Part shown: positions 1-41,537 of the stretch, piece after piece | Layout of the letters: each line of letters begins with the position of its first letter | Numbering within the stretch: position 1 is the first letter of the stretch | Assembly: GCA_017442305.1 (NCBI GenBank) | Contig: JAFRZY010000006.1 | Location: forward strand, 1 to 41,537 | DNA length: 41,537 nt | Direction: 5' to 3' | Origin: Bacilli bacterium | Lineage (GTDB): Bacteria > Bacillota_I > Bacilli_A > RF39 > UBA660 | Notes under the pieces: model-generated | Databases searched by the model: none | Told to the model about the DNA's origin: nothing | What the model saw: only the letters and a program-made list of their open reading frames with translations | Translations under genes and position numbers: made by a program

Positions 1-410
1 ATATTTGATTCATATGCTCCACTTACTGTTGGTTCTGCATTTCCTCCAGCAGTTAATAATTTTATATCATCGTTTAACGCTACCTTTATGGCACTAGCCT
101 TTATAGCATTAGCGCTATCTCCAATTGATTCTAAGTTCACTTGATAATCCACACTTGTTGTGCAGTTATTTGTTACTGTAAATTCGTAAGGCACAAGTTT
201 CATTCCATCTTCATCACTTAACGGAAATTGATCTTGTAGTTCAATATCATTTTTCTCACCAGTTAATGATATGTCTAAACATCCTGCTCCAATTATATTA
301 GAGTTTGTTTGAGTTTTTGTTACTAACCAATATGCATATGTTACTCCGATTATTACTAGGAGCACTGCTACTATGCTAGTTATTGTGATTACTATTTTTT
401 TATTCTTCAT
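1..410 (-). CDS. Phase-variable surface protein, family copy A (3' end outside window)
   Basis: This is the first 136 codons of a member of the surface-protein family that recurs five more times in the window. The start is the ATG at 410, preceded by AGGATAGGT. Residues 6-28 form a hydrophobic segment ending in TYAYW, like SipW-type signal peptides (TasA/camelysin group). Next come GCLDI (Cys44), SDEDGMKL, PYEFTVTNNC (Cys83) and DYQVNLESIG, which are shared by all copies. The two conserved cysteines probably form a disulfide outside the cell. The DNA is very similar to copy E from the promoter into the coding region, so A and E are close paralogs. The C-terminal half lies beyond the window. 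Function is inferred from the family: an exported or membrane-anchored surface protein. Confidence 0.85.
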   Translation of the reverse strand, partial: MKNKKIVITITSIVAVLLVIIGVTYAYWLVTKTQTNSNIIGAGCLDISLTGEKNDIELQDQFPLSDEDGMKLVPYEFTVTNNCTTSVDYQVNLESIGDSANAIKASAIKVALNDDIKLLTAGGNAEPTVSGAYESN

Positions 411-439
411 ACCTATCCTACTTTCTACTATCTAGGATT

Positions 440-477
440 AGTATAATATACCCCCCCCGCTTGTCAACTGTGAATAA
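440..477 (-). promoter_or_regulatory. Phase-variable promoter of copy A (G8 in the spacer)
   Basis: On the minus strand: TTATTCACA (477-469, matches the DnaA-box consensus TTATNCACA), one base, the -35 TTGACA (467-462), a 16-nt spacer containing G8 (458-451), and the -10 TATACT (445-440). The short leader carries the ribosome binding site about 30 nt before the ATG. A homopolymeric G tract in a promoter spacer is a known phase-variation device (for example Neisseria porA). Confidence 0.85.
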
Positions 478-489
478 CTTGTTTGACAC

Positions 490-513
490 AAAAAAAGGAG
501 ATTACTCTCCTTT
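490..513 (-). terminator. Rho-independent terminator of the 224-aa gene
   Basis: Hairpin AAAGGAGA/TCTCCTTT (494-501 with 506-513) followed on the minus strand by a T run. It overlaps the stop codon at 502-504 and lies about 12 nt upstream of the copy A promoter. Confidence 0.8.
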
Positions 514-1176
514 AAAATTTATTCTGATTATATTATCTTTTTTCTGAGGATTTTTAGGCATATTTTCTGGATTAATCGCTCTTATTAAACGCATAGCTTT
601 AATTTCTTTGTTTTTTCTATGAAAAGCAAAATATTTTTCTAAATCACTTGTAAAACTAGTAGCCATATCCTCAAAGCAAATAATATCACCATACTTTATT
701 TGATTTTCATAATCAGCATCCATAGTTGCTAACAAGAAGCTTTCAACGGTTGTTATATCGTCTTCAAATTCTATATCTGGAATCACTTCTATAATGCTAG
801 CCTTAACTTCTCTAGAATATATTTTTGCTGGCGTATTAGCTATTAAGTAAAGAATATTTACATAATCAAATAACTTAGGCAATTTTGTAATAAATGGTTT
901 TCTTAGTTGTTTCATTAAAGTATCAAGATATAAAACATCAATATTGGATACTATATCTAATATTCCTTCGTATTTGTGATATTCCATATATTCTATATCT
1001 AACATGATTTCTAAAAATGCACTTCTATTTTCCACTTCACATTCTTTAAATAATTCAATTATTCTTTTTATTTCAGCACTTTCTTTATTACATAAAGCCG
1101 CGATTTGACTATAACTTATACCAACATTATTTTCTTTGCAAAAATTTAATATTTCTAAAAATTGTGTAGATAACAT
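502..1176 (-). CDS. Unknown 224-aa cytoplasmic protein
   Basis: I do not recognise this protein. I place the start at the ATG at 1176 because AGGGGG lies just upstream; the reading frame stays open to 1263, but the extra 29 residues lack a ribosome binding site. The protein is largely helical by composition, has no signal peptide or membrane segment and no obvious catalytic motif. The N-terminal part (ILNFCKENNVGISYSQIAALCNKE) could be a small winged-helix or HTH-like unit, but this is weak. The C-terminus is basic. It lies between small-RNA locus 1 and surface copy A, has its own terminator, and could be reached by read-through from the minus-strand small RNA promoter at 1533-1561. Confidence 0.6.
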   Translation of the reverse strand: MLSTQFLEILNFCKENNVGISYSQIAALCNKESAEIKRIIELFKECEVENRSAFLEIMLDIEYMEYHKYEGILDIVSNIDVLYLDTLMKQLRKPFITKLPKLFDYVNILYLIANTPAKIYSREVKASIIEVIPDIEFEDDITTVESFLLATMDADYENQIKYGDIICFEDMATSFTSDLEKYFAFHRKNKEIKAMRLIRAINPENMPKNPQKKDNIIRINFKGE

Positions 1177-1282
1177 AATATCCCCCTTTTCTAGGTCTAT
1201 TATCCTACCATATTTATAGCAATATTGCAATATTTTAAATTTTTTGTAAAAAAACTTGAACAAAAATTAACAATTTTGCAAT

Positions 1283-1311
1283 TTGCATGAAAAAACATAT
1301 TATATTATAAT
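1283..1311 (+). promoter_or_regulatory. Promoter for a plus-strand transcript at RNA locus 1
   Basis: TTGCAT (1283-1288), 17-nt spacer, perfect TATAAT (1306-1311). The predicted start near 1318 coincides with the first G of the long inverted repeat described in the next entry. Confidence 0.5.
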
Positions 1312-1317
1312 GCCTTT

Positions 1318-1505
1318 GGAGCACTCAGTTGCTGGATGTCTACCTCTTTTATTTAGAAAGATGGTTTGGGAAAATGAATAAAAGGCTTTTTATTATAAGA
1401 GTACTTTGGTAATAAAAAAATGACATTTAAGTCTTAAGACTTAAATGTCTAACCCATTTTAAGGTAGGCATTCAGCATAACAAAACTAAATGCTCCCTTT
1501 TTTTA
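1318..1505 (+). ncRNA. Possible rod-shaped RNA antisense to small RNA 1
   Basis: A plus-strand transcript from the TATAAT promoter would begin with GGAGCACTCAGTT (1318-1330), which pairs with 1484-1496 (two C.A mismatches). GCTGGATGTCTACCT (1331-1345) then pairs fully with 1462-1476, counting two G.U pairs, after a 7-nt bulge. The paired ends are followed by a T run, giving a rod of about 185 nt. The overall shape recalls 6S RNA, but I see no sequence signature proving that. It fully overlaps the minus-strand small RNA, so only one of the two may be real, or both may form a sense/antisense pair. Confidence 0.3.
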
Positions 1506-1527
1506 TTTTATTCAAGTTTCCTTGACA
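1414..1527 (-). ncRNA. Small RNA, family member 1 (also found at 26461)
   Basis: This is one of two homologous elements in the window. Shared features in order are: an extended -10 promoter, a 5' end containing ATGTCAAGGAAACTT, GGGA, an 8-bp hairpin (here GCATTTAG 1493-1486 with CTGAATGC 1475-1468), a CTACC-GGTTAG region, and a terminator formed by the 28-nt palindrome 1422-1449 plus T7. Base changes between the two copies keep the first hairpin paired (G-C here, A-T in copy 2), which supports a folded RNA. Each copy has its own promoter and terminator, so a stand-alone RNA of about 110 nt is more likely than a leader. The family is unknown to me. Confidence 0.6.
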
Positions 1528-1532
1528 TATTC

Positions 1533-1561
1533 ATAATAACATATATGTATTTTTATGTAAA
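1533..1561 (-). promoter_or_regulatory. Promoter of small RNA 1
   Basis: TTTACA (1561-1556), 17-nt spacer, TATTAT (1538-1533) preceded by TGT, an extended -10. The second small RNA has the same TGT plus -10 arrangement followed by the same GAATATG start region. Confidence 0.65.
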
Positions 1562-1581
1562 AGCTATAAACTCGAATAAAC

Positions 1582-1609
1582 TTGACAAATTTAACATATA
1601 TTGTATAAT
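1582..1609 (+). promoter_or_regulatory. rpsD promoter
   Basis: Consensus TTGACA (1582-1587), 16-nt spacer, consensus TATAAT (1604-1609). Transcription should start near 1617 and give a leader of about 155 nt. Confidence 0.85.
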
Positions 1610-1616
1610 ATTAATG

Positions 1617-1773
1617 CAATTACATTTGGCAGTGTTAATCCCAAATATAATGTGTTTATTCGCGAGATTAAAGTAACTAGGACTGCCCTAGTGAAATAAT
1701 AAAATTAAACTCCCTATATGTAAGATTAACTAACCTTAAGTTATGTGCGAATATAATGAAAGGAGATTTATTT
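1617..1773 (+). promoter_or_regulatory. Structured rpsD leader, probable S4 autoregulation site
   Basis: The leader contains GGCAGT (1628-1633), able to pair with ACTGCC (1682-1687). TATTCGC (1657-1663), inside that loop, can pair with GCGAATA (1747-1753) just upstream of the Shine-Dalgarno sequence. This nested and crossing pairing makes a pseudoknot that could hide the ribosome binding site. S4 is known to repress rpsD translation through its own leader in Firmicutes. That this leader is an S4 site is inference from position and pairing. Confidence 0.55.
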
Positions 1774-2376
1774 ATGGCAAGATACACAGGACCTGCATAT
1801 AAAAAATCTAGAAGATTAAATTTCTCTACTTTAGAAAACGGTAAAGAATTAGCAAGACGTCCATATGCACCAGGACAACACGGAACTGACAGAAGAAAAA
1901 AATTAAGTGAATATGGTGTTCAATTACAAGAAAAACAAAAAGTTAGAATTATGTATGGTTTAAATGAAAAACAATTCCGTAAAGTTTTTGAAAGAGCTTC
2001 AAAAATGAAAGGTATTGCCGGTGAAAACTTACTTAAATTATTAGAAAGTCGTTTAGACAATTTAGTATTCCGTATGGGACTTGCTAAAACTAGACGTGCT
2101 GCTAGACAAGTAGTTAACCATGGACATATTACAGTTAACGGAATTAAAGTTGATATTCCTTCTTATACTTGTAAAGCTGGCGATGTTATCGCAGTTAAAG
2201 AAAATTCTGTTTCACACCCAGCTATCAAAGAAGCATTAGAAGCTACAACTGCTCGTTTAGGATTTGTTGAATTTGATGATAAAAAAATGACTGGTACCTA
2301 TTTAAGACAACCAGACAGAAGTGAATTAAATCAAGAAATTAATGAATCATTAATCGTTGAATTCTATAACAGATAA
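1774..2376 (+). CDS. rpsD: 30S ribosomal protein S4
   Basis: S4 is a primary 16S rRNA binder that organises the 30S body and, in Bacillus, represses its own gene. The protein starts [15 protein letters not shown] and contains [10 protein letters not shown] and an S4 RNA-binding fold around [17 protein letters not shown]...[13 protein letters not shown]. It lacks the N-terminal zinc-finger cysteines, so it is the C-minus form. The start is the ATG at 1774: AGGAG at 1761-1765 is correctly spaced. An in-frame ATG at 1756 lies upstream of that site and is rejected. It is monocistronic, as usual in Bacilli, with its own promoter, leader and bidirectional terminator. Confidence 0.97.
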
Positions 2377-2383
2377 TAAAAAA

Positions 2384-2406
2384 AGTAGAAGATTTACTCT
2401 TCTACT
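2384..2406. terminator. Bidirectional terminator between rpsD and the M16 pair
   Basis: AGTAGAAG (2384-2391) pairs with CTTCTACT (2399-2406), flanked by an A run on the left and a T run on the right, so it serves the convergent genes on both sides. Confidence 0.85.
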
Positions 2407-3683
2407 TTTTGTTTTGGTAACATTACTACGGTCGCCATTTCTTTAGTATTAATAGCCTTTAACAAAGCATTCATATCGTCTAAAGTAATACTAGCATATC
2501 GTTCTTTAGGATCATCAATTATTTTACCATAAATAATTAAATCATCTTGAATATCTTCATTTACAGAATCTATTGAATCATAGTTTAATACTAAAGTCGC
2601 AATATTTGCTTTAATTCTTCTTTTTAGTGTTTCTTCTGAAACTTCTAAATTATTTAATTTGTTTTTTAAAATCGGTATAACCTCATCAGGATATTTACTT
2701 TCTAAATTTAAAGAAATAATGACATAATCTTCAATAATCTCTCTAGAAGTACTAAATGATGTTACTAATTCTTTTTCAAATAATTCTTCATAGAAATCAG
2801 TAGATGTTCCAAAATTTGAATTTAATAAAATTGATAACATTATTCTTAATTGTAATTCATCTTTAATCTTAAAATTCTTTTTAGGAATTTTTAAGGATAT
2901 TTTTATTTTAGGGATTTCAATGTTAGCTTCTATCTCCTCATATTCTTTGACTACTGTTTCTTTTTCTTTTTTTACAATGTATATAGGATTTTGGTAAGGT
3001 CTAAATTTTTTGTTCTTTTGATTATCCTTGATTATTTGCATTGCTTCATAAGGATTAAAATTACCTGTGATTACTAAGAACATATTTTTCGGATGATAAA
3101 AAGTATCAAAAACAAGTTTAATGTCACTTAATGTTGTTTTTTTTATATCCTCTACTTTACCAATAACTTCAGTTTTATATTTATAACTATGAAACAAATT
3201 ATTGTACATTCCAAAATATAATTGATTATATGGGTTATCTTTACCCATTTTAGCTTCTTCAACAATTATATTTTTTTCTTTAGCAATTAAACTTTTTGTA
3301 AAATACGGAGTCATTACATAATCTAGTAAGTGATTTAAATTCTCATTAAAATAATTATTTGCATACACTTGATAATTAGTATATTCAAAAGTTGTAAAAG
3401 CATTAATATCACTACCTAATTTATCAAAAAAGTCATTGGCGGTTTTACCGTCTTTTTCATTAAATTTAACGTGCTCCATAAAATGCGCGATTCCTGATGG
3501 AACTTTAATGGTTTTGCTACTTTTATCTTTTTTAAATTCCGTATGAATAGAACCATATTTAACTGATAAAGTTATATAAAAACTATTTACGCGTTCATTA
3601 ACCCACATATATACCGGAAGACCATTATCACAAACATCATAAAAGATTTTTTCATCTAATCCTTTAATCTCAATCTCTTGCAT
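2394..3683 (-). CDS. M16 zinc metallopeptidase, active partner (YmfH-like)
   Basis: A 429-aa M16 (pitrilysin family) peptidase. The inverted zinc motif HxxEH is His67-Phe-Met-Glu70-His71, and the third ligand is Glu142 or Glu143 in IIVEEAKM. This is therefore the catalytically competent member of a two-gene pair, with the inactive partner immediately upstream. It matches YmfH of Bacillus in length and pairing with a YmfF-like protein. Such pairs cut short peptides or leader sequences in the cytoplasm; the substrate here is unknown. Its ATG overlaps the last base of the upstream stop codon (TAATG), so the two are translationally coupled, as expected for subunits of one enzyme. Confidence 0.9.
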   Translation of the reverse strand: MQEIEIKGLDEKIFYDVCDNGLPVYMWVNERVNSFYITLSVKYGSIHTEFKKDKSSKTIKVPSGIAHFMEHVKFNEKDGKTANDFFDKLGSDINAFTTFEYTNYQVYANNYFNENLNHLLDYVMTPYFTKSLIAKEKNIIVEEAKMGKDNPYNQLYFGMYNNLFHSYKYKTEVIGKVEDIKKTTLSDIKLVFDTFYHPKNMFLVITGNFNPYEAMQIIKDNQKNKKFRPYQNPIYIVKKEKETVVKEYEEIEANIEIPKIKISLKIPKKNFKIKDELQLRIMLSILLNSNFGTSTDFYEELFEKELVTSFSTSREIIEDYVIISLNLESKYPDEVIPILKNKLNNLEVSEETLKRRIKANIATLVLNYDSIDSVNEDIQDDLIIYGKIIDDPKERYASITLDDMNALLKAINTKEMATVVMLPKQKVEE

Positions 3684-4948
3684 TATTTTTCTTCCTCCCC
3701 TAGTACATATACAGTATTTAATTTAATTTTCTTTGCTAAGTTAACTATTTCTTCTTTAGTAACCGATTTAATAGCTTTAGGTCGTTCTTCAAGCAAAGTA
3801 ATATTATCATAAACATTAAATACATAATTATCAATTATGGAAACCGGATTATCTAAAGAAACTTTAGTACCAAATAATAATCCTGTTTTGGCATCATCTA
3901 ATTGTTCTAAAGTAAAATCTCCTTTTTGCATTTCTTTTAAGGCTTTAATAATTAATTTATTAGCTAACTTAACATTTTCTTTTGCTAAAGATGTTTTAAC
4001 CATTAATAATTTATCATATTTTAAATACATGCTGCCGACGCTGTAACACAAGGAATTTTCTTCCCGCAAGTACTTACATAATTTAGAGTTCAATGTTCCA
4101 TTACCAAAGATGTAATTAAAAAGCGGAAACACATGATTTCTTTCACGTACTGTTAGATCATTTAAGTTAAAAATATTTATTAAATTACTTTGCACAAATT
4201 TACTTGATTCTGATACTTCTAAAACTTTACGACGCATTTTGTTTTCAGCATACATTTTGGCTTTCTTAGTTTTAATAACTCGATTATGAAAATTCTTTTC
4301 AATAATCTTAGCAACTTTATCCATATCAAGATTACCAATAATAAAAATATCACATAAACTTTCTTTTATCATTTTTTTATAATTTTTATATAAACTTTTA
4401 GGAGTAATATCGTTTAGTTGTTCCTCAGATTTTATAAGTCCATAACTTGAGGGAGAATCAGGATCCATATTAGTAAGGGCTCGATTAATTGCTAGTTTAC
4501 TAGGATTTTCTTTTATAGCTTTAATACTATCCTTATATTGATTTTTAATTATATTAAATACTTTAGAATCAAATTCATCATCGCATATATTCGGATTTTC
4601 TAACATTTCAAATGGGAATTTTAATACTTCTTCTAAAAAAGTTTTTTCTAAAGCATAATTAGGATTAATAAAGTTCATGATAAAATTAGTCATCATTCCA
4701 TTACCAATTCTTGTAGTAACACCATAAAATCTTGTTCGATATAGCTCCTCTTTTTTGATTACTACATCCTTTGGCTTAGGATATTTTTGGGAACAAATAG
4801 TCACTATATCTCCAATTAATGAACGATTTATAAAATCTTCTTCATTAAAATTATCGCGATAGATTATTTCCATATGACAGCTTTTAAATTTATCGCATTT
4901 TACCGTATAAACATTAAAAGATGGAAACTCGTATTTTTTATATTTCAT
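3683..4948 (-). CDS. M16 peptidase-like protein, non-catalytic partner (YmfF-like)
   Basis: A 421-aa M16-fold protein. The region that should hold HxxEH (around residues 40-60) has no such motif, so it is expected to be inactive and to form the substrate chamber with the downstream HFMEH protein. ENSLCYSVGS near the middle resembles the C-terminal M16 domain R/Y region used in substrate binding. It is first in the two-gene operon, with AGGAGG before the ATG at 4948 and an extended -10 about 20 nt upstream. Pairing of an inactive with an active M16 subunit is well known (YmfF/YmfH, mitochondrial processing peptidase); the assignment is by order, length and motif loss. Confidence 0.85.
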   Translation of the reverse strand: MKYKKYEFPSFNVYTVKCDKFKSCHMEIIYRDNFNEEDFINRSLIGDIVTICSQKYPKPKDVVIKKEELYRTRFYGVTTRIGNGMMTNFIMNFINPNYALEKTFLEEVLKFPFEMLENPNICDDEFDSKVFNIIKNQYKDSIKAIKENPSKLAINRALTNMDPDSPSSYGLIKSEEQLNDITPKSLYKNYKKMIKESLCDIFIIGNLDMDKVAKIIEKNFHNRVIKTKKAKMYAENKMRRKVLEVSESSKFVQSNLINIFNLNDLTVRERNHVFPLFNYIFGNGTLNSKLCKYLREENSLCYSVGSMYLKYDKLLMVKTSLAKENVKLANKLIIKALKEMQKGDFTLEQLDDAKTGLLFGTKVSLDNPVSIIDNYVFNVYDNITLLEERPKAIKSVTKEEIVNLAKKIKLNTVYVLGEEEK

Positions 4949-4968
4949 ATGTTACCTCCTAGTAATTT

Positions 4969-4977
4969 ATTATAACA
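4969..4977 (-). promoter_or_regulatory. Extended -10 promoter of the M16 operon
   Basis: TGTTATAAT on the minus strand, a TGn extended -10 that needs no strong -35. I see no good TTGACA upstream. Confidence 0.5.
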
Positions 4978-4978
4978 C

Positions 4979-5010
4979 AAAAAAAAGAATTTATGTTTAT
5001 TAGTAAATTC
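4979..5010 (-). terminator. Terminator of the dGTPase-like gene
   Basis: GAATTTA (4987-4993) pairs with TAAATTC (5004-5010), followed on the minus strand by T8. It separates the HD protein from the M16 operon. Confidence 0.65.
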
Positions 5011-6121
5011 CTTCTTCTATATGTTTATATTGTTTTATAAAGTATTCATCTGACATACCCGCTATATAATCAATCACAATTCTAGCATTGGAATTATTTT
5101 CTTTATATTCATTACACATATTATTTAAATACGAATAATGAATTGGAGAATTTTGATTATTTGTTTCTAAATCTTTTAAGTATTTATCAAATAAAACATA
5201 AAACATTTTTGTATACTCTTCTTTTTCTTCTTTGCTATAAGCATGGTCATAAATATTTTGATAGTTAAATTTTTTTAAATCCACAATCGCTTTATATACG
5301 TCTTCACTTAATAAAATATAATTCTTTCCTATACTATTTTCTATGACATCAAGAGTTATATTATTAACTATTTCTTTAGTAGATGTTCCAAGAACCGTTT
5401 TTATATTTTCTGGAATATCATTAAACGTTATTAAATTTAATCTTTTTGCATCATCGATGTCTCTTCCTAAATAAGCTATTAGATCGCTTATTCTTACTAC
5501 ACATCCTTCCAAAGTCATAGGAACAAGATTTTTAACAGCCTCTTTATCATGATAACTATTTTCGTATTCTCTAAAAAAATCTTCTTGAGATTTTGGCTTT
5601 GTATGGTACTTTCCTAAAGCAAATTCTCCATTATGGCACATAATAGCATCTAACACTTGTAAAGATATATTGGCACCTTTTCCATAATTTTCAATATATA
5701 GTAGAGTTCTTACGCTATGAATATTATGATTAAAATATCCTTCGTTGTTTTCTAAACTAATTTGATTTAAAATTTTTTCACCAAAATGACCAAATGGTAC
5801 ATGTCCTAAATCATGTCCAAGTGCTGCTGCTTCAATTAAATCTTCATTAAGTCCTAAAGCTCTTCCAATAGTTCTAGCTATTTTACTAACATATTGCACA
5901 TGAACCATTCTTTTAGTTAAATGATCATTTTCTTTAAACGAAAATACTTGCGTTTTATTCATGTAACGAGTGTAAGATAAAGTATATAAAATTTTATCTA
6001 TATCTCTAAAGAAAGGAGTTCGAATATCAGATTCTTCTTTAAACTTTATAACTTCACTATCTAAAGTTGCATATTCGCTTAAATTCTTATTATTCATATT
6101 TTTTAGTATACGACTATCCAT
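5000..6121 (-). CDS. HD-domain dGTP triphosphohydrolase-like protein
   Basis: A 373-aa HD hydrolase of the dGTPase (Dgt) group, which hydrolyses dNTPs to nucleoside and triphosphate. The metal ligands are visible: His74, His103-Asp104 in GHDLGH, and Asp213 in ISDLIAYLGRD. His107 and His112 (HVPFGHFGE) match the family's active-site histidines. Length fits the short dGTPase-like proteins of Bacilli. The start is the ATG at 6121 with GGTGG upstream and an extended -10 (TGATATAAT). It lies 29 nt after the transglutaminase-like gene and could be partly cotranscribed with it. Exact nucleotide preference cannot be read from sequence. Confidence 0.88.
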   Translation of the reverse strand: MDSRILKNMNNKNLSEYATLDSEVIKFKEESDIRTPFFRDIDKILYTLSYTRYMNKTQVFSFKENDHLTKRMVHVQYVSKIARTIGRALGLNEDLIEAAALGHDLGHVPFGHFGEKILNQISLENNEGYFNHNIHSVRTLLYIENYGKGANISLQVLDAIMCHNGEFALGKYHTKPKSQEDFFREYENSYHDKEAVKNLVPMTLEGCVVRISDLIAYLGRDIDDAKRLNLITFNDIPENIKTVLGTSTKEIVNNITLDVIENSIGKNYILLSEDVYKAIVDLKKFNYQNIYDHAYSKEEKEEYTKMFYVLFDKYLKDLETNNQNSPIHYSYLNNMCNEYKENNSNARIVIDYIAGMSDEYFIKQYKHIEEGIY

Positions 6122-6136
6122 ATTACCACCAAATAT

Positions 6137-6145
6137 ATTATATCA
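6137..6145 (-). promoter_or_regulatory. Extended -10 promoter of the dGTPase-like gene
   Basis: TGATATAAT on the minus strand in the 29-nt gap before the start codon; no clear -35. Confidence 0.45.
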
Positions 6146-6150
6146 CACTA

Positions 6151-7116
6151 TTATTTTAATTTCTTTATTGGGGTTAAAGTTCTTTGAAATCCTAGTAATT
6201 CTTCATCTTCATAATTAGCTTGTTTATCTAAACCATTTAGGAAGTTTATATAATCATTAGCTGAATAACTCGTAGTATAACTATAGTCTTGTGTTACTTG
6301 ATAATATAATCCATTACGATAAGATATAGTAAAACCATCAAAATAATTTTTTAAGTTTCCATCTGTTACTATAAACCAGCCATTTTTTAAAATAGTCTTA
6401 GCCAATTTTTGACGATAGTAATTCGTCGTCATAAAAATACCAGGACGGCATCCAGAAAAATCAACTATACCAAGACGCTCTAAATTGTTTTGTAATAAAG
6501 TAAAATATTGACGATATGTAGGATCAATTATGTATTTTTCATTATCATAATTTATAATACATATAAAATGGAACCCATTACCCTCAAACAATTCTGGATT
6601 CTTACTATACCCTGGATATAATTTTATAATTTGGCACTCTAAGCCTAACATTTTACTTAACTCTGCTACTTTTTTACTAGCATTTTCACATTCATTATCT
6701 AATGTAAGTTTATTAAAATCTACTAATTTGCGATCAGTAAGACTATTTTTTGTTTGCAAATATTTTCTAGTCTTATAAACAATCCAGTTTAGTTTATACT
6801 CAATACATTCACTTGTAGGTATTCGCTCGCTCATCATTCCATATTCATAATTGGGATTAACATCAATTAAAAATTCATTAGGTAATAAAAGTTCACAATC
6901 TAACAATCTACTTTTTAAATAATTATAACCGCCTTGTATTTGATGCCCCTTAAAAAAGTCTGGTGTAATAGCTTTCATAAAAAGATATAAGTTCTCGATT
7001 TCAGCATAAGCTATATCACTATTTTTAGCAGTCTTAATTTTTTCATAACTATTTTGAAAATATGGTAAATATTTTTCTACTCTTAACCATAATCTATCAT
7101 CTCTAATTCTTTTCAT
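6151..7116 (-). CDS. Transglutaminase-like (papain-fold) protein, 321 aa
   Basis: I do not recognise a named family, but the middle of the protein has the spacing of a transglutaminase-like cysteine hydrolase core: Cys143 in DNECENASKKVAEL at the head of a helix, His183 in GFHFICIINYD, and Asp198 in KYIIDPTYRQYF. The IDPTYRQY stretch is typical of the Asp strand in these folds. No signal peptide is seen, so it is probably cytoplasmic. The N-terminal 120 residues and C-terminal 90 residues are unassigned. It may be a protease, a cross-linking or deamidating enzyme, or an inactive peptide-binding relative. It has an AGAGGA site before its ATG and sits upstream of the dGTPase-like gene. Confidence 0.6.
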   Translation of the reverse strand: MKRIRDDRLWLRVEKYLPYFQNSYEKIKTAKNSDIAYAEIENLYLFMKAITPDFFKGHQIQGGYNYLKSRLLDCELLLPNEFLIDVNPNYEYGMMSERIPTSECIEYKLNWIVYKTRKYLQTKNSLTDRKLVDFNKLTLDNECENASKKVAELSKMLGLECQIIKLYPGYSKNPELFEGNGFHFICIINYDNEKYIIDPTYRQYFTLLQNNLERLGIVDFSGCRPGIFMTTNYYRQKLAKTILKNGWFIVTDGNLKNYFDGFTISYRNGLYYQVTQDYSYTTSYSANDYINFLNGLDKQANYEDEELLGFQRTLTPIKKLK

Positions 7117-7144
7117 ATATCCTCTTTTCTATATTTTTGGCCAA

Positions 7145-7176
7145 TTAAAAAAGCATAGCTTAATCAATGCTATGCT
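7145..7176 (-). terminator. Terminator downstream of surface copy B
   Basis: AGCATAGC (7152-7159) pairs with GCTATGCT (7169-7176), followed on the minus strand by T6. It lies 80 nt beyond the copy B stop codon. Confidence 0.8.
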
Positions 7177-7215
7177 AATTAACTAAAATATATGATCATC
7201 AACTATCCTAAATCA

Positions 7216-7245
7216 CTTTCCAAAATGAAGAGTCATTTTGGAAAG
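7216..7245. repeat. Perfect 12-bp inverted repeat after copy B
   Basis: CTTTCCAAAATG (7216-7227) and CATTTTGGAAAG (7234-7245) with a 6-nt loop. There is no T run on either side, so it is not a standard terminator. It sits in the 3' untranslated region of copy B, between the stop codon and the real terminator. It could stabilise the mRNA 3' end, bind a protein, or be a recombination scar. Confidence 0.75.
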
Positions 7246-7256
7246 ATAATACTCAA

Positions 7257-8894
7257 CTAATTTTCTACAGCTAATTTATATGGTTCATTTATCGTTCCTG
7301 AGCCTTCAAACAGAACATCAGATTTCAGATTAATAACTGGACGAACACCAGAACCATGAGCTAAAACAGACTCAAATAAATCTCCTTCATCACGATAAGC
7401 TGTTCCATATGCATAAATGCCTACTACGTCTGGGGCATTTAAAAAATAGTTTGGGGTTAAAGTCCAAAAACCTTCATCATTACTATTTAAATAAAAACTA
7501 GTATTGCTTGTTCCGGTTCCTCCGGCAAACATAACCTCATCGGCCGTTATTAATCCTACCGGATTAGTAAGCAAACCATTTCCTAATGATTTACTAGTCG
7601 TATATCTATCACTAATATTTGTGCATGTTAATTTAGGTGCTTTTGTTTGAAATCGCTTAGAGAATGCAAAATTTATATACATTTCGCTTGTGCTTGACAC
7701 TTCTCTGTCGTTGCAGAAAATTCCATCTGCAATATATTTTTCATAATCTTCTTTTAAGTTATCATTATACCAATCATCAATGGTTGATTTTATTGTACTA
7801 TCTACTTGCGTTCCAGTTCCATCATCATATGTATATCCTACACGCTTTAAATCACTATAATCGTAATTAAGATTATTATAAAACGAACTACCAACTGTTG
7901 CTGTATGTGCTGTTCCATTTTCTAGTGGAAATGTTCCATCATAGATCATTCTAATCGTTCCATCTCCGTTAATCCTTATGATTCGCCAATACAAAGATTC
8001 TTCTCCCTCTAAACAATCGGTCCAATACGTACCAGATGTCATACAAGCTTCGTAAGTATTATATTTATAATAATTGTAATCCCCCAAAATATCCTCAATA
8101 GATGTTGTATTAGGATAATAGAATTTTGAACTTGGTCCCAACTTTACATAATTAGTCTCGACATCGCCTCGGAAGTAATATGAAGTTCCATAATCGTCTT
8201 GTGCACTATATAAACCATATTCCCCATCTGCTGTTACTTTACTAAAATCTGGTGTTGTACTATATAAATAATTATTTTCTTCAGCATCTGAAAGTATTAA
8301 TGATGCTAAAGTACTACCTTGTGATGTTATATTTTGTCCTACACTTACACTTATCTTACCTGTATATGTTTTATTCATTTCTGAAATCGGTGCATCAGCA
8401 TCAATCCATAATCTTAATTCATATGTCGCTGTATCTTCTGTTGTTGTAGTACTACTTCCTGCTAATGTACCATATAGTAATGTATATGATTCATATGCGC
8501 CATTTATTGTTGGTTCTGTCCCTACATATTCATATAGTTTTTTAGGTGTATTTTCGTTTATTACTGCCTTTATTGCGCTTGCCTTGATTGCTGTACTTTC
8601 TGTGCCAATAGATTCCAAATTTATGTGATAATCTACGCCTGTTGTACAGTTATTTGTTACTGTAAATTCGTATGGAGTAAGTTTCATTCCATCCACATCA
8701 CTTAATGGAAATTGATCTTGTAGTTCAATATCATTTTTCTCACCACTTAATGATATATCTAAACATCCTGTTGATATTACGTTTGGATTTGTTTGTGTTT
8801 TTGTTACTAACCAATAAGCATATGTTACTCCGATTATTACTAGGAGTACTGCTACTATACTAGTTACCGTAATTACTGTCTTTTTATTTTTCAT
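7257..8894 (-). CDS. Phase-variable surface protein, family copy B
   Basis: A 545-aa family member. The start is the ATG at 8894 (MKNKK, after AGGAAAGGG); an in-frame ATG at 8942 is rejected because no other copy has that extension. Residues 6-28 are a SipW-type hydrophobic segment ending TYAYW. Residues 40-185 resemble the TasA/camelysin beta-sandwich, with Cys44 and Cys83. The conserved FRGDVETNYVKLG lies near 241-253, a variable part with EACMTSG...DC follows, and from about 302 (YWRIIRINGDGT) to the end the domain looks like a C-type-lectin/DUF6273-type fold ending RPVINLK. No LPXTG, SLH or other wall anchor is present. It sits directly after rpoC. Its nearest relative here is copy D (IDADAPISE, LASLIL, TTPDF). 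Adhesion or ligand binding is inference. Confidence 0.85.
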   Translation of the reverse strand: MKNKKTVITVTSIVAVLLVIIGVTYAYWLVTKTQTNPNVISTGCLDISLSGEKNDIELQDQFPLSDVDGMKLTPYEFTVTNNCTTGVDYHINLESIGTESTAIKASAIKAVINENTPKKLYEYVGTEPTINGAYESYTLLYGTLAGSSTTTTEDTATYELRLWIDADAPISEMNKTYTGKISVSVGQNITSQGSTLASLILSDAEENNYLYSTTPDFSKVTADGEYGLYSAQDDYGTSYYFRGDVETNYVKLGPSSKFYYPNTTSIEDILGDYNYYKYNTYEACMTSGTYWTDCLEGEESLYWRIIRINGDGTIRMIYDGTFPLENGTAHTATVGSSFYNNLNYDYSDLKRVGYTYDDGTGTQVDSTIKSTIDDWYNDNLKEDYEKYIADGIFCNDREVSSTSEMYINFAFSKRFQTKAPKLTCTNISDRYTTSKSLGNGLLTNPVGLITADEVMFAGGTGTSNTSFYLNSNDEGFWTLTPNYFLNAPDVVGIYAYGTAYRDEGDLFESVLAHGSGVRPVINLKSDVLFEGSGTINEPYKLAVEN

Positions 8895-8958
8895 ATTATA
8901 CTTCCCTTTCCTTCGTAAAATATAGCACAGGTGCATTGTCATATTTTGTTACATTTTA

Positions 8959-8994
8959 ATAATATCAATTCAGTCTATCACTGTCAATGTGATA
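8959..8994 (-). promoter_or_regulatory. Second promoter with palindromic operator, copy B leader
   Basis: TTGACA (8987-8982), 17-nt spacer, TATTAT (8964-8959), lying between the G-tract promoter and the gene. The -35 is centred in the perfect palindrome TATCACATTGACAGTGATA (8976-8994). A third half-site (TATCA) follows at once upstream. This looks like a repressor site over a constitutive-strength promoter. Copies C and D have the same arrangement. Confidence 0.7.
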
Positions 8995-9028
8995 TTATCA
9001 TTGTGTCGTCTATCTATTTTACAAGGTA

Positions 9029-9066
9029 AGTATAATATACCCCCCCCGGCTGTCAACTGTGGATAT
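9029..9066 (-). promoter_or_regulatory. Phase-variable promoter of copy B (G8 in the spacer)
   Basis: ATATCCACA (9066-9058, one mismatch to the DnaA box), TTGACA (9056-9051), 16-nt spacer with G8 (9047-9040), TATACT (9034-9029). It is followed by the long-type leader. Confidence 0.85.
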
Positions 9067-9078
9067 CTTTCTTTACAC

Positions 9079-9110
9079 AAAAAAATCATTGGATTATTTC
9101 CAATGATTTT
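9079..9110 (-). terminator. rpoC terminator
   Basis: 12-bp stem AAAATCATTGGA (9082-9093) with TCCAATGATTTT (9099-9110), then a T run on the minus strand. It ends about 13 nt before the copy B promoter elements. Confidence 0.9.
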
Positions 9111-9112
9111 AA

Positions 9113-12100
9113 TTATTCTTCTGTTTCTTCTACTACTTCTTCTTTTTCATCCATTAGTTTTTCTTCAAGGAATTCACTAGCATCATCATCAGCCATAAAT
9201 TCTTTTTCTAGTAGAAGCTCTATATCGCTATATTGTTTGGCTCCAGTTCCAGCTGGAATTAATTTACCAATAATAACGTTTTCTTTTAAACCACGTAAGT
9301 AGTCAACTTTACCACGAATTGCAGCATCAGTTAATACTCTTGTTGTTTCTTGGAATGAAGCAGCCGATAAGAATGAATCTGTTTCTAGAGAAGATTTAGT
9401 AATACCAAGCATGATTGGACGACCTGTAGCAGGAACTCCTCCACGCATAATAACTGGTTTATTACCTTCTGCAAATTCTCTTAGAGAAATTGTTAAGCCT
9501 TCTACAAATTCAGTGTCACCACCATCAACGATACGGATCTTATTGATCATACGTTTAACAATGATTTCGATATGTTTATCAGAAATATCAACACCTTGTA
9601 ATTTATATACACTTTGAATTTCTTTTAAGATGTATTCTTGAGCAGTTAATGGGTCTGTAACAGCAAGTAATTCTTTTGGAGAAATAACTCCTTCTGTTAA
9701 TTTATCACCAGCATTAACTTTATCACCTACTGCAACACGAACTTTCATGTTGTAGTTAGTTACGTGTTCACGAACACCTGATTCATTTTCAACAGCAATT
9801 TTATGTTTACCATTTTGTTCTTCAATATTAATTACTGTACCAGTAATTTCAGAAATTGTTGCTTTTCCTTTTGGAATACGCGCTTCGAATAATTCTTCAA
9901 CTCTTGGAAGACCTTGAGTGATATCGTCTCCACCCGCAACTCCTCCGGTATGGAATGTACGCATTGTTAATTGTGTACCTGGTTCACCGATTGATTGAGC
10001 AGCCATAATACCTACAGCTTCACCAGTTTCAACTAAGTTACCAGTTGCTAAGTTACGTCCATAACATTTTTGACATACACCATTAACTGTTTTACAAGTT
10101 AAACAACTTCTTATTTCAACTTTCTTAATACCAGCTTTAATAACCTTAGATACAATGTTTTCATTAATTAATTCACCTTTATCTAAGATTAATTCTTTAG
10201 TTTCAGGATTAATAATCTTTTGAGCACTGTAACGACCTAATATACGTTCTGCAAGTGATTCAATTACTGAACCATCTTTATCGTTAACTAAATCGTATAC
10301 TTCTACTCCTTGGATAGAACCACAATCGTGTTCTTTAACAATGATATCTTGAGCTACGTCTACTAAACGTCTAGTTAAGTAACCAGAGTCTGCTGTACGA
10401 AGTGCTGTATCGGCATCTCCTTTACGAGAACCGTGTGTTGATAAGAAGAATTCTGATACCTTAAGTCCTTCCATGAATGAAGAAGTGATTGGAATTTCTA
10501 CTGTTGTACCATCTGGTTTAGCCATCAAACCACGCATACCAGATAATTGTGTAAAGTTAGAAATTGAACCACGTGCACCTGAGTTCATCATCATGAAGAT
10601 TGGATTTTTGTAATCTCCTTCAGATAATTTTTGTAATTCTTCTTTAACTTGATCAGTTGCTTTTGTCCAAGTATCAATTACACTATTATAACGTTCTGCT
10701 TCAGTTATAATACCTCTTTGATATTGTTTATTAATTTTATCAACTATCTTTTTACTTTCGGCAATAATTTCGCCTTTCTTTTCGCTTGTTACAACATCCG
10801 CTACAGATACTGTAATACCAGCTATTGTTGAATATTTGAAACCTAAGTCTTTTAAGTTATCCAACATAATTGATGTTTCAGTTGTTTTATATCTTTTGAA
10901 GATTTGAGCAATTAGCATACTTAATGTTTTCTTAACAAATGGTTTAACTAAAGGCATGTTAGCAATTTCTTCAGGAATATTTTTACCCATTTCAATGAAA
11001 TATTTATTTGGGGTAATATTTTCGATATTTTCTTTAGTTCCTTCATTAATATATGGGAATGAATCTGGCAATATTTCATTAAATATAATTTTACCTGCTG
11101 TTGTAACTAAGTATTTGTCTCTTTGTTCATCAGTAAATAATTTATATTTGAATGATTTAGCAGGAAGAGCAATTCTTGTATGTAAAGAAAGTTCTCTTCT
11201 TTCATATGCCATTAAAACATCATTTGAGTTTTTATATACTTTACCTTCGTTTGGAAGTCCTGCTTCTTCAATTGTTAAGTAGCAGTTTCCTAAAACCATG
11301 TCTTGTGATGGCGTAACGATTGGTTTTCCATCTTTAGGATTTAAGATATTATTAGCACCTAACATTAAAAGTCTTGCTTCAGCTTTTGCTTCTTCTGATA
11401 AAGGTACATGGACAGCCATTTGGTCTCCGTCGAAGTCAGCATTGAATGCTGGACATACTAATGGGTGAAGACGAATTGCTTTACCACCAACTAATTTTGG
11501 TTCAAATGCTTGAATACCTAATCTATGTAGTGTTGGAGCACGGTTTAACATAACTGGATGTTCAGTTATAACATCTTCTACAATGTCCCAAACTTGAGGA
11601 TCTCTTGCTTCAATTAACTTTTTAGCGCCTTTAATATTATGAGCTAATCCTCTTTCTACTAAACCATGAATTACATGAGGTTTAAATAGTTCTAAAGCCA
11701 TTTCTTTTGGAATACCACATTGATACATTTTTAGGTTTGGTCCAACAACGATTACTGAACGACCTGAGTAGTCAACACGTTTTCCAAGTAGGTTTTGACG
11801 GAAACGTCCTTGTTTACCTTTTAACATACTAGATAAACTCTTAAGTGGTCTATTTCCAGCAGCAGTAATACTTCTACCACGACGACCATTATCAAATAAT
11901 GAGTCTACTGCTTCTTGTAACATACGTTTTTCATTTTGAACGATAATTGTTGGAGCTCCTAACTCAAGCAATTTTTTCAAACGGTTGTTACGATTTATAA
12001 TACGACGATATAAGTCATTTAAGTCTGATGTTGCAAATCTTCCACCATCAAGTTGAATCATTGGTCTTAATTCTGGTGGAATTACTGGAAGTACATCAAG

Positions 12101-12781
12101 TACCATCCATTCAGGACGATTTCCTGATTCAGAGAACGCTACTAGGCAATCTAAACGTTTTACTAAACGTATTCTCTTTTGTCCTGTTGCATCTTCTAGT
12201 TCTTTTCTTACACTTTCAATTTCAGCATTAACATCTACTTCTTTAAGTAATGTTTGAATAGCTTCAGCACCCATACCTACTTTGAAACTGTTTCCATATT
12301 TCTCATAGTAAGCACGATATTCTTTATCTGATAGGGTTTGTTTTTTCTCTAAAGGAACATTCCCTGGATCAATTACTACATAACTTACAAAATATAGTAC
12401 TTCTTCTAGATCTCTAGGAGACATATCTAGAACTAGACCCATTTTAGATGGAACACCTTTAAAGAACCAAATGTGACTACATGGAGCAGCTAACTCAATG
12501 TGTCCCATACGTTCACGACGTACTTTAGAACGAGTTACTTCTACTCCACAACGATCACATATAACATTTTTATATCTTAATCTTTTATACTTTCCGCATG
12601 AACATTCAAAATCTTTTGTTGGTCCAAAGATTTTTTCACAGAATAATCCATCACGTTCAGGTTTTAAAGTACGATAGTTAATAGTTTCTGGTTTTTTAAC
12701 TTCACCATAAGACCAACTACGAATCTTTTCAGGAGATGCTATACCAATTTTAATACCTTTAAATTTACTTACGTCTATCAT
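9113..12781 (-). CDS. rpoC: RNA polymerase beta' subunit
   Basis: Catalytic beta' subunit, 1222 aa. The N-terminal zinc site is CSCGKYKR...CDRCG; the catalytic magnesium motif is [10 protein letters not shown]; the second cysteine cluster [14 protein letters not shown] and the bridge-helix/trigger-loop segment ([28 protein letters not shown]) are intact. The start is the ATG at 12781 (MIDVSKFKG), with AAGGTGA inside the end of rpoB; the GTG four codons upstream is not needed. It begins 1 nt after the rpoB stop, so the two are coupled. The C-terminus ends in an acidic tail (EEVVEETEE). Confidence 0.98.
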
Positions 12782-12782
12782 A

Positions 12783-15700
12783 CTAAATCTCACCTTCTTC
12801 TAGATCTAATCCTTCGTCACCGGGAAATTCTAAATCATCGAAATCTGGTTCTTCTTCCTCTTCTTCGAACTCATCATTTAATGGTTCTTCATCAGATTCG
12901 TGAACTACTTCACCAGCTTCGATTGATGCTTCTGTATCAATTTCTTCAATACGTAATGCATCTTCTTTATCGTCATCTTCTTCCATATCTTTAAATTCTA
13001 GAATATTGTCATCATTATCGATAACTTGCATGTCTAAACCTAAAGCTTGGAATTCTTTTACTAATACTCTAAATGATTCTGGTACACCTGCTTGGTTAAC
13101 AGTTTTACCTTTAACTAGAGCTTCATACACTTTTACACGACCAACAATGTCATCGGCTTTAACAGTCAAGATTTCTTGTAGAACATGAGCTGCACCATAT
13201 GCATATAGTGCCCAAACTTCCATTTCTCCGAATCTTTGACCACCAAATTGGGCTTTACCACCTAATGGTTGTTGTGTAACTAATGAGTAAGGTCCTGTAG
13301 CACGAGCATGTAATTTATCATCAACCATGTGATGTAATTTAACCATGTACATTACACCAACACTTACACGATTATCAAATGGTTCACCAGTACGTCCATT
13401 ACGTAATACTACTTTACCATCTTCAGCCATACCGGCTTCTTTCATTTCTTCTTGAATATCTTCCCATGTAGCCGAATCAAATACTGGAGTTGCATAATGA
13501 ACACCTAATTTTTTACCAGCCATACCTAGGTGTAATTCCAAGATTTGTCCAATGTTCATACGAGATGGAACTCCTAATGGATTTAACATGATATCTACTG
13601 GACGACCATCTGGTAAGAATGGCATATCTTCTTCTGGTAATACTAGAGAAATAACACCTTTGTTACCATGACGTCCTGACATTTTATCTCCAACTTGGAT
13701 TTTTCTCTTTTGAATAATATAAACACGAACTATTTTTGAAACACCTGCAGGTAGTTCATCTGAGTTTTCTTTTGTATAAATCTTAACATCATGAACAATA
13801 CCATCTGCACCATGTTCAACTCTTAAAGATGTATCTCTAACTTCACGAGTTTTTTCTCCAAAGATTGCATGTAATAGTTTTTCTTCACTTGTTAATTCTT
13901 GAACACCTTTTGGAGTTACTTTACCAACTAAGATATCGCCTTCTTTAACTTCTGTTCCGATACGAATAATACCATTAGAATCTAAGTTTTTGCGAGCTTC
14001 TTCACCTACATTTGGAATATCTCTTGTAATTTCTTCAGGTCCTAATTTTGTATCACGACAATCGATATCATAGTGATCTATATGTAGTGATGTATAAACA
14101 TCATCTTTTACTAATCTTTCATTTAGAATAACAGCATCTTCATAGTTATAACCATTAAATGTCATGAACGCTACTGTCATATTTTTACCTAATGCAAGTT
14201 CTCCATTATCTGTTGATGGTCCATCAGCAATGATTTGACCACGTTTAACTTTGTCACCAATTCTTACTAATGGTTTATGATTTAGGGAAGTTGATGCATT
14301 TGTTCTTTCAAAGTTTGCTAAATAATAAGTATCAGTTGCTTTAGCGTTTTTAATAATTATCTTTTTAGCATCAGCGTATTCAACTATACCATCAGCTTTA
14401 GCAAGTACTGTTGATCCTGAATCTCTTGCTGCAATGTATTCAACACCAGTACCAACGATTGGTGCTTCTGGAACTAGTAGTGGAACTGCTTGACGTTGCA
14501 TGTTTGCACCCATCAATGTTCTGTGAGCATCGTCGTATTCCAAAAATGGTATACAACTTGTTGTAATAGATACGATTTGACTTGGAGCAACGTCAACAAA
14601 GTTAACTAAATTTTTCTTAAGCATAACGTTGTCGCCATTAAATCTTACTACTACTTCGTCTTCTACGATTTCGTCATTTTCGTTTACTTTAACAGTTGCT
14701 TGAGAAATATAATAATCTCTTTCTTCATCAGCAGTTAAATATACTACTTCATCAGTTACTTTAGCATCTACAACTTTATGATATGGAGTCATTATAAATC
14801 CATATTCGTTTATTTTAGCATAACCAGCTAAAGATGTAATTAAACCTACGTTTTGACCTTCTGGTGATTCAATAGGACAAATACGACCATAGTGAGATGC
14901 ATTAACGTCACGCACGTCCATTCCTGCACGGTCTCTTGATAAACCACCAGGTCCTAAAGATGATAAACGTCTTTTATCTGTTAACTCAGCTATTGGGTTA
15001 ACTTGGTCCATGAATTTAGAAAGTTGTGAAGAACCAAAGAATTCTTTCAATGCTGCTGTAACAGGACGGATATTTATTAATGTTTTAGGAGTTATAGCAT
15101 CGATTTCTTGAGTAGTCATTCTTTCACGAATAACTCTTTCCATACGAGCCATACCAGTTCTAAATTGATTTTGGATTAGTTCTCCTACTTGACGTACACG
15201 ACGATTTCCTAAATGATCGATTTCATCATCGCTACCAATATTATCAAGTAAGTTTAAGTAATATGATACTGATGCAAAAATGTCTGGAATAGTTAAACGT
15301 TTTTCAGCAATATTTTGATCATTACCAATAATCTTAACAGTTTTTTCTTTATCTTCTTTATCGTAAACTAATACTTCTTGAATTTTATTATATTCGTCTA
15401 ATTCTAAGTTAGTAATAGTTTCTTTTAAATTATATCCTTCAGAGAATATAGGACGAATATTTTCTAAAATTTCTTTAGTAATAAGCGTTCCTTTTTCTAC
15501 TACTACCTTTTTATCAACTTTAATATCTTCTGCAATAACGCAACCTAGTAAACGGTCTAATACATTTAATTTTTTATTAAATTTATAACGACCTACTTTT
15601 GCTAAGTCATAACGGAATCTATCAAAGAAACGAGTTACTAATTGGTTCTTAGCAGAATCAAGAGTAGCAGGTTCTCCTGGACGTAATTTTTCATAGATTT

Positions 15701-16403
15701 CAATTAATGCTTCATCAGTATTTTTAGTACTATCTTTTTCTAATGTATTTTGGATAAATCTATTTTCTCCAAATACAGAAATAATATCTTCATCGTTAGA
15801 TAAACCTAATGCTCTTAAGAATGTTGTGATTGGAACTTTTCTTGTTCTATCAATACGAACATATACAACATCTCTTGCATCTAGTTCAAATTCTAACCAT
15901 GTACCTTTATTAGGGATTATTTCTCCACTAATAACATGACGTCCATTTTTATCTATTTCATGTTTGAAATAAACACTTGGACTTCTTACCAATTGTGATA
16001 CGATTACTCTTTCTGCCCCATTAATAATGAATGTTCCTGCCTCAGTCATTAATGGCATATCACCTAAGAATATTTCTTGTTCTTTTACTTCTCCAGTTTC
16101 ATGGATAAATACTCTTGCTTGTACTTTTAGAGGAGCTGCATAATTAACCATACGTTCTTTAGATTCTTTAATAGAATATCTAGGCTCATCAAAAGAATAA
16201 TCACCGAATTCTAGTGATACATTACCTGTGAAACTTTCTACTGGAAATAAATCTTCGAAAACTTCCTTGATTCCTACTTCAAGAAAATCTTGGTATGATT
16301 TTTTTTGAACTTCTAATAAGTCCTCAAGCTTAAGAATGTTTTTTGTTTTAGAGAAATTTCTTCTTTCTCTATAGTCACCAAATTTTTCGACTTTAAATGC
16401 CAC
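12783..16403 (-). CDS. rpoB: RNA polymerase beta subunit with natural rifampicin-resistance residues
   Basis: Beta subunit, 1206 aa. I choose the GTG at 16403 ([17 protein letters not shown]) because GGGGTGA lies 5 nt upstream and the start then aligns with Bacillus RpoB; the ATG at 16421 has no ribosome binding site. Core motifs are intact ([32 protein letters not shown]). In the rifampicin region the sequence is [13 protein letters not shown]...[12 protein letters not shown]: Lys at E. coli position 513 (codon 15015-15017) and Asp at 526 (codon 14976-14978), both known resistance positions. The C-terminus is a long acidic tail. The promoter lies inside the end of the upstream rsmC-like gene, followed by an 80-nt leader. 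Confidence 0.98.
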
Positions 16404-16473
16404 GTTTTCACCCCATAACAATATTTTTTTAGTGCTCTAATAACGAAAAAAACTAACACGTCACTAATTTATA

Positions 16474-16502
16474 ATTTTAACATCCAGAATTTTTTGTGTC
16501 AA
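16474..16502 (-). promoter_or_regulatory. rpoBC promoter
   Basis: TTGACA (16502-16497), 17-nt spacer, TAAAAT (16479-16474). The -35 overlaps the last codons of the rsmC-like gene, so rpoBC has its own start even though the genes are adjacent. Confidence 0.85.
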
Positions 16503-17092
16503 CGATTTTTCGCTTTAAATATATAAAAACCTTTATTTTTGCAAATTTCTTCACAAAAATAGGAGTTTCCCAAGTTTTTAACTATTGATTTAGCGCCTTG
16601 ATCCTTACGAATTACAAACCAAAGTTCACCATCATCGTTTAAATATTTCTTTGCCGATTCAAGTATTTCTAATACTACCGCTTTACCCGCTCTAATCGGC
16701 GGATTAGTAATTATAACATCATATTTATTTGTAACCTGCTCATATATATTACTTTCAAATGCACTTGCATCTACTTTGTTATTAACAATGTTCTTTTTCG
16801 CTAAGTGCAAAGCCCTTTTATTAATATCAACCATATCAACATGACAATTTAATATTTTAGAAATAGTTATTCCCATAAAACCATAACCGCAACCAACATC
16901 TAAAACAGTTTTTATTTCTCTTTTTGCAGAGTCTAAAAAAGTTTCCACTAGACTCATACTACCGAAATCAATTTTTGATTTAGAAAAGACTCCATTATCG
17001 CTCAAAAATATAAATTTATTATTTTTATATTCATAAGTTATTTCCTTAATTTCACTTTTTAAATCTTCATTATTAGTAAAGTAATGTTCCAA
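16499..17092 (-). CDS. 16S rRNA methyltransferase RsmC-like (YbxB)
   Basis: Class I SAM-dependent methyltransferase, probably of a guanine in 16S rRNA, as for RsmC. The SAM motif I is LDVGCGYGFMG, motif II is MVDINKRAL, and the catalytic N6/N2-type NPPI motif is ITNPPIRAGK. Gene order and sequence match YbxB, which lies directly before rpoB in Bacillus (SDNGVFSK...DFGS near the N-terminus; KGFYIFKAK at the end). The best start is TTG at 17092 (LEHYF, as in Bacillus SEHYY), with GGGTGA 5 nt upstream; a GTG at 17101 overlaps that site. In Bacillus rplL precedes this gene; here surface copy C does. Confidence 0.9.
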   Translation of the reverse strand: MEHYFTNNEDLKSEIKEITYEYKNNKFIFLSDNGVFSKSKIDFGSMSLVETFLDSAKREIKTVLDVGCGYGFMGITISKILNCHVDMVDINKRALHLAKKNIVNNKVDASAFESNIYEQVTNKYDVIITNPPIRAGKAVVLEILESAKKYLNDDGELWFVIRKDQGAKSIVKNLGNSYFCEEICKNKGFYIFKAKNR

Positions 17093-17171
17093 TCGCGTCA
17101 CCCGCTATTCGTTTTAGTTTTTTCGTCTCTTTTCAAAAGTTAAATATGTAATAATTATATAATAAAACAAG

Positions 17172-17198
17172 AAAAAAAGCAACAAATTTATGTTGCTT
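17172..17198 (-). terminator. Terminator of surface copy C
   Basis: AAGCAACA (17177-17184) pairs with TGTTGCTT (17191-17198), then T7 on the minus strand, 8 nt beyond the stop codon. Confidence 0.85.
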
Positions 17199-17205
17199 AA
17201 TGTTA

Positions 17206-18930
17206 CTAATCCATCACTATTTCGTATGGTGTATTTGTATCAATACGACCATTACCAGTAAACTTAACGTCTGCTTTTAAGTTAATTACTGGACGTATCA
17301 GATCTGCACCGCCTATCATAGAACCTATTGATCCATCTGAATCAATTAAATACGCCAAATCCAATCTATCTGAATAGTAATATGCAGTCGGTGTAGAAAG
17401 AGCATAATAATCACCACTATATAAATAATATGTATTATTTTTTTGATCAAGTACACTTCCGGCCATTAATGCCTCATCAGCACTTAATAAACCTATAGGT
17501 TTATTAAATAACCCATTCCCCAAATTACCACTTATTGTGTATCTATCACTTTTATTTGGACAAATTAATTTAGGAGTTGCAGAATTCACCCTTTTTGAAG
17601 CACCATAAATCGGATCAACATATGGGCCAGTCTCTGTCCAAGGATCCATATATGGTTCGCTATAACCTATTATCTCACGATCATTACAAAAAATTCCATC
17701 TGCTACATATTTATCATATTTTTCCTCTAAATTAGCGGCATACCATTTTTCTAATTGTTTTTTTGCTTCACTATCTACTTGCACGCCATTATTCTCCCAT
17801 GTATAACCATTGTAGTCAAATACATAGAAGCCATCGCCTATTAACGCTTGGTGAGCAACTCCGTTTGCTACAGCATTATTACCATCATAAACAAGTCGGA
17901 TTGTACCGTCACCATTAATACGCACAATCCGCCAATATATTGGCAACGTTTGAGTCACTGTTTTTGTGTCAAATTGCGGCCTACAATAAATATCTAGAGT
18001 ATGTTCGGTATACTGTTCTTTTAAATATTCAAATTCAGTGCTATTATCGCATTCTTCTTGCGATGTGTAGTATGTTCCATCGCCAGTCGCTATCAATTCA
18101 AACGATGGTTCAAATGTGTAATAATCCCAAGTTTTAATATAATAAGTAACATCCACTTCTTCAGATATTTCCTCTATACCAAATTTGACATAATTATTTG
18201 TTGGAGCTCCTCTAAAATAATATGAAGTTCCCAAATCATCTTGTGCTTTATATAAACCTGCATCACTTTCGGTCGTACCTGTACTAAAATCTGTTACTTT
18301 CTCTATTGAATCTGCTCCTCCATAATTGGAAAGAATGCTATATGCTAGCGTTCCTTCTTTATATGGATTAAATACCCCTTGTCCTACTGTTACACTTATT
18401 TTACTTCTATAGGTTTTATTTTGTTCACTTATTGGTGCATCTTTATCTATCCAAATTCTTAAATCATATGTAACAGTTGCTTCTGCTTCTCCTTTTGAGG
18501 CTAAGGTACCTGAACCTAATTTATTCGATTCGTACGCACCACTTATTGTTGGTTCTTCTGTTCCTCCTGCGGTCAATAATCTTATATCGTTATTTAACGC
18601 TACTTTAATAGCACTCGCTTTTATTGCAGTACTTGAATCTCCAATTGATTCCAAATTTACTTGATAATCTACACTTGTTGTACAGTTATTTGTTACTGTA
18701 AATTCATAAGGAGTTAACTTCATACCATCTTCGTCACTTAATGGAAATTGATCTTGTAGTTCAATATCATTTTTTTCACCACTTAATGATATATCTAAAC
18801 ATCCTGATGAGATTACATTTTGATTAGTTTGAGTCTTAGTTACTAACCAGTATGCATATGTTACTCCAATTATTACTAGGAGTACTGCTACTATACTTGT
18901 TATTGTGATTATAGTCTTTTTATTTTTCAT
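17206..18930 (-). CDS. Phase-variable surface protein, family copy C
   Basis: A 574-aa member with the shared N-terminus (TYAYW, Cys44, PYEFTVTNNC) and AGGAGG before the ATG at 18930. It belongs to the subtype whose first domain ends in NPYKEGTLAYSILSNYGGAD, shared with E and F, followed by AQDDLGTSYYFRGAPTNNYVKFG. The variable middle carries a cysteine pair (TSQEECDN ... DIYCRPQF). The C-terminal domain runs from YWRIVRINGDGTIR to RPVINLKADVKFTG and ends near PYEIVMD. It has no wall-sorting signal, so either the N-terminal segment anchors it or a SipW-type peptidase (not in this window) releases it. It sits where rplL would be expected upstream of rsmC-rpoBC. Confidence 0.85.
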   Translation of the reverse strand: MKNKKTIITITSIVAVLLVIIGVTYAYWLVTKTQTNQNVISSGCLDISLSGEKNDIELQDQFPLSDEDGMKLTPYEFTVTNNCTTSVDYQVNLESIGDSSTAIKASAIKVALNNDIRLLTAGGTEEPTISGAYESNKLGSGTLASKGEAEATVTYDLRIWIDKDAPISEQNKTYRSKISVTVGQGVFNPYKEGTLAYSILSNYGGADSIEKVTDFSTGTTESDAGLYKAQDDLGTSYYFRGAPTNNYVKFGIEEISEEVDVTYYIKTWDYYTFEPSFELIATGDGTYYTSQEECDNSTEFEYLKEQYTEHTLDIYCRPQFDTKTVTQTLPIYWRIVRINGDGTIRLVYDGNNAVANGVAHQALIGDGFYVFDYNGYTWENNGVQVDSEAKKQLEKWYAANLEEKYDKYVADGIFCNDREIIGYSEPYMDPWTETGPYVDPIYGASKRVNSATPKLICPNKSDRYTISGNLGNGLFNKPIGLLSADEALMAGSVLDQKNNTYYLYSGDYYALSTPTAYYYSDRLDLAYLIDSDGSIGSMIGGADLIRPVINLKADVKFTGNGRIDTNTPYEIVMD

Positions 18931-18996
18931 ATATACTTACCTTCCTACCTCCTTAAAATATATCATGGTTGTATTGTCATATTTTGTTATATTTTA

Positions 18997-19032
18997 ATTT
19001 TAACAATTTAGTCTATCACTGTCAATGTGATA
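18997..19032 (-). promoter_or_regulatory. Second promoter with palindromic operator, copy C leader
   Basis: TTGACA (19025-19020), 17-nt spacer, TAAAAT (19002-18997). The -35 lies inside TATCACATTGACAGTGATA (19014-19032), identical to the copy B operator although the -10 region differs. Confidence 0.7.
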
Positions 19033-19066
19033 TTATCATTATGCCGTCTATCTATTTTACAAGGTA

Positions 19067-19104
19067 AGTATAATATACCCCCCCCAGCTGTCAACTGTGA
19101 ATAA
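19067..19104 (-). promoter_or_regulatory. Phase-variable promoter of copy C (G8 in the spacer)
   Basis: TTATTCACA (19104-19096, matches the DnaA box), TTGACA (19094-19089), 16-nt spacer with G8 (19085-19078), TATACT (19072-19067). Long-type leader. Confidence 0.85.
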
Positions 19105-19116
19105 CCTTTTTGACAG

Positions 19117-19140
19117 AAAAAAAGAACTATTTCTAGTTCT
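19117..19140 (-). terminator. Terminator of the 361-aa membrane protein gene
   Basis: AGAACTA (19123-19129) pairs with TAGTTCT (19134-19140), then T7 on the minus strand. It lies 12 nt before the copy C promoter elements. Confidence 0.8.
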
Positions 19141-20224
19141 ATAGTTCTTCGCTTGAATTTGGTTCTTCTACATCACAATATGGACTTTCTAATCCAAGGG
19201 AAGAATTACCTATTATAAATTCTTTTTTGTTACCGCAGGATAGTATCTTAAACTGTTCTAAATTATATAATTTATTGCCGTTAACTTCAGTTGTTTCTAT
19301 ACTATTATTAGTTAAAGTATCAATTGTTATTTTCTTATCTTTTAAGACATAACTTAAATCATACACATTTTCACTATCATATTTAACAAAAATATTATTT
19401 AAACATGAAGTATAATATGTTCCTTCATCAGTTTCTACATATTTTGCTTTATCATTGACACAGCTATTTTTCTCAACTACTGATATCTCATAAGATTTAT
19501 ATAAATCAGATTCTAAGATGATTGAATCATATAATCTTATTATATAGTTTGAACCCTTTTTAATGATTTCATCTATTCTACCAATAATTGATATTGAATC
19601 ATATACATTATATTTTGTTAAATCTTGAATCTCATTAAAATTAACTTCTAAAGTTATATTGTCACTAAATTGTACATAGCCATTAGTTGATTCTTCAGTT
19701 AAAGTATAAGCTTGTAATTCTAAATTATATGTTCCATTTAATTTACTAATTTTACCCGCTATTTTAACAAAAGTATTTTTATGTTTATTATAGTTTTCTA
19801 AAACATTATTTAAGAAACTTGATACATCATTTTCTTCTAAATCATCTGGGTCACACAAATAACTTTTTTTATATAGGTTATCAATTGTAATTTTACCATT
19901 GCAAGAATACTCACGATAAAACAAACTATTATAAACTATAACATCTTTTGAAGAAACTAGTTTATCTGAAAAAACTGGAATAGTTTTAAATAGATGGGAT
20001 ACTCCAAAATCTAAAGCTAAAGTAATAATTAAAAATAATATTGGAAGTATTACAATGCGCCATAATTTATCTGCTATATCGATTACTATACCCGCTACTA
20101 AAACAATAATTCCACATATTACAGAAATCATTCTTAGAATACTATAAACGTTTATAAAATACGGAATTAATATTAAAGCTAATCCACTTAAAATTAAAAT
20201 CAATTTAGTCTTATTATTTTTCAT
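19139..20224 (-). CDS. Unknown membrane protein with a large soluble domain
   Basis: A 361-aa protein of no family I recognise. The N-terminus has three hydrophobic segments (about residues 7-24, 28-50 and 55-73). After that comes a hydrophilic domain of about 285 residues with a pattern of beta strands and six or so cysteines, including the pairs SCNGK...YLCDPDD and NSCVND...YTSCLNN. Two stretches (FVKIAGKISKLNGTYNLEL and YDSISIIGRIDEIIKKG) look like repeated OB-like or beta-barrel units, which is speculative. It is likely anchored in the membrane with the C-terminal part outside. It lies between HU and surface copy C and ends in its own terminator. Confidence 0.65.
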   Translation of the reverse strand: MKNNKTKLILILSGLALILIPYFINVYSILRMISVICGIIVLVAGIVIDIADKLWRIVILPILFLIITLALDFGVSHLFKTIPVFSDKLVSSKDVIVYNSLFYREYSCNGKITIDNLYKKSYLCDPDDLEENDVSSFLNNVLENYNKHKNTFVKIAGKISKLNGTYNLELQAYTLTEESTNGYVQFSDNITLEVNFNEIQDLTKYNVYDSISIIGRIDEIIKKGSNYIIRLYDSIILESDLYKSYEISVVEKNSCVNDKAKYVETDEGTYYTSCLNNIFVKYDSENVYDLSYVLKDKKITIDTLTNNSIETTEVNGNKLYNLEQFKILSCGNKKEFIIGNSSLGLESPYCDVEEPNSSEEL

Positions 20225-20270
20225 ATTATTACCTCATTTTTATTATACCAAATTAAAAATAAATATAAAC

Positions 20271-20295
20271 AAAAAAAGTTAACAATAATGTTAAC
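20271..20295 (-). terminator. HU terminator
   Basis: GTTAACA (20278-20284) pairs with TGTTAAC (20289-20295), then T7 on the minus strand. Confidence 0.8.
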
Positions 20296-20305
20296 CTTTT
20301 TACAA

Positions 20306-20578
20306 TTAATTTAAAGCGTCTTTTAATTTGCTTCCAGCTTTGAATGATGCAACAGTCTTAGCAGGAATTTTGATAGCTTCTTTAGTTAATGGGTTAATAC
20401 CTTCTCTTGCAGCTCTTTTTTTAGCGCTGAAAGTTCCGAAACCAACTAAAGCAACCTTTCCTTCTTTTTTAAGACCAGCTGTAATTCCTTCTAAAGCAGC
20501 ATCTAAAGCACGAGTAGCATCAGCTTTAGTTAATCCAGCTTTTTCAGCAATTAATTCAACTAATTCAGTTTTTGACAT
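20306..20578 (-). CDS. hup: Nucleoid protein HU
   Basis: A 90-aa histone-like DNA-binding protein that bends and compacts DNA as a dimer. MSKTELVELIAEKAGL, VGFGTFSAKKRAAREGINPLT and KTVASFKAGSKLKDALN are classic HU features; the beta-arm region is GINPLTKEAIKIPAK. GGAGG precedes the ATG at 20578. In Bacillus the HU gene (hbs) lies directly downstream of spoIVA; here it is downstream of spoIVA too, but surface copy D sits between them. It has its own promoter in the intergenic region. Confidence 0.97.
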   Translation of the reverse strand: MSKTELVELIAEKAGLTKADATRALDAALEGITAGLKKEGKVALVGFGTFSAKKRAAREGINPLTKEAIKIPAKTVASFKAGSKLKDALN

Positions 20579-20629
20579 ATTGTCATACCTCCCATATTTT
20601 CTTTTATAAGGAACTTACCTTACATATTA

Positions 20630-20659
20630 AAAATATCAAAACATTTGCCCTAAAGTCAA
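20630..20659 (-). promoter_or_regulatory. Probable HU promoter
   Basis: TTGACT (20659-20654), 18-nt spacer, TATTTT (20635-20630), about 50 nt before the start codon. Confidence 0.5.
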
Positions 20660-20927
20660 GGAAAAACGGCAATTTAGCTACTAATTAGTATAATTTTTTA
20701 TTTATTCTACGTTTTTATTTACCTTTGCTTGACAAAATACCGTTTATTTTAACGCTTATATACATTTTTAGAACCCTCTAAATATGTTGAATATTACGAT
20801 ATTCGACATCATTTCCAATATTACTTCTAATTTTTTTTAAATACTTCAAAAGTAGTATGACTTTTTCTAATAATTGCAGCATCTAAAAGTATTATTTCGT
20901 AGTAATATCTTATGAAATTGAATTAGC
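20660..20927. other. Intergenic region between copy D and HU; no gene recognised
   Basis: Very AT-rich. It holds a short inverted repeat (GAATAT/ATATTC near 20790-20805) and a 34-codon minus-strand ORF (20778-20882) without a ribosome binding site. I find no convincing gene or RNA. It may be decayed remnant DNA. Confidence 0.4.
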
Positions 20928-20955
20928 AAAAAAACTGTAGAGTTATCTACAGTTT
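20928..20955 (-). terminator. Terminator of surface copy D
   Basis: AAACTGTAGA (20932-20941) pairs with TCTACAGTTT (20946-20955), then T7 on the minus strand. The stem includes the stop codon. Confidence 0.85.
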
Positions 20956-22744
20956 AACCAACTAATTTGTACGGATTTTCTATTGTTCCTTCCCCTTCAA
21001 ATAATACATCAGCCTTAATATTAATTACTGGACGAACTCCGCCCTCTCTCACAACCGATGAGTAACTTGTTGAAATCTCGCCATTGCTAGATACATAATA
21101 CATAAAAAGTCCAGATACAGATGCTTCGCTACTTCCAGAAGTTAAAGGAACTTTATGGTAAGAAGGAGTCATAGTTAAGAAATCGTCATTAATAAATAAA
21201 TAAGCATTAGTTCCTGTACCGGCCATTACAGCTTCATCAGCTGTTACCAAGCCAATTGGATAAGTTAAATATCCATTACCTATTATATCTGTTACAGTAT
21301 ATTTATCATTTTTGGCTGCACACGTTAAAGCAGGATTGGCATTTAATCTATTGTACGCTTTAAAATAAGTAAAATTATTACTAACAGATGGATTAGCTTT
21401 ATCATTGCAGAAAATTGAGTCAGCTATATATTTACCGTATTTCTCTAGCAAACTTTTTTCATACCAAGTATCTACTACACCTTTAATTGTACTATCTGTT
21501 TCAACACCATTTACATCATATGTATATCCTGCATATTTTGCATCATAAATGCTTGAATTATATGCTATATCACCAATTGTTACTGTATGAGAAACTCCAT
21601 TTTCTACAAGTGATGTTCCATCATATATCATACGTATTGTTCCATCTCCATTAATTCGAACAATTCGCCAATATTTTAAATCATATGTCGGTATTAACTT
21701 TACTGTACACGCTTCTTCATCACCAGTTATTGATATACACGATTCTAACGACGCTAATCCTAATGCAACTATTTCTTCTTCCATACCACTTCCTGTATAA
21801 TATACAGTTTCTATATTTCTCGGTTTACAAGATGAATATGCACCACTTCCTAGACCAGCATCTTCACACATTTCTTGTGACTTGAACACAACATCACCGA
21901 ATACACTTAATTCTTCTATACAACTTTCATCTTCACCACAAGTTTCTAAGGACACTTCAGGTGAATATGGTTTCACTTTAGTTTTTCCAAACTCTACATA
22001 ATTATTTTTTATATCTCCCCTAAAGTAATATGAATCACCAAGATCATCTTGAGCTTTATATAAGCCATATTCTCCTTCTTGGGGATCAATAGTAAAATCT
22101 GGTGTTGTTGTATATAAATAATTTTTTTCTTCGGCGTCCTCTAAGACTAATGATGCTAAAGTTTCTCCTTGTGTATTTATATTTTGTCCAACACTTACGC
22201 TTATTTTCCCTGTAAATGTTTTGTTTTGTTCACTTATTGGAGCATCCTTATCTATCCACATTCTTAAATTAAACTTTTTTTCATCTTCTGTTGTCGCATC
22301 ACTTTTTCCAGCTAATGTTCCATAAGCTATTGTAAATGCTTGATAAGCCCCTTCTATTGTCGTTTCTGCAACTACATATTCATATAATTTCTTAGGAATA
22401 TTATCGTTTATTACTGCTTTTAATGTAGTTGATTTTAATGCAGACGTTTCATTTCCTATACTTTCTAGATTTATATGATAGTCAACAGTTGTTGTACAGT
22501 TATTTGTTACTGTAAATTCATACGGAACTAATTTCATTCCGTCTTCATCGCTCATCGGAAACTGGTTTGTTAAAGTTATATCATTTTTCTCACCACTTAT
22601 CGAAATATCTAAACACCCAGAACCTATTATGTTTTGTCCTGTTTGCGTTTTGGTTACTAACCAATATGCATATGTTACTCCGATTATTACTAGGAGTACT
22701 GCTACTATACTTATTATTGTAATTACTGTTTTTTTGTTCTTCAT
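20954..22744 (-). CDS. Phase-variable surface protein, family copy D
   Basis: A 596-aa member, start at the ATG at 22744. It is closest to copy B: both have the KKLYEYV, LASLxLxDAEExNYLYTTTPDF and FRGDxxxNYVxxG forms rather than the NPYKEGTLAY form of C, E and F. The variable middle is longer and cysteine-rich (ETCGEDESCIEEL, SQEMCEDAG, AYSSCKPRN, LESCISITGDEEACTV), suggesting tandem small disulfide modules. The C-terminal lectin-like domain runs from YWRIVRINGDGT to RPVINIKADVLFEG. It is placed between spoIVA and HU, which are neighbours in Bacillus. Role inferred: displayed surface protein under on/off control. Confidence 0.85.
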   Translation of the reverse strand: MKNKKTVITIISIVAVLLVIIGVTYAYWLVTKTQTGQNIIGSGCLDISISGEKNDITLTNQFPMSDEDGMKLVPYEFTVTNNCTTTVDYHINLESIGNETSALKSTTLKAVINDNIPKKLYEYVVAETTIEGAYQAFTIAYGTLAGKSDATTEDEKKFNLRMWIDKDAPISEQNKTFTGKISVSVGQNINTQGETLASLVLEDAEEKNYLYTTTPDFTIDPQEGEYGLYKAQDDLGDSYYFRGDIKNNYVEFGKTKVKPYSPEVSLETCGEDESCIEELSVFGDVVFKSQEMCEDAGLGSGAYSSCKPRNIETVYYTGSGMEEEIVALGLASLESCISITGDEEACTVKLIPTYDLKYWRIVRINGDGTIRMIYDGTSLVENGVSHTVTIGDIAYNSSIYDAKYAGYTYDVNGVETDSTIKGVVDTWYEKSLLEKYGKYIADSIFCNDKANPSVSNNFTYFKAYNRLNANPALTCAAKNDKYTVTDIIGNGYLTYPIGLVTADEAVMAGTGTNAYLFINDDFLTMTPSYHKVPLTSGSSEASVSGLFMYYVSSNGEISTSYSSVVREGGVRPVINIKADVLFEGEGTIENPYKLVG

Positions 22745-22811
22745 ATTATACTTTCCTTCCTACTTTTGTAAAATATAGCACAGGTGCGTTGTCATATTTT
22801 GTTACATTTTA

Positions 22812-22847
22812 ATTTTAACAATTTAGTTTATCACTGTCAATGTGATA
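22812..22847 (-). promoter_or_regulatory. Second promoter with palindromic operator, copy D leader
   Basis: TTGACA (22840-22835), 17-nt spacer, TAAAAT (22817-22812). The -35 is inside TATCACATTGACAGTGATA (22829-22847), identical to copies B and C. Confidence 0.7.
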
Positions 22848-22881
22848 TTATCATTATATTGTCTATCTATTTTACAAGGTA

Positions 22882-22919
22882 AGTATAATATACCCCCCCC
22901 GCCTGTCAACTGTGGATAA
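22882..22919 (-). promoter_or_regulatory. Phase-variable promoter of copy D (G8 in the spacer)
   Basis: TTATCCACA (22919-22911, perfect DnaA-box consensus), TTGACA (22909-22904), 16-nt spacer with G8 (22900-22893), TATACT (22887-22882). A TGTCAAC/GTTGACA inverted repeat brackets the DnaA box. Confidence 0.85.
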
Positions 22920-22938
22920 CTTAGTTGACAAAAAAAGT

Positions 22939-22962
22939 AAAAAAAACACTCGCATGAGTGTT
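22939..22962 (-). terminator. spoIVA terminator
   Basis: AACACTC (22945-22951) pairs with GAGTGTT (22956-22962), then T8 on the minus strand. It ends about 13 nt from the inverted repeat of the copy D promoter. Confidence 0.85.
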
Positions 22963-24439
22963 ATAAGACTATAGCAATTAAATTATTTGAGCCTTTATTA
23001 ACTATTTTAGTAACTGTTTGACTAAGTTTATATCTAGTATTATCTGGCATCATAGATAATTTAGCTTGAATTCCTTCCTGTACTATCTCTTCTAGACTAC
23101 GTCCAAATATTTCACTTTTCCAAATACTTGTTGGGTCAGTTTCATAGTCTTTCATTAAATAGTTAATTAATTCTTTACTTTGAAGTTCACTACCAATTAT
23201 AGGTTCAAAAGTACTTTGGACTTCTACTTTCATTAAATGAATACTTGATGCTACTGCTTTTAGTTTTACACCATATCTATTTCCTTGTTTTACTATTTCT
23301 GGTGTTTCTAATTTCATATCTTTAATTCCCGGATATACAATGCCATAACCGGTATTACGCGCCATTTTTAAAGCTGACTTAATACTATCTATTTCTTCTC
23401 TACCATCTTTATATGATGAGAAGATTTTTAAAAGTCCTGCCTTAGTCATAACATTTTCGCCTATAACAGCTTTTAAAGTTTCGTTATAAAGCTCATTAGA
23501 ACTTTCTAAATTAATAGTTACAACTCCAGTTGAAGCATCCAAATCACTAATATATGCTTTATTAATATATTCACTATTTTCAAAGTGTGAAATAATATAA
23601 TCTACATCTTTTACTTTTTCTACACTAATAACACTTTCTTTTATCTTTTCTAAATAGTGTCTTTTTATATCGTGCGTATTTGGAAGTACATGAACCCATT
23701 CTGGCATTTTAACTTTTATATCTAACACCGGGAATTCATATAACGCTTGTTTTAAAACTTCAATTAATTCTACTTCGTTCATATTTTCTACACTAATAGG
23801 AAGTACTGGTACATCATAAGTAGCTCTAAGTTCATCAGCAATCTCAACTGTTTTAGTATTAGTTGGATGAACTGTATTTAATACTACAATAAAAGGTTTT
23901 CCTATTTCTTTTAATTCAGTTATAACTTTTTCTTCTGCTTCTAAATAATTTTCTCGTTTTATTTCCCCAAAAGAACCATCAGTAGTTACTACTATACCTA
24001 TAGTAGCATGATCTTTAATAACTTTTTCGGTACCTATTTCTGCAGCTTCGACAAAAGGCACTGAATCTTCAAACCAAGGAGTTTTTACCATACGAGGATT
24101 TCCATCTTCGTCTTCATATCCATTAGAACCTGGAATGACATAACCAACACAATCTACTAGCTTTATATTAGCAGTAAACTCTTCAACAGAAATACTAGCT
24201 CCATTGGATGGGACAAACTTTGGTTCAGTAGTCATAATGGTCTTTCCTTGGGCACTTTGTGGAATTTCATCTAAACATCTTTTTTTCTCATATTCATCTT
24301 CAATATTAGGAACCACTATATTTTCAATAAATCTTTTTATAAATGTAGATTTACCAGTTCGTACAGCACCTACTACTCCTAGATAGATTTCACCATTTCC
24401 ACGTTTGGCAATTGATTCAATAATTTGATTTTTTTCCAT
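22961..24439 (-). CDS. spoIVA: Stage IV sporulation protein A
   Basis: SpoIVA is the ATPase that polymerises on the forespore membrane and forms the base layer of the spore coat. The Walker A motif is GAVRTGKST (residues 24-32), LVDCVGYVIPG is the switch region, and the C-terminus (RYKL...NKGSNNLIAIVL) matches the conserved membrane-localising end. The start is the ATG at 24439 (MEKNQ): GAGAGGG lies just upstream, inside the codons following an alternative ATG at 24454. The resulting 492 aa equals the Bacillus length. CATAAGGT about 25 nt upstream is a possible sigma-E -10, with any -35 falling inside the copy E terminator; this is weak. Presence of spoIVA implies the organism sporulates or did recently. 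Confidence 0.97.
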   Translation of the reverse strand: MEKNQIIESIAKRGNGEIYLGVVGAVRTGKSTFIKRFIENIVVPNIEDEYEKKRCLDEIPQSAQGKTIMTTEPKFVPSNGASISVEEFTANIKLVDCVGYVIPGSNGYEDEDGNPRMVKTPWFEDSVPFVEAAEIGTEKVIKDHATIGIVVTTDGSFGEIKRENYLEAEEKVITELKEIGKPFIVVLNTVHPTNTKTVEIADELRATYDVPVLPISVENMNEVELIEVLKQALYEFPVLDIKVKMPEWVHVLPNTHDIKRHYLEKIKESVISVEKVKDVDYIISHFENSEYINKAYISDLDASTGVVTINLESSNELYNETLKAVIGENVMTKAGLLKIFSSYKDGREEIDSIKSALKMARNTGYGIVYPGIKDMKLETPEIVKQGNRYGVKLKAVASSIHLMKVEVQSTFEPIIGSELQSKELINYLMKDYETDPTSIWKSEIFGRSLEEIVQEGIQAKLSMMPDNTRYKLSQTVTKIVNKGSNNLIAIVL

Positions 24440-24473
24440 TTTTACCCTCTCCATTTTTCTATTTAACCTTATG

Positions 24474-24501
24474 AAAAAAAGATGGATAATATTCCATCTT
24501 T
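24474..24501 (-). terminator. Terminator of surface copy E (duplicate of the spoVIF terminator)
   Basis: AAAGATGGA (24478-24486) pairs with TCCATCTTT (24493-24501), then T7 on the minus strand. The core GATGGATAATATTCCATC recurs exactly at 26633-26650 behind spoVIF. Confidence 0.85.
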
Positions 24502-26365
24502 AATTTAAAACTATTTCATAAGGCGAGTTTGTATCTATTCTACCATCTCCAGTAAATTTAACATCTGCTTTCAGATTGATAACTGGACGCGCCCCGACCA
24601 CGCCATAGGGGGAGGGTTCGTATTGGACGGAGCCGTTTTTGTCAATACTCCAGACCCACGCAACGTTTTTATTGAAAAAATCCGGAGTAGAAGTCCAATA
24701 CTCGCCTCCCGAATATAAGTAATGTGTATTATTGAAAGATGGTGCTCCTGCCATAATTGCTTCATCGGCTGTTAATAAACCAATTGGTCGCACATTTCCT
24801 TCTGCATCTGTTAACTTCCCATTCCCCAATTCTGTACTTACTGTATATCTATCATCCTTATTTGTACATGTTAATACTGGTGCTTTGTTTGCGCTTAATC
24901 TATAGTATGGAGCATAATATGTTCTACCAGATTCATCTGTTGTGACTTCACCTCTATCGTTACAAAAAATTGAATCTGCTATATATTTGCCATATGTTGT
25001 GTTTAGATGTTTATCATACCATGCATCTACTACTCCTTTGACTGTACTATTTGTTTCTGTTCCATCTACATCATATGTATATCCTGCATATTTTACATAG
25101 TCATAGTTTGTAGTATATGGTGTCATACCAATTACTGCTGTGTGTGCTACACCATTTACTACTTTTTCTGTTCCATCATAAATTAATCTGATAGATCCGT
25201 CTCCATTGATTCGGACTATTCTCCAGTACATTGGGGTTCCTGCTTTTACTTCAACCGTTTTTTCGCTTAATACTGTTTCATCATAAAAAGTTATTGTTGT
25301 ATCTGCGGCATATGTTCCAAATTGGACATAGTTGTTGGTTGGTGCTCCTCTAAAGTAATAACTAGTTCCCAAGTCATCTTGTGCCTTATAAAGTCCTGCA
25401 TCACTAGAGGCTGTTACTACACTAAATGCATTGCTTCCTTTTATAGTTTTTGCTGGTATATAATCTCCACTTGTTCCAAAATCAGTTATTTCATATAAAT
25501 AAGAACTATTATATGTTGAACTTTCGTTTTTTAATGTATATTTTCCACACACATTAGTTCCATTTCGACATTCTGTTAATGTTGCTTGTGTTAGTGTCCC
25601 TGATAATGTATAATATCCGGTTTCTTTATCAAATGTATATGATGTTCCGTACCAATAGTTGTTTGATGTTCCTACATTATTTGTTGTTGCTGTTACTGCA
25701 CTTGCATCTCCTTCTGTCCATTCTGCGCTTAAGCTTGCTATTGCATCTGCTCCGCCATAATTTGAAAGAATATCATAAGCTAATGTTCCTTCCTTATATG
25801 GATTTGTTATTCCTTGTCCTACTGTTACACTTATCTTACTTTGGAATGTTTTATTTTGTTCACTTATTGGAGCATTTGCATCTATCCAGATTCGTAATTT
25901 ATACGTTACTGATGCGTTTTCTGTATCCTTTGCAGCTAGTGTTCCATATAAAATCATATTTGATTCGTATGCTCCTGAAACTGTTGGTTCTGTATTTCCA
26001 CCAGCAGTTAGTAGTTTTATTTCATCGTTTAACGCAACTTTAATAGCGCTGGCTTTGATTGCGTTAGTTGAATCCCCAATACTTTCAAGATTAACTTGAT
26101 AATCTACTGAGGTATTACAATTATTTGTTACTGTAAATTCGTATGGTGTTAGTTTCATTCCATCTTCATCGCTTAACGGAAATTGATCTTGTAGTTCAAT
26201 ATCATTCTTCTCACCAGTTAACGAGATGTCTAAACAACCGGAACTAATTAAGTTATGGCCTGTTTGTGTTTTTGTTAATAGCCAATAAGCATATGTTACT
26301 CCAATTATTACTAGGAGTACTGCTACTATGCTAGTTATTGTGATTACTATTTTTTTATTCTTCAT
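24500..26365 (-). CDS. Phase-variable surface protein, family copy E
   Basis: A 621-aa member, start at the ATG at 26365. It has the shared N-terminus, the NPYKEGTLAYDILSNYGGAD subtype join, and then an extra module of about 80 residues found also in copy F (YGTSYTFDKETGYYTLSG ... ECRNGTNVCGKYTL ... YEITDFG). The middle between FRGAPTNNYVQFG and YWRIVRINGDGS lacks the cysteine-pair module and instead has a charged beta-rich stretch (VLSEKTVEVKAGTPM). The lectin-like domain ends GARPVINLKADVKFTG. The codons for the loop before that (about 24590-24670) are strikingly GC-rich compared with the rest. Its promoter is the only one with an optimal 17-nt spacer, so this copy may be the one switched on. 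Confidence 0.85.
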   Translation of the reverse strand: MKNKKIVITITSIVAVLLVIIGVTYAYWLLTKTQTGHNLISSGCLDISLTGEKNDIELQDQFPLSDEDGMKLTPYEFTVTNNCNTSVDYQVNLESIGDSTNAIKASAIKVALNDEIKLLTAGGNTEPTVSGAYESNMILYGTLAAKDTENASVTYKLRIWIDANAPISEQNKTFQSKISVTVGQGITNPYKEGTLAYDILSNYGGADAIASLSAEWTEGDASAVTATTNNVGTSNNYWYGTSYTFDKETGYYTLSGTLTQATLTECRNGTNVCGKYTLKNESSTYNSSYLYEITDFGTSGDYIPAKTIKGSNAFSVVTASSDAGLYKAQDDLGTSYYFRGAPTNNYVQFGTYAADTTITFYDETVLSEKTVEVKAGTPMYWRIVRINGDGSIRLIYDGTEKVVNGVAHTAVIGMTPYTTNYDYVKYAGYTYDVDGTETNSTVKGVVDAWYDKHLNTTYGKYIADSIFCNDRGEVTTDESGRTYYAPYYRLSANKAPVLTCTNKDDRYTVSTELGNGKLTDAEGNVRPIGLLTADEAIMAGAPSFNNTHYLYSGGEYWTSTPDFFNKNVAWVWSIDKNGSVQYEPSPYGVVGARPVINLKADVKFTGDGRIDTNSPYEIVLN

Positions 26366-26394
26366 ACCTATCCTACTTTCTACTATCTAGGATT

Positions 26395-26433
26395 AGTATA
26401 ATATACCCCCCCCCTTCTGTCAACTGTGGATAA
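26395..26433 (-). promoter_or_regulatory. Phase-variable promoter of copy E (G9, optimal spacer)
   Basis: TTATCCACA (26433-26425, DnaA-box consensus), TTGACA (26423-26418), 17-nt spacer with G9 (26414-26406), TATACT (26400-26395). Short-type leader, identical to copy A. Seventeen nt is the sigma-A optimum, so this is the predicted ON state. Confidence 0.85.
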
Positions 26434-26445
26434 TTATTTTTTCTG

Positions 26446-26454
26446 TGTTACAAT
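26446..26454 (+). promoter_or_regulatory. Promoter of small RNA 2
   Basis: Extended -10 TGTTACAAT, followed by GAATATG as in small RNA 1. The -35 is poor (TGGATA at 16 nt) and overlaps the DnaA-box-like site of the divergent copy E promoter, so the two promoters may influence each other. Confidence 0.5.
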
Positions 26455-26460
26455 GAATAT

Positions 26461-26567
26461 GTCAAGGAAACTTACATATATTAAAAAGGGAACATTCAGT
26501 TTTGGTACGTTGAATGTCCACCGTATTTTGGGGTAGACATTTAAGCTATGCTTAGATGTCTTTTTTT
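26461..26567 (+). ncRNA. Small RNA, family member 2
   Basis: Homolog of the minus-strand element at 1414-1527. The start GTCAAGGAAACTT is followed by GGGA, hairpin ACATTCAG (26492-26499) with TTGAATGT (26510-26517), then GTCCACC that can pair with GGTAGAC, and a terminator GACATTTAAGC (26536-26546)/GCTTAGATGTC (26550-26560) with T7. The middle segment can pair either left or right, so the RNA has two alternative folds like an attenuator, yet no plus-strand gene follows closely. It sits back to back with the copy E promoter. Function unknown; an RNA regulator of the surface family is one idea. Confidence 0.6.
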
Positions 26568-26627
26568 ATTACCATTATCATAATGATTATAAGTATTATT
26601 TTGTAAAAATTTAAAAATTGACAAATT

Positions 26628-26651
26628 AAAAAGATGGATAATATTCCATCT
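26628..26651 (-). terminator. spoVIF terminator
   Basis: AGATGGA (26632-26638) pairs with TCCATCT (26645-26651), then T5 on the minus strand. The same hairpin is found after copy E. Confidence 0.75.
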
Positions 26652-26895
26652 ATTTAAACATTTTATCTACACCTTTAGGAACTTCATCATTTACTATTTT
26701 ACCAACTATTTTATCTTCCAGATCTTTACTTACTTTTTTTCCAGTCATTTTACTTAAAGTACCAATTACTTCTCTTAAAGTTTTTTCGTCCTTCATGTTA
26801 CCATTTTGCAATTTCTCAGCAAGAGATACAATTGTATTTTTATCAACCTTTGTTTTCTTTTCCACTTTTTTAAAAAAGTCATCTTTAAAATCCAT
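26650..26895 (-). CDS. spoVIF: Stage VI sporulation protein F
   Basis: An 81-aa protein matching SpoVIF (Bacillus YjcC), which is needed for late spore coat assembly. DFFKKVEKKTKV...DTIVSLAEKLQ-type start, NMKDEKTLREVIGTLSKM and GKKVSKDLEDKIVGKIVND fit the family pattern (FFKNIEKKTGV, NFKDEETVRKV in Bacillus) over the whole length. The start is the ATG at 26895, with AGGAGG 5 nt upstream; the longer open frame to 26961 lacks a ribosome binding site and overlaps the upstream gene. A mother-cell-type -10 (CATATAATA) lies just upstream. It precedes copy E and spoIVA on the same strand, forming a small sporulation neighbourhood. Confidence 0.85.
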   Translation of the reverse strand: MDFKDDFFKKVEKKTKVDKNTIVSLAEKLQNGNMKDEKTLREVIGTLSKMTGKKVSKDLEDKIVGKIVNDEVPKGVDKMFK

Positions 26896-26912
26896 GAAAA
26901 ACCTCCTACAAA

Positions 26913-26939
26913 TATTATATGTAGAAGGTTCTTGGGTGT
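26913..26939 (-). promoter_or_regulatory. Possible sigma-K/sigma-E promoter of spoVIF
   Basis: CATATAATA (26921-26913) fits the sigma-K -10 CATANNNTA, with AC 16 nt upstream (26939-26938) as the -35 core. It is also close to sigma-E CATACANT. Short motifs, so tentative. Confidence 0.4.
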
Positions 26940-27151
26940 TAATCTTCAAAAAATAAATCATCAGGTTTTAAATCAAATATTTTTGCAATTCTTTTTGCTA
27001 AATCATAATAGAGATTACGATTACCATTTTCTAATTGCCAATAATACGCTTTACAAATATCTAATTTATCTGCCATATCCTGATAAGTATAATTATTTTT
27101 CTCTCTAATAGCTTTTAGTTTTTCTAAAGGTTTTTTTACTTTTTTTATCAT
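26939..27151 (-). CDS. XRE-family HTH regulator, 70 aa
   Basis: A single Cro/CI-type helix-turn-helix domain: LKAIREKNNYTYQDMADKLDICKAYYWQLENGNRNLYYDLAKRIAKIF has the five-helix XRE pattern with the recognition helix around CKAYYWQLENG. It has no partner domain. GGAGGGG precedes the ATG. It is expressed from a consensus promoter in the 117-bp region it shares with the divergent XRE gene, and lies upstream of spoVIF. Repression of its own promoter region is the usual role. Control of sporulation or of the surface genes is possible but not shown. Confidence 0.85.
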   Translation of the reverse strand: MIKKVKKPLEKLKAIREKNNYTYQDMADKLDICKAYYWQLENGNRNLYYDLAKRIAKIFDLKPDDLFFED

Positions 27152-27169
27152 AGCCCCTCCGTGTAATAT

Positions 27170-27198
27170 ATAATATATTATTTTATTGCTTTTGTCAA
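27170..27198 (-). promoter_or_regulatory. Promoter of the 70-aa XRE gene
   Basis: TTGACA (27198-27193), 17-nt spacer, TATTAT (27175-27170). Confidence 0.75.
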
Positions 27199-27201
27199 TT
27201 T

Positions 27202-27248
27202 TGGCTAGTTATAGCTAGGTAGACATTTTAGCTATTAGCAAATATATT
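27202..27248 (+). promoter_or_regulatory. Promoter and likely operator of the 87-aa XRE gene
   Basis: TAGACA (27220-27225), 17-nt spacer, TATATT (27243-27248). Repeated GCTA/TAGC half-sites (GCTAGTTATAGCTAGG and TTTAGCTATTAGC) cover and precede the -35, as expected for a binding site of one of the flanking XRE regulators. Confidence 0.55.
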
Positions 27249-27268
27249 TATTTTAAGGAGTGGGCTTT

Positions 27269-27532
27269 ATGACTTCTAAAGAAATAATTGGCCGAAATTT
27301 AAAATATTATCGTTATAAAAGTGGACTTTCACAAGAAGCATTTTATTCGAAACATAATTTATCACCAAAATATTTAGCATGTGTTGAACGCGGTGAAATT
27401 AATATAAGTGTTGACTTTTTGGATAAATTATCTCGCAATTTAAATGTTAGTATTGATGATTTATTAACGACTGATGAAACTAGAATAATTAATTTGAAAA
27501 GGATAGATTCAAAGAAAAAAATAAATAACTAA
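27269..27532 (+). CDS. XRE-family HTH regulator, 87 aa
   Basis: Cro/CI-type HTH: IIGRNLKYYRYKSGLSQEAFYSKHNLSPKYLACVERGEINISVDFLDKLSRNLNVSIDDLL is a complete XRE domain, followed by a basic tail (INLKRIDSKKKINN). The start is the ATG at 27269, with AAGGAG 8 nt upstream; the GTG at 27260 overlaps that site. It is one of few plus-strand genes here and faces away from the 70-aa XRE gene across a promoter region with TAGCTA repeats, so the pair may cross-regulate. It ends in a bidirectional hairpin shared with der. Confidence 0.85.
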   Translation: MTSKEIIGRNLKYYRYKSGLSQEAFYSKHNLSPKYLACVERGEINISVDFLDKLSRNLNVSIDDLLTTDETRIINLKRIDSKKKINN

Positions 27533-27544
27533 TTGTTATTTATT
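27520..27544. terminator. Bidirectional terminator between the XRE gene and der
   Basis: 10-bp stem AATAAATAAC (27520-27529) with GTTATTTATT (27535-27544), A run to the left and T run to the right. Confidence 0.8.
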
Positions 27545-27546
27545 TT

Positions 27547-28854
27547 TTATTTTTCACTTTTGTTTTTAAATTGTAAAATTATCGGAGTTCCTGTAAAATC
27601 AAAATTTTCTCTTATTTTATTTTCTAGATATCTTTCATAACTAAAATGTACTAAACCTTTATTATTCACTTGAAAAGTAAATTTAGGTGGACAAGAAGCT
27701 GTTTGACTTACAAAATAAATTTTCAATCTTTTCCCTTTATATGAAGGTGGTTGATGAAGCGTTACTGCTTCAATAATTATATTATTTAAGGTTGAAGTTT
27801 TTACTTCTCGACGATTATTTTCATACGCTGAAATAATTTCAGGCATAAGTGTATGAATTCTTTTTTTAGTTTTTGCAGATGTAAAAACAATTTTGGCATA
27901 TGGAGTAAATTGAAATTCTGCTTCAATAAGTTTTTTCCAATATTTAATATCCATATTAGGATTTTCTACCGTATCCCATTTATTGACTACTATAACTAAA
28001 CCTTTGCCAGCCTCTATTGCATATGATGCAATATGCTTATCATGTTCAATAATTCCTTCTTCGGCATCAATTACTAAACAACATACATCACTACGTTCTA
28101 TAGCTTTTAAACTACGGATTAAACTGTATTTTTCCACACTTTCGTAAATTTTTCCTTTTTTACGAAGTCCAGCAGTATCTATAGCTATATAATCTTCACC
28201 TTCATAACGGAATTTTGTATCTACTGCATCACGAGTTGTTCCTGCCACATCAGAAACTATTACTCTTTCTTCATTTAATATCGCGTTAATTAAACTACTT
28301 TTACCTACATTAGGGCGACCAATTAAACAAAATTTTAAAGTGTCATCTATCTGTTCCTCTGTCGGATGCATATCTTTTGTAATTTCATCTAAAAGTTCTC
28401 TAAACCCTAAGTTATGTTCACCACTTACCGGAAAAATACGTTCAAACCCTAATTCGTAATAGGCATATATATTATCATTACGTTTTTCATTATCTACCTT
28501 GTTAACTACAACAATTACTTCTTTATTAGATTTTATTAACATATCTCGCACTTTAAAATCATTAGCGGATAAATCTTCTTTACCATCTACAACAAATAAA
28601 ATAATATCAGATTCTTCAATTGCTAAAGATGCTTGAGCTTTAATATCTTCATTAAAATCATCTTTTCCTAAATCAATACCGCCAGTATCAATTAAATGAA
28701 AAGATTTTTCTTTATAATTAACTGTACCATAAATACGATCTCGAGTTATTCCTGGGGTATCTAGGATAATTGCTTTTTTCTCTTTTATTAAGCGATTAAA
28801 GATTGTTGATTTTCCAACATTAGGTTTACCAATTAAACACACTGTTTTCTTCAT
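27547..28854 (-). CDS. der: Ribosome-assembly GTPase Der (EngA)
   Basis: A 435-aa protein with the two tandem GTPase domains unique to Der, which matures the 50S subunit. The first P-loop is GKPNVGKS (residues 9-16) with DTPG and NKVD; the second is GRPNVGKS (about 180) with DTAG and NKWD. The KH-like C-terminal domain follows (QPPSYKGKRLKIYFVSQT). AAAGGAGG precedes the ATG. In Bacillus der lies upstream of gpsA and spoIVA; here spoIVA is still downstream on the same strand but gpsA is missing and other genes, including copy E, are inserted. Confidence 0.97.
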   Translation of the reverse strand: MKKTVCLIGKPNVGKSTIFNRLIKEKKAIILDTPGITRDRIYGTVNYKEKSFHLIDTGGIDLGKDDFNEDIKAQASLAIEESDIILFVVDGKEDLSANDFKVRDMLIKSNKEVIVVVNKVDNEKRNDNIYAYYELGFERIFPVSGEHNLGFRELLDEITKDMHPTEEQIDDTLKFCLIGRPNVGKSSLINAILNEERVIVSDVAGTTRDAVDTKFRYEGEDYIAIDTAGLRKKGKIYESVEKYSLIRSLKAIERSDVCCLVIDAEEGIIEHDKHIASYAIEAGKGLVIVVNKWDTVENPNMDIKYWKKLIEAEFQFTPYAKIVFTSAKTKKRIHTLMPEIISAYENNRREVKTSTLNNIIIEAVTLHQPPSYKGKRLKIYFVSQTASCPPKFTFQVNNKGLVHFSYERYLENKIRENFDFTGTPIILQFKNKSEK

Positions 28855-28902
28855 TTAATTCGCCTCCTTTTTTTGCGTTTTATATATTAACATATTTTTT
28901 TC

Positions 28903-29364
28903 TTATTGACAAATATAAGTATTAGTTATTTCTGCACCAGATTCTACTACTGTTTCTTCTTCAAAAACTGCCGCTACTCTTTTATTTTTATAGTATATTA
29001 TGACTTTTAAGCTATTCATATTTGAGTTATCAACCGGATTTAATATATATCCTGCTTCTTCATCATCTTTATCTCCTGTTAAATAACCTTCATCATATAA
29101 ATCTTTTACAGTTAAAGTTATACATTCATATCCTTGATTAACACTATTTTTACGTAATTTTTTAGTCGACTCAACAACTTCTGATAAATTTTCTTGACCA
29201 TATAATTTAGCATTTTCTTTAATCAAGTCTTTTTTAGTATCTAACATAGTTTTTTTTGTTTTTAGAGAAATCCCCATAATTGATGGAACAGCCAATGTTC
29301 CTATAACCGCTAATAAAACGATTACAGCAAGTAACTCCACTAAAGTAAAACCTTTATTATTCAT
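28903..29364 (-). CDS. Type IV pilin-like (ComGC/pseudopilin-type) protein
   Basis: A 153-aa prepilin. NNKG/FTLVELLAVIVLLAVIG is a class III signal: cleavage by a prepilin peptidase after Gly5 would leave Phe1 and Glu5 of the mature protein, followed by the hydrophobic helix that packs the filament core. The rest is a hydrophilic head with one cysteine in the middle and one near the C-terminus (YECITL and TYICQ) that could form a disulfide. GGTGA precedes the ATG. No assembly ATPase or peptidase is nearby, so the gene is an orphan relying on a machinery elsewhere (competence or pilus). It lies between engB and der. Confidence 0.85.
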   Translation of the reverse strand: MNNKGFTLVELLAVIVLLAVIGTLAVPSIMGISLKTKKTMLDTKKDLIKENAKLYGQENLSEVVESTKKLRKNSVNQGYECITLTVKDLYDEGYLTGDKDDEEAGYILNPVDNSNMNSLKVIIYYKNKRVAAVFEEETVVESGAEITNTYICQ

Positions 29365-29410
29365 ATTATCACCTAAATTAATTATAATCTTTTATTTATT
29401 TTTAAACAAG

Positions 29411-29440
29411 AAAAAATCAAGTAATCTTACACTACTTGAT
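29411..29440 (-). terminator. engB terminator
   Basis: ATCAAGTA (29416-29423) pairs with TACTTGAT (29433-29440), then a T run on the minus strand. Confidence 0.8.
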
Positions 29441-30033
29441 TATAATTCTTCTGCTAAATACCCAGAAATAATGTTATATATTTCTTCTTTTCCTTTTTTA
29501 CTAATTGTTGAGAATGGTATAAAATTCTCTTCATCTGTTAGTTTTAAAGTATCTTTAATTAATTTATCTTGTTTAAGACGAGCATTCTTTCCAACCTTAT
29601 CATATTTGGTTGCTACTATTTGAATATTTAAATTATAGTATTTTAAAAAGTTATACATCAAACAATCATCTTCTGTTGGTTTGTGACGATAATCTATTAA
29701 TAAGAATACATGTTTTAAATCAGTACGGTTCTTTAAATATTCCTCTATCATCATCCCAAACTTCTTTTGACGATCTTTTCCACCTTGAGCAAAACCGTAT
29801 CCTGGAACATCGACTAAATAAAAAGCATTATTCACTTTATAAAAGTTTAAAGTTTGAGTTTTTCCTGGTTTTGAACTAGTACGAGCATAATTTTTTCTTT
29901 CAATTATGGTGTTTATAAAACTACTTTTTCCGACGTTACTTCTACCTACAAGTAAAAATTCAGGTAAAATGTCTGTTGGATATTGACTCATTCTTACGGC
30001 AATGTTAGATAACTCTACCGAATCTATTTGCAT
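29440..30033 (-). CDS. engB: Ribosome-assembly GTPase EngB (YsxC)
   Basis: A 197-aa GTPase required for 50S biogenesis. P-loop GRSNVGKS (30-37), the family hallmark RTSSKPGKTQTLNFY, DVPGYGFA (G3), TKYDK (G4) and the SQYP... N-terminus match Bacillus YsxC. The start is the ATG at 30033 with AGGTGA upstream; the GTG at 30042 lies within that site. It is followed by its own terminator and then the pilin-like gene. Confidence 0.96.
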   Translation of the reverse strand: MQIDSVELSNIAVRMSQYPTDILPEFLLVGRSNVGKSSFINTIIERKNYARTSSKPGKTQTLNFYKVNNAFYLVDVPGYGFAQGGKDRQKKFGMMIEEYLKNRTDLKHVFLLIDYRHKPTEDDCLMYNFLKYYNLNIQIVATKYDKVGKNARLKQDKLIKDTLKLTDEENFIPFSTISKKGKEEIYNIISGYLAEEL

Positions 30034-30137
30034 TTCAATCACCTGATTACATTATATAGTAAATTTATTTTTTTTGCAAATCTGGCTAGTTTTTTTATAT
30101 TTTGAATAAGATTTATTAAAGTTATAGGAGGGATTCT

Positions 30138-30434
30138 ATGTATAACAAAAACAATTTTCCACCTAGCATAGATCCCCAGCTTTATTCAATTAGCGCAGTT
30201 ATTATTGGCGCAGCAATTGTAGATGATTTTACAGCTTATGAACAAAATGCCATTGGTAATTGGTTAATGTTATTAGCCCAATATATTATTACCCATGCTG
30301 CTCAACAAAACTTATTAGATATGCGATTTAATAATTCTAAAAATCAAACGAATGTTAATAATGATATAAATTATTTATTAGCCGCTATAAATAAAATATC
30401 AGCTGAACTAGAAAAAATAAAGAATGAAAATTAA
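30138..30434 (+). CDS. Unknown 98-aa protein
   Basis: Not recognised. The ribosome binding site is strong (AGGAGGG, 7 nt before the ATG). The N-terminal half is moderately hydrophobic (SISAVIIGAAIVDDFTAYEQNAIGNWLMLLAQYIITHAA), possibly an amphipathic helical hairpin rather than a full membrane span; the C-terminal third is a likely coiled coil (INYLLAAINKISAELEKIKNEN) after an Asn-rich linker. Small size and helical hairpin plus coiled coil suggest an oligomeric scaffold or regulatory protein. It is convergent with ynbB and shares a bidirectional terminator with it. Confidence 0.65.
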   Translation: MYNKNNFPPSIDPQLYSISAVIIGAAIVDDFTAYEQNAIGNWLMLLAQYIITHAAQQNLLDMRFNNSKNQTNVNNDINYLLAAINKISAELEKIKNEN

Positions 30435-30445
30435 TTCATTCTTTT
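30420..30445. terminator. Bidirectional terminator between the 98-aa gene and ynbB
   Basis: 10-bp stem AAAGAATGAA (30420-30429) with TTCATTCTTT (30436-30445), followed by a T run to the right and preceded by an A run on the left. Confidence 0.8.
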
Positions 30446-31657
30446 AATTGCTTCGATTAAAGCAAGTTTTCCATATTCGTAAGTCATACCACCTTGTTGA
30501 TAAGCGATAAACGGTTTTCTTAATGGGCCATCACAAGATATTTCGATACTTGAGCCTTGTGTAAATGAACCTGATGCCATAATTATTTTATCACTATATC
30601 CTGGCATTTCAGTTGGTTCTGGTATAGCATTAGAATCTATCGCTGAACCCAATTGAATTCCTTGACAATATTTAATTAGTTTTTCACGATCATTAAAAAC
30701 AATGTTTTGTACTATATCTGCTCTAACATCATCATATTTAGGCTCTACGGTATAGCCTAAAGTTTCTAAAATTTTACTTGTTAAAACTGCTACTTTTAAA
30801 CTGCTTGCTACTACAGAAGGCGCCATATAAAGACCTTGTAATAAAGATTTATTGATACCAAGACTTGGACCTACTTCTTTCCCTTCACCAGGAAGAGTAA
30901 GTCTTTCTCCTGCTAATTCTACTAAATCTCTACGACCAGCTATATATGCCCCATTAGGAGCTATACCACCACCTAAGTTTTTTATAAGTGACCCAACAAT
31001 GATATCAGCACCTACTTCTAGTGGTGTTTGCTTTTCAACAAATTCACAATAACAATTATCTACCATAATTATTACATTTTTATCTATATTTTTAATAAAG
31101 GAAATAACTTTTTCTAATTTATCAATTGTTAAACTTTTACGAGTTGAATATCCTTTTGATCTTTGAATCTCTATAACTTTAACTTTGTTATTTTGCAAAA
31201 ATTCTTTAATGCTATTATAATCAAAATCATTATCAATTAAATCTATTTCTGAATATTGAACTCCAAAAGATTTTAATGAGCTTTTATTATCTTTAATACC
31301 AATTACTTCATGTAAAGTATCATATGGAGTACCTGTAATTGAAAGTAACAAATCATTAGGTCTAAGTAAAGAGAAAAAGGCAACTGTAAGAGCATGAGAA
31401 CCAGATATGAATTGATTTCTTACTAGTGCATCTTCAGCCCCTAACACTTCAGCATAAACCTTTTCAATAGCATCTCTTCCTATATCACCATAACCATAAC
31501 CAGTTGTTGCATTGAAATGTATTTCCGATATATTATTATTTTTAAACGCCGTTAACACTTTTTTACTATTTTCAAAACACAGTTCATCAATCTCTTTATA
31601 TATTTCTGTTAATTCTCTTTCTTCTTTTAATATTAATTCATATATATCATTTTTCAT
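30431..31657 (-). CDS. Methionine gamma-lyase-family / aluminium-resistance protein (YnbB-like)
   Basis: A 408-aa PLP enzyme of the YnbB group (fold type I, Cys/Met metabolism related). FNATTGYGYGDIGRDAIEKVYAE, NQFISGSHAL, VDNCYCEF and GSLIKNLGGGIAPNGAYIAG are characteristic; the lysine in SLIKNLGGG binds PLP. The exact reaction in this family is not settled; names vary between aluminium resistance and methionine gamma-lyase. The start is the ATG at 31657 with GGATGA upstream, overlapping the end of the SDR gene by 11 nt; the ATG at 31666 is less well placed. It is last in a four-gene operon. Confidence 0.88.
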   Translation of the reverse strand: MKNDIYELILKEERELTEIYKEIDELCFENSKKVLTAFKNNNISEIHFNATTGYGYGDIGRDAIEKVYAEVLGAEDALVRNQFISGSHALTVAFFSLLRPNDLLLSITGTPYDTLHEVIGIKDNKSSLKSFGVQYSEIDLIDNDFDYNSIKEFLQNNKVKVIEIQRSKGYSTRKSLTIDKLEKVISFIKNIDKNVIIMVDNCYCEFVEKQTPLEVGADIIVGSLIKNLGGGIAPNGAYIAGRRDLVELAGERLTLPGEGKEVGPSLGINKSLLQGLYMAPSVVASSLKVAVLTSKILETLGYTVEPKYDDVRADIVQNIVFNDREKLIKYCQGIQLGSAIDSNAIPEPTEMPGYSDKIIMASGSFTQGSSIEISCDGPLRKPFIAYQQGGMTYEYGKLALIEAIKRMN

Positions 31658-32342
31658 TGCTATCATCCATTCTAATTATTTCACCACTTTTTATTTCTTT
31701 ATTTTGTAGTATATCAATTATTTTGTTAACAACTTCTTCTTTAGTTAACAATTTTTTTTGATTAATTCTTTTTAGTTCACTTTCTAAATATATTGGCGAC
31801 ATTTCTAAAACACTATCTGTTGCAATCCAGTTTGGTGCTAAAGCACAAATTTTTATATCTGGATATCTTAACGCTAAATTCTTTGTTAGATTTTCTATTC
31901 CTGCTTTAGATGCATCATAATCCATACTTATCGGATTATAAGTTGTAGATGCATTTGTTGATGAAATATTAATTATTACCCCGTTTTTCATAATACTTAA
32001 TGCTTTTTTACATACAAGAAATGTTCCCACTAAATTTACTTCTAAAACTTTCATAAATTCCGCTTTAGTTTTTTCGGTAATGTCTTTATCCATACTTAAA
32101 GCTGCACAGTTAATAACATAATCTATATTTTGATATTCTTTTTTGATATATCCAAATAATTCAGTAATTTCATCTTCTTTAGTTAAATCGCATTTACAAG
32201 CATCAATATATACTAAAGGAATTATGTTAGTATTATAAGTCCCAATTACTTTAGCACCTTCTAGAGTCAACTTACTAGCTAAAGAAAGACCAATACCACT
32301 TGATGCGCCAATTATTAATACTCTTTTGTCTAAAAAATTCAT
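31647..32342 (-). CDS. Short-chain dehydrogenase/reductase
   Basis: A 231-aa classical SDR. The NAD(P) site is IIGASSGIGLSLA near the N-terminus; INCAALS replaces the usual NNAG; the catalytic residues are Ser in NISSTNAS and Tyr-Lys in YDASKAG. Arg or Thr following the second strand (GTYNTN) does not decide the cofactor. The substrate is unknown, though FabG-like and sugar-modifying SDRs look alike. The start is the ATG at 32342 (MNFLDKRV), 4 nt after the upstream TGA; a GTG at 32354 overlaps the previous gene. It is third in the U32 operon. Confidence 0.88.
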   Translation of the reverse strand: MNFLDKRVLIIGASSGIGLSLASKLTLEGAKVIGTYNTNIIPLVYIDACKCDLTKEDEITELFGYIKKEYQNIDYVINCAALSMDKDITEKTKAEFMKVLEVNLVGTFLVCKKALSIMKNGVIINISSTNASTTYNPISMDYDASKAGIENLTKNLALRYPDIKICALAPNWIATDSVLEMSPIYLESELKRINQKKLLTKEEVVNKIIDILQNKEIKSGEIIRMDDSNEK

Positions 32343-32346
32343 ATTA

Positions 32347-34275
32347 TCACTCACAATCTACATTAATTTCAAATACTCGAGGTTTTTTAGTCATTTTTAA
32401 ATATTGTTCTCTACTTATTTCTTTAATCTTTTTATTTTTAAAATTATATACATAATAAATACAAGAATTAGTATTATTTCTTATAAATTCATCTTCATTA
32501 TCTGAAATAAAGAAATGAATTTTTTTATCACTATTATTAGTCGCAGAAGATTTTACTTCAATATATTTTTCACTACCATCTTCATTAAAGCTCAAAATAT
32601 CATATCCCTTATTAGGATCTGTTTTAAAATAAGGGATAATTTTTTCAACTAATTCCGGATAATTTTTTAAACGCAATATTTCTTGCTTATGCGCAAATTC
32701 TTCACCGGTAGCACCACTTTCTTGTTGATTAACATATTGCTTTAAATAATCCTTTTTAGCGCTCTTCTTTTTCTTATTATTTACCTTAGTTTCATGATTT
32801 GTAAAATTCTCAAGCTTAGTAATAATCGTATCAGACGTTTTTTTCTTTTTTTCTAATTTATCAAAATTATCTATATTGACTTTTAGAATATATTCTCTAT
32901 TAGGGGTAAAATCTACATCAAAATATTTTAAAGAAAGTTCCCCTCTTTTATACATACAGTACGCTAGTTCAAGCAAGATATCGTCCAAAGTCGTTTGTGG
33001 ATTATCATCGTGTTCTTTATTGTACTTTAGGATTTCCTCTTGTTTTTTTATTTCTTCTTCAATATTAAAACATAATTTATACTTTTCTTTATTTTGATAA
33101 TTAATTTCATAAACTTCTTTCATTCGCATATTTTGCATTAATTTTAATAATTCTACGGAATTAATTTCTTGACAACTAACAATAAATAGTTTTATTAATC
33201 TTTCTAAAGAACAAAAATCATATTTGACACTACCAACTTTAGCTTGACGTCGACTTGTTATTTGGGAAGTGCTTTCCTTAAAAATATTTGTAAGCATTCC
33301 TTTTCCTGCATGTTCTACAACAGTTAATTGTTTAAGTTCATCTTTAGTAAAATCTTTGATGCTAAATAGGCCTTTTTTCTTTACGCTTTCAAATAATTTA
33401 TCATAATATCGATTTAAATCTAAATAAGCATCATAGTAATCAAAGTGATATTTTATTGTATAAAAATATCTTAATAATGTTTTCTTTTCATTTTTATCTA
33501 ATTTATATGGCGCATACTTTTCAAATTTTGTATTAATAAGTAGGGCTGTCGCAAAAAAATCACAAAAAATCTCTAGCATAGTTTCTTTACTATCTACATA
33601 ATTAATGTTAATAAACTCTTTAACTAGTGCATAAAAAGAATAAGGTATATCAACCGTACTCTTAGTAATTTCACAAGCCATTATATGACCTAATTCATGA
33701 AAAAACACAGTTCTAGGAAAAATGTTTTCGTTTTGCATTTGAAAACAATTTAAAAAATAACGATTAATTTTAGTATTTATTTCAGGTAATACATATGAAT
33801 TAAATACAATATTTTGTTTAGCATGAATAAACGTATATATGTTTTCAAATAAATTTTCTTCTTTAAAATACGGAACTCTTTCTAAAACAAGCGCTATAGC
33901 ATCACGAATTTCCTCTTCAGTAATATGACTATTATTGCTTTCAACAAGTTCTCCTTCATAAATTTTCAATAATTCTTTAGCCATTTTTTTAAAATCTCGA
34001 ATATCTCTTAAACCACTAAAATAATAGGAAGTATACGCTATAGGCGATTTATTAGGATTAAAAATGTGATAATCTTTTCTGTATGCATGATCAATTTCTT
34101 CATTCACAGCATATCTTCCTAACTTTTCACCAAAAGATTTTACAATTCGTCTTTTTTTATATACATCATTTTCTATCTTAAAATACTCTAAAATATATTT
34201 TAAGGTATTAATAATTTCAGAGTACGTTGATTCAAAATATAAATCGCCTATATATTCATACACTTTTTCTTCCAC
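32347..34275 (-). CDS. HExxH peptidase-like protein fused to a DUF3883 nuclease-like domain
   Basis: A 642-aa multidomain protein. Residues 190-245 hold an ImmA/IrrE-like zinc site: FFHELGH (His193, Glu194, His197) and EIFCDFFA (Glu235 as third ligand). The middle is helical. Residues 455-515 form a Lys-rich linker. Residues 516-642 match DUF3883, a PD-(D/E)xK-type fold seen in defence and DNA-processing proteins: GATGEEFAHKQEI, KGYDILSF (Asp559), KYIEVKSS (Glu573, Lys575) and FISDNEDEF. The start is a GTG at 34275 with TAGGTGA upstream, 4 nt after the U32 stop, so it is coupled to that gene. I know of no named protein with this architecture. A stress- or phage-triggered protease plus nuclease is one possible role. 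Confidence 0.7.
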   Translation of the reverse strand: MEEKVYEYIGDLYFESTYSEIINTLKYILEYFKIENDVYKKRRIVKSFGEKLGRYAVNEEIDHAYRKDYHIFNPNKSPIAYTSYYFSGLRDIRDFKKMAKELLKIYEGELVESNNSHITEEEIRDAIALVLERVPYFKEENLFENIYTFIHAKQNIVFNSYVLPEINTKINRYFLNCFQMQNENIFPRTVFFHELGHIMACEITKSTVDIPYSFYALVKEFININYVDSKETMLEIFCDFFATALLINTKFEKYAPYKLDKNEKKTLLRYFYTIKYHFDYYDAYLDLNRYYDKLFESVKKKGLFSIKDFTKDELKQLTVVEHAGKGMLTNIFKESTSQITSRRQAKVGSVKYDFCSLERLIKLFIVSCQEINSVELLKLMQNMRMKEVYEINYQNKEKYKLCFNIEEEIKKQEEILKYNKEHDDNPQTTLDDILLELAYCMYKRGELSLKYFDVDFTPNREYILKVNIDNFDKLEKKKKTSDTIITKLENFTNHETKVNNKKKKSAKKDYLKQYVNQQESGATGEEFAHKQEILRLKNYPELVEKIIPYFKTDPNKGYDILSFNEDGSEKYIEVKSSATNNSDKKIHFFISDNEDEFIRNNTNSCIYYVYNFKNKKIKEISREQYLKMTKKPRVFEINVDCE

Positions 34276-34279
34276 GATA

Positions 34280-36493
34280 TCACCTACTACACTTTTTTAA
34301 AATTTCTGCAATATCACTTGCTACTTCATCATATAAATCAATTCTAAAATTTGTAATTCCTAGGTCCTTATAATAATCTAGTTTATTTAATAAATCAATG
34401 TTCTTAGAATGTAAAAGTTTACTTATACAAGTATTATTTATTATTGGATATAATTCTTTGTTATCCCCTTTAATAGCATATTTCTTTTGATTATGACAAA
34501 CAGAACAAGCTTTATCAGTATTAACAAATTTGTTTAATAAACAATATTTCATAACCATTAATTCTGGTCGACCATATACTAATAATTCTAAATTAGATGA
34601 ATTGTTAATATCAATTAAATCATCATCTTTTATTTCTACAGATAAACCAATTTTGTTGACACTCAAATTTTTTAATAATTCTATTGATTCTTTATTAGTA
34701 ACATTTAAGTATATATCGCTTACTACATTATTAGTTTTAGAGTATTTGTAAACTGCTCCTATATCACTTGCTAATATATTTTCATTATTCAATTCCATTA
34801 ATTTGTTACTTACTCGATTAGTTTTAAAGAAAACATTTGGACCTTTATATTTTTGGTATAATTTATAATCTTCAGTATAAATAATAACATCTTTATCTAA
34901 TAAATATTGTAATTGAGATTCATTTCTAACTAAGAAACTAAAATGATTAGTTATTAATTGACTATTTCCTGAAAATTCATTGTTTTTTACAATTACTTCC
35001 CTTTTACTATTTTCTCTTTTATGAATTAATTCTTTGGTTAGTTGTTGCCTTAAATTATTTATTTCCTTTATTGGAATAAATACATCACTATCCAACTCTA
35101 TATTAGCTATATTTAATATAAATGGTGTATTACCTAATTTATTTAATTTTTCTATTACATCTGTTTTAGTAGTTGGTCTGTTAATAGACTTCTCTAAGAC
35201 TATTGATTCTTTAACTATAGTATTTATATTATCACTTATCTTCACTATTAATGGCTTACCGACTTTTGCAATAACCGTAAAATCAACCTTTATTTTTTTT
35301 AAATTATAATTATTTAATTCTTTAATTAAATGACTATCCAAAGTTTTAAGAACCTTCCCTTTTTTATCTAAATCCACTTTGTTGTCTAAATATATAATTT
35401 CGCCTATTTCTCCTTTGCTAACCAACAAATCTTTTCGGTTGTAAATAAAATTGGCAATCATCCCTTCACCATTTGGAAGTCTTATTCCATCCCCTTGATG
35501 TATTGTATTAGTAAGCTTAATTTTTATTTTGGGCAAACACTCTAAAACAGTACCCAACTCAATTCCTTGATGATTAGGAGTTTTAGGATTTATTATATCT
35601 TTATTATTTTCGTTATTAATATATCCTTTAGTAAACTCCCGATTATATAAAACGGCTAAGTTATCTAGTTCTTCTTTTGTTAAAATCATTTCTTCATTAT
35701 TATAATACTTGTCAATAAGTTTACGATAAATAGCTGTAACGTATCCAACATACTCAGGGCTTTTCATTCTTCCTTCAATTTTTAAAGAATTCACATTGGA
35801 ATCAAGAATAGTACGCAAATTTTCAGTACTATTTAATTCTTTTAAACTAAGTAAATATTTTTCTTTTAAATCAATAACTTGATCATTTTCTAAAAGTTCG
35901 TAAGGCAACCTACAAAGGCCTGCGCATTCTCCACGATTTCCACTACGATTTAAAGCAAGTGAAGAAAACAAACATTCTCCAGAATATGATACACATAAAG
36001 CACCATGAATAAATACTTCTTTTTCAATATCGACATCTAAAGAATTTATTTCAGCAATAGATAGTTCACGCGCCATTACACAACGTGTAACACCCAAAGA
36101 TTTAAAAAATTCTAAACCTTCTTTATTATGATTATGAGCTTGAGTAGAGGCATGAATCTCTAAATTAGGATAGGTTTCTCTTACCAGCTTAATTAAACCA
36201 ATGTCTTGCATAATTAAGGCATCAACACCAAACTCATGAATTTGTTTTATATATTCCATAACTTCTGCTAATTCATTATTATAAACCAGGGTGTTAACAG
36301 TAATGTACACCTTTACACCATACAAATGACAATATTTAATTGCTTCTTCTATTTCATTTAAATCAAAATTACTTGCAAATTTACGAGCACCATAATTTTT
36401 ACCAGATAAATAAATGGCATCAGCACCATTATGTACTGCACTTTTAAGAGACTCCATATCACCAGCAGGTGACAACAACTCTACTTTTTTCAT
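34280..36493 (-). CDS. U32-family protein (RlhA-like, 23S rRNA hydroxylation)
   Basis: A 737-aa U32 family member. VELLSPAGDMESLKSAVHNGADAIYL is the hallmark N-terminus of the TIM-barrel-like U32 domain; the conserved cysteines are in HGALCVSYSGECLFSS and NRGECAGLCRLPYEL, which in this family hold an iron-sulfur cluster. The long C-terminal part fits the DUF3656-containing type, related to RlhA (C2501 hydroxylation of 23S rRNA) and to the tRNA hydroxylation proteins TrhP. Despite the name, RNA modification rather than proteolysis is the best-supported role. Another cysteine set (KACSVCHNQKKY) lies near the C-terminus. First gene of the four-gene operon, directly upstream of copy F's 3' neighbour region. 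Confidence 0.9.
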   Translation of the reverse strand: MKKVELLSPAGDMESLKSAVHNGADAIYLSGKNYGARKFASNFDLNEIEEAIKYCHLYGVKVYITVNTLVYNNELAEVMEYIKQIHEFGVDALIMQDIGLIKLVRETYPNLEIHASTQAHNHNKEGLEFFKSLGVTRCVMARELSIAEINSLDVDIEKEVFIHGALCVSYSGECLFSSLALNRSGNRGECAGLCRLPYELLENDQVIDLKEKYLLSLKELNSTENLRTILDSNVNSLKIEGRMKSPEYVGYVTAIYRKLIDKYYNNEEMILTKEELDNLAVLYNREFTKGYINNENNKDIINPKTPNHQGIELGTVLECLPKIKIKLTNTIHQGDGIRLPNGEGMIANFIYNRKDLLVSKGEIGEIIYLDNKVDLDKKGKVLKTLDSHLIKELNNYNLKKIKVDFTVIAKVGKPLIVKISDNINTIVKESIVLEKSINRPTTKTDVIEKLNKLGNTPFILNIANIELDSDVFIPIKEINNLRQQLTKELIHKRENSKREVIVKNNEFSGNSQLITNHFSFLVRNESQLQYLLDKDVIIYTEDYKLYQKYKGPNVFFKTNRVSNKLMELNNENILASDIGAVYKYSKTNNVVSDIYLNVTNKESIELLKNLSVNKIGLSVEIKDDDLIDINNSSNLELLVYGRPELMVMKYCLLNKFVNTDKACSVCHNQKKYAIKGDNKELYPIINNTCISKLLHSKNIDLLNKLDYYKDLGITNFRIDLYDEVASDIAEILKKCSR

Positions 36494-36524
36494 AAGCTCA
36501 CTTCCTAAAGGTATTATATCAAAT

Positions 36525-36549
36525 AAAAAAAGAGAGTTAAACTCTCTTT
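36525..36549 (-). terminator. Terminator of surface copy F
   Basis: AAAGAGAGT (36529-36537) pairs with ACTCTCTTT (36541-36549), 3-nt loop, then T run on the minus strand. It overlaps the stop codon. Confidence 0.85.
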
Positions 36550-38614
36550 AGTTAACAACTATTTCATATGGACTATCAATTGTTCCTTTGCCAGTAAACT
36601 TAACATCCGCTTTTAAATTAATTACGGGACGAACCCCCAATTCCTGAGAGTCACCTTCAGAATAAATACCAAAACCACCGCCAAACCAATTTACATCAAA
36701 AGTATAAAACGGTGATGATGCAGAATTAAGATACATGTTAGAAGAAAAAAATTCTGATGAAACAATACCTCCCGCAAAAAGGATTTCTTTTGTTGTTAAT
36801 AAACCTATAGGCTTATTTAAAAGTCCATTACCAAAGTTTTCACTCATAGTATATTTATTATTTTTTGATGAACATTTGAATGATTTCATAGCAGCATCAA
36901 CAGTAACATAATCACTACCATATCCAACAGAATTATCATAACAGAAAATGTTATCCGTTATATATTTTCCATATTCTTTTTCTAGAGTATTGCTGTACCA
37001 ATCTTCCAAAGTTGTTTTTATAACACTATCTTGTTTATTACCATTAGCATCTCTACTTGCGTACCAATACGAAGATACAGCACCATAAAAAGAATTGGTA
37101 ATAGCCACATTATGACCAACTCCGTTTTCAAAAGCTTTTATACCATCATATACTAAACGAATCGTTCCATCGCCATTAATACGCACTATTCGCCAATACA
37201 TATCAGAAGACTCTATCTGTTTTGAAGTTGTACCATCTAGATATTCCCAACAACTAGTAGAATAACCCTTACTTGCAATCGCATCTTCACAGGCTTCTAA
37301 TGTATCAAAATGACCGGAATCATATTGCCATTCTTCATAAGAAGAACATTGACCAGATGGATAACCAATTCTTTCCAAATCTGCTTCGCATTCGGCTAAA
37401 GATTCAAAACCAGATGCTCCAGTACAATTATCGCCATTTGCATCGCAAGCATCATACCCATAATAAATTTCAGGCCATTCATAAGAATATGTATATTTGC
37501 TAACATAACTCGAATATTCATCAGTCATTGCTTCTGTATGATTACCAAATTTCACATAATTATTTGTTGGTGCTCCTCTAAAGTAATAGCTCGTACCTAA
37601 ATCATCTTCGGCTTTATATAGGGATTTTTCATTTGGAGAAGTTATGGAATCTGCAAGTCTTATATAACCTACCTCATTAACAACAGAATCGATACTTTCC
37701 GCTTCCCGATAATCATAATTGCCAATCAATCTTCCCCAATTTACAATTTCATAAATATAACCTCCACTATAATTAGCATCATTACTATTAAGAGTGTATT
37801 TGCCGCATACCTTTGTTCCGTTTCGACATTCATTAGGATTAGCTTGTATTATTTCTCCGCTTAATGTATATTTTCCGGTTTCTTTATCATATTTAAATTC
37901 AGTACCATAATATACATTGGAATTAATGAAATCAACTGTACCAACACCTATTACTCTATGATCAAATTCGGGATTATCCATTTCAGTAATGGCACTTAAT
38001 CCTCCGTAATTTGAAAGTATACTATAAGCTAATGTGCCTTCTTTATATGGATTTATTATTCCTTGGCCTATTGTTACGCTAATTTTTGCTCTATATGTTT
38101 TGTTTTGCTCACTTATTGGGGCATTTTCATCTATCCATATCCTTAAATTATAAGTCTTGGTCGCTTCAGTTTCACCTTTTGAAGCTAATGTACCAAATAG
38201 TATTCTATTAGATTCATATGCTCCACTTATTGTTGGTTCTACGTTACCTCCATCATTTAGTAATTTTATTTCATCATTTAAAGCTACTTTAATAGCACTT
38301 GCTTTGATTGTATTAGACGAATCTCCGATTGATTCCAAATTTACTTGATAATCTACACTTGTACTACAGTTATTTGTTACTGTAAACTCGTAGGGCGTTA
38401 ACTTCATTCCATCTTCATCACTTAGCGGAAATTGATTAGTTAATTCAATATCATTTTTCTCACCAGTTAATGATATATCTAAACATCCTGATGAGATTAC
38501 ATTTTGATTAGTTTGTGTTTTTGTTACTAACCAGTATGCATATGTTACTCCGATTATTACTAGGAGTACTGCTACTATACTTGTTACTGTGATTACTATC
38601 TTTTTATTTCTCAT
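36548..38614 (-). CDS. Phase-variable surface protein, family copy F (longest)
   Basis: A 688-aa member, start at the ATG at 38614 (MRNKK). It has the shared N-terminus, the NPYKEGTLAYSILSNYGG join, and the extra 80-residue module shared with E (DKETGKYTLSG, ECRNGTKVCGKYTL, YIYEIVNWG). After FRGAPTNNYVKFG the variable region is the longest in the family and contains repeated cysteine-pair units: YDACDANGDNC, FESLAECEADLERIG...QC and FDTLEACEDAIASKG...SCW. The C-terminal domain runs from YWRIVRINGDGTIR to RPVINLKADVKFTG. It lies between the U32 operon and an ORF6N remnant. Its promoter has the longest G tract and an 18-nt spacer, so weaker expression than copy E is predicted. Confidence 0.85.
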   Translation of the reverse strand: MRNKKIVITVTSIVAVLLVIIGVTYAYWLVTKTQTNQNVISSGCLDISLTGEKNDIELTNQFPLSDEDGMKLTPYEFTVTNNCSTSVDYQVNLESIGDSSNTIKASAIKVALNDEIKLLNDGGNVEPTISGAYESNRILFGTLASKGETEATKTYNLRIWIDENAPISEQNKTYRAKISVTIGQGIINPYKEGTLAYSILSNYGGLSAITEMDNPEFDHRVIGVGTVDFINSNVYYGTEFKYDKETGKYTLSGEIIQANPNECRNGTKVCGKYTLNSNDANYSGGYIYEIVNWGRLIGNYDYREAESIDSVVNEVGYIRLADSITSPNEKSLYKAEDDLGTSYYFRGAPTNNYVKFGNHTEAMTDEYSSYVSKYTYSYEWPEIYYGYDACDANGDNCTGASGFESLAECEADLERIGYPSGQCSSYEEWQYDSGHFDTLEACEDAIASKGYSTSCWEYLDGTTSKQIESSDMYWRIVRINGDGTIRLVYDGIKAFENGVGHNVAITNSFYGAVSSYWYASRDANGNKQDSVIKTTLEDWYSNTLEKEYGKYITDNIFCYDNSVGYGSDYVTVDAAMKSFKCSSKNNKYTMSENFGNGLLNKPIGLLTTKEILFAGGIVSSEFFSSNMYLNSASSPFYTFDVNWFGGGFGIYSEGDSQELGVRPVINLKADVKFTGKGTIDSPYEIVVN

Positions 38615-38644
38615 ATACTATCCTACTTTCTATTATCTAGGATT

Positions 38645-38684
38645 AGTATAATATACCCCCCCCCCGCCTGTCAACTGTGGATAG
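38645..38684 (-). promoter_or_regulatory. Phase-variable promoter of copy F (G10 in the spacer)
   Basis: CTATCCACA (38684-38676, one mismatch to the DnaA box), TTGACA (38674-38669), 18-nt spacer with G10 (38665-38656), TATACT (38650-38645). Short-type leader as in A and E. Confidence 0.85.
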
Positions 38685-38701
38685 TTTAAATATCATGAAT
38701 T

Positions 38702-38798
38702 TTACAATTTAGCTATATCATACGCAAACATAACTTGTTTGCCTCTAATTTCATAAATCTTGTTTTCTATTTTATTAATTGTTTGTAATTCATCCATA
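38702..38798 (-). pseudogene. Frameshifted, truncated ORF6N-domain gene start
   Basis: GGGGAGG followed by an ATG at 38798 encodes MDELQTINKIEN; after one extra A in an A run the +1 frame continues KIYEIRGKQVMFAYDIAKL and stops at 38702. Together this is the beginning of an ORF6N domain (phage antirepressor/KilA-N type, IENKIYEIRG.QVM...DLA.LY). Everything beyond is missing and the copy F promoter begins 18 nt later. So a mobile-element gene has been broken and the surface cassette abuts the breakpoint. Confidence 0.7.
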
Positions 38799-38853
38799 AA
38801 AGCCTCCCCTATTCTTATATTGCTGAAAAAACATCTAATTTCTTTTTTCAATC

Positions 38854-38882
38854 AAAAAAGCTTGAATATATTCAAGCTTTTT
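38854..38882 (-). terminator. Terminator of the ABC exporter genes
   Basis: AAAGCTTGAA (38857-38866) pairs with TTCAAGCTTT (38871-38880), then a T run on the minus strand. Confidence 0.85.
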
Positions 38883-40683
38883 ACTCACAGGCATTTTCAA
38901 ACTGCGAATTATAAAGTTCAGCATAAAACCCATTTTTTTCGAGTAAAGTTTTATGATTTCCCTGTTCTATAATATTACCATCTTTAAGCACTAAAATTAA
39001 ATCAGCGTTTTTAATAGTTGAAAGTCGATGGGCAATAATAAATGAAGTTCTTCCTTTAGTTAATTTATCCATAGCTTCTTGAACTAATATTTCAGTTCTT
39101 GTATCAACGTTAGAAGTTGCTTCATCAAGAATTAAAAATGGCGTATTTAAAACCATACATCTTGCAATAGTTAGAAGTTGCTTTTGGCCGGCAGATAAAC
39201 TATCAACATCATTTAATATAGTGTCATACCCTTTTGGTAACGTTCTAATAAAATGATCTAAACCAACTACTTTACAAGCATTAATTATTTCATCATCAGT
39301 TACACTATCTTGATTATAACGAATATTTTCCTTTATACTTCCTTCAAACAACCAAGTATCTTGTAAAACCATAGTAAACAAATTATGAATATTATCACGA
39401 GTTAATTCTTTAGTCGATATTCCATCAATTAAAATATCACCACTATCAATTTCATAAAAGCGCATTAATAAGTTTACTATAGTGGTTTTACCAGCACCGG
39501 TTGGTCCAACTATAGCAACTTTTTCTCCGGCTTTTATTTTAGAACTAAATCCCTTAATTATTTCTTTATCTTTTGTATAACCAAATTTAATATTTTTAAA
39601 TTCTATATTACCTTTAACTGAAGCTTTATTTAAAATTATTTTTTTATTACTCTCATCAGCCATTTCAGGCGCTTCTAAGAATTCAAAAACACGCTCTGAT
39701 GCTGCAGCAGTTGATTGTAATTCATTTAGACATTGTGCAATGTTAGTAAGTGGTTGACTAAATAATCTGATATAAATCATAAACGCTACAATTACCCCAA
39801 ATGATATTACATTATTCATTGTTAGAAGCGCTCCTACAACACATACTGCTACATAGCCAAAATTCCCGATAAAGCCCATTAATGGTGGCATTAATCCAGA
39901 ATAGAATTGACTTTTTTTTCCATTTATAAACAATCTCTCATTTATTAAATCAAATTCTTCGTCTACTTCCTTTTTAGCATTATACACCTTAACTACATTA
40001 TGACCAGAATAAACTTCTTCTATATGGCCATTCATGTTCCCAATTTCTTTTTGCAAATTGCTAAAATATTTTTGACTGCGACTTAATATTGTTGCCATTA
40101 AAACAAAACCAATTATTGTAGAAACAATAGCTGTTATAGCAAGTATCCAGTTGGTATAAAACATCATAAATAACGAACCTAAAAACATCGTTATTGAACT
40201 AACAAGACTACCAATACTATCATTTAAAGTTTGACCTATAGTATCAACGTCATTAGTAACTCTTGAAAGAATATCCCCTATTGTGGTTTTGTCAAAATAC
40301 GCTAGAGGTAATTTATTTATTTTTATCGAAATTTCTCTTCGCATATTTTTTGAAAATTTATTTGTTACTATTGCCATTATTAATCCTTGAATATAATTAA
40401 ATATTAAGCTAGCAGCATAAAAACATATTAATACTATTCCTATTGATTTAATTTTATCTGTATCTATACCAGTCAATAACCCTTTTGTTATTACATTGGT
40501 CATATCTTTTAATTTATCTGGACCAATTATTGCTAAAATACTAGAAATCATTGATAAAATAAGAGCAATAATTATTAAACTAACATATGATTTATTATAT
40601 TTAAGTAGTTTTTGTATTGCCACTTTAAAATCTTTGGGTTTTTCTTCATTAGAAACAGCATTTTTTCTTTTATTTTTCTTCAT
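38881..40683 (-). CDS. ABC exporter half-transporter, catalytically normal subunit
   Basis: A 600-aa type IV ABC exporter (MsbA/LmrD-like): an N-terminal membrane domain with six helices (about residues 35-320), then an ATPase domain with Walker A GPTGAGKTT, Q-loop VLQDTW, signature LSAGQKQL (Ala replaces the first Gly of LSGGQ), Walker B FLILDEATS with the catalytic Glu, and H-loop IAHRLST. The start is the ATG at 40683 after AGGAGG; the longer frame to 40704 would overlap the upstream gene. It begins 1 nt after the stop of the partner subunit. Substrate unknown: drugs, lipids or peptides are usual for this group. Confidence 0.92.
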   Translation of the reverse strand: MKKNKRKNAVSNEEKPKDFKVAIQKLLKYNKSYVSLIIIALILSMISSILAIIGPDKLKDMTNVITKGLLTGIDTDKIKSIGIVLICFYAASLIFNYIQGLIMAIVTNKFSKNMRREISIKINKLPLAYFDKTTIGDILSRVTNDVDTIGQTLNDSIGSLVSSITMFLGSLFMMFYTNWILAITAIVSTIIGFVLMATILSRSQKYFSNLQKEIGNMNGHIEEVYSGHNVVKVYNAKKEVDEEFDLINERLFINGKKSQFYSGLMPPLMGFIGNFGYVAVCVVGALLTMNNVISFGVIVAFMIYIRLFSQPLTNIAQCLNELQSTAAASERVFEFLEAPEMADESNKKIILNKASVKGNIEFKNIKFGYTKDKEIIKGFSSKIKAGEKVAIVGPTGAGKTTIVNLLMRFYEIDSGDILIDGISTKELTRDNIHNLFTMVLQDTWLFEGSIKENIRYNQDSVTDDEIINACKVVGLDHFIRTLPKGYDTILNDVDSLSAGQKQLLTIARCMVLNTPFLILDEATSNVDTRTEILVQEAMDKLTKGRTSFIIAHRLSTIKNADLILVLKDGNIIEQGNHKTLLEKNGFYAELYNSQFENACE

Positions 40684-40684
40684 C

Positions 40685-41537
40685 TTATATTGCCTCCTTT
40701 CCAAACTGTGATGAAACTATTTCTTGATAAACTCGACAGTTTTTAAGAAGTTCTTCATGAGTACCAATACCAACACATTTACCACTATCCAAAACAACTA
40801 TTTTATCGGCATCTTTAATAGTACCTATTCTTTGGGCAACAATAAATTTTGTAGCATCTTTTGTATATTTATTTAATTCTTTTCTTAAATTATAATCCGT
40901 TTTATAATCTAATGCTGAAAAAGCATCATCAAAAATATAGATTTCCGGTTCCCTCGCTATAGCTCTTGCAATAGAAAGCCTTTGTTTTTGCCCTCCAGAA
41001 ATATTAGTACCACTTTGAGCAATTTCACTATTATATTTTTCTGGCATATTTAAAACAAAGTCTTCTCCTTGAGCAATTTTTATTGCTTCTTTTATTTTCT
41101 TTAATGCAGGTTTACCTTTTTTACTAACACCAAATGAAATATTTTCTTTAATACTTCCTTTAAATAAAATTGCTTTTTGCGATACATAACCTATTTTATT
41201 ATTCAAATATTCAAGATTCATTTCTCTAACGTTAACCCCATCAATTAGCACTTCACCATCAGTCGCATCATAAAAACGTGGTATTAAGTTAATAAGAGTG
41301 GATTTGCCTGAACCAGTTGTCCCAATAAACGCAACTGTTTCCCCTTGATTAGCTTTAAAACTGATATCTTTTAAAATATAATCTTCAGCATCAGGATATT
41401 TAAATGAAACATTTTTAAATTCTACTACGCCTTTTAACTTAGTTGTATCACTAGCAATTTGTCCATCTTTTATCATCGGTTCTGTTTCTAATACTTCATT
41501 AATTCTTTTTGCTGAAACACTAGCCCTAGGATAAATT
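40685..41537 (-). CDS. ABC exporter half-transporter, degenerate-site subunit (5' end outside window)
   Basis: The C-terminal ATPase domain and the end of the membrane domain of a second half-transporter; the frame is open to the window edge (IYPRASVSAKRINEVLETEP precedes the first in-window Met). Walker A is GTTGSGKST and the signature ISGGQKQR is intact, but Walker B reads IYIFDDAFSALD, with Asp in place of the catalytic Glu, and the H-loop is VAQRIGT, with Gln in place of His. These are the changes seen in the degenerate-site partner of heterodimeric exporters such as TM287/288 and LmrCD. So this gene and the next encode one asymmetric heterodimer, made from coupled genes. Confidence 0.92.
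   Translation of the reverse strand, partial: IYPRASVSAKRINEVLETEPMIKDGQIASDTTKLKGVVEFKNVSFKYPDAEDYILKDISFKANQGETVAFIGTTGSGKSTLINLIPRFYDATDGEVLIDGVNVREMNLEYLNNKIGYVSQKAILFKGSIKENISFGVSKKGKPALKKIKEAIKIAQGEDFVLNMPEKYNSEIAQSGTNISGGQKQRLSIARAIAREPEIYIFDDAFSALDYKTDYNLRKELNKYTKDATKFIVAQRIGTIKDADKIVVLDSGKCVGIGTHEELLKNCRVYQEIVSSQFGKEAI

Follow-up and report, generated by a model that had tools for sequence, protein, structure and literature searches.

Copy E, a gene for a probable exported or surface protein, lies between spoVIF and spoIVA in the 41,537-nt stretch of DNA analysed here (the window), and is bounded by the same terminator-like hairpin on both sides. We consider it probable that copy E, together with the small RNA 2 upstream of it, is an insertion of a dispersed cassette at the spoVIF–spoIVA terminator, and that the whole terminator was duplicated. 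The data suggest that a duplicated terminator is the scar of cassette landing, with one independent parallel, found between serS and miaB. If this is correct, a large switchable family of surface-protein genes can spread in a compact genome without harm to its neighbours, and landing at a terminator with its duplication keeps the upstream, new and downstream genes apart. Should it be true in more genomes, the duplicated terminator would serve as a scar for recognising such insertions, placing them in time order and tracing their mechanism. It would also link the scattering of these genes to a family from uncultured gut Bacilli that is related to a retroelement and probably phase-variable.

The block and its flanking repeat

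The genes on either side of the block were named correctly in the preliminary description. The upstream neighbour (26650..26961, minus strand) matches the spoVIF profile PF14069 with 73.7 bits (cut-off 27), and the corresponding NCBIfam equivalog below its cut-off (74.5 of 130). The downstream neighbour (22961..24454, minus strand) matches the spoIVA profile TIGR02836 with 647 bits (cut-off 460). Between them, copy E (24500..26365, minus strand) is the sole long ORF of the block. It codes for 621 amino acids with an N-terminal signal-anchor-like segment, and belongs to a dispersed family of paralogs. Its promoter (26395..26423, minus strand) has the form TTGACA-17-TATACT with a tract of nine G inside the spacer, and upstream of this is small RNA 2 (26446..26567), which is encoded on the plus strand and has an extended −10 element (TGTTACAAT), hairpins, and a terminator at 26535–26561.

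No Pfam or NCBIfam family matches copy E at an E value of 0.01, and no solved structure matches it in sequence. The predicted fold is of low confidence (mean pLDDT 65.2). In this low-confidence model, the N-terminal part matches, among others, the TasA fibre 8aur (Z 6.3, 121 residues, 3.3 Å), while residues 193–621 match the start of the Thomasclavelia ramosa IgA peptidase 9qa6 (Z 11.3, 200 residues, 3.6 Å). No C-type lectin title occurs among the structure matches listed for the model, an absence that excludes nothing.

The hairpin GATGGATAATATTCCATC had been described as occurring at both edges of the block, and it is indeed found at 24481–24498 and 26633–26650. The full exact repeat is longer, consisting of the 24 bp AAAAAGATGGATAATATTCCATCT at 24476–24499 and 26628–26651, with a spacing of 2152 bp, so that the insert is flanked by a direct repeat. 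The upstream copy (26628..26651, minus strand) forms the terminator-like hairpin of spoVIF and overlaps its TAG stop codon. The downstream copy (24476..24499, minus strand) forms that of copy E; it abuts the TAA stop and continues into the spoIVA leader. Both are terminator-like on the minus strand, which encodes spoVIF, copy E and spoIVA, and both have the features of an intrinsic terminator, namely a G–C stem-loop behind a stop codon (seven pairs in the right copy, nine in the left, with a 6-nt loop) and a T-rich tail. In segments of 81 nt around the two copies, folding is better than in shuffled sequence, with z values of −3.0 (right) and −4.7 (left). The hairpins would thus be expected, judging from their sequence, to end transcription.

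The repeat is a real feature rather than a product of chance. There is no third site for GATGGATAATATTCCATC in the window at up to three mismatches, where 0.02 matches would be expected. The preliminary description had recognised that the hairpin could be a general terminator, common throughout the genome. This idea can be discarded: in the assembly of this genome (656,764 bases, about 65% complete) the 24-bp repeat occurs at two places at up to two mismatches, and these are the two edges of the block. Among 290 relatives in the family there are two single matches to the hairpin, each with two mismatches.

The left terminator is also bracketed by a perfect 10-bp inverted repeat, CCTTATGAAA and TTTCATAAGG, at 24467–24476 and 24514–24523. 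One arm is in the spoIVA leader, and copy E carries the other in its 3′ end. Both arms look native, and this arrangement may be due to chance.

Comparison with relatives and with other cassettes

The preliminary description proposed looking for relatives in which spoVIF is followed by a single terminator and then spoIVA. We surveyed 120 loci, 40 around spoVIF and 80 around spoIVA, all from relatives outside the genus of this genome. Of these, 36 distinct loci have the two genes on one strand within the sequence examined, spoVIF being upstream. The two genes are adjacent in eight of these (L038, L042, L046, L050, L054, L055, L070 and L133), with 46–95 nt between matched ends. The other 28 have 0.2–4.8 kb of other sequence between them, often containing XRE-type regulators, and no copy-E-like gene is listed in the interval at any of the 36 loci. 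A single hairpin followed by a T-run was seen by eye in five of the eight adjacent loci. None of these is the repeat hairpin, and no terminator sequence at this site is common to different genera. In L042 the T-run continues into TTTTTCATAAG, as it does in the repeat copy on the side of copy E, a likeness that favours insertion.

In a quick tree of spoIVA (92 rows), L074 and L077 fall together with the window (SH-aLRT 97). L074 is the nearest relative by spoIVA (86%) and has rpmA directly upstream of spoIVA, while in L077 the marker genes are absent within 5.2 kb. Seven of the eight adjacent cases could be placed in the tree, on distant branches; L070 was too short. The adjacency of spoVIF and spoIVA is therefore probably old, as far as these sequences indicate. 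Because the nearest relative lacks synteny, there is no close empty site for copy E. The proposed arrangement does exist in relatives, although these are distant and have different terminator sequences.

The earlier proposal, in which the block came in between the two sporulation genes and either duplicated the terminator or recombined through it, is accordingly upheld in part, and the data fit both variants alike. It is favoured by the eight adjacent loci and by the parallel at serS–miaB, for which two genomes have an empty site. Against it, 28 of the 36 loci carry other sequence, the nearest relative has rpmA at this position, and the adjacent cases are distant. We regard entry specifically between spoVIF and spoIVA as likely. 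Insertion is also supported by another cassette, copy D, which likewise lies between two genes, spoIVA and an HU gene, that 30 of 69 relatives have no more than 320 nt apart. Copy D is at 20954–22744 of the window, and a duplicated terminator was not found there.

Terminators were compared in the 12 cassettes for which both edges are visible, one of them an 80-aa remnant, by aligning the terminator upstream of each cassette with the one behind its stop codon. For copies E and F the upstream segments had to be set by hand, since neighbour and promoter are separated by other sequence. Copy E (score 24.0) and the serS–miaB cassette (26.0) are the two of the 12 in which upstream and downstream terminators resemble each other, while none of the 132 cross pairs scores above 12.5. 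The permutation p value is 0.0023, or 0.032 without copy E and 0.36 without both. In a wider comparison of 18 upstream with 13 downstream segments (234 pairs, including the hand-placed E and F), serS–miaB ranks first and copy E second, and the third pair scores 16.0. Terminator duplication as a rule for all cassettes is rejected: 10 of the 12 have no duplicate, and this, together with the loss of signal when copy E and serS–miaB are removed, counts against the insertion reading.

The second case of a duplicated terminator is the cassette at C29:6844–8949, on another contig, between serS and miaB. Its two terminator copies are identical in 35 of 40 alignment columns. In two genomes of another genus (G020 and G159), 68 nt separate the matched ends of serS and miaB, and this gap contains a single terminator. 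Over 22 nt, the right flank of this terminator, TCTTCTTTTTTTGTTATAATAC, is identical to the copy next to miaB. For the copy next to serS the stem is retained and the alignment is weak (score 12.0), a poor likeness that argues against insertion. On this sequence evidence G020 and G159 provide an empty-site comparison for serS–miaB, of a kind that the spoVIF–spoIVA site lacks. Two other relatives with serS near miaB have gaps of 478 and 964 nt, and the flanks examined at the remaining loci (up to 1.5 kb) contained no recognisable serS. Copy E may be the younger of the two cases, since its two terminator copies are still identical. An empty site was also sought for cassette F, but at none of the three loci tested was the ABC gene found next to the U32 gene.

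Origin of the duplicated terminator

We envisage that the cassette would land where spoVIF and spoIVA were separated by an intrinsic terminator, and that this terminator would be duplicated, one copy staying behind spoVIF and the other ending copy E. As a result spoVIF, copy E and spoIVA would remain separate transcription units. The repeat would arise at insertion, in the manner of a target-site duplication, either by fill-in of a staggered break or by template switching at the extruded hairpin, neither of which would need a special enzyme.

This has features in common with several known systems and is identical to none of them. Target-site duplications made by insertion sequences and MITEs are usually from a few to about 14 bp long. 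They resemble our cases in the direct repeat of the target on both sides and, for serS–miaB, in the empty site in relatives. Because the repeat is palindromic, the ends of the copy E block can also be read as inverted repeats, and they match each other in inverted orientation solely through the repeat itself. The differences are that the repeat, at 24 to about 40 bp, is a whole terminator, and that no transposase was seen in the block, where the profile search covered the one long ORF. Tn7 inserts at attTn7, at the terminator downstream of a housekeeping gene, using dedicated transposition proteins and making a 5-bp duplication. The terminator site is alike, while the 5-bp duplication and the dedicated proteins set Tn7 apart. 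Group IIC (bacterial class C) introns also use the terminator as insertion site, being inserted directly after rho-independent terminators and so sparing genes, and the available text on them mentions no duplicated terminator (PMC8919778). Such an insert should contain an intron RNA and encode a reverse transcriptase. The block has no reverse transcriptase ORF, no Rfam family reaches its gathering score anywhere in the window, and a permissive Rfam scan of 26380–26680 gave weak matches below the cut-off only. A literature search, judged by titles, found none on cassettes with duplicated terminators.

The identity of the two copies could also be explained by gene conversion, in which the cassette was inserted by some other route and a copy of the spoVIF terminator was later transferred to the 3′ terminus of copy E, or in the opposite direction. 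Direct repeats in the same orientation 2.15 kb apart can convert and so stay identical. We nevertheless think this unlikely: the serS–miaB pair has drifted to 35 of 40 columns, which implies no steady homogenisation there, and two independent events would be required, each between the edges of one cassette.

A flanking direct repeat would be produced without a transposase by Campbell-type integration, that is, if a circle carrying the cassette and the same hairpin had recombined at the spoVIF terminator. In keeping with this, copy E and the cassette at C29:42884 have small RNA and promoter in common as one stretch. It is however quite improbable, because no donor with the repeat hairpin is present in the assembly of this genome (about 65% complete), and the hairpin at serS–miaB is different, so that every circle would need to carry its target's own terminator.

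Two simple AT-rich terminators of independent origin might have converged. We catalogued 34 terminator-like sites in about 100 kb of sequence from this genome, mostly around cassettes; the right repeat copy (26632–26651) was left out because of its short T-run. The few high-scoring pairs are small-RNA homologues and one pair of cassettes, cassette C and a cassette near 54 kb of the same contig (C5). These two have an identical 24-nt terminator upstream (19123–19140 and C5:54803–54818), the 16-nt core of which recurs with one mismatch at C7:6880, where there is no cassette. Such a core, occurring three times in this genome at up to one mismatch, indicates that simple terminators can recur without insertion, and convergence is possible for that pair. 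The two near matches to the repeat hairpin among the 290 relatives point the same way. For copy E, however, convergence is very improbable: 24 bases including the loop are identical, 0.02 matches are expected in the window even at three mismatches, and against the copy E terminator the best other catalogued site scores 15.0, compared to 24.0 for that of spoVIF.

Finally, contigs of this genome frequently break off within these paralogs, and a cassette might have been joined at the wrong place during assembly; this is the least credible explanation, given that copy E is complete and lies with its two flanks on one contig of 128 kb, that spoVIF and spoIVA are neighbours in other genera, and that the second case is on another contig and has its own empty site.

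The cassette family, its small RNA and the retroelement

Paralogs of copy E give 38 matching stretches in this genome; one gene can account for several, and a few matches are weak. In the regions read there are 16 N-termini of the family, four of them cut by contig ends and one the 80-aa remnant. All 16 are preceded by a promoter of the form TTGACA – G8 to G10 – TATACT. The tract is G8 in 14 of them, G9 in copy E and G10 in copy F, and the corresponding spacers are 16, 17 and 18 nt, with 15 in the remnant. A stricter pattern has 10 matches in this genome (window 437–467, 26392–26423 and 38642–38674, plus seven on other contigs) and none in the 290 relatives. By analogy with homopolymer promoters described elsewhere, slippage in the G tract would be expected to alter the spacer and hence expression, and the poly-G promoters probably serve for phase variation.

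The preliminary description counted small RNA 2 as part of the inserted block, and this holds to a limited extent. The stretch of small RNA plus promoter (26366..26594, minus strand) aligns as a single unit with the cassette at C29:42664–42991, so small RNA and cassette have travelled together at least once. Elsewhere the small RNA is an independent element. It is a dispersed structured RNA found across the family, in 166 of 291 genomes including this one, with up to two candidates scored per genome. An alignment of thirty copies has 27 consensus pairs, five of which are changed on both sides, and the terminator stem shows compensatory changes. Further copies are at 1407–1541 of the window (minus strand), L222:1161–1312 (minus) and L219:4894–4975 (plus). 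The small RNA was rejected as the mover of the cassettes: 29 loci in relatives (L159–L187, with flanks of up to 1.5 kb) contain no poly-G promoter or copy-E-like N-terminus by motif, the lone motif match (L168) being a lactate-dehydrogenase-like start.

The contig carrying copy E also contains a diversity-generating retroelement (C5:124710–127881; L287:5211–8382). Reverse transcriptase, Avd and template repeat are found together, in the order family-member target, template repeat, MutS-domain-I-like ORF, bAvd, reverse transcriptase. RVT_1 scores 78 bits and bAvd 40.7 (cut-off 40), while DivGenRetAVD matches with an E value of 1.4e-10, yet at 41.4 bits is under its cut-off of 80. Of the 38 template adenines, 16 are changed in the variable repeat of the adjacent target, as are 2 of the 78 other positions; the target's reading frame is shifted inside this repeat in the present assembly. 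For a copy on contig C8 the figures are 17 of 38 and 8 of 78. These adenine-biased differences imply that the family includes targets of the retroelement. Copy E has a GC-rich patch (24583..24696, minus strand; GC 0.54 compared to 0.34 in the rest of the gene) at the position of the target's variable repeat. Its bias is weak, with 20 of 35 adenines and 27 of 75 other positions differing (p 0.03, uncorrected, for one of eight copies tested), and copies B, D and F have no significant bias.

Retroelements with remote and multiple targets are known (PMC4891356, PMC10907252). The present contig is similar in having reverse transcriptase, bAvd, template repeat and an adjacent target from the protein family of copy E. 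It differs in that 16 N-termini with poly-G promoters are scattered here, and in that the patch in copy E is only weakly tied to the template. The prototype retroelement needs a sequence of up to 35 bp with a hairpin, downstream of its variable repeat, and its authors likewise draw a comparison with terminators (PMC3240598). It might be imagined that a machinery based on reverse transcriptase recognises terminator hairpins, in the way of group IIC introns and retroelement homing, and spreads the cassettes while copying the terminator as they insert. A single retroelement would then both diversify and multiply its targets, and every new copy would receive a 3′ hairpin to stop transcription. We give this a very small probability. 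The hairpin of copy E begins about 84 nt past the variable patch, further away than in the prototype, which makes spread driven by the retroelement a bold and unproven idea.

Copy B (hairpin at 7220–7241) and the adjacent target of the retroelement (about L287:7435–7465) each have a hairpin behind the stop codon with the same ACTCTT loop, and the two hairpins differ by one compensating base-pair change.

Follow-up and report, generated by a model that had tools for sequence, protein, structure and literature searches.

A zincin-like domain and a predicted NOV_C nuclease domain on one chain in a Bacilli bacterium: a candidate defence or stress effector

Results

A two-domain gene between a U32 gene and an SDR pair

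The window (the whole stretch of DNA analysed, 41,537 nucleotides of contig JAFRZY010000006.1) carries on its minus strand an intact open reading frame of 642 codons that is uninterrupted throughout its length. Reading from a GTG start at 34275, it is preceded at a distance of four bases by an RBS-like AGGTGA (34285-34280), which overlaps the stop codon of the upstream gene. A reading made earlier from the sequence alone had described a fusion of an ImmA/IrrE-like zinc peptidase with a DUF3883 domain. The two-domain frame is confirmed, with both sets of active-site residues complete (HELGH plus E235, and E525/D559/E573/K575). The parts of the gene and its immediate neighbours are as follows.

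32347..34275, minus strand: whole fusion gene, 642 aa, GTG start, AGGTGA at 34280-34285
33946..34275, minus strand: N-terminal helical region, aa 1-110; helices in the AF2 model at modest confidence (pLDDT about 40-83); aligns with relatives L007 and L011
33496..33948, minus strand: zincin-like domain, about aa 110-260, by homology to L007, L011 and L015 and to the degenerate L012 and L013
33685..33699, minus strand: HELGH zinc site, aa 193-197, kept in L007, L011 and L015
33550..33573, minus strand: EIFCDFFA, aa 235-242, with the likely third zinc ligand, E235, at 38 residues past the second histidine
32836..33495, minus strand: middle region, aa 261-480, without a Pfam, PADLOC or PHROG match; low-confidence model
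32749..32850, minus strand: lysine-rich linker, aa 476-509, probably flexible judging by its sequence, the absence of secondary structure and a pLDDT that is low where the linker begins
32350..32748, minus strand: NOV_C (DUF3883) domain, aa 510-642, predicted restriction-fold nuclease; Pfam match at aa 554-616
32701..32703, minus strand: E525, conserved acidic residue in the first nuclease helix (alignment)
32599..32601, minus strand: D559, first catalytic acid of the D-ExK site (alignment)
32551..32559, minus strand: E573-V574-K575, the ExK of the D-ExK site (alignment)
34280..36493, minus strand: upstream U32 family gene (PF01136 and DUF3656), 4-nt gap; linkage not conserved
30431..32342, minus strand: downstream pair of SDR (ATG at 32342) and Met_gamma_lyase genes, kept by relatives that lack the fusion gene

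The SDR gene was listed (31647-32354) with a GTG start at 32354 that would overlap the fusion gene; the ATG at 32342, just past the fusion-gene stop, is the likelier start.

The surroundings of the fusion gene are an operon-like series of housekeeping genes and not a defence island. It follows the U32 gene on the same strand after a gap of 4 nt, with no terminator between them, and the sequence-only reading had called it coupled to a U32 RNA-modification gene. A functional coupling is not upheld by the comparison with relatives. Four of them (L080, L081, L084 and L085) have the SDR and Met_gamma_lyase genes side by side and lack the fusion gene, and the U32 homologues of relatives are located elsewhere and have other neighbours. 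Because the SDR pair is conserved without the fusion gene and U32 lies elsewhere, the fusion gene is best described as inserted between the U32 gene and the SDR pair; its linkage to U32 is incidental and local.

Five dispersed paralogues, all on the minus strand and between core genes, also occur in the window (7257-8942, 17206-18930, 20954-22744, 24500-26365 and 36548-38614). A nearly identical signal anchor (MKNKKxVITITSIVAVLLVIIGVTYAYWL) makes up each N-terminus and RPVIN(L/I)K is conserved at the C-terminus, with variable middles in between; the five are 37-83% identical in pieces and have no Pfam match, and they could be a variable surface-protein family.

The C-terminal domain resembles PD-(D/E)XK nucleases

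The sole Pfam match of the fusion protein is to PF13020 (NOV_C, the former DUF3883) at aa 554-616 (E=7e-11), with a score of 42.5 bits that compares with a curated cut-off of 22.1. Every one of the 19 rows in an alignment of the fusion protein with 18 relatives has D559, V574, K575 and E594; at E525, G557 and E573, conservation is at least 90%. The claim that a complete D-ExK site lies within a DUF3883 frame therefore stands, E525, D559, E573 and K575 being the residue set of PD-(D/E)XK nucleases.

The model of this domain is confident (pLDDT 85) and has the order alpha-beta-beta-alpha-beta-beta. Its best PDB matches are weak and include many PD-(D/E)XK nucleases, among them the SPARDA component 9qcc, Hjc, I-Ssp6803I, HincII, AvaII and EcoRV. 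Because none of the matches reaches E<=0.001 and the unrelated Rep15 is among the top ranks, we treat the fold matches as support and not as proof. DUF3883 has been described as a novel restriction endonuclease domain in a restriction-modification operon (PMC3710099). From the conserved residues, we infer that the NOV_C domain is a nuclease of the PD-(D/E)XK type, and DNA cleavage is predicted.

Run on the window, PADLOC matches its candidates PD-T4-1 and PDC-S36 to aa 480-640 of the fusion protein. The likeness is confined to this NOV_C-like C-terminal region, whereas the N-terminal 480 aa are unmatched. Other NOV_C proteins carry the same E...D...ExK arrangement, but the partner here is a zincin and not a helicase, EVE, DUF3427 or any other domain that has been reported or that we saw.

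The N-terminal domain is a probable distant ImmA/IrrE-like zincin

ImmA/IrrE-type peptidases are known as switches, as in the PprI-DdrO and CapP-CapH pairs. The fusion protein shares with such metallopeptidases (Peptidase_M78, COG2856) an HExxH site followed by E-x-x-(A/C)-(D/E)-x-F-(A/S). From composition alone, HExxH would be expected 0.02 times, and HExxH with a suitably spaced E..xDxFA about 8e-6 times. Residues H193, E194, H197 and E235 are conserved in three diverged relatives (L007, L011 and L015), which read EVFADCFA, EVYADSFS and ELFCESFA at the third-ligand motif. The fusion protein has EIFCDFFA, with C for A, and was counted as carrying both HExxH and the downstream-ligand pattern of M78, E-x-x-A-(N/D)-x-F-A.

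The claim of an ImmA/IrrE signature holds as far as HELGH and EIFCDFFA are concerned, but family membership does not follow. The fusion protein has no match to Pfam Peptidase_M78 (PF06114) at E<1, nor is there one anywhere in the host genome. The distance from the second histidine to the glutamate is 38 residues, and 36-38 among the four intact members including the window protein, whereas in the M78 proteins of relatives it is mostly 15-24, with one of 39, such that a spacing of 38 is not typical of the family. An adjacent XRE repressor is also absent from the window. No Pfam, NCBIfam or PADLOC family fits the zincin domain or its relatives well, although relative L015 weakly matches PADLOC capP (E=0.045) and a PHROG metallo-protease (E=0.013).

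Profile-profile comparison gives M78 a probability of 61-87% across four alignments and two runs. When four zincin families are compared, M78 is best with three of the four alignments and is equalled by M48 (74%) with the fourth; M3 and M41 score below M78, and shuffled and reversed controls give about 0%. Sequence searches of the PDB returned nothing meaningful. The AF2 model of aa 1-480 was built from three sequences and has a pLDDT of 46, and the fold search gave no significant match at that quality. Since M78 is closest by profile but Pfam gives no match, we term the domain a distant ImmA/IrrE-like zincin and not a member of the family. The domain falls into a rare, unmodelled subfamily, to which M78 stands nearest by profile.

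Relatives of the zincin domain often lie beside defence genes

Five homologues of the zincin domain were found. The HELGH-type site is intact in L007 (27% identical to the fusion protein over 239 aa), in L011, which is on the same contig as the RUG14222 locus L016, and in L015 from Sporobacter termitidis; HELGH is lost in L012 and L013. Two further profile matches were spurious: L014, which falls in a thymidine phosphorylase region on reading the locus, and L127, which falls in a TrkH-like region.

Three of the five relatives are beside defence genes. The gene of L007 is arranged tail to tail with a complete JetABCD (Wadjet) operon 216 bp away. That of L015 comes after a tyrosine recombinase; the island there also contains an AIPR protein (MzaE/AbiU-like), a type II methyltransferase (MTase_II), an AbiLi-like ATPase and, about 7 kb from the zincin, a NOV_C protein on a chain of its own. 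In L013 the gene shares 11 bp with an Mrr-nSTAND3 gene that matches PDC-S73, and a LigD-like gene follows. A fourth relative, L012, is positioned after Ku and LigD genes, and L011 adjoins an XRE regulator. With five loci and no control, this association of the subfamily with defence is suggestive, not conclusive.

On the N-terminal side of their dead zincin domains, L012 and L013 share the pattern GxGxIDFKFYKNxKExVxIExK, and L012 matches PHROG 30194 in the same region (E=6e-12). By its motif, we read this region as nuclease-like. Relatives lacking the catalytic residues of both domains would count against the sequence-only reading, as would a match to a known family with another role. Zinc-site loss affects L012 and L013, while L007, L011 and L015 keep the site, and no known family with another role was matched. 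Because the zinc site is lost in L012 and L013, the domain in some relatives works, if at all, without proteolysis.

Several other features of these loci were seen in passing. The Sporobacter termitidis island (L015:1-16288) also encodes two Vsr-like proteins, and the methyltransferase in it is a cytosine methyltransferase. In two genera (L087:3301-9242 and L088:4579-12325), a nuclease-like protein with a dead zincin and a shorter related gene are next to NHEJ genes (Ku/LigD and LigD, respectively); L088 has an Mrr-nSTAND3 gene as well, and the two loci are a possible repair or defence cluster. An interrupted zincin-domain remnant (HGIGH...EFFAHCFA) lies beside a serine recombinase gene at L018:1495-1758.

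The full fusion is found in one genome

The host, a gut-type bacterium, is represented by a 657-kb MAG that is 65% complete and belongs to the same GTDB family as the MAG of uncultured Erysipelotrichaceae bacterium RUG14222. Searches for the same domain architecture recovered the full zincin-NOV_C fusion from the host genome alone. A whole-protein search of 386 genomes of the same family gave NOV_C-only or zincin-only matches, and a search with the zincin profile through 385 genomes of the order, 395 of the class and 344 of the phylum (overlapping draws) gave no other zincin-NOV_C reading frame. A scan of 84,980 species with a zincin alignment yielded L016, on the same contig as L011, and one other locus. 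Neither the whole protein nor the zincin domain, used as query, found a zincin relative in plasmids, phages or viral contigs; the phage search gave one NOV_C match and plasmids gave zero matches. As the fusion comes from a single genome, its architecture has no support from conservation. The gene is rare and patchily distributed, and apparently acquired.

Discussion

A candidate stand-alone effector

Both parts of the protein resemble known kinds, and neither their combination nor the zincin subfamily was found described in the databases and open-access papers searched. These papers yielded no description of a zincin (IrrE)-DUF3883 fusion or of a fusion between a protease and a restriction enzyme. 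Because relatives of the zincin domain are mostly beside known anti-phage or anti-plasmid genes, the product is probably a defence or stress effector. The sequence-only reading had proposed an undescribed effector that senses damage or infection; an accessory effector role gains indirect support from the absence of the gene from sampled relatives and from the three relatives in or beside defence loci, while the sensing is a prediction. We consider the chances about even that this is an acquired gene whose product acts by itself as an effector of defence or stress, with the zincin-like domain sensing a signal for, or gating, a DNA-cutting domain.

Under this proposal, the C-terminal NOV_C domain would be the toxic, executing part, and the N-terminal zincin-like domain would sense an infection- or damage-related signal and gate the nuclease. 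It might do so by cutting a partner or the lysine-rich flexible linker (aa 476-509). Alternatively, it could hold the nuclease inactive, like the ImmA-type antitoxins of RosmerTA. We infer the nuclease and peptidase activities alike, together with the gating, its trigger and any phage phenotype. The peptidases PprI and CapP cut repressors once single-stranded DNA has activated them (PMC10904395), and the fusion may put a RosmerTA- or CapP-like principle on one chain.

A more ambitious form of the proposal, a protease-gated nuclease on one chain, strikes us as rather unlikely. It supposes that members of an undescribed zincin subfamily turn up repeatedly in defence loci and that fusion to a restriction-type nuclease has happened more than once, namely to a C-terminal NOV_C domain here and, with a dead zincin, to an N-terminal nuclease-like region in L012 and L013. 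DNA cutting would then be turned on during infection or DNA damage when either the linker or a repressor-like partner was cleaved in a metal-dependent way.

Alternative explanations

Proteolysis may not be needed, given the loss of the zinc site in two relatives, and the protein could be a solitary restriction-like nuclease whose zincin-like domain serves only as a scaffold or for target recognition. L012 and L013 fit such a role in that they keep the fold-like region without HELGH and fuse it to another nuclease-like region, and NOV_C is found with many different partner domains (EVE and DUF3427). However, the four intact members, the window protein included, keep H, E, H and the third-ligand glutamate despite identities of 20-27%, and we argue from this that the metal site has been retained. 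On balance, such a role without proteolysis seems unlikely.

A toxin-antitoxin pair on one chain is less probable again. An ImmA-like antitoxin domain would keep the attached nuclease neutralized, and the toxin would be freed once the zincin part was lost or inactivated. In RosmerTA, ImmA domains are confirmed antitoxins and the toxins are highly variable (PMC10440598); as in RosmerTA (the RmrT toxin with the ImmA-domain RmrA antitoxin), an ImmA-like domain is here linked to a putative toxic effector, and the stand-alone zincins L007, L011 and L015 adjoin other systems. The fusion differs from RosmerTA in being one chain, in its NOV_C-type nuclease and in having no HTH, and its toxin-antitoxin role is only putative. 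Moreover, the window gene has neither an XRE partner nor a separate toxin gene beside it, its neighbours being U32 and SDR, and Pfam does not place the domain in M78.

A chance or decaying fusion, or an artefact of assembly or binning, would account for an architecture seen once in a fragmentary MAG, but appears very unlikely for an uninterrupted 642-codon reading frame on a 128-kb contig, with both sites intact, a composition uniform across its parts, and gene composition and codon usage similar to those of its neighbours. Least probable of all is an enzyme of nucleic-acid housekeeping whose function is linked to the U32 gene, because the close spacing, the ribosome-binding site within the U32 stop and the absence of a terminator are set against relatives that commonly have U32 without the fusion gene and with other neighbours.

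Significance

Since Pfam, NCBIfam and PADLOC all lack a model of the zincin subfamily, current defence finders miss it. If the proposal of a stand-alone effector is true, the zinc domain and the DNA-cutting domain would combine sensor and executioner on one chain.
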